Assembly: GCF_015234135.1 (NCBI RefSeq)
Contig: NZ_JADGIK010000002.1
Span: 1-64,000 of the forward strand
Origin: Faecalibacter rhinopitheci
GTDB taxonomy: Bacteria > Bacteroidota > Bacteroidia > Flavobacteriales > Weeksellaceae
Direction: 5' to 3'
Length of the DNA: 64,000 nucleotides
The notes beneath the pieces are model-generated. The model searched no databases, was not told the DNA's origin, and saw only the letters and a program-made list of their open reading frames with translations. Positions 1 to 64,000 of the stretch are shown piece by piece (position 1 is the first letter of the stretch; every line of letters begins with the position of its first letter). A program made the position numbers and the translations under genes.

Positions 1-351
1 TCCCGTTTCTGGGTAATTTGAATAATTAATCGTACTTGGAAAATTAATTCCAGCAACTACACCTGGTAAATATTCTTTATCTGTACGTCCAAAACCATCA
101 TACGTCACTTTAGTGGCTAGTGCTTTTTCTGTATTTGGTTTCGTAATTGAAACAGTGGGTCTACCTAGACCATCAAAATAACTGATATTCTCAAATTTTG
201 GATTTCCATTTAGTTGAGCTGTATCAGTCGTTGAAACAAGTGGTTCTTTTGTTAAAACATAATTATGATTAGTCGATTGGGCGTGTATATTACTAACTCC
301 TAAAGCTAATAAAGCACTAGAAAGAAGTGTTTTTTTACAAAATAATTTCAT
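1..351 (-). CDS. RHS-type surface protein, DUF6443-like N-terminus (partial)
   Basis: The 5' end of a gene that runs off the left edge. The first ~117 residues are visible. They begin with a Lys-rich signal peptide ending near HAQS, followed by NYVLTKEPL and ISYFDGLGRPT motifs. These are typical of the DUF6443 region at the start of long Bacteroidota RHS/YD-repeat proteins that usually end in a variable toxin or core domain. It lies 10 bp downstream of the 362-3703 YD-repeat gene and is probably co-transcribed with it. The C-terminus, where any toxin would sit, is outside the window. Family assignment is from motif recognition. Confidence 0.75.
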   Translation of the reverse strand, partial: MKLFCKKTLLSSALLALGVSNIHAQSTNHNYVLTKEPLVSTTDTAQLNGNPKFENISYFDGLGRPTVSITKPNTEKALATKVTYDGFGRTDKEYLPGVVAGINFPSTINYSNYPETG

Positions 352-361
352 AGCTTAAAGA

Positions 362-3300
362 TTAGTTCTTGTAATTGTATTTGAAAGTTTTCAGAATTTC
401 ATTTTTATGATTTCGAATAACCTCTAAACGACCTGCAGAATCATATTCATAAATTTCAGTTAATCCATTTGGTCCAGTTATACTTGTAACACCTATAAGT
501 GGCTTATATTTATAAGTCGTAATCATTGCATCTGGAAATAATCCACGAATACTATTCTCTTCACTCGGTGTTAAAGTACCATTCTGCAATTTCGTTAATA
601 AACTACCAATTTTAGTTATTGAATTTGCATAGGTATCTCCTTCAATTTTAGCTACAGGATATTGACCGTTAAAACCCCAAATGATTGAAACACTAGAGCC
701 GTTTTTCGGTGTGTATTGGGTTATGTTTCCAAAAGAATCATAACTATTGAATGCGATTACATCATCACCTTCAACTATAGATGAGCTACCTTTTTTCTGG
801 AATACACGAGATTTTTGCATTACACCATTGAATTCTTGAAATTCATTGTAAGTACTGCTTAAAAGTATTGAATTGTTAAATTTCTCAATTTTTAATGGTT
901 CATTTATTCTGTTCCCTTCAACTAATTTTTGAGCCATCACATTATTATTGGCAGCCCAATCTTGTGGATATTGATATTCTGTGGTAATTGTTTCTCCTTT
1001 AGAATTGGTTGTAGTATTTTTTGAAGGTAATAGTTTATTTGTACCGTTATATTCAGTTATAGAATTGTTTACTAATTCTAAACCATTTAAGAACTCAGTA
1101 GTTTTAGTATTAATATTTTGAGCAATACCAATGACTTCTTTTTCTTCACTAATAGTAAGAAAATACTCTGGTCTTTTTTGGTAACAGAAAATATTAGGAG
1201 CTTCAGTGTCACAAAATGCTATATATTTATTATAATTATCAAATTTTGAAGCATATAGATATTCAAATTCACTATTTCTTCCAAAGAGAATATTTAATCC
1301 AATTATTTTACTTTTTTCAAAATTATATTGGTATTGATTATTTATTTTCTGAAGAGTATTATTATAATTATCTTTTTTAATATTATCAATATTTAGCCCT
1401 CTTTTATAATCATAATTTCCTACAGGCAAATATGGAGGTAGTAAGTCAAATTCAAATAAGTTAGGATAATCTAAAGATGATGTATAAATATTAATTGTAT
1501 TGTTTGTATTGTTTCCGTCCGTTTCTATAATCTTAACATATTTATAACCTACATCACCGCCTTTAGTTTTTTGCACTGGATAAAGATTTTGAGAAGAAAT
1601 TAGATTAAATTGACTATTAAACATCAAACTTGAATGACTTAGTGATGTTGGGTAAATTAGTCTAGCACTGTAAGAATAATCATATGAATGAAACGGCTCT
1701 GGAAATACAAGACTACCTGAACTAAAATTCTCATTAGTTGGTAATGAGTATTCATAACTAATATTTCGTGATGGTTGTTTTCTACTTAAATAATCCTCTT
1801 TAGAATTATAGTATTTGATATTATTTATTCTTAAACCACCACCAATTTTATAATCATATCTTTTGACTTCTTTAACATATGAGTAAAGATTAATATAATC
1901 ATTGTATTTAAATCCAGGTTGGATTATTTGTAATTTAGCACTGTAAATTCCTTTTTTTAAATTAAATATTGGACTCGTATTATACACATCATCTCCTGCT
2001 ATATTTCCGATGTAATCATCTATTAAAATACCATCTTTGTATAATCTAATTTGCCAAGGTATTCCATCTAATCCATAGGCATTTACATCAAATTTAACCT
2101 CTTGGTCACTATCTAAGGTAAATAGAGATTTAAAATTTGTAATATTAGATTTATCTAATTGAATATTACCATTATTAATAATATTTTCTTCTAATGATGT
2201 TACAGGTTCACCTTTGTGATTGAATGAGTAAATATTAGGTCCAAAATCAAAAACTTCTAAACCACCTAATGGTAATTTAATAGATTTTAAAGAATTTACT
2301 TTCATACAATTGATATCTACATTACGATCCAAATCGCTTGTAGCACAATTAGCCCATCCCCATTTATCTATACCAAAATTCAAACTTGAACTATTGTTGT
2401 ATTCAAATACATAGTCATTATCAAATTGATTATTAATCAAATGTTTAATATTATCAAGTTTTAATTTTATTTTATTTCCATAACGGAAATAATCATAATT
2501 AAATGAATATTTACTTAATTCATTGTCATAATTATCAAATTTAGCAATACTTTCTAATTTATACATGTGATTTCGACCTCCATAGTCAGTATCTTCTCTA
2601 CCAGGTGTATAAGTGAAAATTACTTTACCCTGACCAGGAATTTCAATATTGTTTAAGTGTCTTATTTTTATAGTATTATTTGTAATATTTATTTCTTTTA
2701 GAGCAGGTAAACTACCTTCACTTTGTCTTGCTACATCTTCATCTGTATTAGATGTATAATTTAATCGATTCCTTGTAATATTAGATACGTCATTAAAAGA
2801 AATTTCAATTGGATCATTATAATTAAATTTAACTATAGGATTAACATTATCATTAAAATCATATATTTTACTAAGATGAAATGCTGATTTTGTATTTGTA
2901 CCGTGAGAAAGATTAATAGTATTGCTATTGTACAAACCTCTTCTTTCCGTAGTGTATGTAAGATTTGTAGTTTCGGGAACGTCGAAAATATATTTTCTAC
3001 CTAATTCATCTGTAATTGTAAACGAAATAGGAACAAATAAGGAATCGAAATTACATTTGATTTCTAAGTTATCAACATCAAGTTTTTCAACATAAAATTT
3101 ATTTTCAGAATCTTTTTTTACAATAAATCTACCTGAATATCCAAAAAAATTATATTGATACAAATCATATTGTGTATCAAATTTATTGAAATAAAATGCT
3201 TCATACATTAATTTACCATAATTAGGATTATTGGATAAATCACCTAAATTTCCATTTTCAATTTGGGAAATAGTAGTAGCAGCATAGTTTTTATCTATAA

Positions 3301-3703
3301 ATTTATTTGTAAACTCGTCAAAATATATACCTATTTGAGCTTTCCCACCTTGAGTACTTGGTATAAAATTGCTTTCATCTGGTCCACTTTTAATCGTTCT
3401 AGTAATTGATCCACTTGCGATTAAACTCCAACCTAATCCTACTTCAGTAGCTCTATCCTGAGGTTTAATATTATGTAAATGATAACTTAGTTTAACAGGT
3501 ATTTCTAGTGATTTAGATTTTAAATTATAAATAGGTATATTAATATCTGGTACACCTGTGTAATAACTAACTGGAACTTCTTCAAATTTCATTAAGCTAT
3601 TGGAAGTTGGTGCAGGCGGAAAAATTTCGGGAGTAAGTTTATTGTCTTGTGCTTCTAGAAAAAGCCCTTGTAATAGAAAGAGTAAAATAATTTTTTTATT
3701 CAT
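362..3703 (-). CDS. Secreted YD/RHS-repeat-related protein
   Basis: An 1,113-aa protein with an N-terminal signal peptide (hydrophobic LLFLLQGLF, cleavage near EAQD). The first 100 residues carry the pattern FPPAPTSNSL...VSYYTGVPDINIPIY and GLGWSLIASGSITR, common in Bacteroidota RHS-associated proteins that precede a DUF6443 gene. The C-terminal ~30 residues form a YD-type repeat (TGPNGLTEIYEYDSAGRLE). The middle is rich in Asn and Tyr and probably beta-stranded. It sits between a T9SS-sorted gene (2 bp gap upstream) and the larger RHS gene downstream, forming a three-gene minus-strand operon. It is probably an exported or cell-surface structural protein; the exact role is unknown. Confidence 0.7.
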   Translation of the reverse strand: MNKKIILLFLLQGLFLEAQDNKLTPEIFPPAPTSNSLMKFEEVPVSYYTGVPDINIPIYNLKSKSLEIPVKLSYHLHNIKPQDRATEVGLGWSLIASGSITRTIKSGPDESNFIPSTQGGKAQIGIYFDEFTNKFIDKNYAATTISQIENGNLGDLSNNPNYGKLMYEAFYFNKFDTQYDLYQYNFFGYSGRFIVKKDSENKFYVEKLDVDNLEIKCNFDSLFVPISFTITDELGRKYIFDVPETTNLTYTTERRGLYNSNTINLSHGTNTKSAFHLSKIYDFNDNVNPIVKFNYNDPIEISFNDVSNITRNRLNYTSNTDEDVARQSEGSLPALKEINITNNTIKIRHLNNIEIPGQGKVIFTYTPGREDTDYGGRNHMYKLESIAKFDNYDNELSKYSFNYDYFRYGNKIKLKLDNIKHLINNQFDNDYVFEYNNSSSLNFGIDKWGWANCATSDLDRNVDINCMKVNSLKSIKLPLGGLEVFDFGPNIYSFNHKGEPVTSLEENIINNGNIQLDKSNITNFKSLFTLDSDQEVKFDVNAYGLDGIPWQIRLYKDGILIDDYIGNIAGDDVYNTSPIFNLKKGIYSAKLQIIQPGFKYNDYINLYSYVKEVKRYDYKIGGGLRINNIKYYNSKEDYLSRKQPSRNISYEYSLPTNENFSSGSLVFPEPFHSYDYSYSARLIYPTSLSHSSLMFNSQFNLISSQNLYPVQKTKGGDVGYKYVKIIETDGNNTNNTINIYTSSLDYPNLFEFDLLPPYLPVGNYDYKRGLNIDNIKKDNYNNTLQKINNQYQYNFEKSKIIGLNILFGRNSEFEYLYASKFDNYNKYIAFCDTEAPNIFCYQKRPEYFLTISEEKEVIGIAQNINTKTTEFLNGLELVNNSITEYNGTNKLLPSKNTTTNSKGETITTEYQYPQDWAANNNVMAQKLVEGNRINEPLKIEKFNNSILLSSTYNEFQEFNGVMQKSRVFQKKGSSSIVEGDDVIAFNSYDSFGNITQYTPKNGSSVSIIWGFNGQYPVAKIEGDTYANSITKIGSLLTKLQNGTLTPSEENSIRGLFPDAMITTYKYKPLIGVTSITGPNGLTEIYEYDSAGRLEVIRNHKNEILKTFKYNYKN

Positions 3704-3705
3704 AG

Positions 3706-5179
3706 CTACTTTTTAATGATTTTAATAGATTCGGTTTGATTATCGTAGTTGATTTTCGCGATGTAAAGCCCACTTGGATAATTTTCTAAAGAAATAGGAG
3801 TTGATCTATATTTTACAACTATAGACTGTAAGTATTGTCCAGTAATATTGTAGATTTCTATAGTCGCATTGTCAAAATCTTTATTGATTAAAATATTAAC
3901 AAAATCAGAAGTCGGATTTGGATATGCTTCAATAAATTTGCGATTATTTTGATTTTCTTTATCGCCAATCTTTACCAGATATAATTGACTATTGTCCTGA
4001 AGGTTATTTTTTATTTCGGAAGAGGAACCGAAAAGGATTATGGAATTATCTCTCGTTATTATTGATTTTTCTAGATAATTATATCCTTTTAAGCCTAACT
4101 TTTTAGAATTCAATTTTTTTCCTGATAAATCGAATGTCTCATAATTATAATAACTTTCAGGAATTTTCGAAGTTTTTTTATCATCAAGAGTATTAATTTG
4201 ATTAGAAGTAGAAATAATATAATCTTTATTCAGAAAAATTTCCTTTAAATCAAGGTTATTTTTAATTTCTAAAGTAGTCGATGATACTTGTGACATATTT
4301 TCATCCAAAACAATTAATTTGTTAATTGTTTCACTACCTTTAATATCTTTTAATGTTAAGTAGTACTGATTATCAGATTTTATGACATTCATTAAATAAT
4401 TATCATCGTATAGAATCTCAGAAATTATATTCCCATCATGATCATAAGAGTTAGAAAAAAAACTAGATTTTCCCCCAGATTCATCATTCCCTAAAACTTT
4501 AAAACTATTATTGTCTAAAAAAATATTCTTTATAATTTTAGTTGTGTGATCCGATAATAATTTTTCCCATTTTTTTTGACCATTAGTATCTAATTTTACT
4601 AGGAACGAAGTCGAATTTTGAAATCTTGTACTTTTAATAACACTTGGGGAATTACTAATACCAGCAATAATGTATTCATTATTATTTGTTTGTATAATAT
4701 CTACTGGTATATCATCACCGATACCGCCAATAGTTTCATCCCAAGTAATTTTACCTTTTGGGTCAAGTTTTATAACCCAAATATCATTTTGACCTAAATT
4801 TTTAGAAGATTTATCACCTGATAAATCTGAATTTGATGTACCTATTAATATATAACCACCATCACGTGTTGGTTTAGCATTTAATAATTGGTCAATTTTA
4901 TTACCTCCAAAAGAATTTTCCCATTCAATATTTCCATCTTCATTTATTTTAACAAGATAGTAATCAGATTGTCCATTATTCTTTTTTAGATTATCACCTA
5001 TATCAGAAGAAAGAGTACTTCCTAATAATAAAATTCCATAATCAGGTGTAGAAATTGCATTGTAGAGATAACTTGATTTTTGTTGTTCTATTCTTTTTTT
5101 CCCAAAGAATATCGTTTTGTGCTTTAACTGAATTAGTGCATAAGCTTACTAATAAAATTGGTAGTAGTTTTAGATTCAT
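3706..5179 (-). pseudogene. T9SS type A sorting-domain protein, frameshifted near its N-terminus
   Basis: Read with one frame change, this is a ~490-aa secreted protein. It has a signal peptide (start ATG 5179-5177, residues ending near VKAQ), then several ~50-residue repeats of the form GG(I/Y)ILIGTS...DIWVIKLD, WEN and WDE, as in beta-propeller-like surface proteins. A C-terminal type IX sorting domain (EAYPNPTSDFVNI ... GLYIAKI ... KIIKK) ends it. The frame breaks at an A7 tract (5094-5100 on the minus strand). The signal peptide is in one frame and everything after it is in another; A6 or A9 would restore the gene. The intact remainder is open from there to 3706. It is a broken gene, a phase-variable one, or a sequencing error. 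Confidence 0.75.
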
Positions 5180-5267
5180 TAAATTGTTAAAATTTTAACA
5201 AAAAAAAACTATAAATATATATAATAAAAATATAGTGATATTATTCATATCAGATAATATTTTTCTA

Positions 5268-5462
5268 TTATACCATATTACGATTATCCTTCATCCCCAA
5301 ATACTCCTCCAATTCCCTCCAGGTAATGACTTGGTGAGGTTGTTTGTTGTAATGCTTTTTGATTTGGTGATAAATGCGAAGTGATTGTCTATAACTTTTG
5401 CCGGTGATGATTTGGATGTCTTTCGGGTACACGCAAATTCGTTGTAACTTCTTGTTTTGCAT
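5268..5462 (-). CDS. Small flavobacterial DNA-binding-like protein (excisionase-like?)
   Basis: A 64-aa basic protein with the pattern ICVYPKDIQIITGKSYRQS, then a helix ending HYNKQPHQVIT, then WRELEEYLGM. The two predicted helices resemble small winged or helix-turn-helix proteins found next to mobile elements in Flavobacteriales; that family link is recalled, not tested. This is the only intact copy in the window. Degenerate or chimeric relatives lie at 29453-29560, 37507-37591 and 45414-45605, all losing the part before GKSYRQS. It stands alone upstream of the divergent 5657 cassette. Confidence 0.5.
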   Translation of the reverse strand: MQNKKLQRICVYPKDIQIITGKSYRQSLRIYHQIKKHYNKQPHQVITWRELEEYLGMKDNRNMV

Positions 5463-5609
5463 AATTATACATTTTCATACACTATCTATGCTTTATCTAT
5501 ACTGTATATATACCTCATCTAGGTGTCAAATGGTGACAAAAGATGAATAAAAAGTCATTTGGGATTTGCTGGTTTTTATAAAGTTACGTTTTTTTCTAAC
5601 ATTGTATTG

Positions 5610-5621
5610 TACACCGGTGTA
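5610..5621. promoter_or_regulatory. Perfect 12-bp palindrome, candidate operator
   Basis: TACACCGGTGTA is a perfect palindrome 36 bp upstream of the start at 5657. Its GC-rich centre stands out against very AT-rich flanks. The position suits an operator for the 5657-7411 cassette. No regulator gene adjoins it except the small protein at 5268-5462. Its function is inferred. Confidence 0.4.
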
Positions 5622-5656
5622 AATCAGAATGTTGAACGAAAAAATGTTGTAAAAAA

Positions 5657-6412
5657 ATGGCAAGACAGAAAGGTATTATTAAGCTTTTGGGTACTGTGGG
5701 AGACATTACCTTTTATAAAGCAAAAGAAGGGTATTTAGCACGTGAAAAAGGTGGCGTGGATAAGGAACGAATTATGAATGATCCCAACTTTCAGCGTACA
5801 CGTGAAAATGGTGAAGAATTTGGTCGAGCAGGTGCATCTGGAAAGATGTTGAGAACTTCAATTCGAGGAGTGTTATTAAACTCTGCTGATTCGAGAATGG
5901 TTGGACGTTTGACACGTGAAATGGTGAAGGTGATTCAGACTGATATGATTAGTGATCGTGGAGAAAGGAATGTAATTAACGGTGATTTATCACTATTAAA
6001 GGGATTTGATTTCAATATCAATGGTAAATTATCGACAACGATTTATGCACCATACACAACGACGTTAGATCGTGCACAAGGTGAGGTTAAAGTTGATATA
6101 CCAGCATTTATTCCGATTAATATGATTAATGCACCATCGGGAACGACGCATTTTAAAATTGAAGCTGCAGCATCAGATGTTAATTTTATTGATGGTTCTT
6201 TCAATGTGTCTACGGCAGATACTGGTGTTTTACCATATGATTCTGTAGAAACTTCGGCAATTAGTTTGGCGACAACATTACCTGCGAATAGTACAGAACC
6301 AATTTTCTTGGTTTTGGGTGTGGAATTCTATCAAGAAATTAATGGTGAAAAGTATGTACTGAAAAATGGTGCGTACAATGCGTTGCAATTGATTGAGGTA
6401 AATCAAGTCTAA
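5657..6412 (+). CDS. Conserved flavobacterial hypothetical protein (cassette gene 1)
   Basis: A 251-aa soluble protein. The N-terminal ~100 residues are basic and well patterned (GTVGDITFYKAKEGYLAREKGG, then PNFQRTRENGEEFGRAG). The C-terminal half is beta-rich. No signal peptide or membrane segment is seen. From memory, proteins of this kind occur widely in Bacteroidota next to DUF5675 genes, but I know of no function. The stop overlaps the next start by one base (TAATG), so it is translationally coupled to the DUF5675 gene at 6412. The layout of this gene, DUF5675, two small membrane proteins and a terminator looks like a compact phage-lysis-type or surface-release unit. That reading is inference. 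Confidence 0.65.
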   Translation: MARQKGIIKLLGTVGDITFYKAKEGYLAREKGGVDKERIMNDPNFQRTRENGEEFGRAGASGKMLRTSIRGVLLNSADSRMVGRLTREMVKVIQTDMISDRGERNVINGDLSLLKGFDFNINGKLSTTIYAPYTTTLDRAQGEVKVDIPAFIPINMINAPSGTTHFKIEAAASDVNFIDGSFNVSTADTGVLPYDSVETSAISLATTLPANSTEPIFLVLGVEFYQEINGEKYVLKNGAYNALQLIEVNQV

Positions 6413-6816
6413 TGAAGTTAAAACTGATCCGTTCATATTTCCCTAATGGAACAAATGGCATTTTGCAAAATGCAAAAGGTATTATTTGTTATACGATTGA
6501 GTTGCCATGGTTGAATAATGAAGTGAGAAAATCGTGTATTCCGGAGGGGAAATATGTTTTAGTGAAACGATACAGCCAAAAATACGGATGGCATATTTTG
6601 CTCAAAGATGTTCCGAACAGGACTTATATTTTGATGCATCCTGCGAATAATGCCAAAAAAGAATTATTAGGTTGTATTGCTCCAGTGACTTCTTTGGGAG
6701 GAGCTGGAATTGGATGGGAAAGTCGGAAGGCTTTTAATAAGGTGAAGGATTTGGTTTATCAGGCGATTGATAAAGGTGAAGTTGTAAAGCTTGAAATCAA
6801 AGCTGCTTCACTTTAA
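6412..6816 (+). CDS. DUF5675 family protein
   Basis: A 134-aa protein matching the DUF5675 pattern: an N-terminal LIRSYFPNGTNGIL, then CYTIELPWLNNEVRKSCIPEGKY, HILLKDVPNRTYILMHPANNA and LLGCIAPV near the middle. The conserved Cys, His and Glu residues suggest a catalytic or metal site, but the activity of the family is not established to my knowledge. DUF5675 genes are common in prophages and small lysis-like cassettes. The start overlaps the stop of the preceding gene. The structured 169-bp repeat begins 6 bp after its stop. Confidence 0.8.
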   Translation: MKLKLIRSYFPNGTNGILQNAKGIICYTIELPWLNNEVRKSCIPEGKYVLVKRYSQKYGWHILLKDVPNRTYILMHPANNAKKELLGCIAPVTSLGGAGIGWESRKAFNKVKDLVYQAIDKGEVVKLEIKAASL

Positions 6817-6821
6817 TTTAG

Positions 6822-6990
6822 ATGTTCATTTTTGTCTTGACACAAAAACGAACCAAAAAGGTCAAGGCTACGATTTTCGACGGTCAATTATCATTTCGCT
6901 ACACTAAAATGTTTAAATCGCTCCCGTTGGTCGGTAAACATTTTTGCGTTACGCTTAATGTATTGACACTCGTCTGCTAATCGTTAGGCC
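6822..6990 (+). repeat. 169-bp structured direct repeat, copy 1
   Basis: 165 of 169 bases match 8943-9111 in the same orientation. Positions 6866-6990 fold as nested inverted repeats: GGCTACGATT with AATCGTTAGGCC outside, GACGGTCAATT with a matching arm ending CTCGTC, and AAAATGTTTA with TAAACATTTT inside. It sits between the DUF5675 gene and the holin-like gene. Any reading frame across it is unlikely to be real. It may be a structured RNA or a miniature mobile element. Confidence 0.8.
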
Positions 6991-7032
6991 AGTGTTATTT
7001 TAGAATTATAGTTTAATTAAAAAAAGTATCGG

Positions 7033-7260
7033 ATGAAAATAGTTGATCGAATTCAATCCCCGACGCCTAAGTTGTTTCAATTGCTCCGAAATATTGGTTT
7101 GGTATTAGCTGCAATTGGTGGAGTGCTTTTAGCCTCTCCGGTAGATTTACCAAGTTGGTTAAATGATCTTGGCGGATACTTAACTGTTGCAGGTGGAGTA
7201 CTTAGTTCTGTCAGCCAATTGACCGTTGTAGATGGTGTCAATACACATGATTCAGGATAG
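7033..7260 (+). CDS. Small two-helix membrane protein, holin-like
   Basis: A 75-aa protein with two hydrophobic stretches (residues ~19-37, NIGLVLAAIGGVLLASP, and ~47-63, GGYLTVAGGVLSSVS) separated by a short polar turn with Pro and Trp. The N-terminus is short and basic. This size and topology resemble phage holins, but no family is recognised. Its 3' end overlaps the next small gene by 14 bp, so the two are probably coupled. It belongs to the 5657-7411 cassette, though the 169-bp repeat separates it from the DUF5675 gene. Confidence 0.6.
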   Translation: MKIVDRIQSPTPKLFQLLRNIGLVLAAIGGVLLASPVDLPSWLNDLGGYLTVAGGVLSSVSQLTVVDGVNTHDSG

Positions 7261-7411
7261 TCAATTGAAAATGGGTACGCTTTGGGGTACACTATTTAGT
7301 ATTGCGGGGAACTTAGGCATAAATGATTTGGTACAAACTGCGGTTTTAGCTGGTGTAGGTGCATTTGTGAGTTTCGTAGTTTCGTATATTCTTAAAAAAT
7401 TAGAAAAATAA
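7247..7411 (+). CDS. 54-aa single-helix membrane protein
   Basis: ATG at 7247 opens a 54-codon frame overlapping the end of the previous gene by 14 bp in another frame. The protein has an amphipathic start, a long hydrophobic helix (AVLAGVGAFVSFVVSYIL) and a basic KKLEK tail. Phage holins and small toxin peptides share this shape. The overlap, the terminator immediately after and the codon use support a real gene. No family is assigned. Confidence 0.55.
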   Translation: MIQDSQLKMGTLWGTLFSIAGNLGINDLVQTAVLAGVGAFVSFVVSYILKKLEK

Positions 7412-7442
7412 AAAAAGGCTCTTCGTTGAAAGGGCCTTTTTA
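7411..7442 (+). terminator. Rho-independent terminator
   Basis: AAAAAGGCTCTT and AAAGGGCCTTTTT form a stem around a CGTTG loop followed by T residues. It begins at the stop of the 54-aa gene and closes the cassette. Confidence 0.75.
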
Positions 7443-7548
7443 AATCGATATATATTGCAAATTTTTATTTATGTACATTATATTAGCTTTAAAAATAAAA
7501 GAATATTAATTAATTCTATTTTATTAAATTAAAAGACCTGTAATTCTA

Positions 7549-8193
7549 ATGATCAAAACCCTTAAAATATCTGTATTAATAGCACTACTAATTTTTTTCG
7601 GATGTAATAATTATAATGAACATGAGAGAAATCTAATTATCAATTACTCTATGTTATCTCCACATAAGTTTGCCTTATCTGAAAGTAATGATACAATTTA
7701 TGTGTATGATAATATTTTGAAATCATTAGCTGAAATGGAAAAAACGTCTTCCAATAACAAAAAAAACAAGACAATTTTACTTAAGGTTCTTTTGAAAGTT
7801 AAAGATTACGACCAGATCATAGCGGTTTATGAGACTAATGATTTATCAAAAAATAAATCTTTTACTCAAGAGGTGATAATGGGAATTGCACTGGATAAAA
7901 ATAATAATACAACTGAATCTTTTAAACATTTTGATCATGCACTTCAAATTGTAAAAGAAAATTATCAAGCTGACATACATCCATTTTACGAAGATTATCT
8001 TGAATATCTTAAGACAAAAGATTATGAATCCTATCGATTAAAAATAAACTCAGCTGATCACACTAGTCCCATTTATCAAAAAGCACAATTAGATGATTTA
8101 TTTTATTATTCTGATAAAGAAGAGAATTATAATGATTTTATAAGCAATGCAAATAATTTATATGACTCTCTTTTCTTTCCAGTAGAAGAATAA
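7549..8193 (+). CDS. Putative lipoprotein, unknown function
   Basis: A 214-aa protein with a hydrophobic leader (TLKISVLIALLIFFGC) ending in Cys20, a plausible Bacteroidota lipobox, so probably membrane-anchored after export. The mature part is helical, rich in Lys, Asp and Asn, with repeating short helices (VKDYDQIIAVYETN, SFKHFDHALQIVKENY) resembling tetratricopeptide-like units. I recognise no family. It stands alone after the cassette terminator, with 1.6 kb of gene-free DNA downstream. Confidence 0.6.
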   Translation: MIKTLKISVLIALLIFFGCNNYNEHERNLIINYSMLSPHKFALSESNDTIYVYDNILKSLAEMEKTSSNNKKNKTILLKVLLKVKDYDQIIAVYETNDLSKNKSFTQEVIMGIALDKNNNTTESFKHFDHALQIVKENYQADIHPFYEDYLEYLKTKDYESYRLKINSADHTSPIYQKAQLDDLFYYSDKEENYNDFISNANNLYDSLFFPVEE

Positions 8194-8942
8194 TATTTAA
8201 AATTGAGAAATATACTTTTACTTCAATTCTCGGATAATTTACAATTGCTTAGCGATGGATAATAAATTAATTGTTCCAAGGTTCGTATAAAGGTTTGCTT
8301 AAGTTTATAACTTTGGATAAAGTGAAAAATTAACTTTCAAAATGCGCTGTATTCCGAAGCTTATTAAGCTTCTCCTCTTAATCTCAAATAAAAGAAAAAA
8401 GGAAAAAAAAGAAAGCTCTTCGATATAGCAGGAGCATTTTTTAAGGCAAGGTTTTACATCCAAATACAACCTGTATAGGTGGAGATTTTGATGTAAATCT
8501 GCAAGGCTTGACCTTGACTAAAAATGAAACTGATAGACCTTTGCGGTTCTTTTTGTTGGATTTTTGGAAAGTTGAATTGACTTTTTTCAATGTGGTTTTT
8601 CTTAGCATTAAAAATTTCAATCGGGGAAATATGCGCAGGCGAAGAAAAGCATGCTTCTATTTTAAAAGGTGGTGAGGATATGTAGTGGAACATCCTTCAG
8701 GATGTTTTACTACGCCGAACCAATTTGTGTGGGCTAATAAGCAATCAAGCAGCACAAAAGTGAGGGGTTACGAATTGCTTGCAATGGAGTACTGAACGAT
8801 GTGATGCGACTTGCTGTTTAGCGCAATCACAAATGTACCTTGTATAAAACTTTGCTTTTCTAAGCCTGTAGCTACTAATGGGGGTGGGTGGGATTTGAAA
8901 TTAAAAGGAGAAGCCACAGTGTGGCTTAGGTATAGTATTTCT

Positions 8943-9111
8943 ATGTTCATTTTTGTCTTGACACAAAAACGAACCAAAAAAGTCAAGGCTACGATTTTCG
9001 ACGGTCAATTATCATTTTGCTACACTAAAATGTTTAAATCGCTCCCGTTGGTCGGTAAACATTTTTGCGTTCCGCTTAATGAATTGACACTCGTCTGCTA
9101 ATCGTTAGGCC
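8943..9111 (+). repeat. 169-bp structured direct repeat, copy 2
   Basis: Copy of 6822-6990 with four substitutions and no indels. The same nested hairpin spans 8987-9111. This copy is in non-coding DNA far from any start codon, showing that the repeat moves or is maintained independently of the DUF5675 gene. Confidence 0.8.
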
Positions 9112-9482
9112 GTTTTTAGAAAAACTAATTTTCTAAGTTTATACAAGATTAAAATAGTATAAGTAAATTTTTATCGCTTATCAAGGATTTTTTGTGTAGA
9201 ACGAAAGCCCTGATCAGCATTGGTTGCTTTTGTTTTTCTGCTTTGTGAAAAACAGTTCTTAGCAACGAATGCAAGGGCTGGTTTGTGGAGTTTGGTGAAT
9301 GAAACGAAACGTAATGAAATGGAAGTACATTATTTTCATACTGAAATGGAATGAAGTAAAGTGGAATGAACCTAACGGAGTAAATCGTTTGTGCAAAAAT
9401 GCTTGTTGCGATAATTTAAAACCTCAACAAGTGCAAAAAACGATATGAGATTCGATTAGTTTTGGACAGGTAATGGAAGGGG

Positions 9483-9564
9483 CTATTTTGCATAATGTGA
9501 TTATAGTGGGGCTTGTCCCCCGTTAGCCCGCAGGTGACTATAATGCCACGTTATGTAAACATAG
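9483..9564. repeat. Large imperfect inverted repeat with inner GC hairpin
   Basis: The left arm (9483-9506, CTATTTTGCATAATGTG then ATTATAG) and right arm (9538-9564, CTATAAT then GCCACGTTATGTAAACATAG) are complementary apart from a few mismatches and a 2-base bulge. The ~31-bp loop contains GGGG-CTTGT-CCCC. The size and symmetry suggest a recombinase, relaxase or replication-initiator binding site. No such gene is next to it now. Confidence 0.6.
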
Positions 9565-9641
9565 CTTGGGTGGGGCGGCTGGTTGCTCCCTACTTTGGTA
9601 TTTAATGGATTAAGTTTTTTTGCTTTTGTTGGTAGATGGAA

Positions 9642-9673
9642 ATCCCCAACCTATTAGAAAATTGGTTGGGGAT
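9642..9673. terminator. Hairpin, terminator-like
   Basis: ATCCCCAACC and GGTTGGGGAT form a perfect 10-bp stem with a 12-base loop. There is no T-run directly after it on the plus strand, so termination is less certain. It lies ~110 bp before the FRG gene. Confidence 0.45.
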
Positions 9674-9786
9674 ATGAGATTTTCATTTCGCTGGTGATTT
9701 GATCTGGATTATAAAAATCTTAACTATTTTTTTACGATATTGCTATATTTTATATTAGAGATATTTATATTTAAATAAAAAATTTA

Positions 9787-10653
9787 ATGTACAAAGATAT
9801 ATTAGAAGGAATTAGAATTAATTCAATTGAGGGGTTTATTAATACTATAAGAGATTTAGGAAATAGTATATCAGATACACCTGATAATTTGTGGTTTAGA
9901 GCTGAAAATGAAGCTTATGGTCATAGTCAATTGATACCTAGCTTTTATCGTGATTTTTCAAGAAAACAAGAAGATTGGTTTTTAGAATTAGACCAAGAAG
10001 CGTGTAATAATTTAAATTTGATTGAGGGCAATTTGAAATCTAAATTTAAAACATCAAGTTCTACTTATCATAGTATGAATAATTTTTTAGATAATGATTG
10101 GGAAATGTACTTTTTAATGCAACATTATGGGATTTCTACACGACTACTTGATTGGACTAAAAGTGCATTGATTGCGTTATATTTTTGTGTAGAAAAGGAA
10201 CCACAAACAGATGGAACGATTTGGTTACTTAATCCATATGAACTAAATAGATATTCAGATTTATATGAAGGTATTCAAGCTCAAACTCATCAATATATAT
10301 ATACCCCACAGACTGCTGAAAAAGAATTACAAAATGTAAATAATGAATTAACTAAATATTTGAATTTAGATTTAGATAAAAAGAGTCCAATTGCAATCAT
10401 GCCTACTTGGTTTGATGCACGTATGAAAAGCCAAAAGTCTTGCTTTACGATATTTGGAAGTCATATAAATGGATTATTAGCTAATAAGAATTGTAATAAG
10501 TTTTTACAAAAAATTGTTATTGAAAAATATTCAATGACAATTATAAAAAATGAATTAGCCTGGTTAGGAATTACCAATGAATCAATTTATCCAGGATTAG
10601 ATGGAATCGGGAAAGATATTATGAGTGAAACTAAAAGAATTTTATGTATCTAA
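9787..10653 (+). CDS. FRG domain-containing protein
   Basis: A 288-aa protein with the FRG signature: LWFRAENEAYGHSQLIPSF at residues ~36-54, then MQHYGISTRLLDWT and ALIALYFCVEK near 117-140, matching the family pattern QHYGxPTRLLDWT...ALYFA. The usual FRG triplet is here WFRAE. FRG genes are frequent in defence islands and some act in abortive anti-phage systems; the biochemical role here is unknown. It is a single gene with its own terminator at 10659. The neighbours are a Panacea toxin-antitoxin pair and a restriction system. Confidence 0.8.
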   Translation: MYKDILEGIRINSIEGFINTIRDLGNSISDTPDNLWFRAENEAYGHSQLIPSFYRDFSRKQEDWFLELDQEACNNLNLIEGNLKSKFKTSSSTYHSMNNFLDNDWEMYFLMQHYGISTRLLDWTKSALIALYFCVEKEPQTDGTIWLLNPYELNRYSDLYEGIQAQTHQYIYTPQTAEKELQNVNNELTKYLNLDLDKKSPIAIMPTWFDARMKSQKSCFTIFGSHINGLLANKNCNKFLQKIVIEKYSMTIIKNELAWLGITNESIYPGLDGIGKDIMSETKRILCI

Positions 10654-10658
10654 AAAAT

Positions 10659-10686
10659 AATCCAGCTGCGTAGAACGAGCTGGATT
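10659..10686 (+). terminator. Terminator after FRG gene
   Basis: AATCCAGCT and AGCTGGATT form a 9-bp stem around GCGTAGAACG, followed by TAATATTTTTTTT. It starts about 5 bp after the FRG stop. Confidence 0.7.
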
Positions 10687-10753
10687 TAATATTTTTTTTG
10701 AGTGCAGCATTAAAGCATAAAATGAATAGTGGGACACTGTTATGGTTGCAAAT

Positions 10754-11197
10754 TTATAACAATTTTTTGTACTTGTTTTTCACCGAATCAGCTTCTTTAA
10801 AACATTTTATTACGGCTTGTAATTCGTTATCGTATAATTTACCGATATAATCATAATGAACTCCTTCAACGGGGTATTTCTCTTTAAATGATTGTGTTTC
10901 TAATATCGTTAGGTATGCACCGTATAAGAACGTATTTAAATCGAATGAAAAGCTTGTATCTTCTGTTACAATTTGACCAGCTTTGAAACAGTAAGATGTT
11001 TGATTCGCTACAGTAGATAAATCAATACATCCGTGTTCTACTTGCGTAGTCGCAGGAATATAATCTTTACTTGAGGGTAATGATATTAAAATTGAATTAT
11101 GTTTTTCAATATCCTTTATTACTAGAAAGTATTTGTTTTTTGATTGTCCATTTTCAAATACATAATCATAGATATAGAGAATTGTACCTTCCTTCAT
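10754..11197 (-). CDS. Putative toxin partner of Panacea antitoxin
   Basis: A 147-aa protein whose N-terminus (EGTILYIYDYVFENGQSKNKYFLVIKD) resembles the first strands of PemK/MazF-like folds. I see no clear catalytic motif. It starts 3 bp after the stop of the Panacea-domain gene at 11201-11782, the usual antitoxin-toxin order. Panacea (DUF4065) antitoxins are known to pair with many unrelated small toxins, so an unrecognised partner is expected. Function as a toxin is inferred from gene order and size. Confidence 0.55.
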   Translation of the reverse strand: MKEGTILYIYDYVFENGQSKNKYFLVIKDIEKHNSILISLPSSKDYIPATTQVEHGCIDLSTVANQTSYCFKAGQIVTEDTSFSFDLNTFLYGAYLTILETQSFKEKYPVEGVHYDYIGKLYDNELQAVIKCFKEADSVKNKYKKLL

Positions 11198-11200
11198 TGA

Positions 11201-11782
11201 TTAGAATGCTTTCGTAAAAGTTGTGAATTCTTTGTAATCGTGGTATAGATTCGCTTTTACTTGATCTTGTTTAATTAATTCTTCAAATTGAATTTCGTGA
11301 TTTGAAGTATTTTTAAATTTCTTATCGAAAGGTTCTAACAAATCATTTTTTAGAGCCACATTGTACCATAAACTCCCTTTTTGATGAGTAATATCAATTA
11401 ATTGATTTGCTGTAGCATTTTTAAATGATGCAGTAACTTCTTCTAATAATTTTAAATCATTCGTTGAGAATTCATCATCGTTAAATTCACCTTTACTTTT
11501 GATGTAAGTTGTATTATCTTGTCGGTCTAAAGTAATAAAACGATCTAAAAAAGTTAGTTCTTCTTCCTCTGCATTTAATTCAGCAAAAACTTCTTGACAA
11601 ACAGGACCAAGACGCCACACTTCATAATTAAACCCAAAAAAAGGAATACCAAACTTCTTTACTGCATATTCGTCTAATAAATAAATTAGTTTCAGTAATT
11701 TCGTTTTGGAAAGGTTTTCCATTCGATCGGCTAAATAAATAATCGTGTTGCCTAATTTGTCTATTTGTTCTTGTTTTGTCAT
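11201..11782 (-). CDS. Panacea domain (DUF4065) antitoxin-like protein
   Basis: A 193-aa protein with the Panacea/SocA pattern: LSKTKLLKLIYLLDEYAVKKFG at residues ~24-45, then FFGFNYEVWRLGPVCQEVF (~48-66), the family's xxYEVWRxGPV core. Panacea proteins neutralise diverse toxins in bacteria and phages, and SocA acts as a proteolytic adaptor in Caulobacter. The C-terminal ~50 residues are charged and may bind the toxin. It precedes the 147-aa partner by 3 bp on the minus strand, forming a two-gene operon. Confidence 0.8.
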   Translation of the reverse strand: MTKQEQIDKLGNTIIYLADRMENLSKTKLLKLIYLLDEYAVKKFGIPFFGFNYEVWRLGPVCQEVFAELNAEEEELTFLDRFITLDRQDNTTYIKSKGEFNDDEFSTNDLKLLEEVTASFKNATANQLIDITHQKGSLWYNVALKNDLLEPFDKKFKNTSNHEIQFEELIKQDQVKANLYHDYKEFTTFTKAF

Positions 11783-11884
11783 TGATTAGATTTAATTAGT
11801 GCTGTAGTTATTGTGTATTACAAAATTACAATTAAGTTCGTAAATTATCTCTATATAAGGCGTTAAAAGATTGAGTCGCTCGAT

Positions 11885-12505
11885 TTAAAAATCTGATTTG
11901 GTGGTTACAATATCAGGATTGTTTTTGATGAAAGATGTAACCGTAAGGCGATGGACCCCTAAAATTCGACCAATTGCGCTGTATGATACATTTTTGTCTA
12001 AAAGCTCTTTGATTTGTTTTTCTTGCCCTGTTAATTTGGTTTTGGACGACTTTCTTCCTTTTGGACGACCGAGAATAACACCTTCAGCTTTTTTGCGTGC
12101 TAATGCTTCTTTGGTACGTTGAGAGATTAGATTACGCTCGATTTCGGCGGAAAGCCCAAAAGCAAAAGCTAATACTTTTGAATTGATATCGCTCCCTAAT
12201 CTGTAATTGTCTTTGATGGTCCATACTTGGATGTCTCTGTTCATGCATTCGTTTAGGACTCCCATAATCATTAAGAGGTTACGCCCTAAACGAGATAGTT
12301 CGGAACAAACTAAGATATCGCCAGGTTTCATTTTTTTTAATAATTTCCCTAGTTTACGGTCTTCTACTTGCTTGGCTCCTGAAATTGTTTCTTCGATCCA
12401 TTTGCTTACGAATAGTTGTTGATTATCGCAGAATTGGTTGATTTCGAATCGTTGATTTTCTACTGTTTGTTTGTCTGTACTTACTCTGATGTATCCGTAA
12501 ATCAT
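11885..12505 (-). CDS. Serine recombinase, Mpi-type DNA invertase family
   Basis: A 206-aa small serine recombinase. The catalytic domain spans residues 1-~140, with YIRVSTDKQ (nucleophile Ser9), SELSRLGRN and the long E helix ending ERNLISQRTKEAL. GRPKGRKSS follows, then a C-terminal Hin-type helix-turn-helix (ISYSAIGRILGV-like, ~174-200). The length and layout match master invertases such as Mpi of Bacteroides, which flip promoters and gene cassettes. It lies ~110 bp from a silent, inverted copy of the specificity region of the adjacent restriction gene, its likely target. An ACAGTTTT/AAAACTGT inverted pair at about 12572-12610 could be its own control or binding site. Confidence 0.85.
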   Translation of the reverse strand: MIYGYIRVSTDKQTVENQRFEINQFCDNQQLFVSKWIEETISGAKQVEDRKLGKLLKKMKPGDILVCSELSRLGRNLLMIMGVLNECMNRDIQVWTIKDNYRLGSDINSKVLAFAFGLSAEIERNLISQRTKEALARKKAEGVILGRPKGRKSSKTKLTGQEKQIKELLDKNVSYSAIGRILGVHRLTVTSFIKNNPDIVTTKSDF

Positions 12506-12615
12506 TCTTCATTTAATTTGGTGCAAAAATGAAGAGAAATTGTCTAAAAAAAATAAAGACTATTTTTTTATACAGTTTTGGATTTATTTTATTTATCCGA
12601 TAAAAAACTGTTTAA

Positions 12616-13230
12616 AATAATCGACCTATTTTACGCGGCAGGGACATCAAAAAATACAGTTATGATTTTGCTGATTTATGGTTAATTACATCCCATAATG
12701 GGATCAAAGAAAAAGGCATAAAACCAGTCAATATAAACAATTACCCTGCAATTAAAGCACATTTGGACCAATTTTATCCTCAACTTGAAAAGCGAACGGA
12801 TAAAGGCGATACTCCTTATAACTTAAGGAACTGTGCTTATATGGACGATTTTTTTAGACCAAAAGTTATGTGGAAAATTATAGGTTCAAATATTAATTTC
12901 TGTTATGATGAACATTCGCATATGTGCAATAATGCCGTGAATATTATGATAGGGAGTGAAACTCAATTATTAAATTTTATGGGGTTAATGAATAGTAAAT
13001 TATATGATTGGTATTTAAAATTAACAACAACAGCTGAAGTACAAGGTGGTGGAGTTCAATTGTATTCAACTGTTTTAGAAAATATTCCGATTAATTTAAA
13101 TTTACCTTTTGAAATTAACGAAGTAATCAAATCAAGACTTAATAATATAGAATTGGATAACTACTTAAATACTACATTATATAAGTATTTTGAATTAAAT
13201 AGTGAAGAAATAGAATTTATTGAGAATTAA
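12616..13230 (+). pseudogene. Silent, inverted target-recognition cassette of the type IIG enzyme
   Basis: The frame is open from 12616 to the stop at 13230 (204 codons) with no start codon in the conserved first part. It encodes RPILRGRDIKKYSYDFADLW, the same block found at the start of the C-terminal specificity region of the restriction gene on the opposite strand (RPLLRGRDIKRYSYDFADLY). Divergent recognition sequence follows, then a shared YMDDFF motif, and an end (EEIEFIEN) matching the restriction gene's own end (EEIEFINSQ). It is an alternative 3' half stored in inverted orientation. It could be expressed only after inversion of ~1.18 kb. An internal ATG at 12763 is probably not a real start. 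Confidence 0.8.
12660..12679 (+). repeat. Inverted repeat arm 1 (possible crossover site)
   Basis: TTATGATTTTGCTGATTTAT matches the reverse complement of 13819-13838 at 19 of 20 bases. It encodes YDFADL in the silent cassette. An exchange here with its partner would swap the two recognition regions in frame. Confidence 0.6.
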
Positions 13231-13246
13231 TAAATTCTATTTCTTC
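13204..13246. repeat. Convergent 3'-end inverted repeat
   Basis: GAAGAAATAGAATTTATT and its exact complement, 18 bp each with a 6-7 bp gap, form the last codons of both the silent cassette and the restriction gene. The two frames overlap by 14 bp. It may double as a bidirectional terminator and shows that the two 3' ends share ancestry. Confidence 0.75.
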
Positions 13247-16200
13247 AACTGATAAATTATAGTTTTGATAAATTAATTCATCTATTAAAAATGTATTTTT
13301 CACAGGCTCGTTTAAATATTCATTAATTAAATCCTTATAATCTTTTAAAGAATTAGATATATGAAATTTATTAAAGAATGTATGTTTCATTCTTATTCCA
13401 TTTTCACCTAAACCACCTCCACCATAAAAATACTTTATGCTAAAGAAAAATAATTTTGAATTCATTAGTAATAAAAGAATATTTAAATCTTTTCCAATAA
13501 TAAATCTAGCAGTATCTAAACATAGGAATTTTCCTTCAATGTCAAGTACAAAACTAGATTCTTGTACCATTTCTTGAAAAAGAATTTTCTGTTGAAAAAA
13601 ATCGTCCATATAATTTGCTCCCCAACGTTGTAAAGCATACCATTCGTAACGTATTCCCGTTTCTGCTTGATTACGGTTTGATAATTCAGTTTTAAATTTT
13701 AATAAGTGATTATATATTGCAGGGTATTGATTCTTAAATGCTTCTTCCGCTTCTAAGGATGCTCCTTTAATATTTGGATCTTTATGTAAAGGGAAATGCC
13801 AAGGAATATAAAGTAAGTATAAATCCGCAAAATCATAAGAATAACGCTTAATATCACGTCCACGTAGTAACGGTCGTATAATTTCGGCAGATTTTGGGTC
13901 TTGATTTATTAGTTCTTCGCGCTTTTTACCATCAATAATAAATGCATCATTAAATCCTGTTTTAATGCCATAATTTATTCTAATATCCCAATCCTTTAAA
14001 GGTGTACCAACTGCTTCTATTTTCGCCTTTATGCTTTGCTCTATGGGAGATAAAACCACCCAACTTTCAGGAGAATTGAAGTCGGTTAATGTTTGGTTTT
14101 GACTAAAATAATCCCCCAAATTATTTATCACTTTTTCTTTTACAATACAAGCTAGGGTTTGGTGTTGATTTTGTTGTTTCTTAAACATTAGGATATTGGT
14201 ATCAACAGTTGCAGAATCAAATATTTGAATCCCACCAAAATCAATTAAAATTTTAGGATTTGTTTTCTCTATAAAATATTGTCTTAAGCTTTCCCCATAG
14301 GCCGCACGCATCCATTTATTGGATGTGATAAATATTAAGCAGCCGTTTATATTTAAAATATTATTACCCAATTCGTAAAACAAACTGTAGATATCGCCCG
14401 TGCGCGCAAACGACGCATACCCTAATTTTTGAAGCATTTCGCTTGCTTCCTTCATTTTCTGTAATTGAATATAAGGCGGATTCCCAATGATGACATCAAA
14501 GCCTAAGTAAGAACCATCATCGGCTAGAACTTCCGGAAACTCGAAACGCCACTCGAAACTATTTTGGAACATTACGTTGTCCAAAATTTCTTGTTTCTCT
14601 TTTTCTAGTTTTTCAGCTTTAAGTTTTAATTTTTTTAAATTGTCTTTGTCCGCTTTTTTAATCTTTTCGCCAAATAATACTAAGTTATCTAAACGAAGCT
14701 TTTCATTTTCGAACTCACCTATGGCTTTTGAAATTTTTTCTTTGATTTTAGCATCTAAAGTTGTTCTGAAATTATTTTTGATGTTTCGGATAATGGTTTC
14801 AACTTCCCCTTTTTTCGCCTTGCTATTGGTTTGTTTATACTCGCTTACGGCTGCTTTATAATCTTCAATCGAATAGCCCACTTCTTTGTTTTTGAAGGCT
14901 TGTTTTAAACTATCGTCTAATTTAAAACGGCTTACTAATGAGTTCCCGCATTTGATGTTGATGTCAATATTCGGTAAAGTTTGCAGTTCTCCTTCAGAAG
15001 TGTAATAAGCATTCTTTAACAACTCTATCCATAATCGTAAACGACAAATATTTACTGAATTTGGATTGATATCTACTCCAAATAAACAATTTTCGATTAG
15101 CGTTTGTTTCTCATGGAATAATGTTTTCTGAATGCGTAGGCTATTTACATCTTGACGATTGTATTCGAATAATTCGCCTTCGTTGTAAGCAATGTATAAT
15201 TCATCGTTCTCTACCGTCACTTCACAAGGAATTTTTTCACCTTGTTCGTTTGCTAGAATCCCTAATTCGCTTTTCACTGCAATTAATTCGTTTAAAGCCG
15301 AAACTAAGAAATGTCCAGAACCAACTGCTGGATCACAAATTTTTAAATTATTGATGGTATTGTTGAACTTGATGCGATCATCTTTTTTAAAGAAATTTTC
15401 ACAGTAATCTTTTACATCATCAAAAGTTTCGATAGATGAATGATGTTCATCTTTAAATTTATCTACCACAGCCTCTCTTATGGCTTCTTTGCACATAAAC
15501 ATCGTTATATATCCAGGCGTATAGAAGGAACCGTCTTTGTATCCGTTGATTTTTTCGAAGATAAGACCTAAGACCGAAGCATTGATTAATGTTTTACCAT
15601 TTTGTTCTTCTTCGATATCTGTATTGGCATCCGCAGAAAAATCGTAAGCATCTAAAAACCTAAAAATGTAATCGAGCGTATTTAGTTTACCGGTTAATTT
15701 TTTACCGTTGTTATCTTTTAATACTGTACCTGAATAGACTTGCATTTCTTCGTCTTTCAGTGCCGTAATATCGAATGTTAAACGCTCCATTTCACTATGT
15801 TCGAACAAGCTACTGTTTAAGTATGGAATATGTTTGAAACGTTCTTTGTATTTGTCGTGACGTTCGTTTAATGGTTTTGCCAATGCAGAAAAGAATAAAT
15901 CATTTAATGCATCGTAGCCGTTTAGAAAATCGAAGTTTAGGAATTTATAATCTTTGGACTTGTTGTAACTGACCAATTGAGATTCTAATAACTTTAGAAA
16001 CAAAATACGATTGATCCAATTGATGCATAATTCTAATCCTACATTAAACGCTTTTTCTGGCGAGTTTGGAATATGAGTTACACGGTCTAAATAATTTTTA
16101 TCTTCTAAAGTAAAAATGGTATTTTCTAGGATTGAAGCATAATCACGTTCTTTTACCTCTTTTCGAACAATCACCTTTTTAGAACCTGTTTTTTCTTTGA

Positions 16201-16978
16201 TTTCTTCTAACCCAATAATATGCAGTAATTCTTTGTAGAAATCGCTATTTAGCTTATTGCTATCGTTACCAAATGCTTTACCTAATAAATGCGTATCTGA
16301 AAATAATTTGTACAAGTTACTGATCTTCGTATCGTTGTATTTGGTAATTTCTTTCGAATCTAGCTTAACGTGTATATAAGGTAAAACATCTTTTACCTTT
16401 TCAATATAAGTTGCAGCAATTTCTTTATAAAATAGTTCGTTTTTTGCAGTGTCTTTTAAACCATCACGGAAACGCGCATATTCTTTTGCTAACTCTGCAT
16501 TTTTGTAAAAATGATCGTAGAAGTCTTCCCCTTTGAAAAAGAACCATTCGAAACCATTAGTCACAATAATCTGTTTGATGTTGTTATTCTTATAATCGAT
16601 ACGTTCGCGTAGGTAGTATAAAAGGACTTCCTGTAGCGCTTTTTTATTGATATTAGTTGTAGAAATAAATTCGGCTTTGTTGCTAGGCCTTTTTGCTTCT
16701 ATAATCACACCTACATCGCTTTTAGCTGTATTATCTAAATAAATGGCTAAGTCGATACGATCTTTGGTATTGATTAAGTTTTTTTGGTAAAAAGTATTCG
16801 TTAAAAAGCGCTTGATCGGTTCTTTAAGATGTTCCTCCGATTCGTTTCTGTTGTCACTGATTTCAATGGACTCTAAACAGGCTAATAATTCAGATTTAAA
16901 ATTATCAACGTCTTTACGGATTGGTTTAAATTGACGATAAGCAGGATTTAAAGCTTTAACGATAGTTACCATTTTCAT
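13217..16978 (-). CDS. Type IIG (Eco57I-like) restriction endonuclease-methyltransferase
   Basis: A 1,253-aa fused restriction-modification enzyme. Near residues ~75-100 lies a PD-(D/E)xK nuclease-like pattern (RIDLAIYLDN...VGVIIEAKR). The N6-adenine methyltransferase domain follows, with motif I LKICDPAVGSGHF at ~540 and catalytic NPPY in VIIGNPPYIQL at ~830. The C-terminal ~250 residues (after RPLLRGRDIKRYSYDF) form the target-recognition region. One polypeptide therefore cuts and methylates. The start ATG at 16978-16976 gives MKMVTIVKALNP; another Met two codons on is possible. An inverted alternative recognition cassette abuts its 3' end and a serine invertase follows, so specificity is probably switchable. 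Confidence 0.9.
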   Translation of the reverse strand: MKMVTIVKALNPAYRQFKPIRKDVDNFKSELLACLESIEISDNRNESEEHLKEPIKRFLTNTFYQKNLINTKDRIDLAIYLDNTAKSDVGVIIEAKRPSNKAEFISTTNINKKALQEVLLYYLRERIDYKNNNIKQIIVTNGFEWFFFKGEDFYDHFYKNAELAKEYARFRDGLKDTAKNELFYKEIAATYIEKVKDVLPYIHVKLDSKEITKYNDTKISNLYKLFSDTHLLGKAFGNDSNKLNSDFYKELLHIIGLEEIKEKTGSKKVIVRKEVKERDYASILENTIFTLEDKNYLDRVTHIPNSPEKAFNVGLELCINWINRILFLKLLESQLVSYNKSKDYKFLNFDFLNGYDALNDLFFSALAKPLNERHDKYKERFKHIPYLNSSLFEHSEMERLTFDITALKDEEMQVYSGTVLKDNNGKKLTGKLNTLDYIFRFLDAYDFSADANTDIEEEQNGKTLINASVLGLIFEKINGYKDGSFYTPGYITMFMCKEAIREAVVDKFKDEHHSSIETFDDVKDYCENFFKKDDRIKFNNTINNLKICDPAVGSGHFLVSALNELIAVKSELGILANEQGEKIPCEVTVENDELYIAYNEGELFEYNRQDVNSLRIQKTLFHEKQTLIENCLFGVDINPNSVNICRLRLWIELLKNAYYTSEGELQTLPNIDINIKCGNSLVSRFKLDDSLKQAFKNKEVGYSIEDYKAAVSEYKQTNSKAKKGEVETIIRNIKNNFRTTLDAKIKEKISKAIGEFENEKLRLDNLVLFGEKIKKADKDNLKKLKLKAEKLEKEKQEILDNVMFQNSFEWRFEFPEVLADDGSYLGFDVIIGNPPYIQLQKMKEASEMLQKLGYASFARTGDIYSLFYELGNNILNINGCLIFITSNKWMRAAYGESLRQYFIEKTNPKILIDFGGIQIFDSATVDTNILMFKKQQNQHQTLACIVKEKVINNLGDYFSQNQTLTDFNSPESWVVLSPIEQSIKAKIEAVGTPLKDWDIRINYGIKTGFNDAFIIDGKKREELINQDPKSAEIIRPLLRGRDIKRYSYDFADLYLLYIPWHFPLHKDPNIKGASLEAEEAFKNQYPAIYNHLLKFKTELSNRNQAETGIRYEWYALQRWGANYMDDFFQQKILFQEMVQESSFVLDIEGKFLCLDTARFIIGKDLNILLLLMNSKLFFFSIKYFYGGGGLGENGIRMKHTFFNKFHISNSLKDYKDLINEYLNEPVKNTFLIDELIYQNYNLSVEEIEFINSQ
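13819..13838 (-). repeat. Inverted repeat arm 2 (possible crossover site)
   Basis: Partner of 12660-12679, on the opposite strand inside the expressed restriction gene, one mismatch in 20 bp. It marks the start of the variable recognition region at SYDFADL. Confidence 0.6.
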
Positions 16979-17119
16979 ATTAGTTAAGTGTGTATCATCT
17001 TAACTTATATTTTTCTTATTTATTGTATTGTTAAAATTTATTCATCTGTTTATCTTTCTCAATTAAAATAGGTTGAGTAATTGTTGTAACTTAGGGATTC
17101 AACTAAAACTTTTTTTTAA

Positions 17120-17251
17120 ATGAGTATCAAGAGAGGACCAAAAAGGATTGCAAAATCTACGGGAAAACCAGACCGCCGTCAGCGAGATAATAAAGAAACT
17201 CCAGGCAATACACCAAGTTTAAAGCCACATAAGCATAAGCCGGGTAAATAA
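17120..17251 (+). CDS. 43-aa basic small protein ending KPHKHKPGK
   Basis: A 43-codon frame starting at ATG 17120, rich in Lys, Arg, Pro and His (MSIKRGPKRIAKS ... PDRRQRDN ... LKPHKHKPGK). A degenerate relative at 55297-55413 shares PDRR and LKPHKHKPG, so the sequence is conserved protein, not chance. It is divergent from the restriction gene. The charge suggests nucleic-acid or ribosome binding; no family is known to me. Confidence 0.55.
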   Translation: MSIKRGPKRIAKSTGKPDRRQRDNKETPGNTPSLKPHKHKPGK

Positions 17252-17368
17252 GGTTGGTTGGTATGACTGCTTACTGTGAAATGGGTGGTTTTTAAAGAAA
17301 AAAAACTTCGATGAAGTGGTACAAGGAGGTTTTGGATTAGAATTATCTCTTTTTATTAAACAATATTT

Positions 17369-18499
17369 CTATTCTAGATATGTTAAAGGAAGTAAATACT
17401 TAAATATATCTAAAGGTTTAAATGCAAATTCACTTTTTTCAATTGTAGATATTTGATTTTCTACTAACTCTAAGTTACTTTTATACAAATCATTGGGAAT
17501 ACTTACATATTTTCTTTCATATTTAGCTAAATTATTTACAACATTTAATTTCTGTATCTCAGTTACTTCATTTATATAAAATTCTTTACGATTAATTATT
17601 GTATCAGTTAGTAACAATATGTTTTTATAATTATTAAAGAATATTTTATTTCTCTCATACTTACAATTTTGAATAATAGAGTCAATTCTTACAATATTTT
17701 TATGGTGATTTTTAATATATTTTTCAGTTATATTAAAAGACCCTGACATTGTAGAGTCAAATGGTGAAGAAAATAAAAAATGACTATCAATATTTACATT
17801 ATCCTTACTATAAACAATTTGATAACGAGGTATTCTATATATATTTTTGAATTTATCTATATTATTAACTCTTTCCTCTAATATATAGTCAGTGTAAAAT
17901 GATTTTTCTTCTTTATAATAATTATCAAGTGTTAAATAATTCATTCCAAAAAAGAATAAATTAATAACAATAAAATTATTAATCATCGAAAAAAATATAT
18001 TCCATCTATTGTAAAATAAATATGATGAAAAATAAAAAATATTAAAAAATATAATAATTACAAACGATGTAGAGAAAAATAGATAATTATAGTTTTCAAA
18101 TTTTAAGAATAAGAAAAAAAATACTATTTGGAATGGTGCGTACATCATTTTTGCAAGAACAACAAAGAAGATAGAATTTTCGATAGTTAGATTTCCATTT
18201 AAAAACTTTTTCGAAATAAATGTTGAAAGACAAAAAGGAATAATAATTAAAACCAATACAAATACCTCAAATATAAATGCTTGTACCAATTGTTTTACAG
18301 ATAAATCATTTAAAGTATAATAACCTATTAAAATTATAATAGTACTATAAAATAGGACTTGGTATATTTTATCAACTGTATTTTTTTTAAAGAAAATATC
18401 ATAAAATATAATAGGATTAAAATAATAATAAACTAATTCTTGTATGTAAATCTTAATATTTTCTTTATTAAAAAAATTTATAATCTCTTGCTGTGTCAT
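17369..18499 (-). CDS. Multi-pass membrane protein, unknown
   Basis: A 376-aa protein with five to six hydrophobic helices in the first ~205 residues (for example QVLFYSTIIILIGYY, VFVLVLIIIPFCLSTF, IVFFFLFLKF, SFVIIIFFNIFYFSSYLF), then a soluble C-terminal ~170 residues rich in Asn, Lys and Tyr. The N-terminal arrangement resembles YIP1- or DUF3667-type membrane proteins of Bacteroidota, without certainty. It is monocistronic and very AT-rich, typical of horizontally acquired genes. No function is proposed. Confidence 0.6.
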   Translation of the reverse strand: MTQQEIINFFNKENIKIYIQELVYYYFNPIIFYDIFFKKNTVDKIYQVLFYSTIIILIGYYTLNDLSVKQLVQAFIFEVFVLVLIIIPFCLSTFISKKFLNGNLTIENSIFFVVLAKMMYAPFQIVFFFLFLKFENYNYLFFSTSFVIIIFFNIFYFSSYLFYNRWNIFFSMINNFIVINLFFFGMNYLTLDNYYKEEKSFYTDYILEERVNNIDKFKNIYRIPRYQIVYSKDNVNIDSHFLFSSPFDSTMSGSFNITEKYIKNHHKNIVRIDSIIQNCKYERNKIFFNNYKNILLLTDTIINRKEFYINEVTEIQKLNVVNNLAKYERKYVSIPNDLYKSNLELVENQISTIEKSEFAFKPLDIFKYLLPLTYLE

Positions 18500-18942
18500 T
18501 ATAATACATTAAAACCTGAAAAAAGATATTTACGAATATACAATATTACCAATAAACTATATTGAAAATCAATATGTAACTTAAGTATGATAATTTCGGT
18601 AAAGATTTTTTTGTTTTCTAAACCTATTACGTGTTAATTCATACGTATTTGATTTGCGTAAGTAGCGTAAGTAAAAATCAATAAAAGAATATTTTTGTTT
18701 TTTGAGGTTTTGAAATAACTGATTTAAACGAAGAATTGAATGCAAAAGGAGAACCAATGGTTCTCCTTTGCGTTGAATAATCCCAATGAGGATAGTTTTT
18801 TATTTTGGTGATTTTACAATTTTCTTTTTTCGTAAAAAGTAGTTACGTTAGTTACTCCCTATAAATTGATGAAATGGCATGCAATTGGATGAAATTTTGG
18901 AGATTAAAATATGGGAGTGCGTAAGTATATATTTAATAAAAA

Positions 18943-19151
18943 AATCGTCGAGTTCTCGATACAAAAGGGTATCACCTTTCACTCGAACTGACGATTTATG
19001 ATACTTAATATTTAGAACCATTAGGATGAGATCCTGAAACGAGTTCAGGATGACACTACCGAAATCATCTTATGATTTCTCCTTTTAATTTCAAATATCT
19101 TACTTCTCGATACAATTTTCTTATGCTGGGGCAACGAAAATCACTCGAAGT
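18943..19151. repeat. Cluster of extragenic palindromic elements
   Basis: Three hairpins lie in the 18500-19258 gene-free stretch. First, 18943-18996: AATCGTC-G-AGTTC pairs with GAACT-GACGATT. Second, 19031-19051: ATCCTGAA pairs with TTCAGGAT. Third, about 19102-19151: ACTTCTCGATACA with TCACTCGAAGT. The first and third share TCTCGATACAA...TCACTCGAA(C/G)TGACGA and are copies of one family, as in REP-like elements of Flavobacteriales. Elsewhere in 18500-18940 I see nothing definite. Confidence 0.6.
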
Positions 19152-19177
19152 GACGAAAGTATTATCGTGAATAAAAA

Positions 19178-19200
19178 AACCTCAACTGGGAGTTGAGGTT
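19178..19200 (-). terminator. Bidirectional terminator
   Basis: AACCTCAACT-GGG-AGTTGAGGTT is a perfect 10-bp stem, with an A-run on its left side that gives a U-tract for minus-strand transcripts. It sits ~60 bp past the stop of the secreted protein gene at 19259. Confidence 0.7.
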
Positions 19201-19258
19201 GGGAGTTTATTTTTTATTACTTTTTAGTATAAAAGATCGAAGCTTATGTATTTACAAA

Positions 19259-19663
19259 TTAATCTTCTTTAATCTTATAATCTACAAATTCGTAAGTGTC
19301 ATTATCTTCACCAATAATCTTTATGGATTTAAAAGCTACATCACCATTTTTAAGTGTTTGGTAAGTATAAATATCTGTTAGATTACTATTTTTATGGAAC
19401 TCATAGTATTTTCCATTATTGGTCCACCATTTCCCATTCTCAGTATGTTGTTTAACATTCCCTTCTTCATCAATTGATATAAAATTAAGAACACTTAATC
19501 CTTTTTCAAATCGACAAGAAATCCAGTATTTTGAAATACCATTATATTGTTGATTCTGCTCAGATCCTTTAAAACATCCGATTAAATCTTTGTCGTATTC
19601 TTTTTTTTGTGCAAATGATAAGGTCCCTATTGATAGGAATAAAAAGAGTAAGTTTTTTTTCAT
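19259..19663 (-). CDS. Small secreted protein, unknown
   Basis: A 134-aa protein with a clear signal peptide (MKKNLLFLFLSIGTLSFAQ, cleavage after FAQ). The mature part has beta-rich features and two Cys (LIGCFKG, ISCRFEKG) that may form a disulfide, plus aromatic motifs (GKWWTNNGKYYEFH). The length and beta pattern suggest a lipocalin-like fold, but no family is certain. It is monocistronic with a terminator downstream. Confidence 0.6.
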   Translation of the reverse strand: MKKNLLFLFLSIGTLSFAQKKEYDKDLIGCFKGSEQNQQYNGISKYWISCRFEKGLSVLNFISIDEEGNVKQHTENGKWWTNNGKYYEFHKNSNLTDIYTYQTLKNGDVAFKSIKIIGEDNDTYEFVDYKIKED

Positions 19664-19722
19664 TTATAAGTTTTTTTAGATTTTAGTAAGTGTATGATTT
19701 AAAGCGAATATAAAAAAAATAT

Positions 19723-20079
19723 TCAGATTCTCTTATCTTTCCTTTCTGCAGTAACAGATAATACATTTATCATTTGACGTAATCGAGAACGGACACGTTC
19801 TGTGTAATACTTTTCGATTTCGGATGCTGATAGATTGGTTGTGATATGGGTTTTGATATCTAGATTCATGTAAAGGTCGTAACGACTTAAGATAACCTCA
19901 ACCATTACGTTGCCTTCGTTACCGAAATATTTGATGTTATTTTCAGTACCTAGATCATCAAAGCAAATGTTTTTAATGGGGAAATCGTATGGAATTCCTT
20001 TGCTGTACTTGTGGATTGTATTGTAACCTTCTTTGATGAATTTAGAGAAAATATATATGCAACTTATAGGATATTTTTT
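19723..20079 (-). pseudogene. C-terminal remnant of a DnaC/IstB-like P-loop ATPase
   Basis: An open frame from ~20079 without a start codon until Met at 19905. It carries a Walker B-like strand (KNICFDDLGTEN) and sensor/arginine-finger-like segments (KTHITTNLSASEIEKYYTERVRSRLRQM), the C-terminal half of DnaC/IstB-type AAA+ helicase loaders. The Walker A half is missing. A shorter relative is at 56644-56776, and both lie beside a terminator and tRNA-Ser 3' sequence. It is decayed mobile-element cargo. Confidence 0.7.
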
Positions 20080-20107
20080 CCTGAAATATGATTAAGATAC
20101 ATTAAGA

Positions 20108-20157
20108 CAAAAAAAGCTTCGAAGTAGAAACTTCGAGGCTTTATAAGCGGAGAGTGA
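20108..20157. repeat. Terminator plus copy of tRNA-Ser 3' end
   Basis: AAAGCTTCGAAG and CTTCGAGGCTTT form a terminator-like stem (20113-20142). Just beyond it GCGGAGAGTGA (20147-20157) matches exactly the 3' 11 bases of tRNA-Ser at 56956-56966. The order ATPase remnant, terminator, tRNA end is the same at both loci, consistent with an attachment-site copy. Confidence 0.45.
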
Positions 20158-20401
20158 TCTCACAAACTATATTTTTAAAGTACCACTATAAGACATTTAG
20201 AAAAGAATGATTTTATAGGGTGTCTCTTATTTCAATTTATATGTAAATGATCTTCGTTTATTCTTTAATAAACATGCAATATATCTATCTGATAATAAAT
20301 AATCTAGTTAATATTTAGTGGAGTTAATCTGATAAAATTGTTAAGTAAATTGATAGAGTAAAGTTACCTAACTGAATAAATTGAAATCCTAAATATTAAT
20401 C

Positions 20402-20446
20402 TGTAACAATTGTAACAGTCTAGGTGAGAATATTGTATGAAATTTG
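20402..20446 (+). promoter_or_regulatory. Sulfur-operon promoter and operator, copy 1
   Basis: A direct repeat TGTAACA-AT-TGTAACA (20402-20417) is followed by AGGTGAG, 11 bases, then AAATTTG (20440-20446) as the probable -7 element, 27 bp before the MBL start. The same layout with identical spacing occurs at 23988-24032 before the TauE gene. The likely regulator is the Crp/Fnr protein encoded at 23292-23921. Binding is inferred. Confidence 0.6.
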
Positions 20447-20473
20447 TTCTATCAAAATACAAAATGAATAATC

Positions 20474-21886
20474 ATGAAAATAGAACAAATATATACAGGA
20501 TGTTTAGCACAAGGCGCTTATTACATTGAAAGTCATGGTGAAGCGGTAATTATAGATCCACTTCGTGAAACTCAACCATACATCGATCGTTTAGAAAAAG
20601 ATGGTGTGACTTTGAAATATATTTTCGAAACTCACTTTCATGCTGACTTTGTGAGTGGACATTTAGACTTAAGTCAAAAAACAAAAGCACCAATCGTTTA
20701 CGGACCTACAGCAAATCCGGAATTTGAAGCAACTATTGCGGAAGATCTTCAAATCTTTGAAATCGGAAACATCAAAATTAAAGTATTACATACACCAGGT
20801 CATACCTTAGAAAGTACCACTTATCTATTAATTGATGAAAATGGTAAAGAAACAGCGATTTTCAGTGGTGATACATTATTCTTAGGAGATGTGGGGCGTC
20901 CTGACTTAGCGCAAAAAGCGGCAAATATGACGCAAGAGGATTTAGCAGGTATGTTGTATGAAAGTTTATACACTAAAATACTTCCATTATCAGATGATAT
21001 AACAGTATATCCAGCACACGGTGCAGGTTCAGCTTGTGGCAAGAACATGATGAAAGAAACCGTTGATACTTTAGGGAATCAAAAGAAAATAAATTACGCC
21101 TTAAATCAACCTTCTAAAGAAGCATTTATTGCAGCAGTTACTGATGGTTTATTATCACCTCCAGCTTATTTCGGTATGAATGTCGCGATGAACAAAAAAG
21201 GATATGAGAGTTTCGAGCATGTTTTAGCACAAGGGATGAAAGCCTTAACAGCAGAAGCATTTGAGCAATTAGCAGAACAACGTGGTGCATTAATTTTAGA
21301 TACACGTACCAATAGTGATTTTGCAAAAGGATTTATCCCACAGTCGGTGAATATCGGTTTATCTGGCGATTTTGCACCTTGGGTAGGCGCTATGATTGTG
21401 GATGTAAATCAACCCATTTTATTAGTCACTGATGCAGGAGACGAAGAAGAAGCTGTGACTCGTTTAAGTCGTGTAGGATTTGATCATGTCTTAGGACATT
21501 TAGCTGGAGGTTTCCAAGCATGGGTGAATGCAGGCAAAGAAATTGACACGGTTAATCGCATTACTGCATCACATTTTGCGCAGGAAATAGAAAATAAAGA
21601 AGTTACAGTGATTGATGTACGTAAAGAATCAGAATATGCAGCAGAGCATATCAATGATGCGTATAGTAAACCTTTAGCGTATATCAACGAATGGATAAAT
21701 ACGATTGATCCAACACAACATTTTTATATCCATTGTGCGGGAGGATATAGAAGTATGATTGCCGCAAGTATCTTACAAGCCAGAGGCTACCGAAACTTCA
21801 CAGAAATTGAAGGTGGATTTGGTGCAATAGCGCAAACTTCTGTTCCAAAAACAGATTTTATATGTCAAAGTAAAGTTTTAAAATAA
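20474..21886 (+). CDS. Persulfide dioxygenase-rhodanese fusion (CstB-like)
   Basis: A 470-aa three-domain protein. Residues 1-~230 are a metallo-beta-lactamase fold of the ETHE1/persulfide-dioxygenase type (THFHADFVSGH at 53-63, HTPGHT at 106-111, SGDTLFLGDVGRPDL at 131-145). Residues ~260-355 form a rhodanese fold whose active-site loop reads LVTDAGDEEEA without Cys, so it is probably inactive. Residues ~365-465 form an active rhodanese (HCAGGYRS, Cys421). The layout matches CstB of Staphylococcus, which oxidises persulfide and releases thiosulfate. Glutathione-free persulfide carriers are likely in this group. It is the first gene of an operon ending with a Crp/Fnr regulator. Confidence 0.85.
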   Translation: MKIEQIYTGCLAQGAYYIESHGEAVIIDPLRETQPYIDRLEKDGVTLKYIFETHFHADFVSGHLDLSQKTKAPIVYGPTANPEFEATIAEDLQIFEIGNIKIKVLHTPGHTLESTTYLLIDENGKETAIFSGDTLFLGDVGRPDLAQKAANMTQEDLAGMLYESLYTKILPLSDDITVYPAHGAGSACGKNMMKETVDTLGNQKKINYALNQPSKEAFIAAVTDGLLSPPAYFGMNVAMNKKGYESFEHVLAQGMKALTAEAFEQLAEQRGALILDTRTNSDFAKGFIPQSVNIGLSGDFAPWVGAMIVDVNQPILLVTDAGDEEEAVTRLSRVGFDHVLGHLAGGFQAWVNAGKEIDTVNRITASHFAQEIENKEVTVIDVRKESEYAAEHINDAYSKPLAYINEWINTIDPTQHFYIHCAGGYRSMIAASILQARGYRNFTEIEGGFGAIAQTSVPKTDFICQSKVLK

Positions 21887-21909
21887 TCATATTTCAAAAA
21901 ATAATTAAT

Positions 21910-22215
21910 ATGTTATCAGGATATAATAAAGAAAAGTTAGTGTCTTATATAAAGAATAATGCATTTTTAGTCGATGTACGTACGCCGGAAGAATTTGCTG
22001 AAGGTCATGTATCAGGTTCTACAAATATTCCTTTGGACCAAGTGGAAAATCAATTAGAAAAATTTAAAAATCATTCTGAAATTGTTGTTTTCTGTAGAAG
22101 CGGAAATAGAAGTGGACAAGCGAAGGTTATCTTAGAAAACAATGGTTTTACCAATGTATTAAATGGTGGTACATGGCAAAATGTCCAAGAAGTGAAGACA
22201 GGTGTTCAACCGTAA
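21910..22215 (+). CDS. Single-domain rhodanese
   Basis: A 101-aa cytoplasmic sulfurtransferase with LVDVRTPEEFAEGHVSGSTN at residues 20-39 and the active-site loop VVFCRSGNRSG (Cys62). There is no signal peptide. It would pass sulfane sulfur between the dioxygenase and the carriers downstream. It lies 23 bp after the CstB-like gene in the same direction. Confidence 0.85.
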   Translation: MLSGYNKEKLVSYIKNNAFLVDVRTPEEFAEGHVSGSTNIPLDQVENQLEKFKNHSEIVVFCRSGNRSGQAKVILENNGFTNVLNGGTWQNVQEVKTGVQP

Positions 22216-22231
22216 GAAATTCGATATTTTA

Positions 22232-22324
22232 ATGCTATTTCAAAACAATCAATTGATTTGGAAATATTATTGGGTTTTATTCCCTGAAGACTTAAAGAAT
22301 AAAATTAAAGAATATATAAACTAA
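22232..22324 (+). CDS. Possible 30-aa protein overlapping the YeeE gene start
   Basis: ATG 22232 opens 30 codons (MLFQNNQLIWKYYWVLFPED... ending KEYIN) whose stop TAA overlaps the next ATG (TAATG). Protein-like composition and exact coupling favour a real small or leader gene. The alternative is chance in AT-rich spacer DNA. Confidence 0.35.
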   Translation: MLFQNNQLIWKYYWVLFPEDLKNKIKEYIN

Positions 22325-22872
22325 TGGAATTTATATTACAACCATGGCCATGGTATATTGGTGGACCATTAATTGCAATAATTATGTTATTGTTAATTTA
22401 TTTAGGAAAAAGTTTTGGATTCTCTTCCAACTTTAGAACGATATGTGCAGCAATGGGCGCTGGAAAATCGTGTGATTTTTTTGCCTTTAATTGGAAAGCA
22501 CAAAAATGGAATCTTTTATTCCTTATAGGAGCAATCTTGGGTGGATTTATCGCAGCACATTTATTATCAGATCATCAAATTCCTGCGATTTCAGAGCAAA
22601 CGATTCAGCAGTTGAATGACTTAGGTTTTGCTAGTGCTGGTAAAGCTTATTCTCCTACAGAAATTTTTGAAAATCTAACGCCAAAAAATATTGTATTATT
22701 AGTAGTCGGTGGATTATTGGTTGGATTTGGAACACGTTATGCCGGTGGATGTACATCTGGACATGCAATTTCAGGATTGAGTGATTTGCAGATTTCATCA
22801 TTAATTGCTGTCATCGGATTTTTTATTGGTGGTTTGATTATGACTCACCTTTTATTCCCTTTAATTTTTTAG
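22324..22872 (+). CDS. YeeE/YedE-type sulfur carrier, larger half
   Basis: A 182-aa membrane protein with about four helices (ALIAIIMLLLIYLG-like, FLIGAILGGFIAA, IVLLVVGGLLVGFG, LIAVIGFFIGGLIM). The conserved motif RYAGGCTSGHAISG holds Cys143, matching the Cys used by YeeE/TsuA to pass thiosulfate. In Bacteroidota the transporter is commonly split into two genes (PmpA/PmpB-like), and the second half follows 4 bp downstream. It probably imports or exports sulfur-containing ions. Confidence 0.85.
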   Translation: MEFILQPWPWYIGGPLIAIIMLLLIYLGKSFGFSSNFRTICAAMGAGKSCDFFAFNWKAQKWNLLFLIGAILGGFIAAHLLSDHQIPAISEQTIQQLNDLGFASAGKAYSPTEIFENLTPKNIVLLVVGGLLVGFGTRYAGGCTSGHAISGLSDLQISSLIAVIGFFIGGLIMTHLLFPLIF

Positions 22873-22876
22873 AACG

Positions 22877-23290
22877 ATGAGAAGTATAATTTATATCCTT
22901 TTAGGAACAATTTTCGGAATCACGATGTATAAAGCTGAAACAGCATCTTGGTTCAGAATTTATGAAATGTTTAATTTTCAATCTTTCCATATGTATGGAT
23001 TTATTGGTTCTGCATTAGTCGTAGGTTTAATCGGAACACAATTATTGAAAAAAAATAAGGCAAACGATATTGATGGAAAACAAATTGTCATTTCGCCTAA
23101 AACCAAAACAATTCCACGTTATTTAATTGGAGGTACATTTTTCGGATTAGGATGGGCTTTAGTTGGTGCTTGCCCAGGACCAATTTTTGTATTAGTAGGT
23201 GCAGGTGTATACCCTATGATTATTGTAATTTTAGGAGCATTACTAGGAACATTCTTTTATGGAATCGTTAAAAACAAAATCCCACATTAA
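22877..23290 (+). CDS. DUF6691/YeeE-type sulfur carrier, smaller half
   Basis: A 137-aa membrane protein with helices at the N-terminus, ~40-56 and two near the C-terminus. The motif GGTFFGLGWALVGACPGP contains Cys99, the partner of the Cys in the preceding half. Together they complete a split YeeE/YedE carrier. It starts 4 bp after the larger half and ends 1 bp before the start of the regulator gene. Confidence 0.85.
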   Translation: MRSIIYILLGTIFGITMYKAETASWFRIYEMFNFQSFHMYGFIGSALVVGLIGTQLLKKNKANDIDGKQIVISPKTKTIPRYLIGGTFFGLGWALVGACPGPIFVLVGAGVYPMIIVILGALLGTFFYGIVKNKIPH

Positions 23291-23291
23291 A

Positions 23292-23921
23292 ATGATTAAA
23301 GAGAAAATAGAAATAACTTATCCTTATCAATTCGAAGAAGGTTTATTAGATGAAATGAATGAACTAGGAAGTTTAGTCGATTTTAAAGCTGGGGATGTAT
23401 TAATTGAACTTAATCAATACATCAAAGGAATGCCTATTCTGATTACGGGAGCCATTAAAATTCTAAGAGAAGATTTTGATGAAGGTGAAATATTACTTTA
23501 TTTTCTCGAAAAAGGAGATACTTGCGCCATGACAATGGCATGTTGCTTAGGTGATAAACAAAGTAAAATTCGTGCCATTGCTGAAACAGATGGGCAATTG
23601 GTTATGATTCCTATTACCAAAATGGACGAATGGCTAACAAAGTATCCAAGCTGGAGAAAATTTATTTTCGATAGTTATAACAATCGGTTCGATGAAATGC
23701 TTTCTGCTATTGATAATTTAGCATTTAATGATATGAATGCTCGCATTAAAAAATATTTATTAGATGTAGCAAGTATTAATAATGGAAATATTGTCATAAA
23801 AACACATCAAGAAATTGCTTACGAATTAAATACCTCTAGAGTGGTAATTTCTAGATTATTAAAAACTTTAGAAAAAGAAAATTTTTTAGTATTAAATAGA
23901 AATGAAATTACGATTAAGTAA
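23292..23921 (+). CDS. Crp/Fnr family regulator, probable sulfur sensor
   Basis: About 209 aa from ATG 23292. An ATG at 23259 would overlap the previous gene by 32 bp and adds no domain. An N-terminal cyclic-nucleotide-like beta barrel (~20-130) is followed by a Crp helix-turn-helix (KTHQEIAYELNTSRVVISRLLKTLE, ~165-190). Cys78, Cys84 and Cys85 in TCAMTMACCLGD lie where effector-sensing residues sit in this group and could react with persulfide. It is the last gene of the sulfur operon and probably controls the two matching operators at 20402 and 23988. Confidence 0.8.
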   Translation: MIKEKIEITYPYQFEEGLLDEMNELGSLVDFKAGDVLIELNQYIKGMPILITGAIKILREDFDEGEILLYFLEKGDTCAMTMACCLGDKQSKIRAIAETDGQLVMIPITKMDEWLTKYPSWRKFIFDSYNNRFDEMLSAIDNLAFNDMNARIKKYLLDVASINNGNIVIKTHQEIAYELNTSRVVISRLLKTLEKENFLVLNRNEITIK

Positions 23922-23946
23922 ATCATAATATCTGATGATATCTTTT

Positions 23947-23977
23947 AGCGATTGCAATTTTTTGCATTCGCTTTTTT
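23947..23977 (+). terminator. Terminator after Crp/Fnr gene
   Basis: AGCGATTGCAA and TTGCATTCGCT form a stem around a T-rich loop, followed by TTTTTTA. It separates the first sulfur operon from the TauE gene. Confidence 0.75.
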
Positions 23978-23987
23978 ATTCCAAGTA

Positions 23988-24032
23988 TGTAACAAATGTA
24001 ACAGTACAGGTGAGGGATATAATGGAAATTTG
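23988..24032 (+). promoter_or_regulatory. Sulfur-operon promoter and operator, copy 2
   Basis: TGTAACA-AA-TGTAACA (23988-24003), AGGTGAG, 11 bases and AAATTTG (24026-24032) match copy 1 at 20402-20446 in order and spacing. It lies 20 bp before the TauE start. Confidence 0.6.
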
Positions 24033-24051
24033 ATTCATCAAATCATCAATC

Positions 24052-24852
24052 ATGTTACAATATATTGGATATATAGTTACGGTATTAGTTGGCGTAACTT
24101 TGGGTATGATGGGAAGTGGGGGCTCTATACTAACAGTTCCTAATTTAGTTTATCTTTTTGGTCTTAATCCCGTACAAGCAACTTCTTATTCGTTATTTAT
24201 TATTGGTATTACTTCTATTATCGGTAGTATTCCTAAGATTAAAAATAAATTAGTGAATTATCGTATTGCTATTATTTTCGGAATACCTTCCATGTTTTCC
24301 ATGTTTGCTACAAGACGCTTTTTGATGCCACAACTTCCGGCTCAATTTCAAATCCCATTTGTCGGAGTTGTTGAAAAAGATTTGTTGTTGATGATTGCAT
24401 TTGCTGTGGTAATGATTTTAGCAGCCTATAGTATGATAACAAACAAGCAAGAAGATTGTATTGATTGTGGGAAAAAGATGGAGAAGAATACTAAATTATT
24501 GGTGATTCAAGGTGTTATAATAGGAATGATTTCAGGAATATTTGGTGCTGGAGGTGGATTTTTAATTATCCCAGGTTTAGTAGTTTTAGCCAAAGTACCA
24601 ATGAAAAATGCTGTTGCCACGTCGTTATTTTTAGTCGCTATTAATTCATTTGTAGGTTTCGGAAGTGATTATCAACAATTTTCGTCATTCAATTGGAATC
24701 TATTGGGCATTTTAACGGGATTATCTGTCATAGGAATTATCATTGGGAATTATCTTTCAAAATTCATATCTTCGACTCAATTAAAACCAATATTTGGTTA
24801 TTTTATCTTAGTAATCGCGGGTTTAATCTTAATACAAGAACTTATCTATTAA
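24052..24852 (+). CDS. TauE/SafE-family sulfite exporter
   Basis: A 266-aa membrane protein with about eight helices in two halves. Each half begins with the family glycine-rich motif (LGMMGSGGSILTVPNL at ~20-35 and ISGIFGAGGGFLIIPGL at ~160-176). TauE/SafE proteins export sulfite or sulfoacetate. Here it would remove sulfite made by the dioxygenase. It has its own promoter/operator but probably continues transcription into the downstream DoxDA genes. Confidence 0.85.
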   Translation: MLQYIGYIVTVLVGVTLGMMGSGGSILTVPNLVYLFGLNPVQATSYSLFIIGITSIIGSIPKIKNKLVNYRIAIIFGIPSMFSMFATRRFLMPQLPAQFQIPFVGVVEKDLLLMIAFAVVMILAAYSMITNKQEDCIDCGKKMEKNTKLLVIQGVIIGMISGIFGAGGGFLIIPGLVVLAKVPMKNAVATSLFLVAINSFVGFGSDYQQFSSFNWNLLGILTGLSVIGIIIGNYLSKFISSTQLKPIFGYFILVIAGLILIQELIY

Positions 24853-24862
24853 GTGATTGAAT

Positions 24863-25228
24863 ATGAAAAATACATCAACATTTCTTTTCTTACAATCGAT
24901 CCAAAAATACATTTGGATGGTGTTGGTGTGTTTTTCACTTTCATCTTGCACCGTAAAAGATGCGCTATTTGATCAGTTGGGATTAACGGTAGAAAAACCA
25001 TTAAATAAATCCAAGACTGTTTCATCTTGTCAATATACGCCATTACAAGAATCGCAACAATCAGTAGTAGAAATCCAAAAAAAATCTTCATTTGAATTTT
25101 ATTCGAATTTAGATTTTACTTCTACCTCAACTCAAGTTTTTAAATCGATACCTTTAGGAGGAGTAAAAAATAACAGTCCTCCGTTTTATATTCTTTACCA
25201 ACGCCTTAAGATTGCCGTAGTTGCTTAA
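24863..25228 (+). CDS. Small lipoprotein upstream of DoxDA
   Basis: About 121 aa from ATG 24863; an in-frame TTG at 24857 is a less likely start. The leader ends in a lipobox-like LVCFSLSSC, so it is probably lipid-anchored. The rest is polar, Ser/Thr-rich and contains one further Cys (SSCQYTP). No family is recognised. It lies between TauE and DoxDA, 11 bp after TauE, so it is in the same operon and may assist thiosulfate or metal handling. Confidence 0.55.
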   Translation: MKNTSTFLFLQSIQKYIWMVLVCFSLSSCTVKDALFDQLGLTVEKPLNKSKTVSSCQYTPLQESQQSVVEIQKKSSFEFYSNLDFTSTSTQVFKSIPLGGVKNNSPPFYILYQRLKIAVVA

Positions 25229-25273
25229 TATTTTCGAGATCAAAAAATATTAACAACTATAAAAACAAGCAAT

Positions 25274-26284
25274 ATGAAAAATTTAAATCAGCATTATCAA
25301 TCGGCTGGTTTGTTCACGCTAGCGATACGATTAGTGATCGGCTGGACTTATTTTTCGGCATTTTGGCGCCGATTAATTTTAGACAATAAATTAATTCCTA
25401 ACGAAGCAGGCTATATCGGGGAAAAATTCAATCATTTTTTACCCAATGCTTTAGGCATAAAACCATTGATTGAGTATTTGGTCTTACATCCCGATCAATT
25501 ACAATTTGCAATGGTTTCGTTTACCATCGTGGAAGCTATCGTTGGACTATTCATTATGCTCGGCCTTTTTACCCGTTTAATGAGTATTGGAATTTTCGGA
25601 TTAGCAATGGGAATCTTATTGGGTTCGGGATGGATCGGTACCACTTGTTTAGACGAATGGCAAATTGGTGTTCTTGGAATCGCCTCAGGATTTGCATTAT
25701 TCCTGACAGGAAGTGGCTATTATTCGCTGGATCACTATTTTATGAATAAAAATCCACAACTCATCGATTCAAAACTTTTTAAATGGTTAGGTTCAGGCTA
25801 TTTACCTGAAATATTTACCAAAAGAGTCATATTAATTGGATCACTGCTTATTTTTGGATTAACACTTTACACCAATCAATACTTTCACGGAGGCGTTTAT
25901 GGTACATTACACAACAAATCTGTAAAGCCCAAACTAGAACTATCTAATGTTGTACTAACGTCTTCTACGGTGACTTTTGAAGTTTATCGAACTGAAGGTG
26001 CTGATGTTTATGGTTCGTTTTTGATTGGAATACAATTGTTGGATGAGAAAAATCAAATTCTTGAAGAACTAAAAGGAGAAGATTTGGCTCAGTTTCCATT
26101 AAAAAATATCCATAACCATTATGTGGCTAAAATTAAACCAGGAAAACACAGCTTAATCATTCCATTAGGTGCAAAAGCCGATCTTACGGTAAATTCGAAT
26201 AAGGCGAAATTGGTAAAAACAATCCGTTTAATCGATATCAGTGGTATCGAATGGGAACATCAAATCAATCAATCAAATGAATAA
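25274..26284 (+). CDS. Thiosulfate:quinone oxidoreductase, fused DoxD-DoxA
   Basis: A 336-aa protein. Residues 1-~155 form the four-helix DoxD-type membrane domain (VIGWTYFSAFWRR, FTIVEAIVGLFIMLGLFTRLMSI, GSGWIGTTCLDEWQ). After another helix (~180-200), residues ~200-330 form the extracytoplasmic DoxA-type beta domain. In Acidianus, DoxD and DoxA are separate and oxidise thiosulfate to tetrathionate with quinone; the fused form is common in Bacteroidota. The 3' end overlaps the TlpA gene by 8 bp. Confidence 0.85.
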   Translation: MKNLNQHYQSAGLFTLAIRLVIGWTYFSAFWRRLILDNKLIPNEAGYIGEKFNHFLPNALGIKPLIEYLVLHPDQLQFAMVSFTIVEAIVGLFIMLGLFTRLMSIGIFGLAMGILLGSGWIGTTCLDEWQIGVLGIASGFALFLTGSGYYSLDHYFMNKNPQLIDSKLFKWLGSGYLPEIFTKRVILIGSLLIFGLTLYTNQYFHGGVYGTLHNKSVKPKLELSNVVLTSSTVTFEVYRTEGADVYGSFLIGIQLLDEKNQILEELKGEDLAQFPLKNIHNHYVAKIKPGKHSLIIPLGAKADLTVNSNKAKLVKTIRLIDISGIEWEHQINQSNE

Positions 26285-26867
26285 AATTGTGAAAATCTTA
26301 AAAAATAATACATCAAATCTAATTTTTGTATCCCTTGTATTGATCTTACTCTTTTCAACTGATGCAAAAGCTTTTCTTCAACAAGGTTTAATGAAAATGG
26401 GGCTTTTTCAACCTGATTTAGAAACAGTAGAAACTATACCAACGAATAAAAATTACCTAAATTTTCAGCTGATAAATGATCAAGGTGAAGTTATTTCGTT
26501 AGCCGATTTAAAAGGAAAAGTCGTATTCTTAAATTTTTGGGCAACATGGTGTCCACCTTGTATTGCAGAAATGCCATCCATTCAGGTGTTGCACGACAAA
26601 TTTAAAATGGATGATGACATAATGATTTTAACTTTAGAAGTAGAAGGTAAAAAAGAGAAAGCGCATCAATTTATGCAGCGTAAAAAATTGAATTTGCCCG
26701 TCTATTATCCGCATTCTGCAATTCCTTCAGAATTATTTAAAGGCAGTCTACCCACAACGATTATCTTGGATAAAGAAGGAAATATAGCGCATACCACTTT
26801 TGGTATGGCCGATTATTCAGGGCAAGACATTGTTGATTTTTTAAATGAAATCAAGGCAATGCATTAA
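26277..26867 (+). CDS. TlpA-family thioredoxin
   Basis: 196 aa from ATG 26277, which overlaps the DoxDA stop; a longer start at 26241 is less likely. An N-terminal membrane anchor or signal (NLIFVSLVLILLFSTDAKA) is followed by a thioredoxin fold with active site WCPPC at 91-95 and a cis-Pro loop (GSLPTTI). It faces the periplasm and reduces disulfides or persulfides. In this operon it may reduce DoxA or thiol intermediates. Confidence 0.85.
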   Translation: MNKIVKILKNNTSNLIFVSLVLILLFSTDAKAFLQQGLMKMGLFQPDLETVETIPTNKNYLNFQLINDQGEVISLADLKGKVVFLNFWATWCPPCIAEMPSIQVLHDKFKMDDDIMILTLEVEGKKEKAHQFMQRKKLNLPVYYPHSAIPSELFKGSLPTTIILDKEGNIAHTTFGMADYSGQDIVDFLNEIKAMH

Positions 26868-26974
26868 CTCGAATGATTATAAATTAAGCCAGAAATACTA
26901 TATGTTCTGGCTTTCTAATATCAATCATTTTTTACTCTATTTTCAAAATTTATTTTTGCTCAAAATTTAATTTC

Positions 26975-27346
26975 TTGATTCGTCAATTCTTCTATATCTT
27001 ATTGTTTATAGCCGTGATGGTACGCAGCGCGTTTACACCATTTACATTGCTATTTTATACACTAGACAAAGAAGTTTTTGTGGAATATTTATGTGTGAAT
27101 ACAGCTCATCCAGAATTGCATTGTGAAGGAAAATGTCAATTAAAGAAAATAGGTGATTTTTATGCTCACGAACATCACGAACAAGAAACCAAAATTGTTT
27201 ATTTCCATATCTTTTGGATTGTAGATGACATTGCAGCAATATCATTGAATCATCCCTTTTCTTTCGTGCAGTATTCCCAATATTTTTACCAAGAATTCTA
27301 TACTTCAACTTCTCTACCACTTGATTTTAAACCACCCATTGTGTGA
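26975..27346 (+). CDS. Small Cys/His protein upstream of copper-type TonB receptor
   Basis: A 123-aa protein beginning at TTG 26975, which places a hydrophobic segment (FFYILLFIAVMVRSAF) at its N-terminus; an ATG at 27017 would remove half of that segment. CEGKCQLKK and EHHEQET give a CxxxC and a His-rich motif that could bind copper. Small proteins with a CxGKC motif commonly precede copper TonB receptors in flavobacteria. It lies 43 bp before the receptor. Confidence 0.6.
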   Translation: MIRQFFYILLFIAVMVRSAFTPFTLLFYTLDKEVFVEYLCVNTAHPELHCEGKCQLKKIGDFYAHEHHEQETKIVYFHIFWIVDDIAAISLNHPFSFVQYSQYFYQEFYTSTSLPLDFKPPIV

Positions 27347-27389
27347 TGTTTTAACATTATGCAATTCAAAAATTTAAAATCAAATATCA

Positions 27390-29405
27390 ATGAAAAAAAT
27401 ATATATTAGTTTTTTTTGTTGCACTTCGCTATTGGCTAAAGCGCAACAGAAGGACAGTATCTCTACATCTATAAATTTAGAAGAAGTTTCTATTTTTACT
27501 CATAAAAATTTATCTCCTGCTTTAGATCATCCGATCATTACAGCGGATGAAATTTTTGCAAAACAGCAAGAAATTCATTTGATCAAACGTAGTCAATATG
27601 CGATTGACCCTAGTTTTAGAGCTAATCAATACGAACAATTGAATGTACAATTGGATGGTGGAATAAAAGCGATGAATGCTTGTCCGAATCGAATGGATCC
27701 TATTACGACTCACTTATCCTTGAATCAGATTCAGGAAGTGGAATTAATTAAAGGACCATACTCCATGCGCTTTGGACCCGTTACGGGCGGAATTATTAAT
27801 TTTATTTCTCATTCTTCCCAAAAGGAAAACGGATGGAATGGCGAATTGTCGACCGGTTTACAAAGTAATGGTTTAGGGCATACGACGCATGTACGCTTGG
27901 GTTATACCCATAACCGTTGGAATATCCAAGCTGGTTATAACTATCAAACTTTTGATCATTATCAAGATGGTCGAGGAACAACGATTCCAAGTGGCTATCG
28001 TTCACAAGATTATTTTACGAAAATCGGTTTTAGTACTAAAAATTTAAGTCGATATGAAATAGGCATTCAGCAACAATTTGGACGCGATATTGCTCACCCA
28101 ACATTGCCAATGGATACGAGTTTTGATGATACTTCGATTCTACATTTTATCGGAAAAACCAAACTTTCGAATTCGAAATTACAAGAGCTTCAAACGCGTG
28201 CTTATGCTAGTTTTGTGGAGCATCAAATGCATAATTTAAATCGTCCAAATGCAAATATGATGCAAATGATTACCGATGTCGAAAGCCAAACGATAGGTGG
28301 TAAAATTGAAGGAATATGGCGAATACGTCAATTGCAATTATACACTGGATTCGATTGGTTTTATTTAGCCAGAGATGGACAGAAAGTGACACAAACGATG
28401 ATGAATCATCAGTTTAGTACAAATGATATTTGGCAAAAAAGTATAAACACTAATTTGGGACTTTTTATACAAGGAAACTATCGTTTAAATGCAAAACATC
28501 AATTTGATTTTGGAGCACGAATTGATCGAAATCAATTAGAAATTCAGCATCCATCCGATTTATTTCTAAATTATTATTCCCATCTAAAACCAAACGATTA
28601 CTTAGTAAGTGGAACGATTGGTTATGAATATTTGATACAGCCTCATCAAGCACTAAATTTTAAAGTTGGTAGAGGTGTACGAACAGGGGATATGATTGAA
28701 CGTACAATTCATCTTCACCCTGTAGGAATTGACGGAGCCAACTATTTAGGAAATCCAGATTTATTGCCTGAAATTAACTATCAAATGGATTTAAGTTATA
28801 AAAATAGATTTGCAATTAATTTCTCTTGGTTGGATTATTTTTCATTCGAAATTATTGGTTATCAATCTTTTTTACAAAATTATATTGTTGCAAAATCAAC
28901 ACAAATTATACAGCATCAAAAAAACACTTCGGTAAAGCAATTTGTCAATATTGATTATGCTTATAAATTTGGATTCGATTTCAATTGGAATTTAACATTC
29001 AATACGCATTGGTCTTTAAACGGCTCGATGAATGCAATTTATACCAAAAATAAAGATTGGAATGAAGCAATAGCTTTAACCCCTCCATTCGAAAATCGAA
29101 TCAACTTAGCCTATCGCAACCAATGGATGAATGCAACTTTAGAACATCAATACGTCGATCGTCAGCAACGTATCGCTACTTCTTTTGGCGAAAAAATATC
29201 CACAAGTTATCATTTAATCAATTTTAATTCGAGTTTTCAAATTGCAAAGCCGATAACTGTTGTATTTAAGATTGATAATATATTGAATCGATTTTATCAA
29301 TCGCACCTAAACTTTAATTATAAAAATCAAGCAGATTTGCCTATAATGGAAAGAATGTCCAATCCGGGAAGGAATTTTAAGCTGTTAGTTAGATATTCTT
29401 TATAA
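27390..29405 (+). CDS. TonB-dependent receptor, OprC/NosA copper type
   Basis: A 671-aa outer-membrane protein with a signal peptide, a plug domain (LDGGIKAMNACPNRMDPITTH, ~88-108; ELIKGPYSMRFGPVTGGIINF) and a 22-strand-type barrel ending in an aromatic residue pattern (LLVRYSL). Met95, Cys98 and Met102 reproduce the copper-binding CXXXM motif of OprC. It imports copper across the outer membrane. The gene ends exactly at a strong terminator. Confidence 0.85.
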   Translation: MKKIYISFFCCTSLLAKAQQKDSISTSINLEEVSIFTHKNLSPALDHPIITADEIFAKQQEIHLIKRSQYAIDPSFRANQYEQLNVQLDGGIKAMNACPNRMDPITTHLSLNQIQEVELIKGPYSMRFGPVTGGIINFISHSSQKENGWNGELSTGLQSNGLGHTTHVRLGYTHNRWNIQAGYNYQTFDHYQDGRGTTIPSGYRSQDYFTKIGFSTKNLSRYEIGIQQQFGRDIAHPTLPMDTSFDDTSILHFIGKTKLSNSKLQELQTRAYASFVEHQMHNLNRPNANMMQMITDVESQTIGGKIEGIWRIRQLQLYTGFDWFYLARDGQKVTQTMMNHQFSTNDIWQKSINTNLGLFIQGNYRLNAKHQFDFGARIDRNQLEIQHPSDLFLNYYSHLKPNDYLVSGTIGYEYLIQPHQALNFKVGRGVRTGDMIERTIHLHPVGIDGANYLGNPDLLPEINYQMDLSYKNRFAINFSWLDYFSFEIIGYQSFLQNYIVAKSTQIIQHQKNTSVKQFVNIDYAYKFGFDFNWNLTFNTHWSLNGSMNAIYTKNKDWNEAIALTPPFENRINLAYRNQWMNATLEHQYVDRQQRIATSFGEKISTSYHLINFNSSFQIAKPITVVFKIDNILNRFYQSHLNFNYKNQADLPIMERMSNPGRNFKLLVRYSL

Positions 29406-29434
29406 ACAAGTTAACCTAAAAGGTTAACTTGTTT
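29404..29434 (+). terminator. Terminator after TonB receptor
   Basis: AAACAAGTTAACC-TAAAA-GGTTAACTTGTTT is a perfect 13-bp stem that overlaps the receptor stop codon. Confidence 0.85.
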
Positions 29435-29452
29435 ATCTATTTCTAAGTTTAC

Positions 29453-29728
29453 TCCCAAATACTCCTCCAATTCCCTCCAGGTAATGACTTGATGAGGTTG
29501 TTTATTGTAGTGTTTTTTGATTTGGTGATAAATGCGAAGGGATTGCTTATAACTTTTCTGGCGAAATTCGAACCTAAGCCAAAATTACTTTATTTCAGAG
29601 GGATTGAAAATCTAAATTACTTAGAGTCTCGATTGGGTAGCTTGAAATTTTTAAGAACATCTCTATTCTTTTGCAAAGATATAATGTATCTCTCTGAAAA
29701 AAAACCTAACCAATATTTGGTTAGGTTT
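29453..29728 (-). repeat. Chimeric repeat, copy A: HTH-gene fragment, tRNA-like arm, hairpin
   Basis: On the minus strand: a hairpin (AAACCTAACCAA with TTGGTTAGGTTT, 29702-29728), a conserved ~100-base stretch, a tRNA T-arm-like GGTTCGAAT, then in-frame codons for KSY(K)QSLRIYHQIKKHY...EEYLG as in the 5268-5462 gene. About 280 bp match 45433-45715. The downstream stretch to 30033 holds only the tyrS terminator. Confidence 0.65.
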
Positions 29729-29972
29729 AACAGTATTATTTTTTAATTTTAATCTACAATGTTAATTGGATTATTACATTGTAAATTTTCTGTATTTTTT
29801 AATAGTTTGACGTTACAGTAAATTCATTTACTCGACTAAATTGTATATCAAAATATATATCTATGATCTCAATTTGTTTATTTTAAAGTTCTTTAAGTAC
29901 ATTTCATAAAACTTAATCACTATAAGTCTTTGCGATTAAATGTTTTGAAGTTTTGTGAATTAACGGATTATA

Positions 29973-29992
29973 AAGCCGAAAACTTTCGGCTT
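29973..29992 (-). terminator. Terminator of tyrS
   Basis: AAGCCGAA-AACT-TTCGGCTT is an 8-bp stem ~40 bp past the tyrS stop, followed on the minus strand by TATAATCC. The poor U-tract lowers certainty. Confidence 0.5.
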
Positions 29993-30033
29993 AGAACATA
30001 TGTAAGTCAACATTTAATGTGTACTAGTTTAAT

Positions 30034-31239
30034 TTATACAAGCATAAAAAAGTTAAGCTTACCAATTTTTAATTTATTACCACTAATTAGCTTAATATTT
30101 AGGTATGGATCCATTATTTTCACTCCATCCATTTGAACAGCTCCACTTTCAATCAGCCTTCTAATTGCTGATTTACTTTCATTATTTTTTAATTTATGAC
30201 ATAATTCTACTAATGATATATCATCTTTATCTACGCTTAAAGATTCAATAGGAATTGGCTGAAATTCCTTCTCCTCAAATTTTTTATTTTGGAATTGATT
30301 ACTAAAAAATTCTTCTGCTTGAATAGCATCAACGTGACTATGGTATTGACTAATTATATTTTTAGCAATTTCTTTCTTTATTTCCATTGGATTAGCTCCA
30401 CTTCGTAATTTCACTTTTAATTCATTTTTCTGTTCTGAACTGAAATCTGTAGCCAAATCCAAAAATTCAGTCATTAAGTCATCTGGAATAGACATTGTTT
30501 TACCAAACATTTCATTTGGTTCATCTGTTAATCCAATGATATTGTTTAGTGATTTACTCATTTTTTCTTTTCCATCTAAACCTTTTAATAAAGGCATGCA
30601 CATTACAATTTGGGGTGACTTATCATGAGCTTCTTGTAGCTGTCTTCCCATTGTACAATTAAATAATTGGTCTGTGCCGCCCATTTCAATATCAGCATTT
30701 ATTTTGATAGAATCAAATCCTTGTAAAATTGGGTATACCAACTCGTGCATCGCAATAGGTGTATTTTCTGTAAAACGTTTATTAAAATCTTTGCGATGCA
30801 TTAGTTGAGCAACGGTTACTTTTGATAACAGTTGAATAACATCAGAAAATGACAATTGGTCTAACCAATCTGAGTTAAACATAATTTCTGCTTTATCAAC
30901 ATCTATAATTTTAGAAAGTTGATTTAAGTATGTTTGCGCGTTGTGCTGAACATCATCAATAGACAATGGTTTTCTACTCTTGTTTTTACCTGTTGGATCA
31001 CCAATTCTTGCGGTAAATGAACCTACTAGAATTACGATTTTATGCCCCAACTCTTGAAATTGTTTCAATTTTTTCAACACAACTGCATGGCCAAGATGTA
31101 AATCCGGAGCAGTAGGATCAAAACCTAATTTAATAACCAACTGACGATTTTCCGCTTCTGCTTGCTTCAATTTTTGTTCTAAACCATTTTCTGGTAAAAT
31201 GATTTCAACACTATCTTTTAATTCATTAATTACTTTCAT
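30034..31239 (-). CDS. tyrS: Tyrosyl-tRNA synthetase
   Basis: A 401-aa class I synthetase that attaches tyrosine to tRNA-Tyr. Signatures are FDPTAPDLHLGH (HIGH motif at 48-51), the tyrosine-binding region around YPILQGFDSI, GGTDQLFN and the KMSKS loop (~225). A C-terminal S4-like RNA-binding domain covers ~335-395. The sequence is of the TyrZ-like subgroup rather than the E. coli TyrS subgroup. It is preceded by a strong terminator only 17 bp before the start and a Tyr-rich leader peptide, so expression is probably set by attenuation in response to Tyr-tRNA. Confidence 0.95.
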   Translation of the reverse strand: MKVINELKDSVEIILPENGLEQKLKQAEAENRQLVIKLGFDPTAPDLHLGHAVVLKKLKQFQELGHKIVILVGSFTARIGDPTGKNKSRKPLSIDDVQHNAQTYLNQLSKIIDVDKAEIMFNSDWLDQLSFSDVIQLLSKVTVAQLMHRKDFNKRFTENTPIAMHELVYPILQGFDSIKINADIEMGGTDQLFNCTMGRQLQEAHDKSPQIVMCMPLLKGLDGKEKMSKSLNNIIGLTDEPNEMFGKTMSIPDDLMTEFLDLATDFSSEQKNELKVKLRSGANPMEIKKEIAKNIISQYHSHVDAIQAEEFFSNQFQNKKFEEKEFQPIPIESLSVDKDDISLVELCHKLKNNESKSAIRRLIESGAVQMDGVKIMDPYLNIKLISGNKLKIGKLNFFMLV

Positions 31240-31249
31240 TTTTTTTAAA

Positions 31250-31281
31250 ATAAAAAAGCCCGAGTGAAAACACTCGGGCTT
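31250..31281 (-). terminator. Attenuator terminator of tyrS
   Basis: On the minus strand AAGCCCGAGTG-TTTT-CACTCGGGCTT is an 11-bp perfect stem followed by TTTTTATTTT and then the tyrS ATG within ~17 bases. A terminator placed between a leader peptide and its gene is the hallmark of attenuation. Confidence 0.85.
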
Positions 31282-31318
31282 GGGTTATATAATAATTACT
31301 TATTTATCTCTTAGTTAT

Positions 31319-31423
31319 TCATAAAACTGATGAAGTAAGTACACGACCTTTCCGAGCAAATATTATGTAGTAATAATAAGTGCTGAAAAAAGGTACACGT
31401 AATATGTTGTTCATTTGTTTCAT
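31319..31423 (-). CDS. tyrS leader peptide with four consecutive Tyr codons
   Basis: A 34-codon frame from ATG 31423 (or Met4). It encodes FFSTYYYYIIFARKGR, with Tyr codons TAT TAT TAC TAC at 31378-31367, and ends 38 bp before the attenuator stem. Leader bases UGCUCGG (31358-31352), just after the Tyr codons, can pair with CCGAGUG in the 5' arm of the terminator (31277-31271), giving an antiterminator. Stalling at Tyr codons under Tyr-tRNA shortage would expose that pairing and allow read-through into tyrS. Pairing and regulation are inferred from sequence. Confidence 0.75.
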   Translation of the reverse strand: MKQMNNILRVPFFSTYYYYIIFARKGRVLTSSVL

Positions 31424-31431
31424 TCTATTTG

Positions 31432-31439
31432 CAAAGATA
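31432..31439 (-). promoter_or_regulatory. Probable -7 promoter element of the tyrS leader
   Basis: TATCTTTG on the minus strand fits the Bacteroidota TAnnTTTG consensus and lies 8 bp before the leader ATG. No clear -33 TTG is seen at normal spacing. Confidence 0.5.
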
Positions 31440-31512
31440 ATAAATTATATTAATGCTTTTTTTTTATCGAATATAAGGTTTACAAGACAAAATTAAATGT
31501 TAATTTTGTCAC

Positions 31513-31893
31513 ATGAAGACATGGCTAATATTTTCTGTAGCTTTTTTATATATTTCGACATCTACACAGTTGTCGCAGTTGTATAAACTTCCTGTTTTCA
31601 TAACACATTTTATCGAACATGATAAAGGTGGAGATTTCTTCAAAGAAATGAAAGTCTTTTTGGTGCATCATTATGGGGGACATGAGGTAGACGAAGATTG
31701 GGAAACAGATCAGAAATTACCTTTTATGAAGGTTGAAATTGCACACATCGATTTGGCTGCAATACCTAAATTTGTTTTCATTACTCCTTTTATATTGAAA
31801 GAAAAAATTGAAACTACTTTCGTCTATTTTGATGAAAATAATATCTATTCACACTATTTAAATTCTATTTGGCAACCGCCAAAACAAGCGTAA
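31513..31893 (+). CDS. Small exported protein preceding the RND-TolC operon
   Basis: A 126-aa protein with an N-terminal hydrophobic segment (WLIFSVAFLYIST) and a charged motif (HHYGGHEVDEDWETDQKLPFM) rich in His and acidic residues. Such genes commonly precede heavy-metal RND operons in flavobacteria and may bind metal in the periplasm. TAATTTTG just before its start (31502-31509) fits the -7 consensus, so the real transcript may be nearly leaderless. Confidence 0.65.
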   Translation: MKTWLIFSVAFLYISTSTQLSQLYKLPVFITHFIEHDKGGDFFKEMKVFLVHHYGGHEVDEDWETDQKLPFMKVEIAHIDLAAIPKFVFITPFILKEKIETTFVYFDENNIYSHYLNSIWQPPKQA

Positions 31894-31992
31894 GTTTTAT
31901 AAATCAATTATTTACTTTCTAATCAGAAAGTAAAAGTATTTCGCTATTTGATATTTTCAAGTGGCTGATAATCTAATTTATATAATTTCACG

Positions 31993-34900
31993 ATGTTAAA
32001 TAAAATCATTGATTTTTCAATCAAGAATAAATTCATCGTAGGTTTATTTACGTTCGCATTGTTAATCTATGGGATTTACGAAGCAACTAAATTACCTATG
32101 GATGCACAACCTGATATTACCTCTAATCAGGTACAAGTAATTACAGTTGCTCCGTCATTTGGAGCAGAGGATATTGAACGTTTAGTAACATTTCCTATCG
32201 AACAAGCCAATTCTAATATTGGCGGAATTTCTGAAATTCGTAGTTATTCGCGATTTGGTTTATCGTTAGTAACTATAGTTTTCGATGACGATACAGATGT
32301 TTTTTGGGCCCGTCAACAAGTGAGTGAACGTTTAGCTCAGGTTAAAAGTGAGATTCCTGAAGGTATTGGAGAACCTCAAATGGGACCAATTTCTACAGGT
32401 TTAGGAGAAATCTATCAATATGTTGTTCGTCCTGCTGATGGTTATGAATCCCAATACGACGAAACAGAATTGCGTACAATTCAAGATTGGATTGTACGTA
32501 GACAATTATTAGGAGTACCAGGTGTCGCTGATGTAAGTAGTTTTGGTGGTAAATTAAAACAATTCGAAATTGGAATTAATCCACAACAATTACAAGCATA
32601 TAACTTAACAATTAACGATGTTTTCGAAGCTTTAAGTGCAAACAATCAAAATACAGGAGGAGCTTATATCGAAAAAGGACCGACTTCATTATTTATCCGT
32701 TCAGAAGGTTTAATCGGAAATATTGCAGATATAGAGAACATTGTTGTCAAACGTTCAGGAAGTGGCACGCCAATTTTAATGCGTGATGTTGCTGAAATCA
32801 AAACAGGTTTTGCAACTCGATATGGAGCGATGACGTATAACGATAAAGGTGAAGTTTCTGGTGCTATCGTTATGATGCTGAAAGGTGCTAATGCACAAGA
32901 AGTTGTTCAGAATGTACAGAAGAGAATCGAAGAAATCAAGAAAACTTTACCAGAAGGAGTTATTATCGAACCTTTCTTAGACCGCAAAAAAATGGTAGAT
33001 AATACCATTTCTACTGTTGAAACTAACTTATTAGAAGGTGCTTTAATCGTCGTTTTTATACTAGTAATTTTCTTAGGAAATGCGAGAGCTGGAATTATTG
33101 TCGCTACTGTTATTCCTCTTTCATTACTTTTTGCCATCATTATGATGAACTTGTTTGGAGTTGGTGGAAACTTAATGAGTATGGGTGCTTTAGACTTTGG
33201 TTTAATCGTTGATGGAGCTGTAATTATTGTAGAAGCAGCTATGCATCAATTGGCTCATAGTAAAAAGTTTGGGCTAAACAATAAATTATCTCAAGCAGAG
33301 ATGGATAAAACAGTTGGAGAATCTGCTAAAAAAATGGTGAATTCTGCTGTTTTTGGTCAGATTATTATCTTAATCGTTTATCTTCCAATTTTTAGTTTAC
33401 AAGGCATCGAAGGTAAAATGTTCAAACCAATGGCGCAAACAGTTGCCTTTGCATTAGTAGGTGCCTTTATTTTATCCTTGACTTACGTACCGATGATGAG
33501 TAGTATTTTATTGAGTCGTAAAAAGAAAGAAAAACCAAACTTTTCAGATCGTGTAATGGCTAAAATTGAGGTTTTTCATCAAAAATATTTGATTAAAGCT
33601 TTAAAAGCGAGAACCATTATATTAACAATTGTTATTTCCTTATTTGCTGTTGCTGTATTTGTTATGTCACGACTTGGGGGTGAATTTATTCCAGCTTTAG
33701 AAGAAGGTGATTTCGCTGTTGAAGCACGAATTCTACCAGGAAGTAATATTTCTACAACTATTGAATACACAACAAAAGCAGCGAAAATTTTAAAAGAGCG
33801 TTTCCCTGAAGTTGAAATGGTGGTCACTAAAATTGGTAGTGGAGAAATTCCGACCGAACCAATGCCAATGGATGCAGGAGATATGATTATCGTTCTGAAA
33901 CCGAAAAAAGAATGGATCTCTGCAACAACTTTTCCTGAATTATCAGAAAAGATGCAAAAAGAATTACAAGAAATTCCTGGTTTATCTGTGAGTTTTCAGT
34001 TCCCTGTGCAAATGCGCTTTAATGAGTTAATGACTGGTGCAAAACAGGATGTGGTGATTAAAATTTTCGGAGAAAATTTGGATAAATTAGTCGAAAACGC
34101 GCAGAAAATTGGTAAAATCATCAATTCTGTTGATGGGACAGATAATTTATACATCGAGCCTGTAAATGGAATTCCGCAAGTTGTAATTGAATTTAATCGT
34201 GCTATAATTGCTCAATACGGCTTATCCATAGGAGAAGCCAATCGAATCGTTAATATAGCTTTTGCTGGACAATCTACAGGTCAAGTTTTCGAAGGAGAAA
34301 AACGTTTTGATTTAGTGGTACGTTTAGCTCAAGATAAACGAGCAAATATCGAAGACATTAGAAATCTATTAATTCCAATGCCTTCAGGAACTCAAATTCC
34401 ATTGCATCAATTAGCCAATGTAGTTTATAAAAATACCCCAAATCAAATCCAAAGAGAAGATGCTAAACGTCGTATTGTCATTGGATTCAATGTAAAAGGA
34501 CGAGATATTGAGAGTGTAGTAAAAGAAGTACAACAAAAAGTAGATGCAAAAGTAAAATTACCTACAGGCTATTACACAACTTATGGCGGTGCATTTGAAA
34601 ACTTAAATCAAGCGAAAGCCCGCTTAGGAATAGCTGTTCCAGTTGCTTTAGTTTTAATCTTTGTGTTATTATTCTTTGCCTTCAAATCAATCAAAGAAAG
34701 TTTATTAATCTATACTGCCATTCCATTATCGTCCATAGGAGGAATTTTATTCTTAGCTGCTCGTGATATGCCTTTTAGTATCAGTGCTGGTGTAGGATTT
34801 ATCGCCTTATTTGGTATTGCGGTATTGAATGGTATTGTATTAATATCTGAATACAATCGTTTACGTGACCATGGAATTAAAAATACAACACGTATTGTAA

Positions 34901-36321
34901 TTATGGGTACAAGAACACGTTTACGCCCGGTTTTGATGACTGCTGCTGTAGCCTCATTAGGTTTCCTACCAATGGCTTTAAGTAATGGGTCGGGTGCTGA
35001 AGTGCAACGTCCATTGGCAACAGTTGTAATTGGTGGTTTAATTGGAGCCACATTCTTAACCTTATTTGTCTTACCAATTTTATATGTAATGTTTGAACAT
35101 ATTCATTTTACAAAGAAACGTAGAAACAAAAAAGCAATTTCTACAATTATAATTATTGCTTTTGCATTCTTAGGAACTACAGCTAATGCACAAGAAAGAA
35201 TGTCTTTTGTTGAGGTTGTGAAATTAGCAGAAGCGAATAATTTAGAATTAAAACAAGCCGAATTAAATACGTTATACCACGAAAAAAATGTATTTGCGAA
35301 TCGATCATTAGATCCATTGGATATTTCGGCTGAGTTGGGACAAGTCAATTCGAATAAATTTGATAATAAAATTACGGTCGCTCAAAGTTTTCAGTTTCCT
35401 ACGGTTTTCAAACGTTACAAAGCCTTAAACGAACAAATGATTAATGCATCGAAAGCGAATGAAAAATTAACGAAAATTGAAATTAAGCAACGTTTAGCAA
35501 ATGTTTATGTGTTGATGCAGAATTTCGAAGCTCAACAAGAATTACTAAAAGAAAACGAATCGATTTATCAGCAATTTTTAGATAAGGCGAACTTACGTTT
35601 AAAGAAAGGCGAGTCCAATAGAAGTGAAGTATCTACTGCAATTATTCAATTAAAATCGATTCAAATTCAAATCAAATTAATTGAAACAGAATTAGAAAAC
35701 TTATCCCGTCAAATACAATATTTAACCAATACTTCGATAAAGATTTATCCAATCCAATCGGATATCAATTGGTATGAGTTGAATAATTTAACTGTTTCTA
35801 CTAATCATCCAATTTTGAGATTAGCAGAAGAAAATATTCAAACCTCAACTTTAGAAACTGAAGTTGAGAAGTCGAAGAAAATTCCGACAATTTCTCTTGG
35901 TTATTCTAATCAAAGTTTTTCGGATTTAGATCAAAATCGATACAATTCATTCCAAATAGGTGTTGGATTACCCCTTTTTAATCGTGGAATAAATTCATCA
36001 ATTGAAGCATCAAAAATTAAAGTGGATATCGCAAAACAAAATTATAATTTGCAACAAACGAAGATGCAACAGGATTTTGATATGTTAAACAATCAAATTA
36101 AATCCTATGATGAAATTGTTTCAGATTTTGAACAATCACAAATACCTGCTTCAACTGATTTACAAAAAACGATTAATCGTCAATTATTAGAAGGCGAGAT
36201 TAACTTTTTGGATTGGGTGATTTTAAATAATCAAATCATCGAGGTGAAAACCAAATTTTTGGAAGCAAAAAACTTACGCGAACAGGCAAATGCCGCAATG
36301 ACTTATTTTACTGCACAATAA
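31993..36321 (+). CDS. CusA/CzcA heavy-metal RND pump fused to a TolC outer-membrane factor
   Basis: A 1,442-aa fusion. Residues 1-~1040 are an RND transporter with 12 helices and the heavy-metal family pattern (PMDAQPDITSNQVQVIT; MGALDFGLIVDGAVIIVEA; GFIALFGIAVLNGIVLISEYN). Another hydrophobic stretch (TIIIIAFAFLGTTANAQ, ~1050-1066) looks like a retained signal peptide. Residues ~1070-1442 are a TolC-type coiled-coil outer-membrane factor. Such fusions are known in Bacteroidota. It exports a divalent or monovalent metal, probably Cu/Ag or Zn/Co. The stop overlaps the adaptor start (TAATG). Confidence 0.9.
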   Translation: MLNKIIDFSIKNKFIVGLFTFALLIYGIYEATKLPMDAQPDITSNQVQVITVAPSFGAEDIERLVTFPIEQANSNIGGISEIRSYSRFGLSLVTIVFDDDTDVFWARQQVSERLAQVKSEIPEGIGEPQMGPISTGLGEIYQYVVRPADGYESQYDETELRTIQDWIVRRQLLGVPGVADVSSFGGKLKQFEIGINPQQLQAYNLTINDVFEALSANNQNTGGAYIEKGPTSLFIRSEGLIGNIADIENIVVKRSGSGTPILMRDVAEIKTGFATRYGAMTYNDKGEVSGAIVMMLKGANAQEVVQNVQKRIEEIKKTLPEGVIIEPFLDRKKMVDNTISTVETNLLEGALIVVFILVIFLGNARAGIIVATVIPLSLLFAIIMMNLFGVGGNLMSMGALDFGLIVDGAVIIVEAAMHQLAHSKKFGLNNKLSQAEMDKTVGESAKKMVNSAVFGQIIILIVYLPIFSLQGIEGKMFKPMAQTVAFALVGAFILSLTYVPMMSSILLSRKKKEKPNFSDRVMAKIEVFHQKYLIKALKARTIILTIVISLFAVAVFVMSRLGGEFIPALEEGDFAVEARILPGSNISTTIEYTTKAAKILKERFPEVEMVVTKIGSGEIPTEPMPMDAGDMIIVLKPKKEWISATTFPELSEKMQKELQEIPGLSVSFQFPVQMRFNELMTGAKQDVVIKIFGENLDKLVENAQKIGKIINSVDGTDNLYIEPVNGIPQVVIEFNRAIIAQYGLSIGEANRIVNIAFAGQSTGQVFEGEKRFDLVVRLAQDKRANIEDIRNLLIPMPSGTQIPLHQLANVVYKNTPNQIQREDAKRRIVIGFNVKGRDIESVVKEVQQKVDAKVKLPTGYYTTYGGAFENLNQAKARLGIAVPVALVLIFVLLFFAFKSIKESLLIYTAIPLSSIGGILFLAARDMPFSISAGVGFIALFGIAVLNGIVLISEYNRLRDHGIKNTTRIVIMGTRTRLRPVLMTAAVASLGFLPMALSNGSGAEVQRPLATVVIGGLIGATFLTLFVLPILYVMFEHIHFTKKRRNKKAISTIIIIAFAFLGTTANAQERMSFVEVVKLAEANNLELKQAELNTLYHEKNVFANRSLDPLDISAELGQVNSNKFDNKITVAQSFQFPTVFKRYKALNEQMINASKANEKLTKIEIKQRLANVYVLMQNFEAQQELLKENESIYQQFLDKANLRLKKGESNRSEVSTAIIQLKSIQIQIKLIETELENLSRQIQYLTNTSIKIYPIQSDINWYELNNLTVSTNHPILRLAEENIQTSTLETEVEKSKKIPTISLGYSNQSFSDLDQNRYNSFQIGVGLPLFNRGINSSIEASKIKVDIAKQNYNLQQTKMQQDFDMLNNQIKSYDEIVSDFEQSQIPASTDLQKTINRQLLEGEINFLDWVILNNQIIEVKTKFLEAKNLREQANAAMTYFTAQ

Positions 36322-37457
36322 TGAAAAAATATATCGTATTAATTTGTACAACTTTACTTGTCATGAGTTGTAGCAAAAAAGAAACAAAAATCGAAGAAAC
36401 GGAACAAGTAGCGACAGACACTTCCATTTTAAAGTTAACTGATGCGCAATTGAAAAATTTTGTGTTGGATACATCAACTTTTCAAAACCAAAATTTACCC
36501 ACAACTATTCGTCTAAATGCGAAAACCGAAGTTACGCCTCAAAATACGGTTTCAATTACCAATCCTTTCGGTGGATATGTGAAAAAAATTGCTTTGATAC
36601 CTGGTAATTATGTAAAAAAAGGACAAGTGATTGTGGTGTTAGAAGATCCACAATATATCCAAACGCAAGAGGAATATTTAACAACCAAAGCCTTGTTGGA
36701 GCAAGCCAGTGCCGATTACGTTCGTCAAAAAGATTTGAATGCTGATAAAACAGCAAGTGATAAAGTGATGCAGCAAGCGAAAGCGACTCAGCAAACTTTA
36801 TTGATAAAAAAACGTTCGTTAGAAGAGAAATTAAAATTAATGAACATCAATCCTTCTTCGGTTTCTCTATCGAATATTCGCCGAACAATTAATGTATATG
36901 CACCGATGAGTGGAATGGTGAGCGAAGTTTTTGCCAATTTAGGACAATATGTTTCACCAGCCGAAGCGATGTTGGAAATCATTAATCCAAATACCTCTTT
37001 ATTAAATGTAAAAGTTTTTGAAAAAGATTTAGGGAGTGTACAGATTGGTCAATATCTAAAAGCTTACACCAATGCTAATCCGGAACAAAAATTAACGGCT
37101 CAAATTTCTTCGATTTCAAATCAAGTGAATCAAGATGGTACCGTAGATGTATTTGCTCGTATTACAAATCCAAATGGGATTAGAATGACGGTTAATATGT
37201 ATTTTAATGTGGAATTAGAGGTAAATTCTTTACAGGTAAATGTTTTACCTGAAGATGCTGTGGTACATTACGAAGGAAAAGATTATGTTTTTGAACTTCA
37301 AAGTAAAAATCAATTCAAATTAATTCCAGTTACGATTGGAACTTCAGCGAATAAAATGGTTGAAATTAAAACTCCATCCAATTCAGGAAAAATATATGTT
37401 ACTAAAGGAGCATATAATCTACTAAATGCGATGAAAAATAGTGGTGAGGAACAATAA
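36321..37457 (+). CDS. RND periplasmic adaptor (CusB/HlyD family)
   Basis: A 378-aa lipoprotein adaptor. The leader ends in a lipobox (LLVMSC, Cys17). Barrel-sandwich halves (TNPFGGYVKKIALIPGNYVKKGQ and NVYAPMSGMVSEVFANLGQYV) flank an alpha hairpin, followed by a beta-barrel and membrane-proximal domain. It links the RND part to the TolC part of the preceding fusion, with which it is coupled by a 1-bp overlap. Confidence 0.9.
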   Translation: MKKYIVLICTTLLVMSCSKKETKIEETEQVATDTSILKLTDAQLKNFVLDTSTFQNQNLPTTIRLNAKTEVTPQNTVSITNPFGGYVKKIALIPGNYVKKGQVIVVLEDPQYIQTQEEYLTTKALLEQASADYVRQKDLNADKTASDKVMQQAKATQQTLLIKKRSLEEKLKLMNINPSSVSLSNIRRTINVYAPMSGMVSEVFANLGQYVSPAEAMLEIINPNTSLLNVKVFEKDLGSVQIGQYLKAYTNANPEQKLTAQISSISNQVNQDGTVDVFARITNPNGIRMTVNMYFNVELEVNSLQVNVLPEDAVVHYEGKDYVFELQSKNQFKLIPVTIGTSANKMVEIKTPSNSGKIYVTKGAYNLLNAMKNSGEEQ

Positions 37458-37480
37458 AATAGTATTTATTCTTACATTTT

Positions 37481-37506
37481 AGCTCTTCGAAAGAAGAGCT
37501 TTTTTA
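37481..37506 (+). terminator. Terminator of RND-TolC operon
   Basis: AGCTCTTC-GAAA-GAAGAGCT followed by TTTTTATTT: a perfect 8-bp stem with a GNRA-type loop and a U-tract. Confidence 0.85.
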
Positions 37507-37700
37507 TTTCCCATCTCTTTCCCATTTCTTTCCAAGTAATGATTTGATGAGTTTGTTTGTTGTAATATACTTTGATTTGGTTATAGAAGGTTGTTTTTTG
37601 AAAGTACTGCTATTGGAAAGATTAGCTCGGATCTCTTATTTCAATTTATGTATAAAATGAACTTCTTTTATGCATTATAAAGGTATTAAATCTATCGTTC
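37507..37700 (-). pseudogene. Remnants of the small HTH-like gene and a second short repeat
   Basis: 37507-37591 is a decayed copy of the DNA encoding HYNKQPHQVITWRELEEYLG (compare 5268-5462 and 29453-29560). 37632-37695 resembles 20225-20290 (TCTTATTTCAATTTAT and following bases). There is no open frame. The rest of the gap to 37798 holds only the terminator of the minus-strand RND gene. Confidence 0.55.
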
Positions 37701-37750
37701 TTCTTCTGTTTCACTTAGCCAAAATTTGGTTAGGTTTTAGAATATGATAA

Positions 37751-37782
37751 AAAAAAACCCTCATCTGAACAACAAACGAGGG
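37751..37782 (-). terminator. Terminator of the minus-strand RND operon
   Basis: CCCTC and GAGGG pair around a 15-base loop, with a run of eight T residues following on the minus strand, 17 bp past the RND stop. Confidence 0.6.
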
Positions 37783-37798
37783 ATTAATCACATTAATA

Positions 37799-40700
37799 TT
37801 ATTGGTATTTCTTATCCTTGCGATAGGTATAATAAAACACCGTTGGTAAGACTGTAAACGATAAGATTAAACAGAATAGTAATCCTCCAACAATCATGAT
37901 CGCTAAAGGTTTTTGAATTTCAGAACCCATTCCTGTGGATAAGGCTGCTGGTAGTAATCCTAATGACCCCATTAAGGCAATCATCAGGATCGATCTGATA
38001 CGACTTTTAACGCCTAACGTTATCGCTTTTATCAAAGGATATTCTTTTAAGTTTTCCTTCATCACCGCAATCAAAATAATACCGTTGATGGTATTCACTC
38101 CAAAAAGAATAATCAACCCAATACCAGCTGAAATACCAAATATAGTATTCGTAATCCATAAAGATAGAAAACCACCAATGAAAGCAAATGGAATGGTAAT
38201 GGAAGCGATAGCGGTATCTTTCATATTGCCAAAGTTGCTATACAATAATAATAGAATTAACACCAAAGAAATAGGAATTACGGTCATCAATTGTTTAGAA
38301 GCACGCTCTTTACTTTCGAACTCACCCGCCCATTCCATATAATTTTCTTTTGGCAACTGTACATTTTTTGCTACCACTAGTTTTGCTTCTGCAATTGTAG
38401 ATCCTAAATCACGACCTTCGATGCTAAATCCTACACCAATGTAACGGCTGTTCCCTTCACGATAAATAAATGCAGGCCCAGTTTTATACCCAACGGTTGC
38501 AATTTCTTGTAAAGGAACATTTTGTCCGTTGCTTGTTGGAATCAGAATATTTCCAATTTTTTCTGGCGAATCTCTATATGCTTCTTCGAAACGTAAAATT
38601 ACATCAAACTGGCGATCGTTTTCATAGAACTTTGTTGCTGCTTGTCCGCCAATAGTCATTTCAATTACAGCCTGTACATCGGCTGTACTGATACCATATC
38701 GTGCCATTTTATTATCGTGTAACTGAATTTTAAGCTCAGGTAACCCGATGTTTTTATAGACATTAATATCTGTAATACCTTGTACTTTCTCGATAGATTT
38801 TGCGACTTTGTTCGCATAACGTTCTAAATCGTATAAATCGTCTCCGAAAATTTTAATCACCAAAGAACTTTTAACACCAGCGACATATTCTTCAACATTA
38901 TCTTGGATTGGTTGAGAAAAGCCAAATGTAATTCCAGGATAATTCGCCAATTTATTACGCATTTCTTGAATAATTTCATCTTTATTAATCGTACGTTTCC
39001 AATCCACGGGATCTTTTAATTGGATATTAAATTCGATATTAAAGAAACCTGTTGGATCTGTACCGTCATTTGGTCGACCTGTTTGCGTTAGAATAAAATC
39101 AATTTCATCCGCATCTTTCATTAAAAGCGTTTTCATTTCTTTGGTTAAGCGATTAGATTCTTGCAAGTTGATACTATTGGGTAACGTGGCTCTTACGTAA
39201 ATAGAACCTTCGTTTAATTGCGGTAAAAATTCTGAACCATAGTTCATAAACTTCACACTACATAATGCCAAAATTCCAATGAAAATAGCAAGTGTAATCT
39301 TCTTAGCGCGAAAAGAAATATCAAACAACTTAAAAATGATTTTTGAAAAGAATTTAGAAATAAAGTTTTCTTTCTCTTCTATATTTTTTGTGAATAATAA
39401 TTTACACATTGCAGGAACATAGGTCAAACTTAAGATTAATGAACCCATTAATGCATATCCTAATGTAAACGCCAGTGGTGTAAACATTTTGCCTTCTACT
39501 TTCTGAAACGAGAAAATAGGTAGAAGTGCAACGATTAAAATAATTAAGGCAAAGAAAATATAAGAAGCGACACTTCCGGCACTTTTCTTAATCACACCCA
39601 TTTTGCTCATTTTAGCAAATCGTTCGGGTCCTACTTTGCGCTGCATCGTGGCTAATGCCACAAAGACCGTTTCTACGATGACTAATGTTCCTTCTAAAAG
39701 CAATCCAAAATCTAAAGCTCCCATCGAAATTAAATTGGCGGGTAATCCTTGAATTTTTAGCATAATAATCGCAAATAAAAAGGCCAATGGTATAACAGAA
39801 GCAACGATGAACGTCGATTTCCAATTATATAAGAAAATGAACACAATTAATGATACTAATAATACACCTTCTATAATATTTTTAGCGACTGTTTTTACCG
39901 TATTATCTACCAATTTAGTACGATCGACAACAGTTTCAATTTTTACATTATCAGGTAAGGTACGTTCATTTAATTCTTCGATTTTCAATTTTAAATTGCC
40001 AATAACTTCTGATGGATTTTCTCCACGAAGCATGATAACAATTCCTTCAACCAAATCGTCATGCTCATTGAATCCTACTTGTCCTAAACGTGGTTTACTA
40101 GAAACCACGACCTCGGCTACATTTTTAATTAAGATGGGTGTAGAACCGTTTAATTTTACGGTAATATTTCCTATATCTTCAATTTTATCTAATAAACCCA
40201 CTCCACGTACCACATATGCTTGATCGCCTTGCTGAATGACATCTCCACCAACGTTGATATTTGATTTTGATACAGCTTCATAAACATCTAAAGGCGATAA
40301 ATCATAATTCTTTAATTCAGTCGGATTAATTTTGATTTCGTATGTTTTTTCTTCCCCTCCAAATGTCACCACATCTGCAACTCCTGGAACAGAAAGTAAT
40401 TCACGTTCAATCACCCAATCTTGTACCGCTTTTACTTCTTTGATGGGCAAATCACTTTTGATGACATAACGGAAAATTTCTCCCGTAGCACCCGAAGGAG
40501 GCTCAATCGATGCATCGGCTCCTTGAGGCAAATCCACACCATTCAATTTATTGGATACATATTGCTGGGCATAAAAATCATCCACTCCATCTTCAAATTG
40601 AACGGTAACCACTGACAATCCAAACAAAGAAATGGAACGAATATTTGATTTGTGTGGAATACTGTTCATCACTTTAGAAATAGGTAAAGTGACTAATTTT

Positions 40701-40894
40701 TCCATTTCTTCGGCACTACGTCCTGGCCATTGCGTAATAATACGGGCTCTGGTATTGGTTACATCAGGAAAAGCTTCGATTGGTGTATGTTTTAAAGCAT
40801 AAATACCACCAAATAGAAGTGCCAAAGTTGCAAACAAAACGAGTGTGGTGTTTCGTAATGAAAACGTAACTATAGCTTGTACTAACTTTTGCAT
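37799..40894 (-). CDS. CusA/CzcA-family heavy-metal RND pump
   Basis: A 1,031-aa proton-driven exporter with the full 12-helix RND layout. Markers are PIEAFPDVTNTRARIITQWPG in the first periplasmic domain, GALDFGLLLEGTLVIVETV in helix 4 and SAGIGLIILFGVNTINGIILI near helix 11. Normal length, not fused. It differs from the 31993 pump in the helix-4 motif (LLEG versus LIVDG), suggesting another metal. It follows its adaptor by 4 bp and lies under a dedicated two-component system. Confidence 0.9.
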   Translation of the reverse strand: MQKLVQAIVTFSLRNTTLVLFATLALLFGGIYALKHTPIEAFPDVTNTRARIITQWPGRSAEEMEKLVTLPISKVMNSIPHKSNIRSISLFGLSVVTVQFEDGVDDFYAQQYVSNKLNGVDLPQGADASIEPPSGATGEIFRYVIKSDLPIKEVKAVQDWVIERELLSVPGVADVVTFGGEEKTYEIKINPTELKNYDLSPLDVYEAVSKSNINVGGDVIQQGDQAYVVRGVGLLDKIEDIGNITVKLNGSTPILIKNVAEVVVSSKPRLGQVGFNEHDDLVEGIVIMLRGENPSEVIGNLKLKIEELNERTLPDNVKIETVVDRTKLVDNTVKTVAKNIIEGVLLVSLIVFIFLYNWKSTFIVASVIPLAFLFAIIMLKIQGLPANLISMGALDFGLLLEGTLVIVETVFVALATMQRKVGPERFAKMSKMGVIKKSAGSVASYIFFALIILIVALLPIFSFQKVEGKMFTPLAFTLGYALMGSLILSLTYVPAMCKLLFTKNIEEKENFISKFFSKIIFKLFDISFRAKKITLAIFIGILALCSVKFMNYGSEFLPQLNEGSIYVRATLPNSINLQESNRLTKEMKTLLMKDADEIDFILTQTGRPNDGTDPTGFFNIEFNIQLKDPVDWKRTINKDEIIQEMRNKLANYPGITFGFSQPIQDNVEEYVAGVKSSLVIKIFGDDLYDLERYANKVAKSIEKVQGITDINVYKNIGLPELKIQLHDNKMARYGISTADVQAVIEMTIGGQAATKFYENDRQFDVILRFEEAYRDSPEKIGNILIPTSNGQNVPLQEIATVGYKTGPAFIYREGNSRYIGVGFSIEGRDLGSTIAEAKLVVAKNVQLPKENYMEWAGEFESKERASKQLMTVIPISLVLILLLLYSNFGNMKDTAIASITIPFAFIGGFLSLWITNTIFGISAGIGLIILFGVNTINGIILIAVMKENLKEYPLIKAITLGVKSRIRSILMIALMGSLGLLPAALSTGMGSEIQKPLAIMIVGGLLFCLILSFTVLPTVFYYTYRKDKKYQ

Positions 40895-40898
40895 TTGC

Positions 40899-41993
40899 TT
40901 ATTTATTTAATTGTTCCACCAATAACAAAGCATTGGATGTAATGATTTTTTCGTTTTTCATAAACTTTTCCTCAACAAACGTGTGGGTTGTATTAGAACC
41001 GATTGGAGTAATTTTACGTACCTCCATTGTGCAATCATCTTTATATATGACTACATATTCTTTATTGTTTTCAAAAACTTTAGCTTTGTTTGGAATCGCG
41101 AATGCAGTACCGATGACATTTTCTTTATCTATGATGATGTCTGCACTTAAACCTGGCATCAAATTCAAATCGTGATTTTCTAATATTACTCTTGCTTTTA
41201 TCACGTGTTCATTATCATCAAATACATTGTATATCTTATCGATTCTACCAGTGTACACACGATCAGGAAAAGCCACCGTTTTTACTTGTACGTGATCTCC
41301 ATTTTTAACGTATTTTAAATTGCTGGCATAAATATTTACCATCACCCAAACTTGTTTTAAGTTGGAAATCGAAAATAAGGGATCGCTTGTATCTGTATCA
41401 ATCGATTGACCAGTACTTATTTTTTTCTGAACGATATATCCATTTTTAGGTGCTAAAATTTGAAATAATCCATTGCCTATGGCACGATACATTTTTAATG
41501 TCGCATTAATCTTTTCTAATTCGAAACTTGCTGCTTTGTATTCATATTCTAAGGCAGATACTTCTGGTTGAGAAGCCATACCATCTTTCAACAATTCTTT
41601 TTTCGACTGTATTTGTTTGCGGTATAGTTCCATTTGATTTTGATAATAATTACGTTGTTGGCTTAGTTCAACTACTTCCGTTGATTTTACCGTTGCTAAA
41701 ACTTGTCCTTGACGAACAAAATCGCCCAACTCAAAATTGACTTGATTAACAGCACCACGCAATAAACTCTTATAAGCCACCAAATCATTTTCGTTGTATT
41801 CAACTTTTCCGGTAAGTGTTAACTGTTCGTGAATAGGTTGTTCTGATATGGTTTCAATCTTAGTCGATTTTTTTAATTGCTCATTCAAACAAAAAATCTC
41901 TTTTTTATCGACTTCAACAGGTTGTTCTTCTTTTTTATTACAGCTTATTAAGGTTAAAATAAAGGCTGCAAAAATGTATATTGATCTATTCAT
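40899..41993 (-). CDS. RND periplasmic adaptor
   Basis: A 364-aa lipoprotein (leader ILTLISC) of the membrane-fusion family. It has barrel-sandwich halves (SLLRGAVNQVNFELGDFVRQGQ and ILAPKNGYIVQKKISTGQSI) and a helical hairpin between them (~85-150). It connects the RND pump 4 bp downstream with the TolC-type protein 4 bp upstream. Confidence 0.9.
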   Translation of the reverse strand: MNRSIYIFAAFILTLISCNKKEEQPVEVDKKEIFCLNEQLKKSTKIETISEQPIHEQLTLTGKVEYNENDLVAYKSLLRGAVNQVNFELGDFVRQGQVLATVKSTEVVELSQQRNYYQNQMELYRKQIQSKKELLKDGMASQPEVSALEYEYKAASFELEKINATLKMYRAIGNGLFQILAPKNGYIVQKKISTGQSIDTDTSDPLFSISNLKQVWVMVNIYASNLKYVKNGDHVQVKTVAFPDRVYTGRIDKIYNVFDDNEHVIKARVILENHDLNLMPGLSADIIIDKENVIGTAFAIPNKAKVFENNKEYVVIYKDDCTMEVRKITPIGSNTTHTFVEEKFMKNEKIITSNALLLVEQLNK

Positions 41994-41997
41994 ATGA

Positions 41998-43251
41998 TTA
42001 AAAATCTTTTCCTACGATGTATTGTAATTCTTCTAAAGTGTTGTAATAGGTTTGTTCTATTGCTAAAAAAGACTGGTTGGCTTCGCGATAAGCTTGTGTA
42101 AAGTCGATTAACTCGAGTAATGAAACTTGTTTGTTTTGCAAATGTTTTTTGTAATTATCCAGCATATGCTTTTGAGCAGTTACCTGATTTATGGGCCAAT
42201 TGTTTAAAATTTGTTCCATTCGAACCAATTGATTTTGTAAATGAGAAATGGATTGTTGCAGATAATTTTCAGCCGTTTTATAATTCGTTTTTTGTTGATC
42301 AATGGTGATTTGAGCCGCTTTAATGTTTCCTTTGTTGGTATTGAAAATGGGTAGATCAAAACTTACCCCTACCCCTACAAAATCTCGCATAATATTTCCT
42401 CCACGATCATAATTGATTTGGAGCATTAGATCAGTTTTTTTTTGAGCAATCTCTAATTCTAGTTGCTTGTTTAATTTTGCTTGCTCGTTGTCTAAACGTT
42501 TTAAGCCAATGTTTTGCTTTTGAGCAATTTCTAAAAGATTGATCGGTAATTGTTGCGCATATTGAGAAGGCTTTGATGAGAAGGCCAATTGATACATTTC
42601 CAATTGATCATTGTGCGTTAAAATCCGCAATTGATTCAAGGACTGCATACGTTCGTTCTCTAAGTCGATTTGCTCTTTTTGTAGAGCGATTAATTCGGTT
42701 TGAATGCGATAAAATTCTGAGGTTGGAATATTTTTTAATTGCGCTTGACGTTGGTAGTTCTCGTTCATTTGTTGATACAATTGAACGATTTCTTGCAATT
42801 GTTTTTCTTCTTGGTTTATACGCTTCAGATTATGGTAGATCATACGCAACTCCTTACGCAGTTCTCGTAAAATTTCTTCATAATCAAAAGCAGCAGCAGT
42901 TTGTTCTAATTGTTTAAGTGCAACACGTTTTTTTCGCTTGCCAGCAGTTTCAATTAATTGTTCTAATTCAACAGCAACTTGTTGATTTTGTCCGTATTTA
43001 CCAAATAAATAAGGTTGTTGCTCGATGTTGTAGGATTTCCAGAGATTGACTTCCGAGATGGATAACGTAGGATTAGGCCATAATTTTTCTTGAATAATTT
43101 CAGCGTGCGATTTATCCACATTAAACTTCGAGGCTAAAAGCTGTGTGTTATTAAGAATAAATTGGTTTTCAAGATCATTTAAAGTATATGATTGTGCCTG
43201 CGTACTAACTGTAGCAGACAATATTACAATAGGAATTAAAAGCTGTTTCAT
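41998..43251 (-). CDS. TolC-family outer-membrane efflux protein
   Basis: A 417-aa outer-membrane factor with a signal peptide (ILSATVSTQAQ) and two long coiled-coil repeats rich in Gln, Leu and Glu. PTLSISEVNLWKSYN and GVSFDLPIFNTNKGN are typical of CusC/CzcC-type proteins. It completes the tripartite pump with the adaptor and RND genes. Confidence 0.9.
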   Translation of the reverse strand: MKQLLIPIVILSATVSTQAQSYTLNDLENQFILNNTQLLASKFNVDKSHAEIIQEKLWPNPTLSISEVNLWKSYNIEQQPYLFGKYGQNQQVAVELEQLIETAGKRKKRVALKQLEQTAAAFDYEEILRELRKELRMIYHNLKRINQEEKQLQEIVQLYQQMNENYQRQAQLKNIPTSEFYRIQTELIALQKEQIDLENERMQSLNQLRILTHNDQLEMYQLAFSSKPSQYAQQLPINLLEIAQKQNIGLKRLDNEQAKLNKQLELEIAQKKTDLMLQINYDRGGNIMRDFVGVGVSFDLPIFNTNKGNIKAAQITIDQQKTNYKTAENYLQQSISHLQNQLVRMEQILNNWPINQVTAQKHMLDNYKKHLQNKQVSLLELIDFTQAYREANQSFLAIEQTYYNTLEELQYIVGKDF

Positions 43252-43252
43252 T

Positions 43253-43280
43253 TCTAGTATTTTACAACGACAAAACTAGA
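43253..43280. promoter_or_regulatory. Inverted repeat upstream of efflux operon
   Basis: TCTAGT and ACTAGA, separated by 16 bp, lie directly before the TolC start, between the regulator genes and the pump genes. It is a candidate site for the response regulator. Confidence 0.35.
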
Positions 43281-43333
43281 AACCAAACATTAGAGCGGGT
43301 TTTAAGGTAGATTAGAAAACGATTAGAATTTGT

Positions 43334-44671
43334 TTAAAATATTAAACGCATTACGCTTCCTTTGGGATGATTGGGAAGAATATCTAATTGGATGTGATGT
43401 ATTTTGAAAATAATATCTGCAATAGATAATCCAATCCCTTTGCCTTGGTACATATTTGTATTTTTACCGCGGAAGAAATTTTGTCGAATATGTGGTAAAT
43501 CAGTTGGATCAATACCTATTCCGGTATCAATAATATCTAAAACCAAATTTTCATTTACTAGTTTAAATTGAATTTGAACTTGTTGATTATTGGAATATTT
43601 TATCGCATTTGAAATAAGATTTCCTATCGCTAAATTAAGTAATTGCGTATTTCCATTGATGGTTAATAATTGGTCGTTTTTAACATCCAATGCTACGTTA
43701 ATATCCGCTTGATGATAAACAATTTGGTTTTCGATGATTTCCCAAATCACTTCATCAATACGAATCGGAATTAACTCGAAATTAGTTTTTGCGCCAGACA
43801 ATAGCATCATCTGATCAATTGTATCTTGTAAATCGGTCGTGTATTGTTTTAACTGATCCAAAGCGGCTTGGTATTCTTGATTAGATCGTTCTTTTTGATT
43901 GGTAACTTCCAACGTTCCCATAAGTGCAGCAATGGGCGTACGTAACTCGTGAGAAACGTAATCGATAAAATTCTTTTGAACATCAAACGTTTGAGCGACT
44001 TGATTAATAAATCGATTATAAGTTGTCGATAAATCCTGAATTTCGGTATAGGAATGTTTTAATGTAATAGGTTCATTAAAATTAAAACTGTTTCTATTTT
44101 TGATTTGTCGTATGAAATGATTGATTGGCTGGTAAGCGATATACCCTAAATATTGAGAAAATATATAGATAATTGCAAAACCAATAACCGAAACAATACT
44201 CAAAATTTGTAATAATGAGCTCATTTGATCATTAAATTCACTTTTTGGTTCGCGAGCAACAATTACAAAATCACCTTGATTATCATTATAAAGAATTCCG
44301 TTATAAAAGTAAGCATTCGTATGAAAAGATGCTTGTAAATCGTGTTTAACCTGTGCTAAGAAATCACCAGAAATGCTAGTATCTTCTTGCATTTCACCAT
44401 TAACTTGTAGATTATCTAAATTGAATACAGCAATGTTTTTACGAGAAATTGTTTTTAAAAGTTTGTTTTTAATATTCTCATGTTCACTAAAAGGTAACTC
44501 ATCTTGTTCTAAATAATAAATAGCGGCAAGAAGGGATTTACTTTCCAATGTATTCATTTCCTTTTTTTCCATGGTTGAATAAAATGTGAAGTAAATAATC
44601 GTTGAAACAATGATAAAAATTATTCCAAAAATGAAAGCAGAATATAAGGAAAGTCGATCTTTTAATTTCAT
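43334..44671 (-). CDS. Sensor histidine kinase of the metal-efflux operon
   Basis: A 445-aa kinase. Helix 1 at ~10-32 (YSAFIFGIIFIIVSTIIYF) and helix 2 at ~155-175 flank a periplasmic sensor. A linker, a DHp domain with FIDYVSHELRTPIA (His ~242) and a HATPase domain (NAIKYS ... DTGIGI ... GKGIGLSI) follow. This is CusS/EnvZ-type topology, likely sensing periplasmic metal. It starts 1 bp after the response-regulator stop. Confidence 0.9.
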   Translation of the reverse strand: MKLKDRLSLYSAFIFGIIFIIVSTIIYFTFYSTMEKKEMNTLESKSLLAAIYYLEQDELPFSEHENIKNKLLKTISRKNIAVFNLDNLQVNGEMQEDTSISGDFLAQVKHDLQASFHTNAYFYNGILYNDNQGDFVIVAREPKSEFNDQMSSLLQILSIVSVIGFAIIYIFSQYLGYIAYQPINHFIRQIKNRNSFNFNEPITLKHSYTEIQDLSTTYNRFINQVAQTFDVQKNFIDYVSHELRTPIAALMGTLEVTNQKERSNQEYQAALDQLKQYTTDLQDTIDQMMLLSGAKTNFELIPIRIDEVIWEIIENQIVYHQADINVALDVKNDQLLTINGNTQLLNLAIGNLISNAIKYSNNQQVQIQFKLVNENLVLDIIDTGIGIDPTDLPHIRQNFFRGKNTNMYQGKGIGLSIADIIFKIHHIQLDILPNHPKGSVMRLIF

Positions 44672-44672
44672 C

Positions 44673-45353
44673 TTACTCTTCTAATTTAAACATATATCCA
44701 ACACCTTTTACCGTTAAAATATAACGTTCTTTCGTTTCGATTTTATTTCTTAAATATGAAATATATACATCAACAACGTTGGTGTGATTTTCAAAACTTA
44801 TACCCCAGACTGCATTTAGTATTTGAATACGAGATACTGCTTTATTTGCATTGTCGATTAAATACGCTAATAGTTTAAATTCTTTTGGTGAAAGTGTAAT
44901 ATCTTCATGGTCAATTTTCACTTGATATTGTTCTAAATCAATAATTAAATGACCATACTGAACAACAGAAGAACGTTCTTCTTGTACTGCATATTGATTT
45001 CTACGGGTTAATGCATTAATCCTAGCCAGTAATTCGTCAAAATGAAAAGGTTTTGTTAAATAATCATCCGCACCAAAATCCAAAGCATTAATTTTATCTT
45101 GTACAGTTCCTAAAGCTGTCAGCATTAAAATAGGTGTATAGATTTTTTTATAACGAAGTGTTTGAATCAACTGCATACCGTCCATTCCAGGCAACATAAT
45201 ATCACAGATGATAATATCAAAAGAAATCTGTAAATAACTGGCTAGCATTTCTTCCGCAGTTTTGCATAAGGTTACAAAATGACCATTTTCTTCTAAACCC
45301 TTGATTAGAAAATTACTTATTCGTTTATCATCTTCAATTAATAGTATTTGCAT
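44673..45353 (-). CDS. OmpR-family response regulator
   Basis: A 226-aa regulator. The receiver domain has acidic Asp7-Asp9, phosphoacceptor Asp51 (IIICDIMLPGMDG) and Lys in YLTKPF. The winged-helix DNA-binding domain (~130-225) contains SPKEFKLLAYLID and VDVYISYLRNKI. CusR/CzcR-like. It is the first gene of the sensor-pump operon and likely activates the downstream pump genes. Confidence 0.9.
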   Translation of the reverse strand: MQILLIEDDKRISNFLIKGLEENGHFVTLCKTAEEMLASYLQISFDIIICDIMLPGMDGMQLIQTLRYKKIYTPILMLTALGTVQDKINALDFGADDYLTKPFHFDELLARINALTRRNQYAVQEERSSVVQYGHLIIDLEQYQVKIDHEDITLSPKEFKLLAYLIDNANKAVSRIQILNAVWGISFENHTNVVDVYISYLRNKIETKERYILTVKGVGYMFKLEE

Positions 45354-45413
45354 TTGAAAACCTTTTTACAAAATTAGAAATTATAAGGGTACAAATCTTG
45401 AACTCCAATGATT

Positions 45414-45605
45414 CTAATCCAATTTTAATGTAATCCCCAAATACTCTCCCAACTCTTCCCATGTAACAATCTGATGAGGTTGTTTATTGTAATGCGCTTT
45501 GATTTTGTTATAGATGCGAAGGGATTGCCTATAACTTTTCTGGCGGGATTCGAACCTACGCCAATATTCCTTTATTTCAGAGGGATTGAAAATCTGTTTT
45601 ATCAA
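45414..45605 (-). CDS. Chimeric HTH-like small ORF, repeat copy B
   Basis: A 63-codon frame whose second half (KSYRQSLRIYNKIKAHYNKQPHQ...EEYLG) matches the intact 5268-5462 protein. Its first half is encoded by tRNA-like DNA (TAGGTTCGAATCCCGCCAG). The N-terminal fold is therefore not conserved and it is probably not functional. The surrounding repeat (45433-45715) matches 29453-29728. It ends in a hairpin whose stem has CTAA...TTAG where copy A has CCAA...TTGG, so pairing is preserved. Confidence 0.45.
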   Translation of the reverse strand: MIKQIFNPSEIKEYWRRFESRQKSYRQSLRIYNKIKAHYNKQPHQIVTWEELGEYLGITLKLD

Positions 45606-45814
45606 ATGGTCTCGATTTGGTCTCTACCATTCTTTAAAGAACATCTTTATTATTTTGCAAAGATACAACCTATCTATTTGAAAAAGAAAAACCTAACTAA
45701 TATTTAGTTAGGTTTAATTATATTATTTATATAAAATATGCTTTATAAGTTTAACATTCTTTACACTTAATATATAGTTAAATTAAACTTTAGACTCTGT
45801 TTTTTAATTATTTA

Positions 45815-46339
45815 TTATTCTCTATAAAAGTTCATTTCTATCGGGAATAAAATTTCAGGGTTATAATTTTTATTAATTTTAATACCAGGAGCATTTTTTA
45901 TATTACTTATTTTAATTTGATTATTACTGATATAAGTTAATGTACCCTCTATATTTTTATTATTATGTACAATGACTACTTTCGCATTATTTGGTGTGTT
46001 TACACTACTTGTTCTACCGATAAGAGTAGATTTTTTATCAGAATGTTTAGTATTATTAAATTGTATAGAATTTTCTATAACATTATTATTTATAATTAAT
46101 TTATGAAATCCTACAAGAGCATCCATTTTAAAGTATGATCCTGTTGAAATTTGAATATTTTCTTTTTTAATATATAATGTTAACTCTTTATTATCTGATC
46201 TCCATTTCCATGTACCTACAAATTTATTTATATTATTGTCTATTATATTATCACCCGTTTGAGCTATTACAGTATTTTGAGCTTTACATATGTTTAATCC
46301 TACTATTAAACATAAAGTTGTTATTAATATTTTGTACAT
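45815..46339 (-). CDS. DUF6705-like secreted protein
   Basis: A 174-aa protein with a signal peptide (LITTLCLIVGLNICKAQ). The mature part begins FVGTWKWRSDNKELTLYIKK, followed by GFHKLIINNNVIENS, the pattern of DUF6705 proteins found in clusters in flavobacteria. It is beta-rich and probably periplasmic or surface-located. It lies 7 bp after a broken gene at 46347, suggesting a former operon. Confidence 0.6.
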   Translation of the reverse strand: MYKILITTLCLIVGLNICKAQNTVIAQTGDNIIDNNINKFVGTWKWRSDNKELTLYIKKENIQISTGSYFKMDALVGFHKLIINNNVIENSIQFNNTKHSDKKSTLIGRTSSVNTPNNAKVVIVHNNKNIEGTLTYISNNQIKISNIKNAPGIKINKNYNPEILFPIEMNFYRE

Positions 46340-46346
46340 AATTAAC

Positions 46347-47409
46347 CTATTTACAATCTTCTTTAATTATTTTTCCATTTTTATCAACTGATAATTTCTT
46401 CCAATTTTCAGAATTAGAATCTCCTTCTACTAATCCTAGTCCAGTATTATTTGCATTTAAAAAATTTAAAAAATTCTTAAGATTTTCAGATGCATTATTT
46501 GTTTCATTTATATTATAGAGTGAACCATAAATTAAATTTAAGGCATTCTGAGCTGTAACATCAAGGTCTCTATTTGTTATATATAAGTTTGAGAAATTAG
46601 TGAATTTTGCGGGATTATCAATAGTTAAAAAATACTGATTGTTACCTGTAACCAAACCCATCAAAAATTTATTAGTATCTTTAATTAATCCTAAACTATA
46701 TAATTTTACTAATGATAAAATATCATCAGGAGAATAAATAGATAGTAATCCATTATAATGTGAGTGTAAAAAACCATCAATAGGTGAATCCACATTAACA
46801 CATTAATGATTGCTTCATTTTCTAATCCAGAAACTGATACATAATCTATATTTCCATTACTTGTTTCATTAAGAATGATATCCATATTCTTTATTTCCTG
46901 AAACTGTATTTTTGAGATTATCTCTCATCAATTCTTTAACCTTATTACTTTTCCCTAGTGGTTTTATAATTTCACATGGATTTTTAGGCGTGCTAGGAGC
47001 ACTTCCTCCTCCAATAAGTGGTTCTATATATTCACAATCTTCATATATAGAACATCCGCCACCGCCGCCGTTATCTCCTCCCCAACCTGGATAGCCACCT
47101 CCTCCGCCAGGATGAGGGGTAATTGTAGGACCTTCTAATTCACAAGGTTTGACCTTCAAAACCACAATCAAAACCACCAATTTTGTTTTGTAGCTTAGAG
47201 TTTAAAGTTAAATTATATCTATTTTGAAATTCTACAACATTCTTTTTGTAAAAGTTTGAATTTTCATTGAAAGTATAAATTTGTAAATCTGAATTGTCTT
47301 TATTTAAATTAAGAATGATAAAACCATTTATTTTCTTTTCTTTTATTTTAGGAAATGTAATCCATTTGTCACCATTAGCATTTTCCATTAATTTGTAAAT
47401 CGTCAGCAA
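46347..47409 (-). pseudogene. Broken Gly-rich protein with JAMM-like motif
   Basis: Three open pieces join into one protein. KWITFPKIKEKKINGFIIL ... GGFDCGFEGQ is followed (frameshift ~47148) by PCELEGPTIT and a Pro/Gly-rich linker. Next comes (break ~46878) DIILNETSNGNIDYVSVSG, then (8-bp tandem duplication CACATTAA at 46791-46806) DSPIDGFLHSHYNGLLSIYS, ending at 46347. HSHx8SPDD resembles the metal-binding core of JAMM peptidases. The N-terminus is lost where the transposon begins. It is clearly inactive. Confidence 0.7.
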
Positions 47410-47469
47410 AAAGTGGACATCTAAGACCTAAAATTTAAGGTAGTGTTTTAAAAATCATTAACTTTAATT

Positions 47470-47817
47470 ATGGCAACATCCAAAAAACCAACTCCAGAGA
47501 AATATGTAAAAGATATTCGTCAAAATACAAGACGAATATTTACAGCGGAACAAAAGATTTTAATTGTAATGGAAGCTTTACGAGCAGAAACTTCGATAGC
47601 TGAACTTTGTAGAAAATATAGTATTAGTCAATTTTATAAGTGGAATAAAGAATTTCTAGAAGCTGGAAAAAAGCGATTGTCTGGAGATATTACTCGAGAA
47701 GCTACAAGTGACGATGTAAGTGAATTACGTAAAGAAAACCATCGTTTAAAAGAGATTGTAGCTGATTTGGTTGTCCGTTATGATATCGTAAAAAAAACCT
47801 TGAACTCGTTGGATTAA
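47470..47817 (+). CDS. IS3-family OrfA
   Basis: A 115-aa helix-turn-helix protein (FTAEQKILIVMEALRAETSIAELCRKYSISQFYKWNKEF) with a C-terminal leucine zipper (VSELRKENHRLKEIVADLVVRYDIV). Near its end, GTAAAAAAACC (eight A residues, 47790-47797) gives a -1 slip into KKNLELVGLKTK, the start of OrfB, as expected for the programmed frameshift of IS3 elements. Confidence 0.85.
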   Translation: MATSKKPTPEKYVKDIRQNTRRIFTAEQKILIVMEALRAETSIAELCRKYSISQFYKWNKEFLEAGKKRLSGDITREATSDDVSELRKENHRLKEIVADLVVRYDIVKKTLNSLD

Positions 47818-47837
47818 AAACAAAATTCAAGAAATAT

Positions 47838-48821
47838 ATGCGATTATCAGCAAGTGAAAAACACGAAATTATACAGATTGTAACTCGCTCTGAAATTGGA
47901 GTTAAACGTACTTTAGAGGAGTTCGGAATTGCACGGAGTACCTTCTATAAATGGTACTGAAATTATTTAGAAAATGGATTTGAAGGTTTAGAATCAAAAA
48001 ATTATTCAACCCATCGAAAATGGAATAGTATACCTGATTCTCAGAAGGATTTAATTGTAGAATTAGCGTTGGATTATCCTGAATTATCTGCTAGAGAATT
48101 GGCTTGTAAAATGACCGATGAATTAGGAATTTATATTTCAGAATCGAGTGTTTATAGAATATTGAAGCAGAGAGATTTAATTCCATCACCTAATCATATT
48201 TTAATTTCAGCAGCAAACGAATTTAAAGATAAAACCAATTTTGTTCATCAAATGTGGCAGACTGATTTCACTTATTTTAAAATTATAGGATGGGGATGGT
48301 ATTATTTAAGCACAATTTTAGACGATTACAGCCGATATATTATTCATTGGGAATTATGTAGTTCGATGAAGGCAGAAGACGTAAAAAGAACTGTAAAAAC
48401 AGCGATTGAAAAAGCTAAATTAAAAGCGAAACAGAAACCAAAATTACTATCAGATAATGGCCCTTGTTATGTGTCAAGTGAATTAAAAGATTACTTGAAA
48501 AATACGCAAAAAATGGAGCATGTTAGAGGTAAACCACTACATCCACAAACCCAAGGGAAAATCGAAAGGTATCACAGAACGATGAAAAATGTAGTGAAAT
48601 TAGATCACTATTACCATCCTGATGAGCTGATTGAAGCCTTGAATAAGTTTGTAGAAAACTACAACAATTGCAGGTATCATGAGGCTTTGAACAATCTTAC
48701 GCCTTCGGATGTGTATTTTGGTCGAGCAGATAAAATTTTAGAACAAAGAGCAATTATTAAACAACAAACAATTGCAAAAAGAAGGCAATTGTATTATCAA
48801 GAAAAAATAATAAATTTATAA
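47838..48821 (+). pseudogene. IS3-family OrfB transposase with internal stop
   Basis: ATG 47838 is followed by an in-frame TGA at 47958 (WY-stop-NYLENG). Beyond the stop, the protein continues to 48821 with the DDE catalytic core: WQTDFTYFK, SDNGPCYVSSEL and QGKIERYHRTMK. The nonsense codon removes the catalytic region from any product starting at OrfA or OrfB, so the element is probably immobile. Confidence 0.85.
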
Positions 48822-48860
48822 ACCAAACACTCTCTTAATTTTTAGAAAGAGGTGTCTCAT

Positions 48861-49229
48861 TTATTTTGACAACATACAGGGATATCTATCAAATTCAGAA
48901 AATTTGATATTGGTTCTTAAGGAGTCATCGAATCGTATAAAAATGTATGAAATTGAAAGGACAGTAGTCGTAAATAAATAGAATTTAGAATATACATATT
49001 TTCTTATAAATAAGCAGTATACATTGTATGATATAATTGCACTGAATATTATCCAATAAATAAAACTAAAACTGTGATATTCTGAAATACTTTTCCTTAA
49101 AAGAAATGAATTGCTTAACTGATTATCTAAAAATGGGAAAAGTATATAAACAATAATTAGAATTGTACATATACCTTTAATCCAAATATTGTTATCTTTT
49201 AGATAATTAAGTGCGTCATTATTAGGCAT
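48861..49229 (-). CDS. Membrane protein truncated by the insertion sequence
   Basis: A 122-aa frame with three hydrophobic segments (WIKGICTILIIVYILFPF, FIYWIIFSAIISYNVYCLF, LFTTTVLSISYIFI). The last codons, after FSEFDRYP, fall in the transposon border, so the original C-terminus is missing. The visible part resembles the N-terminal membrane region of larger Bacteroidota proteins with a distal ATPase, without certainty. Probably non-functional. Confidence 0.45.
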   Translation of the reverse strand: MPNNDALNYLKDNNIWIKGICTILIIVYILFPFLDNQLSNSFLLRKSISEYHSFSFIYWIIFSAIISYNVYCLFIRKYVYSKFYLFTTTVLSISYIFIRFDDSLRTNIKFSEFDRYPCMLSK

Positions 49230-49295
49230 AAATTAGAATTTTTGCTAATTTACAATAAGTATTTTAGGCATATATAATTATGTTTAAATTTTAAA

Positions 49296-49322
49296 AAATC
49301 CTCAACTATGAGTTGAAGATTT
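49296..49322 (-). terminator. Terminator-like hairpin
   Basis: AAATCCTCAACT and AGTTGAAGATTT pair with one mismatch around a 3-base loop, ~115 bp past the stop of the DUF4011 gene. An A-run on its left gives a U-tract for minus-strand transcripts. Confidence 0.5.
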
Positions 49323-49436
49323 ATATTCTTAAAACTTCCTTTTCTGTAAGATAAATAATAAAACTATCACAAGGATCAAAGCGTTATCTTTTTCTGCGCG
49401 TTGGATGGATTTCTTGAATAATCTAATTTTTCGATA

Positions 49437-52400
49437 CTATTTTACAGAAATTCTATTTTCGTTTAGAAGTAATTGATCTTGCTTGACCATTGATAAAATC
49501 ACTTGATCTAAAATATTATTGATTTGGTTTCCGACTTTTAAGAAGCCAAAAGCTTTTGCTGTTAATTTGATTAAATCTTCCTTATTTAAACTAATGTTAG
49601 CTTCCATAATTTCTTGTATCGCAATAGCTATTTCTTCTGGAGCAATATCCTCGATAGTTCTTTTTTCAATTGTATTATCACGATAATTTTTTAGCTCTTG
49701 TGGTTGTTGTGCTGATACCCAATAAAAATCTTGATGACCTTCAGTTATTACCACTTCAGGAATTGAAACTACTATATCCGATAAATAGTTATTCAGTTTT
49801 GAACCTGCTCTTGAAGTATTCCATAATTTTAAAATCTTTTTAAACAATAAAGATTTACTTATTGGAGCTTCTACAGTTATGATTTCCTTCATTTGATTTA
49901 GAATTACAGGTCTATTTTCCATATAATAGATGGATTCTGAATTCGCAAAATCAATAGGTTCAACAACAGCTGATTGATAAGGCACTATTAATTTACTTCC
50001 TGCTTTCTCCTCTACTAAAAGATTTGATTGAGGAATTTCTTTCAATTGAATTTCTTGTACTACTGGATTAGGTTCTACAATTTTATTTTCTTGAATATCA
50101 ATAATTAGTTGCTTTATTTCCTTTATGCATTTTTCTTTGTTCTTTAACCAATCTAAAGTCCATATACGATAGATGTTCCAGCCTAAAGCTTTTAAAACAT
50201 TAGGTGCTAATAATTCACGATCATTCGTTGTATTAATATCGTTGTAATTCTCTCCATCTACTAGAATCCCTAGAATATACTCTTTATTATTCTCAGGATT
50301 AATAATACCTAAATCTACTTTATAATTTGAAGTTCCAATGTATTTATTTACCTGTAAACCATTATCTATTAAAGCCTTTTCAATCGCATCTATTAACGTG
50401 ATTTTATTTGCTTGAGAGCTATTCTTCTGTAAGATATAATTCCCTTTTTCAGCAAAATTCAAGAATTCTTTTAAACCTTTTACCCCTTCGGATTTTGTAC
50501 GATTTAAATCAATTTGATCTCCTTTAAGTGTAGAGAATACTTTCATTTCATATCGTGCTCTTGTTACAGCTACGTTTAATCTTCTCCATCCACCATCTCT
50601 ATTTAAAGGACCAAAATTCATTGCAATTTTACCTTCTTCATCCGGACCGTAACAAATTGAAAAAAGAATAATATCCCTTTCATCACCTTGTACATTTTCA
50701 AGATTCTTAATAAAAATCGGTTCTTCATTTTTCAAAGCAAACTCCTCTAATTGTGGATAATCTTGAAATAATTTTTGTAATAAATCATCAATTAATTCTT
50801 GTTGTACCTGACTAAAAGTTACCACCCCTAATGATTTCTTATTTCCTGATTGAAGATGCTTTTTGATGTATTCAACAATGGCTAAGGCTTCATTTTTATT
50901 GGTACGTGTTTCCCCTTTATCATAAAAACCCTTAATGTGTTCAAAAGTTACCTTTTGATTTAGGTCATCTGGCGATGGAAACGTTAACAATTTACTGTTG
51001 TAAAAGTTCTTATTACTGAACGATATTAAACTCTCGTGTTTACTTCTATAATGGCGTAATAAGTGATTCGATGGAATTGATAAAGCTAGAGTATCTTCTA
51101 AAATACTTTCTAGATCTTCTAATTCCATATTTTCTTCATCTATTTTATTTGAAGCAAAGAAGCTTGTTGGAGGCATCTGTTTTGGATCTCCTACAATTAT
51201 TGCTTGTTTTGCTCTCGCTAATGCACTAATAGCTTCTGAAGTTGGTAATTGTGAAGCTTCATCAAATATGACTAAATCGAAATGATCTTGCTTCACATCA
51301 AAATATTGAGCAACCGAAATTGGACTCATCAACATACAAGGTTTTAACCTTGGAATTAATGTTGGAATTTGATCGAATAATCTACGAATTGTAATTCCTC
51401 TTCCTTTACTTCGAATCGCTTTTTGTAAAATACCTATTTCAGAACTCTGTGCCGCTTCCAACGAAAGATTTGGAATTTTAGCACTTAGTTGTGCTACCAA
51501 TTGCTGTTTAGATAATTCCGTATATTGTTGGTGAATTTCTTTGTATTGTTTGATTAATGATTCATATATATCTGCATCAAAATGATTCAGTTCATCAGAA
51601 GAATATATGGATTGTATAAAATGATTTAAACGAATAACTTTTTCAAATTCTTGTTCGGCATTATTTGAATCAATTACACCTTCATTTATTTTATCAATAA
51701 ACCAGCTGGTATCAATTTCATTCGCCTTCTCTTCATAACTTCTAAATTTAAGCCATTCATCTAAGCCATCAATATGCTTTATAATATTCAATAACTCATC
51801 TTCATTCGGAATTTGCTCTAGATAATTTAATAACGACTTTTTATTCGTTTCGTTTGTTTCAATTTTATGAATTACATTTTCAATATCATTTTTAAACTCA
51901 GCATTTAGAATGATTTCCTTTAACCAATAGATCGCATTATCTTTTGATAATTTACTTGATAAACCAACAAATTCTTGTACTATATCTAAATCTTGTTTGA
52001 TTTTATCTTTATTAATTCGATTACTTGATTTATACTTCTCTAGTCTAATGTCAAAAACATTAAATTTTTCATCTTTTAAATTCTTTGATTGATTTTTCAG
52101 TTCATCGAGATTAGAAAATAATTGATCTATACGAGTGGAATCATTTATTTTATTCGAAGAAAATCCTTGTAAAATACCTTTAACTTTTCTTTGCTTTAAC
52201 CATTTCGGAATAAACCACGTATGTTTCGATTGATTCCATAACATTTGAATTTCTTCGTAATTAAAATCAATAATTTTCGGATTAAATTCTTGTGTGATTG
52301 AATCTGAAGTTTTAGCGATAGATTCATTAATTTTTACCCATTCATTTAAGTGGCTCTTTTTTACCTCATCTACAGCGAAGTCAATTAAATCAGTATTAAT

Positions 52401-55142
52401 ATCATTATTCTGGATAAATTTTATGATTGATAAGTATATTTCAATTTCTGTGTCCTCTATTTTATACTTCTCCATTAATGCATTCTTTTCACTTGTAGAA
52501 TGCATAAAATTTTGAATAACTGACGTGATATTTATTTTTAAATCAAATTGATTATTTTGATTCTTGATATATTTTAATGGATGTTGATTTGGAATCCCAA
52601 TTTTACTTATTACCGAATCAAATGCAGTAATCCAACTTTGCCACTCATTCCATTTATTTAAGTTTAAAAGATCAAAATTAATCGGAACACGTAACTCATT
52701 AGAAAATTGAATTTTATAATATTCTAAATACGAAATTGTATCATAAATACTCCACCCAATTGTATTTTTTTCGTGAAGTTTAATTACATATTGATTCAAT
52801 TCTTTACGTTTCAAATCTAAACGATTAGCTTCCTCCAAAAAACTCTCATTCGTTTGATATTTTGGAACATCTAAAGTTCTTTCAAATTGTTGTAAAACAT
52901 CTGATTTCTTCGATTTATTAGAATGTAATTCTAGGCAAAAAGGTCCTAAACCTATATTTTCTAAACGAGTATGTACAACATCTAATGCTGCTTTTTTTGC
53001 AGCTACAAAAAGCACTTTTTTATTATTCGCTAATGCATCAGCAATAATATTTGTAATCGTTTGTGATTTCCCTGTTCCTGGAGGTCCGTGTAAAATAAAA
53101 GTTTTATTTTCATTGGCGTTCTTAACCGCATTTAATTGGGAATTATCTGCTGAAATAGGTAGAATTAAAGAAGATGTAGGTAAATGTTCTAACTCCAATT
53201 CATTCCCTTCAACACTTTGCAGTGATGAAGATAATTTACCATCGATTAAACTTTTAACGATTGAACTTTTCTCTATTTCTTCCGAATATTTTGAAATATC
53301 CTGCCACAGAATTAATTTATTAAACGAAAAAATCCCTAATACTGTTTGCTCTAAAACATCCCAACCTTCTAAAGACATTACCGCATTTCTAATTAACGCT
53401 AAAACTTTAGGTACATCAACCCCAAAATCATCTGTTGGTAATGTTTCTAAGCTGTTTAAATTTAATTTATATTCTTGCTTCAAGTATTCTAACAATGTTA
53501 TATTAATCATTGTTTCTTCCTCTCTACTTCGCAAAGTGTATTTTGAATTTGCAGACTTACGCGATAATTCTACCGGAATTAATAAAATAGGAGCATAACG
53601 TGGATGGAATTTATTTTTAGGTTCAAACCATTTCAATAATCCAATCCCTAAGTATAATGTACTTTTCCCATTCTCTTCTTCGGCTTGTTTAGACGATCTA
53701 TATAAGTTTGTAAGGATTTTATCTAAATCATCATTATGATAATAAGTCAATAATCGACCATAATTAAATTCGTCATCCGCAAGTTTAAATAATGGATCTG
53801 ATGAATGCAAAGGAGCATTATAAACATTATATCGTCGAGTAATCGGAAGATTATTATCTGGTTGAATGATATAACTTTTACCATCTGCTAAATTATCCTC
53901 TAAAAGATGTGACTTCAAATCGATAATCTGAAGCATGCTTTTAGTAAAGCGAATGTTTAAAAGATTATTTCTTAACGATAAATCAAGTAATTTACGCTCC
54001 CATATTTTTTGCTTGGTTAAGTTAGATAAATCTGTTAATTCTAAATCATCGTATGAAATTCCTAAGTCAAAATCTTCATCTACCTCATTATTCTTAGTTT
54101 CGTTGGAAAAATGTAGATTACTGATAATCGGTTTAATATCTGATTTTAATGATAAAGGTTGTATCCCATAGGATCTTGTATTTTTTACATCTATTGATAA
54201 TATAAAATTATCATCTTCTAACAACTGTTTCTCTGCGTTGTCCATTGCCTGTGAAAATGGAATATCATTTCCTTTACAAAGATTCGTGGTTTCAATTAAA
54301 GCTAATTGTTTAATGCCTTTAGCCATTCTTTTCGTTAGAGCAGTTACATCGAGATTAATCATCCCATCAAAACGCTTATCTTCTAACCAAACACCAACAA
54401 ATGCGTGTCCAGAAGTGATGACTATAATTGGATTAAGATCTACAGCTTCTAAGATTGAAGCGAATAATAAAGATAAATCTATGCAATTTCCAAATTTTGT
54501 ATTTATGACTTTATCTATTAAACGTATTCTTTGACCAGATTTTTCAAAACTCGACGGCATAGCACTGTACACTATTTGATGATTTTGAATTGTTTTATAG
54601 ATTGCTGAAATAACTTGTAGAACCCTTTCTTTATTTTGAGATTGATATCCTTCAAATTGTGTAAAATTTTCGTTGGACTCGAGTATTTTAATTACTTCTG
54701 TTTTTAAACTATATACCAAATCGTGATTAGGGAAAATATAAGATGATAATAAATGTGGATAAACTTGAAGACCACCAAAAAAATCAATAGGTAATACTAC
54801 TATAGTAAAATCATATTGAATTAGTACTTTATCATAACAAAAAACCTCAACTATAATTTTATCTAAATCTTTCTCTGACAAACTTTTTAATAAAGGTAGA
54901 TTATATTTAAAATCTAATTCTTTGAAAGTTAATATTTCGTTTTCTTGTATTTTATCTTGGTTAATTATATAATCTTCAAAAAGGTTGAAAGTAGATTTTA
55001 TAACTATTTTAATATTTTCTTTTTCTTCTCCTGTATTTTCTAATCTAATATTTTGGATGAAATTCAGTCTATTTGAAACGAAAGTATAATTAATAAAAGA
55101 ATGATTTTCTATATTAAAATTAAGTTTAGGTTCTTGTTGCAT
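49437..55142 (-). CDS. DUF4011-type superfamily 1 helicase with Vsr-like nuclease and DUF3320
   Basis: A giant 1,901-aa protein. A transglutaminase-like patch lies at ~210-255 (FGNCIDLSLLFASIL and SGHAFVGVW, possible Cys/His pair). DUF4011 follows around 370-640. A UPF1/Dna2-type helicase core has Walker A GPPGTGKSQT at ~683, Walker B LVIFDEASQLPTSEA at ~1290, VGDPKQMPPT, and motif VI VAVTRARYEM. A Vsr-like nuclease (ILGILVDGENY ... DRELLAPNVLKALGW) lies at ~1625 and DUF3320 at ~1790-1860. Proteins of this type are common in defence islands and probably attack foreign DNA or RNA. It is single-gene, next to AbiH. Confidence 0.8.
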   Translation of the reverse strand: MQQEPKLNFNIENHSFINYTFVSNRLNFIQNIRLENTGEEKENIKIVIKSTFNLFEDYIINQDKIQENEILTFKELDFKYNLPLLKSLSEKDLDKIIVEVFCYDKVLIQYDFTIVVLPIDFFGGLQVYPHLLSSYIFPNHDLVYSLKTEVIKILESNENFTQFEGYQSQNKERVLQVISAIYKTIQNHQIVYSAMPSSFEKSGQRIRLIDKVINTKFGNCIDLSLLFASILEAVDLNPIIVITSGHAFVGVWLEDKRFDGMINLDVTALTKRMAKGIKQLALIETTNLCKGNDIPFSQAMDNAEKQLLEDDNFILSIDVKNTRSYGIQPLSLKSDIKPIISNLHFSNETKNNEVDEDFDLGISYDDLELTDLSNLTKQKIWERKLLDLSLRNNLLNIRFTKSMLQIIDLKSHLLEDNLADGKSYIIQPDNNLPITRRYNVYNAPLHSSDPLFKLADDEFNYGRLLTYYHNDDLDKILTNLYRSSKQAEEENGKSTLYLGIGLLKWFEPKNKFHPRYAPILLIPVELSRKSANSKYTLRSREEETMINITLLEYLKQEYKLNLNSLETLPTDDFGVDVPKVLALIRNAVMSLEGWDVLEQTVLGIFSFNKLILWQDISKYSEEIEKSSIVKSLIDGKLSSSLQSVEGNELELEHLPTSSLILPISADNSQLNAVKNANENKTFILHGPPGTGKSQTITNIIADALANNKKVLFVAAKKAALDVVHTRLENIGLGPFCLELHSNKSKKSDVLQQFERTLDVPKYQTNESFLEEANRLDLKRKELNQYVIKLHEKNTIGWSIYDTISYLEYYKIQFSNELRVPINFDLLNLNKWNEWQSWITAFDSVISKIGIPNQHPLKYIKNQNNQFDLKINITSVIQNFMHSTSEKNALMEKYKIEDTEIEIYLSIIKFIQNNDINTDLIDFAVDEVKKSHLNEWVKINESIAKTSDSITQEFNPKIIDFNYEEIQMLWNQSKHTWFIPKWLKQRKVKGILQGFSSNKINDSTRIDQLFSNLDELKNQSKNLKDEKFNVFDIRLEKYKSSNRINKDKIKQDLDIVQEFVGLSSKLSKDNAIYWLKEIILNAEFKNDIENVIHKIETNETNKKSLLNYLEQIPNEDELLNIIKHIDGLDEWLKFRSYEEKANEIDTSWFIDKINEGVIDSNNAEQEFEKVIRLNHFIQSIYSSDELNHFDADIYESLIKQYKEIHQQYTELSKQQLVAQLSAKIPNLSLEAAQSSEIGILQKAIRSKGRGITIRRLFDQIPTLIPRLKPCMLMSPISVAQYFDVKQDHFDLVIFDEASQLPTSEAISALARAKQAIIVGDPKQMPPTSFFASNKIDEENMELEDLESILEDTLALSIPSNHLLRHYRSKHESLISFSNKNFYNSKLLTFPSPDDLNQKVTFEHIKGFYDKGETRTNKNEALAIVEYIKKHLQSGNKKSLGVVTFSQVQQELIDDLLQKLFQDYPQLEEFALKNEEPIFIKNLENVQGDERDIILFSICYGPDEEGKIAMNFGPLNRDGGWRRLNVAVTRARYEMKVFSTLKGDQIDLNRTKSEGVKGLKEFLNFAEKGNYILQKNSSQANKITLIDAIEKALIDNGLQVNKYIGTSNYKVDLGIINPENNKEYILGILVDGENYNDINTTNDRELLAPNVLKALGWNIYRIWTLDWLKNKEKCIKEIKQLIIDIQENKIVEPNPVVQEIQLKEIPQSNLLVEEKAGSKLIVPYQSAVVEPIDFANSESIYYMENRPVILNQMKEIITVEAPISKSLLFKKILKLWNTSRAGSKLNNYLSDIVVSIPEVVITEGHQDFYWVSAQQPQELKNYRDNTIEKRTIEDIAPEEIAIAIQEIMEANISLNKEDLIKLTAKAFGFLKVGNQINNILDQVILSMVKQDQLLLNENRISVK

Positions 55143-55296
55143 TATAGGTTTTGTTAAGTGATTTAGGTAATTGTAAATATATTAAAAAAGTAAAATATAA
55201 CTAACTAATTATCAACGGTATCTTTCAATGTTTATATCCTTAAACTTATAACTAATTAAAAGTATTTAATATACTAATATAATTTATTGCATTTAA

Positions 55297-55413
55297 CAAA
55301 ATCTCAACTCAAATAATCCAGATTGTACACCTGATCGAAGAAGGAGAGTTACACCTCTTAACAAACCAAAACATCCAGGATTAAAACCTCACAAACATAA
55401 GCCTGGTGATTAA
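55297..55413 (-). other. Gap between DUF4011 and AbiH genes; see plus-strand relic
   Basis: On the minus strand I see nothing in 55143-55453. The only content is the plus-strand relic and the terminator listed next. Confidence 0.5.
55297..55413 (+). pseudogene. Relic of the KPHKHKPG small gene
   Basis: The frame is open from 55297 to TAA 55411-55413 with no start codon after the upstream stop at 55294. It encodes PDRRRRVTP ... LKPHKHKPGD, similar to the C-terminal half of the intact 43-aa protein at 17120-17251. The 5' end is lost or uses an unseen start. Confidence 0.6.
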
Positions 55414-55418
55414 AAAAG

Positions 55419-55449
55419 AATCCCCTTAATCAAATTGATCAAGGGGATT
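55419..55449. terminator. Bidirectional terminator
   Basis: AATCCCCTTAATC and GATCAAGGGGATT pair, with A-tract on the left and TTTTTAG on the right. It serves both the plus-strand relic and the minus-strand AbiH-like gene whose stop is at 55454. Confidence 0.8.
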
Positions 55450-55453
55450 GTTT

Positions 55454-56578
55454 TTAGTTTTCTACTAATACAGTATTTACTTGAGGTATAGAAATTGATT
55501 TACTTTTAGGAACAATTAATTGTCTCATTTTTGCTTTATTTCTGATATGTTGTGAGATTTCATACGTTAGGTCTTCGTAATTGTCATATCCTGTTCCATT
55601 ATCGTAATAAAACAATTTAATAGATTTACAATTCTCATTTTCAAACAGCATATTTAGCATCGTTCTATCCGACAAACCACAAGAATGACCTAAAATGAAA
55701 ATTTGATATTCATCGCTATTAATAAACCTTAACAGGTTATGGTAATTATTGGTTTTAAAATACCAAAATGATTTGATGAATTTTAAAAATGCTTTATTTT
55801 TCTCTAACTCCATTAAATTATAAACTTCGTCTAATTCATCTCCGAATCCAAAAATAATTGGATTATGAATATTATTTAATTGGCCGTTTATATAATTTAC
55901 TTTATACTTTTTAGGATTAATGTTATGTGTTGAATCTTTAAAATATTCTTCAACAGTTGAAGTATAATTAAAATTTAAGATTAATGTATCTTTTGGTGTT
56001 ATACCTGGGTTATCTAAAGCTTGTACAAAGTCATCTTGATCTAATTGAGTATCAAAAATTGATAAAAATTCGCTATTTAAATGTGTAGGTTGTAGTTCAG
56101 TTAAATAAAGTTCTAAGTACCTAGTTATTTCGCTTAGAGAATTGTTTAAATTCTTTAATTCAATATCCCTATCTTTTTTTAAATTAAAAACCTCTTTTAG
56201 AATCTCATAATAGTCATTTTCTACTTCAACCCAAGTATTTATTGAGCATTTCCCTAATAATATTCTTAGAAATTTAGATTTAATTTTAACTTCAAAAGGA
56301 TTAATAACACCATGATATTCAGTATTTATAGTTTCGTTTTCACAATTTGAAAGATTTGTATTATATAATAAATCAATATAATTATCAATTGTTTTAAAAT
56401 GTTGAAATGCTCGATGATAATTTGTGCTTTTTACAGATATTAAATCATCTTCATAAGTAGAAAATTCAACTGATTCTAATAAAGCTCGTTTTAAATACCA
56501 TTTTATAAAATCATTATAGCTTGTTTTTAAGCCGTGTGCTAAATCGAAACCATTACCAATTAAAATTATTCTATTCAT
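55454..56578 (-). CDS. AbiH-like abortive infection protein
   Basis: A 374-aa protein starting IILIGNGFDLAHGLKTSYNDFIKW, the AbiH signature, with a central LILNFNYTSTVEEYF and a later IFILGHSCGLSDRTML. AbiH proteins protect lactococci from phages by abortive infection; the mechanism is not settled. The GxGFDLAHG motif suggests a nucleotide or NAD-like binding site. Its own terminator and defence neighbours support a single-gene defence system. Confidence 0.8.
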   Translation of the reverse strand: MNRIILIGNGFDLAHGLKTSYNDFIKWYLKRALLESVEFSTYEDDLISVKSTNYHRAFQHFKTIDNYIDLLYNTNLSNCENETINTEYHGVINPFEVKIKSKFLRILLGKCSINTWVEVENDYYEILKEVFNLKKDRDIELKNLNNSLSEITRYLELYLTELQPTHLNSEFLSIFDTQLDQDDFVQALDNPGITPKDTLILNFNYTSTVEEYFKDSTHNINPKKYKVNYINGQLNNIHNPIIFGFGDELDEVYNLMELEKNKAFLKFIKSFWYFKTNNYHNLLRFINSDEYQIFILGHSCGLSDRTMLNMLFENENCKSIKLFYYDNGTGYDNYEDLTYEISQHIRNKAKMRQLIVPKSKSISIPQVNTVLVEN

Positions 56579-56643
56579 ACTTTTATTAACAACTAAATTG
56601 TTAGTTATAAATATAAAAAATATTATCTTTTATTCAATATTAA

Positions 56644-56880
56644 CTTCTCTTATCCTTCATTTCAGCTGAAATGGATATGACATTCATCATTTAGCGTAAA
56701 CGAGAGCGTACACGTTCGGTATAATACTTTTCAATTTCGGATGCTGATAGGTTGGTTGTGATGTGCATTTTTATGTAACCTATACTACGAGCTGAAATTA
56801 GAGATTTTGTCGACACCCTAATCGATTTGTAATTTTGGGTGTCGATAGGGTGTCTGATGAAATACATTTAGATGGATAAA
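56644..56880 (-). pseudogene. Second P-loop ATPase remnant and inverted repeat
   Basis: 56644-56776 encodes HITTNLSASEIEKYYTERVRSR then a stop and MMNVISISAEMKDKR, the same end as the 19723-20079 remnant. Beyond it CGACACCC (56811-56818) and GGGTGTCG (56837-56844) form an inverted repeat with a third GGGTGTC nearby. No gene is intact here. Confidence 0.65.
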
Positions 56881-56897
56881 ATGGAAATGTATTGCAT

Positions 56898-56935
56898 AAA
56901 AAAAACCTCTATTTCGTTAAAAATAGAGGTTTTTG
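56898..56935 (-). terminator. Terminator of tRNA-Ser
   Basis: AAACCTCTATTT and AAATAGAGGTTT are a perfect 12-bp stem with a U-tract on the minus strand, ~20 bp after the tRNA. Confidence 0.8.
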
Positions 56936-56956
56936 AATCAACTTTGTTTAAAGTTG

Positions 56957-57041
56957 CGGAGAGTGAGGGATTCGAACCCCCGGAGGTGTGACCCTCAACA
57001 GTTTTCAAGACTGCCGCATTCGACCACTCTGCCAACTCTCC
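56957..57041 (-). tRNA. tRNA-Ser (UGA)
   Basis: An 85-nt class II tRNA with acceptor GGAGAGT/ACTCTCC, anticodon loop CTTGAAA (anticodon UGA), a long variable arm (GAGGGTCACACCTC) and T-loop GGTTCGAATCC. Discriminator G, as in serine tRNAs. CCA is not encoded. The 3' end adjoins mobile-element remnants, and 11 bases of it recur at 20147. Confidence 0.95.
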
Positions 57042-57072
57042 AATCACGCGGTGTAGTGCGTTATTGATGGTG

Positions 57073-57104
57073 CAAATATAAGCCCATTACATTGGGTTTT
57101 GCAA
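57073..57104 (-). promoter_or_regulatory. Bacteroidota promoter of tRNA-Ser
   Basis: -7 element TATATTTG (57073-57080) with TTG (57102-57104) 21 bases upstream fits the TTG-N~20-TAnnTTTG consensus, ~32 bp before the tRNA. Confidence 0.7.
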
Positions 57105-57175
57105 GTGTTTTAATCACTTTTTTTAAAAGTTTTTCTTAACTAAAACATATTCAGTTGAATAAATTTTAAAATAAT

Positions 57176-57940
57176 TTAAAATTCTTTTTCCGTAAGGTAT
57201 TTCCAGAACCGTTTTGGCAATAATTGCACGTGTAATTTGGTGTTTTTACGTGCTGGTATGTTTGCTGATTTAAAATAACCTTTCCATAAGTGTTGATATT
57301 GTTCTTCCGTAGGTTCGAAGGACTTTAGGATTGAATTATTTTGTTTTGGAGCAAATTCTAAATGTATTGGCACAACTTGCTCTTCAATTTTAGAGTAAAG
57401 AAGGCCAGTTTTACGTACCAAATCATAAATTATCCAATCTTGATCTGCATATCTATTTTTAAAATGATTTAAAATCAGTGGCAATATATTATATTTAGGT
57501 TCTACAGTTGAATAAAATGTACCATCAGGTAATTCTTCAAAACGAATAAAAGCCTCAAAATGATGTTTTTCTCGGTTTACTTTTCGCTGCATCTGAGCTA
57601 AGTACAACACATGTTCATTCCCGAAGTTAGTTTCTACTTCTATTGGAGAGTCAATTACATATCTTACAAATTCAAAAATGTGTTGAAAAGCTTCTGGTTG
57701 TTCCGAAAGAAAAGTGCAATATAAATTTCGCCAACCTTGTTTTGATAATTTTTCTTTCAATTTTATCTTTACTCGGTTTGCTTTTTCTTCATCCGTAATA
57801 ACATCATGTGTTTCATCAAACATCGTCGGCATAAAATCACGCTCAGACCAAACTTTAATTGAATTTGGTTTCCTGTTATAAAAATCAAAAACTAGTGTGA
57901 ATAGACCGTCTAAACTTCCATCAAAAACATAATTCTCCAT
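57176..57940 (-). CDS. Putative DNA repair protein, DUF4130/TIGR03915 type
   Basis: A 254-aa protein starting ENYVFDGSLDGLFTLVFDFY, the start pattern of the TIGR03915 family, and containing RKVNREKHHFEAFIRFEEL and YNILPLILNHFKNRYADQDWIIYD. Its stop is adjacent to a radical-SAM partner (1-bp overlap). The pair is widely conserved and is predicted to repair or modify DNA, possibly in a uracil-glycosylase-like fold. Confidence 0.85.
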   Translation of the reverse strand: MENYVFDGSLDGLFTLVFDFYNRKPNSIKVWSERDFMPTMFDETHDVITDEEKANRVKIKLKEKLSKQGWRNLYCTFLSEQPEAFQHIFEFVRYVIDSPIEVETNFGNEHVLYLAQMQRKVNREKHHFEAFIRFEELPDGTFYSTVEPKYNILPLILNHFKNRYADQDWIIYDLVRKTGLLYSKIEEQVVPIHLEFAPKQNNSILKSFEPTEEQYQHLWKGYFKSANIPARKNTKLHVQLLPKRFWKYLTEKEF

Positions 57941-59205
57941 TATACGAATAATTGAAGTTGATTAGGATTATTTTTTAAATATTTACTTTGCGAATTACTC
58001 AATATTTTATTTTTAATCTGAGTAGGCATTAACTCAAAACGTTGGTATTGATCATCTTCACAGCGCATAAAATAACGTGCACGATTATATGCAATTCCTA
58101 AACTTTTTAGTTGGTATGTTCTGATTTTACCAAATCGTCTTGCCGCAATTATTTTCTTAGCTGACTTTACTCCTATACCTGGAATACGAAGAATTTGATG
58201 ATAATCTGCTGTATTAATATCAATAGGAAATTGGTCTAAATTGCGTAAAGCAAAGCTTAGTTTAGGATCAATATCTGTATCTAAATGAGGATTTGATTCA
58301 TTTAAAATTTCGTGTACATCAAATTGGTAAAATCGCATTAACCAATCGGTTTGATACAGACGATTTTCTCGTAGTAATGGTGGCTGAGTTCCTATGGATG
58401 GTAGCAATTGATCATTATGATTGATGGGAATAAAACCAGAATAATATACTCGTTTTAGACTATAATCTTTGTAATATTGATTTGCAGTTGTCATAATCTG
58501 GAAATCATTTTCTGGCGTGGCACCAATTACCATTTGAGTGGATTGACCTGCGGGAACAAATTTTGGAACTGATTTAATTAATTTTTTTTCGTCTTTAAAT
58601 TGAATCATTTTATGATTCACGAAATCCAATGGTTTTTTAACATCTTCATGTGATTTATCTGGAGCAACGAGCTTTAACCCTTCTTCTGTTGGCATTTCAA
58701 GGTTAATAGACATACGATCGGCATATAAACCAGCTTCTGTTAAGAGTTCCTCAGATGCCCCTGGAATAGTTTTAAGATGGATATAACCATTAAAATTATG
58801 TTCTAAACGTAATTTTTTAGCAATTCGAACCAAACGTTCCATTGTAAAATCCGCATTTTTAAAAATACCTGAGCTTAGAAAAAGACCTTCGATATAATTC
58901 CTACGGTAAAAATTTATTGTTAAATCTACAACTTCTTCTACCGTAAATGCAGCACGTTGCACATCATTACTCTTACGAGAAACACAAAATGCACAATCAT
59001 ATATACAATGATTAGTTAATAGAATTTTTAAAAGAGAGACACATCTACCATCTTCTGTATAGGTATGGCAAATCCCTGATGCTTTAGAATCACCTAAACC
59101 TTTGTTGGTATTTTTACGATTTCCTCCACTCGAAGAACATGAAACATCATACTTTGCAGCATCTGCTAGAATGTTCAACTTTTCACTTACTCGGTCAAAA
59201 TTCAT
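57940..59205 (-). CDS. Radical-SAM DNA modification/repair protein (TIGR03916 type)
   Basis: A 421-aa radical-SAM enzyme with [4Fe-4S] motif CIYDCAFC (Cys67, Cys71, Cys74). A C-terminal helix-hairpin-helix (ILRIPGIGVKSAKKIIAARR, ~340-360) gives DNA binding. DNA-photoproduct-lyase-like chemistry is predicted but unproven. Coupled by 1-bp overlap to the DUF4130 gene, in line with a two-protein repair system. Confidence 0.9.
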   Translation of the reverse strand: MNFDRVSEKLNILADAAKYDVSCSSSGGNRKNTNKGLGDSKASGICHTYTEDGRCVSLLKILLTNHCIYDCAFCVSRKSNDVQRAAFTVEEVVDLTINFYRRNYIEGLFLSSGIFKNADFTMERLVRIAKKLRLEHNFNGYIHLKTIPGASEELLTEAGLYADRMSINLEMPTEEGLKLVAPDKSHEDVKKPLDFVNHKMIQFKDEKKLIKSVPKFVPAGQSTQMVIGATPENDFQIMTTANQYYKDYSLKRVYYSGFIPINHNDQLLPSIGTQPPLLRENRLYQTDWLMRFYQFDVHEILNESNPHLDTDIDPKLSFALRNLDQFPIDINTADYHQILRIPGIGVKSAKKIIAARRFGKIRTYQLKSLGIAYNRARYFMRCEDDQYQRFELMPTQIKNKILSNSQSKYLKNNPNQLQLFV

Positions 59206-59289
59206 CTCTTAAAATTTTTGCATAGCAAAAATAAAAAGTCGATTGGCCAAGATGTGTCGCTTTAAATGTTAAGAAATATGATTATTTAT

Positions 59290-60024
59290 TTAAAATTTTT
59301 TGATTGATGTTCTTCTTCCATGGTAAAATAAGACAGTCCAACTTTCATCGACCATTTGTTTATGCCAAATGCGTCTAGACTCTTGACCTGCTTTACCATC
59401 TACATCATTCTTGAAAGCCATATCGTATTTAAGATAGCTTAATTGAGGTAAATTATCTGCACCATAAAAAATAATATCTTCTTCATCCGCAATCCAGAAA
59501 ACAATTTGATGAGGGACATGGCCCCCTACTTTTTCAAACTGAACTCCAGGTATAATTTCACCTTTTGTTTCTCGCAAATAGTTGACTTGTGGATGATATT
59601 GTAACCCTTTTACAATATCATTTTTGTAAGAAGCATTTTCTTGTTGAGCCATTGCATATATCATTTCATCTTCATGAATATAGATTTTTGCATTCGGAAA
59701 ATAAACCTCAACCTTTCCATTAATTATTTTTCCAATTCCACCGATATGATCTTTGTGTAAATGCGAAATTAAAATTTTAGTAATTGCAGTAGCATAGAAT
59801 CCTATTTCTTCTATTCGTTGAACTAAAGCTGACTTCCCTTCTACATGATAACCAAAGCCTGCATCAATCAATATTAGTTCATCATTTAGGTGAATTAAAA
59901 AAGGACGAACAGTTAAAACATACCCATTCGCTTCATCAACTAAATCTAAATCATTAACAACATTAAAATCTTTAGATTTGTTAACTTGGTATTGTATTTC
60001 TCTTAATGGATAAATCTTAATCAT
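59290..60024 (-). CDS. MBL-fold hydrolase
   Basis: About 244 aa from ATG 60024; an upstream ATG at 60054 adds a short basic stretch lacking family similarity. The metal-binding motif HLHKDHIGG and GGHVPHQIVF and FYGADNLPQL are typical of metallo-beta-lactamase hydrolases, perhaps a lactonase-like subgroup. The substrate is unknown. Confidence 0.8.
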   Translation of the reverse strand: MIKIYPLREIQYQVNKSKDFNVVNDLDLVDEANGYVLTVRPFLIHLNDELILIDAGFGYHVEGKSALVQRIEEIGFYATAITKILISHLHKDHIGGIGKIINGKVEVYFPNAKIYIHEDEMIYAMAQQENASYKNDIVKGLQYHPQVNYLRETKGEIIPGVQFEKVGGHVPHQIVFWIADEEDIIFYGADNLPQLSYLKYDMAFKNDVDGKAGQESRRIWHKQMVDESWTVLFYHGRRTSIKKF

Positions 60025-60160
60025 TCTTACTTTTTTACGACAAAATGCGCGCAAAAATACGTCCGATATTTATAATATCTTAAAATAATTATTGATATAT
60101 TTTATACAATAATGAAATATTAAGATAATGTGATGTTATTATTTTGGTTTAACCACTATG

Positions 60161-61372
60161 TTACATTCCGTGAAGTTTATAATTTTTCTTTAAATAGATT
60201 ACCCATAATGAAATACTAAAGCACATACTAATAAGTGTGACCCATCCTAATCCTTGTACATAATTTGCCCATCCTAATGTACCTATCATCATTCCTAAAG
60301 CTCCTAAAGCCGTACCAGAAAAATTGATAATAGATGCTGCACCACCCGAATTCATATTTTTTTGGCCTAATAATATATTAGATGAAAATGCTCTAAGAAA
60401 ACCATTACTAAATGTAACAGGAGCAAAAGCTATTAAAAACAAATAGGGAGAAATTTTACCAATTGTTAAAATCAATATTCCTGAAATTACAATTAATGAA
60501 AAGGAAATTTGAATAATTTGGTTAGGTAATAATTTCTTTCTGACGGCTAAATAAACATTAGGACCTACCAATAATAGTAATGAATTAACAGCAAAAAATA
60601 AACTATACTCCGTTTCGGAAAGATTAAACCATTCAATATAAATATATGAACTGATGGCTAAGAATGACATATAAATAATAGATGTTCCTGCCATAGATAG
60701 CATAAAAGTCATAAATGGTTTATTAACCACAATTTCTTTTAAAGAAAAAATACTTTGAAAAACATTCCCTTTTAATCTATCTCCTTTACTTAATGTTTCT
60801 GTCACAAATAGACTAATTATAAATGAAAAACATGCGACAATTGCCAATACATCAAATGTAACATGCCAAGAATAATGCTTAATAATTTGAGCGCCTATAA
60901 GTGGTGCTATAGTTGGCGCAAATGCACCTAGCATTTGTAAAAGTGCAATTATCCCGGGTCTATCTTCGTCCGAGAAACTATCTTTTACCATTGCCATAGA
61001 TACAGAAATCATTCCTCCTGCTCCTATTGCTTGCGTTATTCTAAAAAATATCAACATATCTATTGATGTAGCAAAAGAACACAAAAGTGAGGAAAGCCCA
61101 TAAATAAATATACCTGATAGTAAAATTGGTTTTCTTCCTATCTTATCACTTAAAGGCCCTATGAATAACATACCTATCGCAAAACTGATAAAGAATCCGA
61201 CTAAAGTATAATTTAAAATACTAGACGTAGTATTAAAATCTTTTAATAGTGTAGGAAATGCAGACAAATATAAATCAGTAGACATTGGTCCAGTCATGTT
61301 CAACATAAAAATCAAAAAGATTAAACCTTTTCGACCTAATTTATATTGTGGTGTAATTAATTCTTTTGGCAT
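60161..61372 (-). CDS. Bcr/CflA-family multidrug MFS exporter
   Basis: A 403-aa transporter with 12 helices. MSTDLYLSAFPTLLKDF at the first loop, LSDKIGRKPILLSG in the motif A loop and RITQAIGAGGMISVSMAMVKD are characteristic of the Bcr/CflA subgroup. It exports drugs such as bicyclomycin or chloramphenicol by proton antiport. Monocistronic with a terminator upstream belonging to YebC. Confidence 0.9.
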   Translation of the reverse strand: MPKELITPQYKLGRKGLIFLIFMLNMTGPMSTDLYLSAFPTLLKDFNTTSSILNYTLVGFFISFAIGMLFIGPLSDKIGRKPILLSGIFIYGLSSLLCSFATSIDMLIFFRITQAIGAGGMISVSMAMVKDSFSDEDRPGIIALLQMLGAFAPTIAPLIGAQIIKHYSWHVTFDVLAIVACFSFIISLFVTETLSKGDRLKGNVFQSIFSLKEIVVNKPFMTFMLSMAGTSIIYMSFLAISSYIYIEWFNLSETEYSLFFAVNSLLLLVGPNVYLAVRKKLLPNQIIQISFSLIVISGILILTIGKISPYLFLIAFAPVTFSNGFLRAFSSNILLGQKNMNSGGAASIINFSGTALGALGMMIGTLGWANYVQGLGWVTLISMCFSISLWVIYLKKNYKLHGM

Positions 61373-61405
61373 TGTATAAAAGTAATATTTAAATTTTATA
61401 GCAAT

Positions 61406-61440
61406 AAAAAAAACCTCAACTTTCGATGAGGTTTTTTTTA
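61406..61440 (-). terminator. Terminator of yebC
   Basis: AAACCTCA and TGAGGTTT pair around ACTTTCGA, with T- and A-runs on both sides, ~25 bp after the YebC stop. Confidence 0.75.
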
Positions 61441-61462
61441 TTATAATTAAGAGTAAAAAGAA

Positions 61463-62197
61463 TTATGCTTCTTCTTCCTCCTCGTCTTCTTGCATTGTGT
61501 GGTAAACGTGGTTAACATCCTCGTCTTCATCAAATTTTTCTAGTAATTTTTCAATGTCAGCTTTTTGCTCTGGTGTTAACTCTTTAGTTGTTTGAGGAAT
61601 ACGCTCAAATTCAGAAGAAATCATTTCATAACCGTTTTCTTCTAAAGATTTAAAAATAGTTCCATAATTTTCAAACGGAGCAATTAAAACAATTCCATCT
61701 TCATCTTCGAAAACTTCTTCTACTCCAAAATCAATCATTTCAAACTCTAACTCCTCCATATCAAAAGAAGCTGGTTTTTGAATTTTGAAATTACAAATAT
61801 GGTCAAACATAAACTCTACAGATCCTTGCGTACCCAATTGTCCATTACATTTACTAAAGTATGAACGTACGTTAGCTACTGTACGGTTATTATTATTTGT
61901 TGAAGTTTCTACCAACATTGCAATTCCATGAGGTCCGTAACCTTCAAAAATAATTTCTTTATAGTTTTCCGTATTTTTATCAGAGGCTTTCTTTATTGCA
62001 CGCTCTACATTATCCTTAGGCATATTTGCCGCTTTCGCATTTTGGATAACTGCACGTAACTGAGAATTTGCATGTGGATCAGGACCGCCAGCTTTTACAG
62101 CCATAACAATATCTTTCCCGATTCTAGTAAACGCTTTAGACATTGCAGCCCAACGTTTCATTTTACGTCCTTTTCTAAACTCAAAAGCTCTTCCCAT
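61463..62197 (-). CDS. yebC: YebC/PmpR family regulator
   Basis: A 244-aa cytoplasmic protein with GRAFEFRKGRKMKRWAAMSKAF at its start, GGPDPHANSQLRAVIQNAKAANMPKDN and IIFEGYGPHGIAMLVE, the full YebC pattern. Family members act in transcription control or in relieving ribosome stalling at proline-rich stretches. The tail is acidic (EEDEEEEEA-type), somewhat longer than usual. Confidence 0.95.
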   Translation of the reverse strand: MGRAFEFRKGRKMKRWAAMSKAFTRIGKDIVMAVKAGGPDPHANSQLRAVIQNAKAANMPKDNVERAIKKASDKNTENYKEIIFEGYGPHGIAMLVETSTNNNNRTVANVRSYFSKCNGQLGTQGSVEFMFDHICNFKIQKPASFDMEELEFEMIDFGVEEVFEDEDGIVLIAPFENYGTIFKSLEENGYEMISSEFERIPQTTKELTPEQKADIEKLLEKFDEDEDVNHVYHTMQEDEEEEEA

Positions 62198-62235
62198 TGA
62201 TTTATATTTTATTGTTGCAAATTTATTGTTTTAAC

Positions 62236-62268
62236 AAAAAAAATCCAAGAACTAATCCTTGGATTTTA
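62236..62268 (-). terminator. Terminator of the M3 peptidase gene
   Basis: AAAATCCAAG and CTTGGATTTT pair around AACTAATC, with an A-run on the left giving a U-tract for the minus strand, ~5 bp after the peptidase stop. Confidence 0.75.
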
Positions 62269-62273
62269 ATAGT

Positions 62274-64000
62274 TTATTTTAAACCATGATATTTTAACAT
62301 AGGTTCAACAGAAGCTTCCTTTCCACGGAATTTTTTGTACATCTCTGTATAATCTTCTGAATTCCCTCTAGAGAATACTTTATCACGTAGAATTTGTCCG
62401 TTTTCTCGCGTTAATCCTCCATTTTCTTGTAACCATTGGAAGGCATCATGATCTAACATTTCTGCCCATAGATATGCATAATATCCTGCTGCATAACCTC
62501 CTCCAAATACATGACTAAAAAATGTTGAACGGTAACGTGGAGGTACAGCTTTTAAAGCTGTATTATTTTTAACTAATGCTTCTTGTTCAAATTTTTCTGC
62601 ATCTGTTAATTTTTGATCTGCCCCAATTGTATGCCATGACATATCTAATGCTGATGCAGATAAAATCTCTGTTAAAGCATATCCTTTATTAAAGTTTTTT
62701 GCTTTCTCCATTTTATCAATTAATGCATCGGGCATTACATCTCCGGTTTTATAATGCTTTGCATAATTCTTTAAAACTTCTGGATAAGTTGCAAAATGCT
62801 CATGGAATTGTGAAGGAAATTCGACAAAATCACGTGCTACATTTGTTCCAGATAATGAAGGATATTTTTGTGTTGCAAATAATCCGTGTAAGGCGTGTCC
62901 AAATTCGTGGAACATTGTAATTGCATCATCAAAAGTAATTAAAGTAGGTTGACCTTCTGGAGCTTTCGTATAGTTACAAACATTGTAAATAACTGGTTTT
63001 TGATTTAATAAAGTAGATTGTTCTACAATATTACTCATCCACGCTCCACCTTGTTTAGAATCACGTTTAAAGAAATCCACATAGAATAATCCAATTGGTG
63101 TTTTATCTTCGTTAAACAATTCATATACGCGCACTTCTTTGTTCCAAGTTGGGATATCTTTACGCTCTACGTATGTCATACCATATAATTTGTTTGCCAT
63201 AAAGAAAACACCGTTTTCTAAAATTGACCAAACTTCTAAATATGGTTTAATTTCATTTTCGTCTAAGTCGTATTTTGATTTTCTTATTTTCTCAGCATAA
63301 TAATTCCAATCTGCTGCTGATAATTCAAAAGGAACCTCTTCTTGGTTAATTAAATTTTGAATTTCTTCTGCTTCTTTTTCAGCCATTTTTGTTGAAACGG
63401 AAATCATATCGCCCAAAAATGTATTTACTGCTTCCGGCGTTTTAGCCATTTGAGATTGTAATGACCATTGTGCAAAATTCTCATAACCTAATAATTTTGC
63501 TTTCTCAGCGCGCTTATTTGCAATATCTAAAATTGTTTGTCGCGTATCGTTTGTATCTCCCTTAGAAGTACGATTCCAAGCCGCATCATACAATTTCTGA
63601 CGTGTTTCTTTCTTGTTTAGAGTTTGTAATTCTGGTTGCTGTGTCGTATTTAATAAAGATACTTTATATGTTCCATCTTCTTGTTTTAAAGCATCTAAAT
63701 CTTGCTGAGATAAACCTTCTAGTTCTTCTTTAGAAAAGACAACACCACCAGATTTAGTCGCATTCATTAATTGGTTTCCAAACTTTGTATTTAAAGATGC
63801 AATTTCTTCATTTACTTTTTTCAGTTTTTCTTTTTCAGCATCAGGTAAATCAGCACCTGCTAAAACAAATTTTTGATGATATTCTTCTAATAAACGATTA
63901 GATTCTGTATCTAGATTTAGTTGTTCTTTTTGGGTGTATAAAGTTTTTACTCTATTATATAATTGAGTATTCAGATATATAGCATCATTATGTGCTGCAA
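62274..64000 (-). CDS. M3-family metallopeptidase (partial)
   Basis: The 3' part of a zinc metallopeptidase of the oligopeptidase/Dcp family. The frame is open to the right edge, so the N-terminus is outside the window; the first Met inside it is not the start. The zinc motif FHEFGHALHGLFA, GTNVARDFVEFPSQFHEH and the FFSHVFGGGYAAGYYAYLWAEM region are diagnostic. It degrades short peptides in the cytoplasm or periplasm. Confidence 0.9.
   Translation of the reverse strand, partial: AAHNDAIYLNTQLYNRVKTLYTQKEQLNLDTESNRLLEEYHQKFVLAGADLPDAEKEKLKKVNEEIASLNTKFGNQLMNATKSGGVVFSKEELEGLSQQDLDALKQEDGTYKVSLLNTTQQPELQTLNKKETRQKLYDAAWNRTSKGDTNDTRQTILDIANKRAEKAKLLGYENFAQWSLQSQMAKTPEAVNTFLGDMISVSTKMAEKEAEEIQNLINQEEVPFELSAADWNYYAEKIRKSKYDLDENEIKPYLEVWSILENGVFFMANKLYGMTYVERKDIPTWNKEVRVYELFNEDKTPIGLFYVDFFKRDSKQGGAWMSNIVEQSTLLNQKPVIYNVCNYTKAPEGQPTLITFDDAITMFHEFGHALHGLFATQKYPSLSGTNVARDFVEFPSQFHEHFATYPEVLKNYAKHYKTGDVMPDALIDKMEKAKNFNKGYALTEILSASALDMSWHTIGADQKLTDAEKFEQEALVKNNTALKAVPPRYRSTFFSHVFGGGYAAGYYAYLWAEMLDHDAFQWLQENGGLTRENGQILRDKVFSRGNSEDYTEMYKKFRGKEASVEPMLKYHGLK

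Follow-up and report, generated by a model that had tools for sequence, protein, structure and literature searches.

The locus described here is very probably a self-contained specificity switch of a single-chain type IIG restriction enzyme, for which four forms are predicted. It lies in a window of 64,000 nucleotides from Faecalibacter rhinopitheci, by which we mean the whole stretch of DNA that was analyzed. In the proposed mechanism, the nuclease and methyltransferase parts would stay fixed while the C-terminal recognition domain is exchanged with an unexpressed copy in the opposite orientation, and an Mpi-family invertase most probably recombines two nested pairs of inverted sites. Inversion at the outer site, ATnATnCGACC, located at the boundary of the methyltransferase and recognition parts, would swap the whole recognition domain, and inversion at the inner site, WGGA[C/G]GATTT, located in a Y-x-D/E-D-F block, would swap its second half only. 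Because the recognition domain is common to both activities, nuclease and methyltransferase would switch specificity together. Each form would read a different DNA sequence, so that cells of one population would differ. We infer that the invertase catalyses the inversion and that switching takes place in the strain of the window.

As in a specificity inverton, the inverted sites allow an in-frame exchange of domains, and both orientations occur in relatives as judged by cassette type. The preliminary description of this DNA had already proposed specificity switching by inversion, and this reading is supported by the opposite phases of relatives, selection on the silent copies, contig ends at the sites and a reading frame that stays open on in-silico inversion.

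Type IIG enzyme, silent cassette and invertase

The enzyme gene encodes a putative nuclease, a methyltransferase and a recognition domain in one chain, which is the type IIG architecture (Table 1). The PADLOC model REase_MTase_IIG covered residues 9–1251 of the protein (E 5.3e-275), and the Pfam domains along it were, in order, DUF7149, DUF7814, Eco57I and a weak TaqI_C, which in the expressed recognition copy scored 25.0 bits, slightly below the cut-off of 26.5. The DUF7149 region contains an E-A-K motif at residue 94 and is the presumed nuclease domain. The methyltransferase motif NPPY was found at residue 833, and DPAVGSGHF at residue 549, ahead of the Eco57I region. BREX PglX was rejected as an identity for the protein (83.9 bits against a curated cut-off of 500), and no further BREX matches were found among the seven proteins scanned. 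A 15-row alignment gave a poor AlphaFold model of residues 490–1253 (mean pLDDT 49.7, pTM 0.35).

Table 1. Coordinates of the features at the type IIG locus (window positions; h1 and h2, first and second half of a recognition domain)
Feature	Position	Strand	Basis or remark
Mpi-family serine invertase, 206 aa	11885..12505	-	NF009949
Outer site, silent copy, AAAATAATCGACC	12614..12626	+	exact run common with expressed copy is CGACC only
Silent recognition domain, open frame, startless	12616-13230	+	convergent to IIG gene, overlap at stop codons
Silent h1 (77-aa type)	12622..12852	+	94.8% to G214 expressed h1
Outer invertible segment (predicted), 1,255 bp	12622..13876	.	in-silico inversion in frame
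20-bp repeat of the preliminary description, silent copy	12660..12679	+	inside conserved h1 start
Inner site, silent copy, TTATATGGACGATTTTTTT	12837..12855	+	19 bp identical to expressed copy
Silent h2 (125 aa + stop)	12853..13230	+	open frame, YxDDF split
Perfect inverted repeat, 19 nt, 7-nt loop	13203..13247	.	formed by two convergent EEIEFI ends
Type IIG restriction enzyme-methyltransferase gene, 1,253 aa	13217..16978	-	ORF, PADLOC, Pfam
Expressed h2 (second half, 126 aa)	13220..13597	-	split at YxDDF
Inner site, expressed copy, same 19 bp	13595..13613	-	inverted-repeat search
Expressed h1 (first half, 93-aa type)	13598..13876	-	split at YxDDF
20-bp repeat of the preliminary description, expressed copy	13819..13838	-	inside conserved h1 start
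Outer site, expressed copy, GAAATTATACGACC	13872..13885	-	codons E-I-I-R-P, residues 1032-1036
Eco57I-type adenine methyltransferase region, residues 630-920	14219..15091	-	Pfam E 1e-39
N-terminal DUF7149 region, residues 6-239	16262..16963	-	Pfam E 2.2e-78

The silent cassette matched the description given of it beforehand, a startless inverted frame facing the recognition region. It is open throughout, begins two codons ahead of RPILRG, straight after a stop codon, and offers no start for its full length. The silent domain matched TaqI_C (E 2.2e-14), and the translations of both copies opened with RPxLRGRDIKxYSYDFADL and closed with EEIEFI, again as claimed, followed by two or three residues. 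The inverted repeat formed by these convergent ends may be a two-way terminator of the two frames. The adjoining gene was likewise correctly named as an Mpi-type serine invertase: it scored 348.5 bits (cut-off 272) with NF009949, 'master DNA invertase Mpi family', contained the resolvase N-terminal domain PF00239 (E 6.2e-34) and was the only match to the Mpi family in the 2.89-Mb genome.

A 20-bp inverted pair had been proposed as the boundary of the invertible segment. The pair is real and beyond chance, since 60 Markov resamplings gave no one-mismatch inverted match longer than 16 nt, compared with the 20 nt observed. The pattern TTATGATTTTGC[T/G]GATTTAT had exact matches in the genome at these two copies only, and 15 further places matched it with 2–3 mismatches. 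The pair does not bound the segment, however, but sits inside it, and is conserved coding sequence, namely the protein start common to both cassettes. It was rejected as a crossover because, in the window and its congener at locus L049, the head that starts right after CGACC travels with the cassette.

Directly beyond the invertase, positions 10754–11782 (−) hold a SocA/Panacea-domain antitoxin gene (11201–11782) and a 147-aa open reading frame, likely a toxin–antitoxin pair. An FRG-domain protein at 9787–10653 (+) matched the PADLOC candidate defence family PDC-S15 (E 3.2e-41), and together with the SocA/Panacea pair it looks like a small defence island.

Occurrence of the module in relatives

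One set of relatives comprised 10 loci from a scan of genome contigs. In the family-wide search, a type IIG match at E ≤ 1e-100 was found in 32 of 320 genomes, the window's own genome included; the 32 family loci treated here are 31 loci of relatives plus the window, with genome G014 left out. The whole module, consisting of an expressed domain, a convergent silent domain and then an invertase in the same orientation, was present in 21 of the 32, so the search of relatives that had been recommended did recover the same cassette arrangement. The other 11 comprised five loci cut by contig ends, two decayed ones (L065 and L071) and four that lack the module. Among the 21 modules, L070 was decayed, and in L056 and L068 the expressed copy was interrupted by stops or a break of frame. 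The invertase lay 96–342 bp from the silent copy in 20 modules and 1,532 bp away in one, its presence being part of the criterion by which a module was counted.

At E ≤ 1e-150 the enzyme was found in 14 of 395 genomes of the order and 30 of 395 of the phylum, counting the window's own each time, in draws that overlap with the family set. An invertase within the 1.5-kb flanks was seen at only one of the 35 order and phylum loci scanned, Pedobacter L134, which by its coordinates is the same locus as L010. The plasmid collection yielded the module on Lactococcus plasmids, joined to a helicase-plus-methylase system; related plasmids were annotated with the methylase and without the silent copy and invertase. 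Two such loci, L163 and L164, couple the inversion module to a helicase and an N-6 methylase, with h1 in opposite phases and an identical invertase. For the plasmid Mpi genes of Pedobacter, Aureispira, Desulforapulum, Treponema and Parabacteroides, no convergent recognition domain was found among the neighbours listed in the plasmid gene tables, which are incomplete. In Prevotella nigrescens (L179, NZ_CP082843.1), an Mpi invertase lies by two short Eco57I-domain genes that face an N-6 methylase on the opposite strand; this may be a module that holds more than two cassettes.

When the window was compared with 9.5 kb around the copy in congener G214, DNA similarity was restricted to the module, as though it were mobile as a whole. 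In another congener (G211, locus L050), the enzyme is 99% identical up to residue 945 and is followed by unrelated genes, and no invertase match was found in the G211 genome.

Proposed exchange sites and the silent copies

The outer crossover was placed by relatives and by contig ends at ATnATnCGACC, which encodes Ile-Ile-Arg-Pro. In the window and G214 (locus L049) both flanks are alike and the heads are exchanged immediately after CGACC: the window's silent h1 is 94.8% identical to the h1 that G214 expresses, and, past its start, nothing in G214 corresponds to the window's expressed h1, which is of the 93-aa type. L062 and L069 come from different species of the same genus, and the domain expressed in either one corresponds to the silent domain of the other (79.4% and 80.4%). 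Their DNA is similar from expressed to expressed copy through GAAATnATACGACC and from expressed to silent copy afterwards, the switch falling at ATnATACGACC. Two Lactococcus plasmids that encode an identical invertase protein have exchanged h1 (99.2% over 496 bp, 85.2% over 535 bp), and their second halves differ. Relatives thus carry corresponding cassettes in opposite phases, by cassette type, which answers the suggestion that the opposite orientation be sought in other assemblies. Given a crossover at CGACC in relatives, the outer segment would span 12622–13876. The earlier prediction of an invertible segment of ~1.18 kb is kept, but its size is corrected to 1,255 bp, with the crossover 38 bp outside the 20-bp pair at each end. 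In silico inversion of this segment yielded an in-frame product of 1,236 aa. Because the window's outer sites share exactly CGACC only, the inversion rate could be low. Within-locus matching at the outer site was weak (best p = 0.027 among many windows) and was set aside as evidence because CGACC is nearly constant; a search of three genomes with a narrow pattern for the head motif at this site gave no matches.

Contig ends in or beside the modules of relatives fell exactly at a crossover site in 5 of 12 cases, three at the outer site (G320 C8, G320 C23 and G266 C8) and two at the inner site (G194 C26 and G219 C7). The seven off-site ends were G194 C108, which begins 10 bp outside the inner block; G266 C4, which runs 113 bp past the outer site into the domain; two in G178 that adjoin a 300-bp identical repeat; two in G011 that lie in h2; and that of L012, at residue 988. 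In G320 (Sphingobacterium endophyticum), the enzyme-core contig ends and the invertase contig starts at ...GAAATTATACGACC, and these two flanking ends have just 18 bp in common, which is shorter than the usual assembly words. A contig stops at the last common base when the reads hold two continuations, and both orientations were therefore probably present in the G320 culture, as far as assembly behaviour tells. No recognition domain turned up in the G320 genome when the window's silent domain served as the query. Taken over the relatives with contig ends at sites, the pattern suggests mixed orientations in their cultures.

The preliminary description missed a second inverted pair, nested within the first, which spans 31 nt at 84% identity and includes 19 identical nt. 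Its claim of an in-frame swap held up in silico and has to be enlarged by this inner site: the outer and inner inversions both keep the frame, and therefore four enzymes, rather than two, are predicted from one gene (1,253, 1,236, 1,252 and 1,237 aa). When 39 domains were split at the Y-x-D/E-D-F block, they formed five h1 clusters and 15 h2 clusters, and four of the h2 clusters were paired with more than one h1 type. The expressed domain of L063 and the silent domain of L064, for example, are identical in h1 and only 30% identical in h2. The wobble base of the D/E codon at the inner site was equal in both copies in 17 of 18 loci, L053 being the exception, and on the tree this base changed at least four times with both copies agreeing. 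A pair permutation over windows containing the wobble base gave p = 0.0005, which is the floor of 2,000 permutations and applies to 17 loci (one near-duplicate dropped), with kinship ignored and many windows scanned. The flanks of the inner site within one locus were less alike than random pairs. A matching wobble base between unlike flanks was read as suggestive that the two copies need identical sequence at the inner exchange point. A kinship-controlled version of the test had only three independent pairs, all concordant (p = 0.25).

We incline moderately toward a nested two-site shufflon in one open reading frame, with two coding sites, one dedicated invertase, two recognition half-domains that are permuted independently of each other and four specificities, whose inner pair is matched only within its own locus and whose module is portable, occurring in at least two R-M architectures and two phyla. 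The strongest competing account, which we regard as possible though rather unlikely, is that only the outer inversion is real, giving two forms, and that half-domains have been reassorted over evolution by homologous recombination or gene transfer at YxDDF. Since this block is conserved in the protein, DNA similarity is expected there, and 24–29 bp are indeed identical at the block in five loci; the underpowered kinship-controlled test leaves further room for this account. It fits poorly, however, with the exact stop of the G194 and G219 contigs at the block. The G194 enzyme contig terminates exactly at the inner block, and in the same assembly a single h1 tail, comprising 10 bp and the block, is continued on the invertase contig by two different second halves. 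The G219 contig terminates at the opposite edge of the block, at the last base common to two kinds of h1. The equality of the wobble base, its coordinated changes and the unlike flanks also speak against exchange at the outer site only.

It is improbable that the swaps result from RecA-type recombination between repeats while the invertase serves other sites. This account could draw on L053, where the outer sites form a 63-bp perfect repeat that could be used by homologous recombination, and on the pneumococcal spnIII locus, which is reported to recombine independently of known site-specific recombinases (PMC6620402). On the other side, every one of the 21 modules has an invertase of this family next to its silent copy and in a constant orientation, its presence being part of the count. 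The exact run shared at the outer site is moreover 5 bp in 6 of 19 loci (the window included), at most 19 bp in 18 of 19 and 18 bp in G320, and such short runs are inadequate for efficient homologous recombination.

Selection on the silent copies and the pairing of unlike copies within loci both count in favour of the switch. Comparing L052 with L054, dN/dS was 0.070 for the silent pair and 0.084 for the expressed pair. The window's silent h1 against G214 gave dN 0.022 and dS 0.406, a ratio of about 0.05. Eight of 11 domain pairs, most of them with a silent copy, had dN/dS of 0.06–0.16, values that are rough because dS exceeded 1 in six of the eight. The other three were 0.24 (from very few changes), undefined and 0.43, the last being the window's whole silent domain against G214. 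The best relative of the window's silent h2 in the set is 30–33% identical, and the constraint estimate covers silent h1. Decay of silent cassettes in relatives had been raised beforehand as a point against switching. The modules of L065, L070 and L071 are decayed; purifying selection is the prevailing mode among silent cassettes.

Wherever a locus had two full domains (18 loci), its copies fell in different clusters for both h1 and h2; no locus shared an h1 cluster between its copies, whereas 5.9 loci on average would do so at random (P 0.0006, kinship ignored). Judged by the final head residue, each of the 18 loci also paired a W-type copy with a Y/H-type copy; the expressed one was W-type in 11 loci and Y/H-type in seven. 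This marking of phase is a convenience, as W occurs in two 93-aa-type domains. The core tree, which has 19 loci, required at least six phase changes. An exception to the rule of unlike pairs is G178 (L058/L088), whose two cassettes share their h1 (300 bp identical) and differ in h2; it is outside the 18-locus set as contigs cut its domains.

We consider it quite unlikely that the second domain is translated alone and functions in trans, as a specificity or regulatory protein of its own. An upstream in-frame ATG was found in 10 of 19 silent copies, nine of them starting MS, but the window and congener L049 are without such an ATG, their open frame beginning two codons upstream, and phases are exchanged between species. 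The silent copies of L051–L054, L062–L064, L068 and L069 have an extra upstream segment with an MS start from ATG and could be translated alone. Least probable of all, and very much so, is that the silent domain is an unused relic of gene duplication, as the startless window copy with its upstream stop and the decayed modules might suggest, given the open frame, the low dN/dS values of the eight comparisons and of the window's silent h1, and the phases swapped between relatives.

Comparison with known systems

If the proposed switch operates, an enzyme that cuts and methylates with one chain could change specificity by inversion and keep both activities matched, which would be an advantage over two-gene type II systems, and populations would have mixed phage barriers and mixed methylomes. 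The five h1 and 15 h2 clusters offer a natural library for finding out how DNA is read by TaqI_C-type domains, and the sites are a lead to the sequences that Mpi-family invertases recognize. Among the matches listed from the open-access literature, none reported inversion of a type IIG recognition domain, nor a single-chain IIG enzyme in which nested half-domain sites are combined with a recombinase of the Mpi type.

A type I hsdS inverton was rejected as a class for the locus, which has a single-chain IIG enzyme in place of separate hsdM, hsdR and hsdS genes. Half-domain (TRD1/TRD2) recombination occurs in type I hsdS systems, and 'epigenetic invertons' were reportedly surveyed in Nucleic Acids Research in 2020. 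For type I hsdS genes, inversion is well documented as a way of swapping recognition domains (PMC7394358, PMC5903667). The inverting type I systems (for example pneumococcal SpnIII/cod; REBASE survey PMC7394358) resemble the window in having inverted silent recognition domains and in changing specificity rather than turning it on or off. They differ in that specificity in the window resides in the C-terminus of a single-chain IIG enzyme instead of a separate HsdS, that the recombinase is an Mpi-type serine invertase and that the silent copy is a startless tail.

The type IIG enzyme of Campylobacter jejuni switches expression, through a homopolymer tract, whereas a change of specificity by inversion is predicted for the window locus. 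Phase variation of the C. jejuni enzyme has been described (PMC4889913). Mpi of Bacteroides fragilis appears in passages of two articles as a master invertase that flips many distant promoters (PMC5903667, PMC4747536). The window invertase belongs to the same recombinase family by name and by NF009949, but is encoded by one gene copy beside coding-region sites. Layout, domain class and recombinase family are the same in the Lactococcus plasmid module (pUCCL629A, pJM1F), which combines a helicase, an N-6 methylase, an inverted TaqI_C-type domain and Mpi, and which sits on a helicase-plus-methylase system where that of the window sits on a type IIG enzyme.
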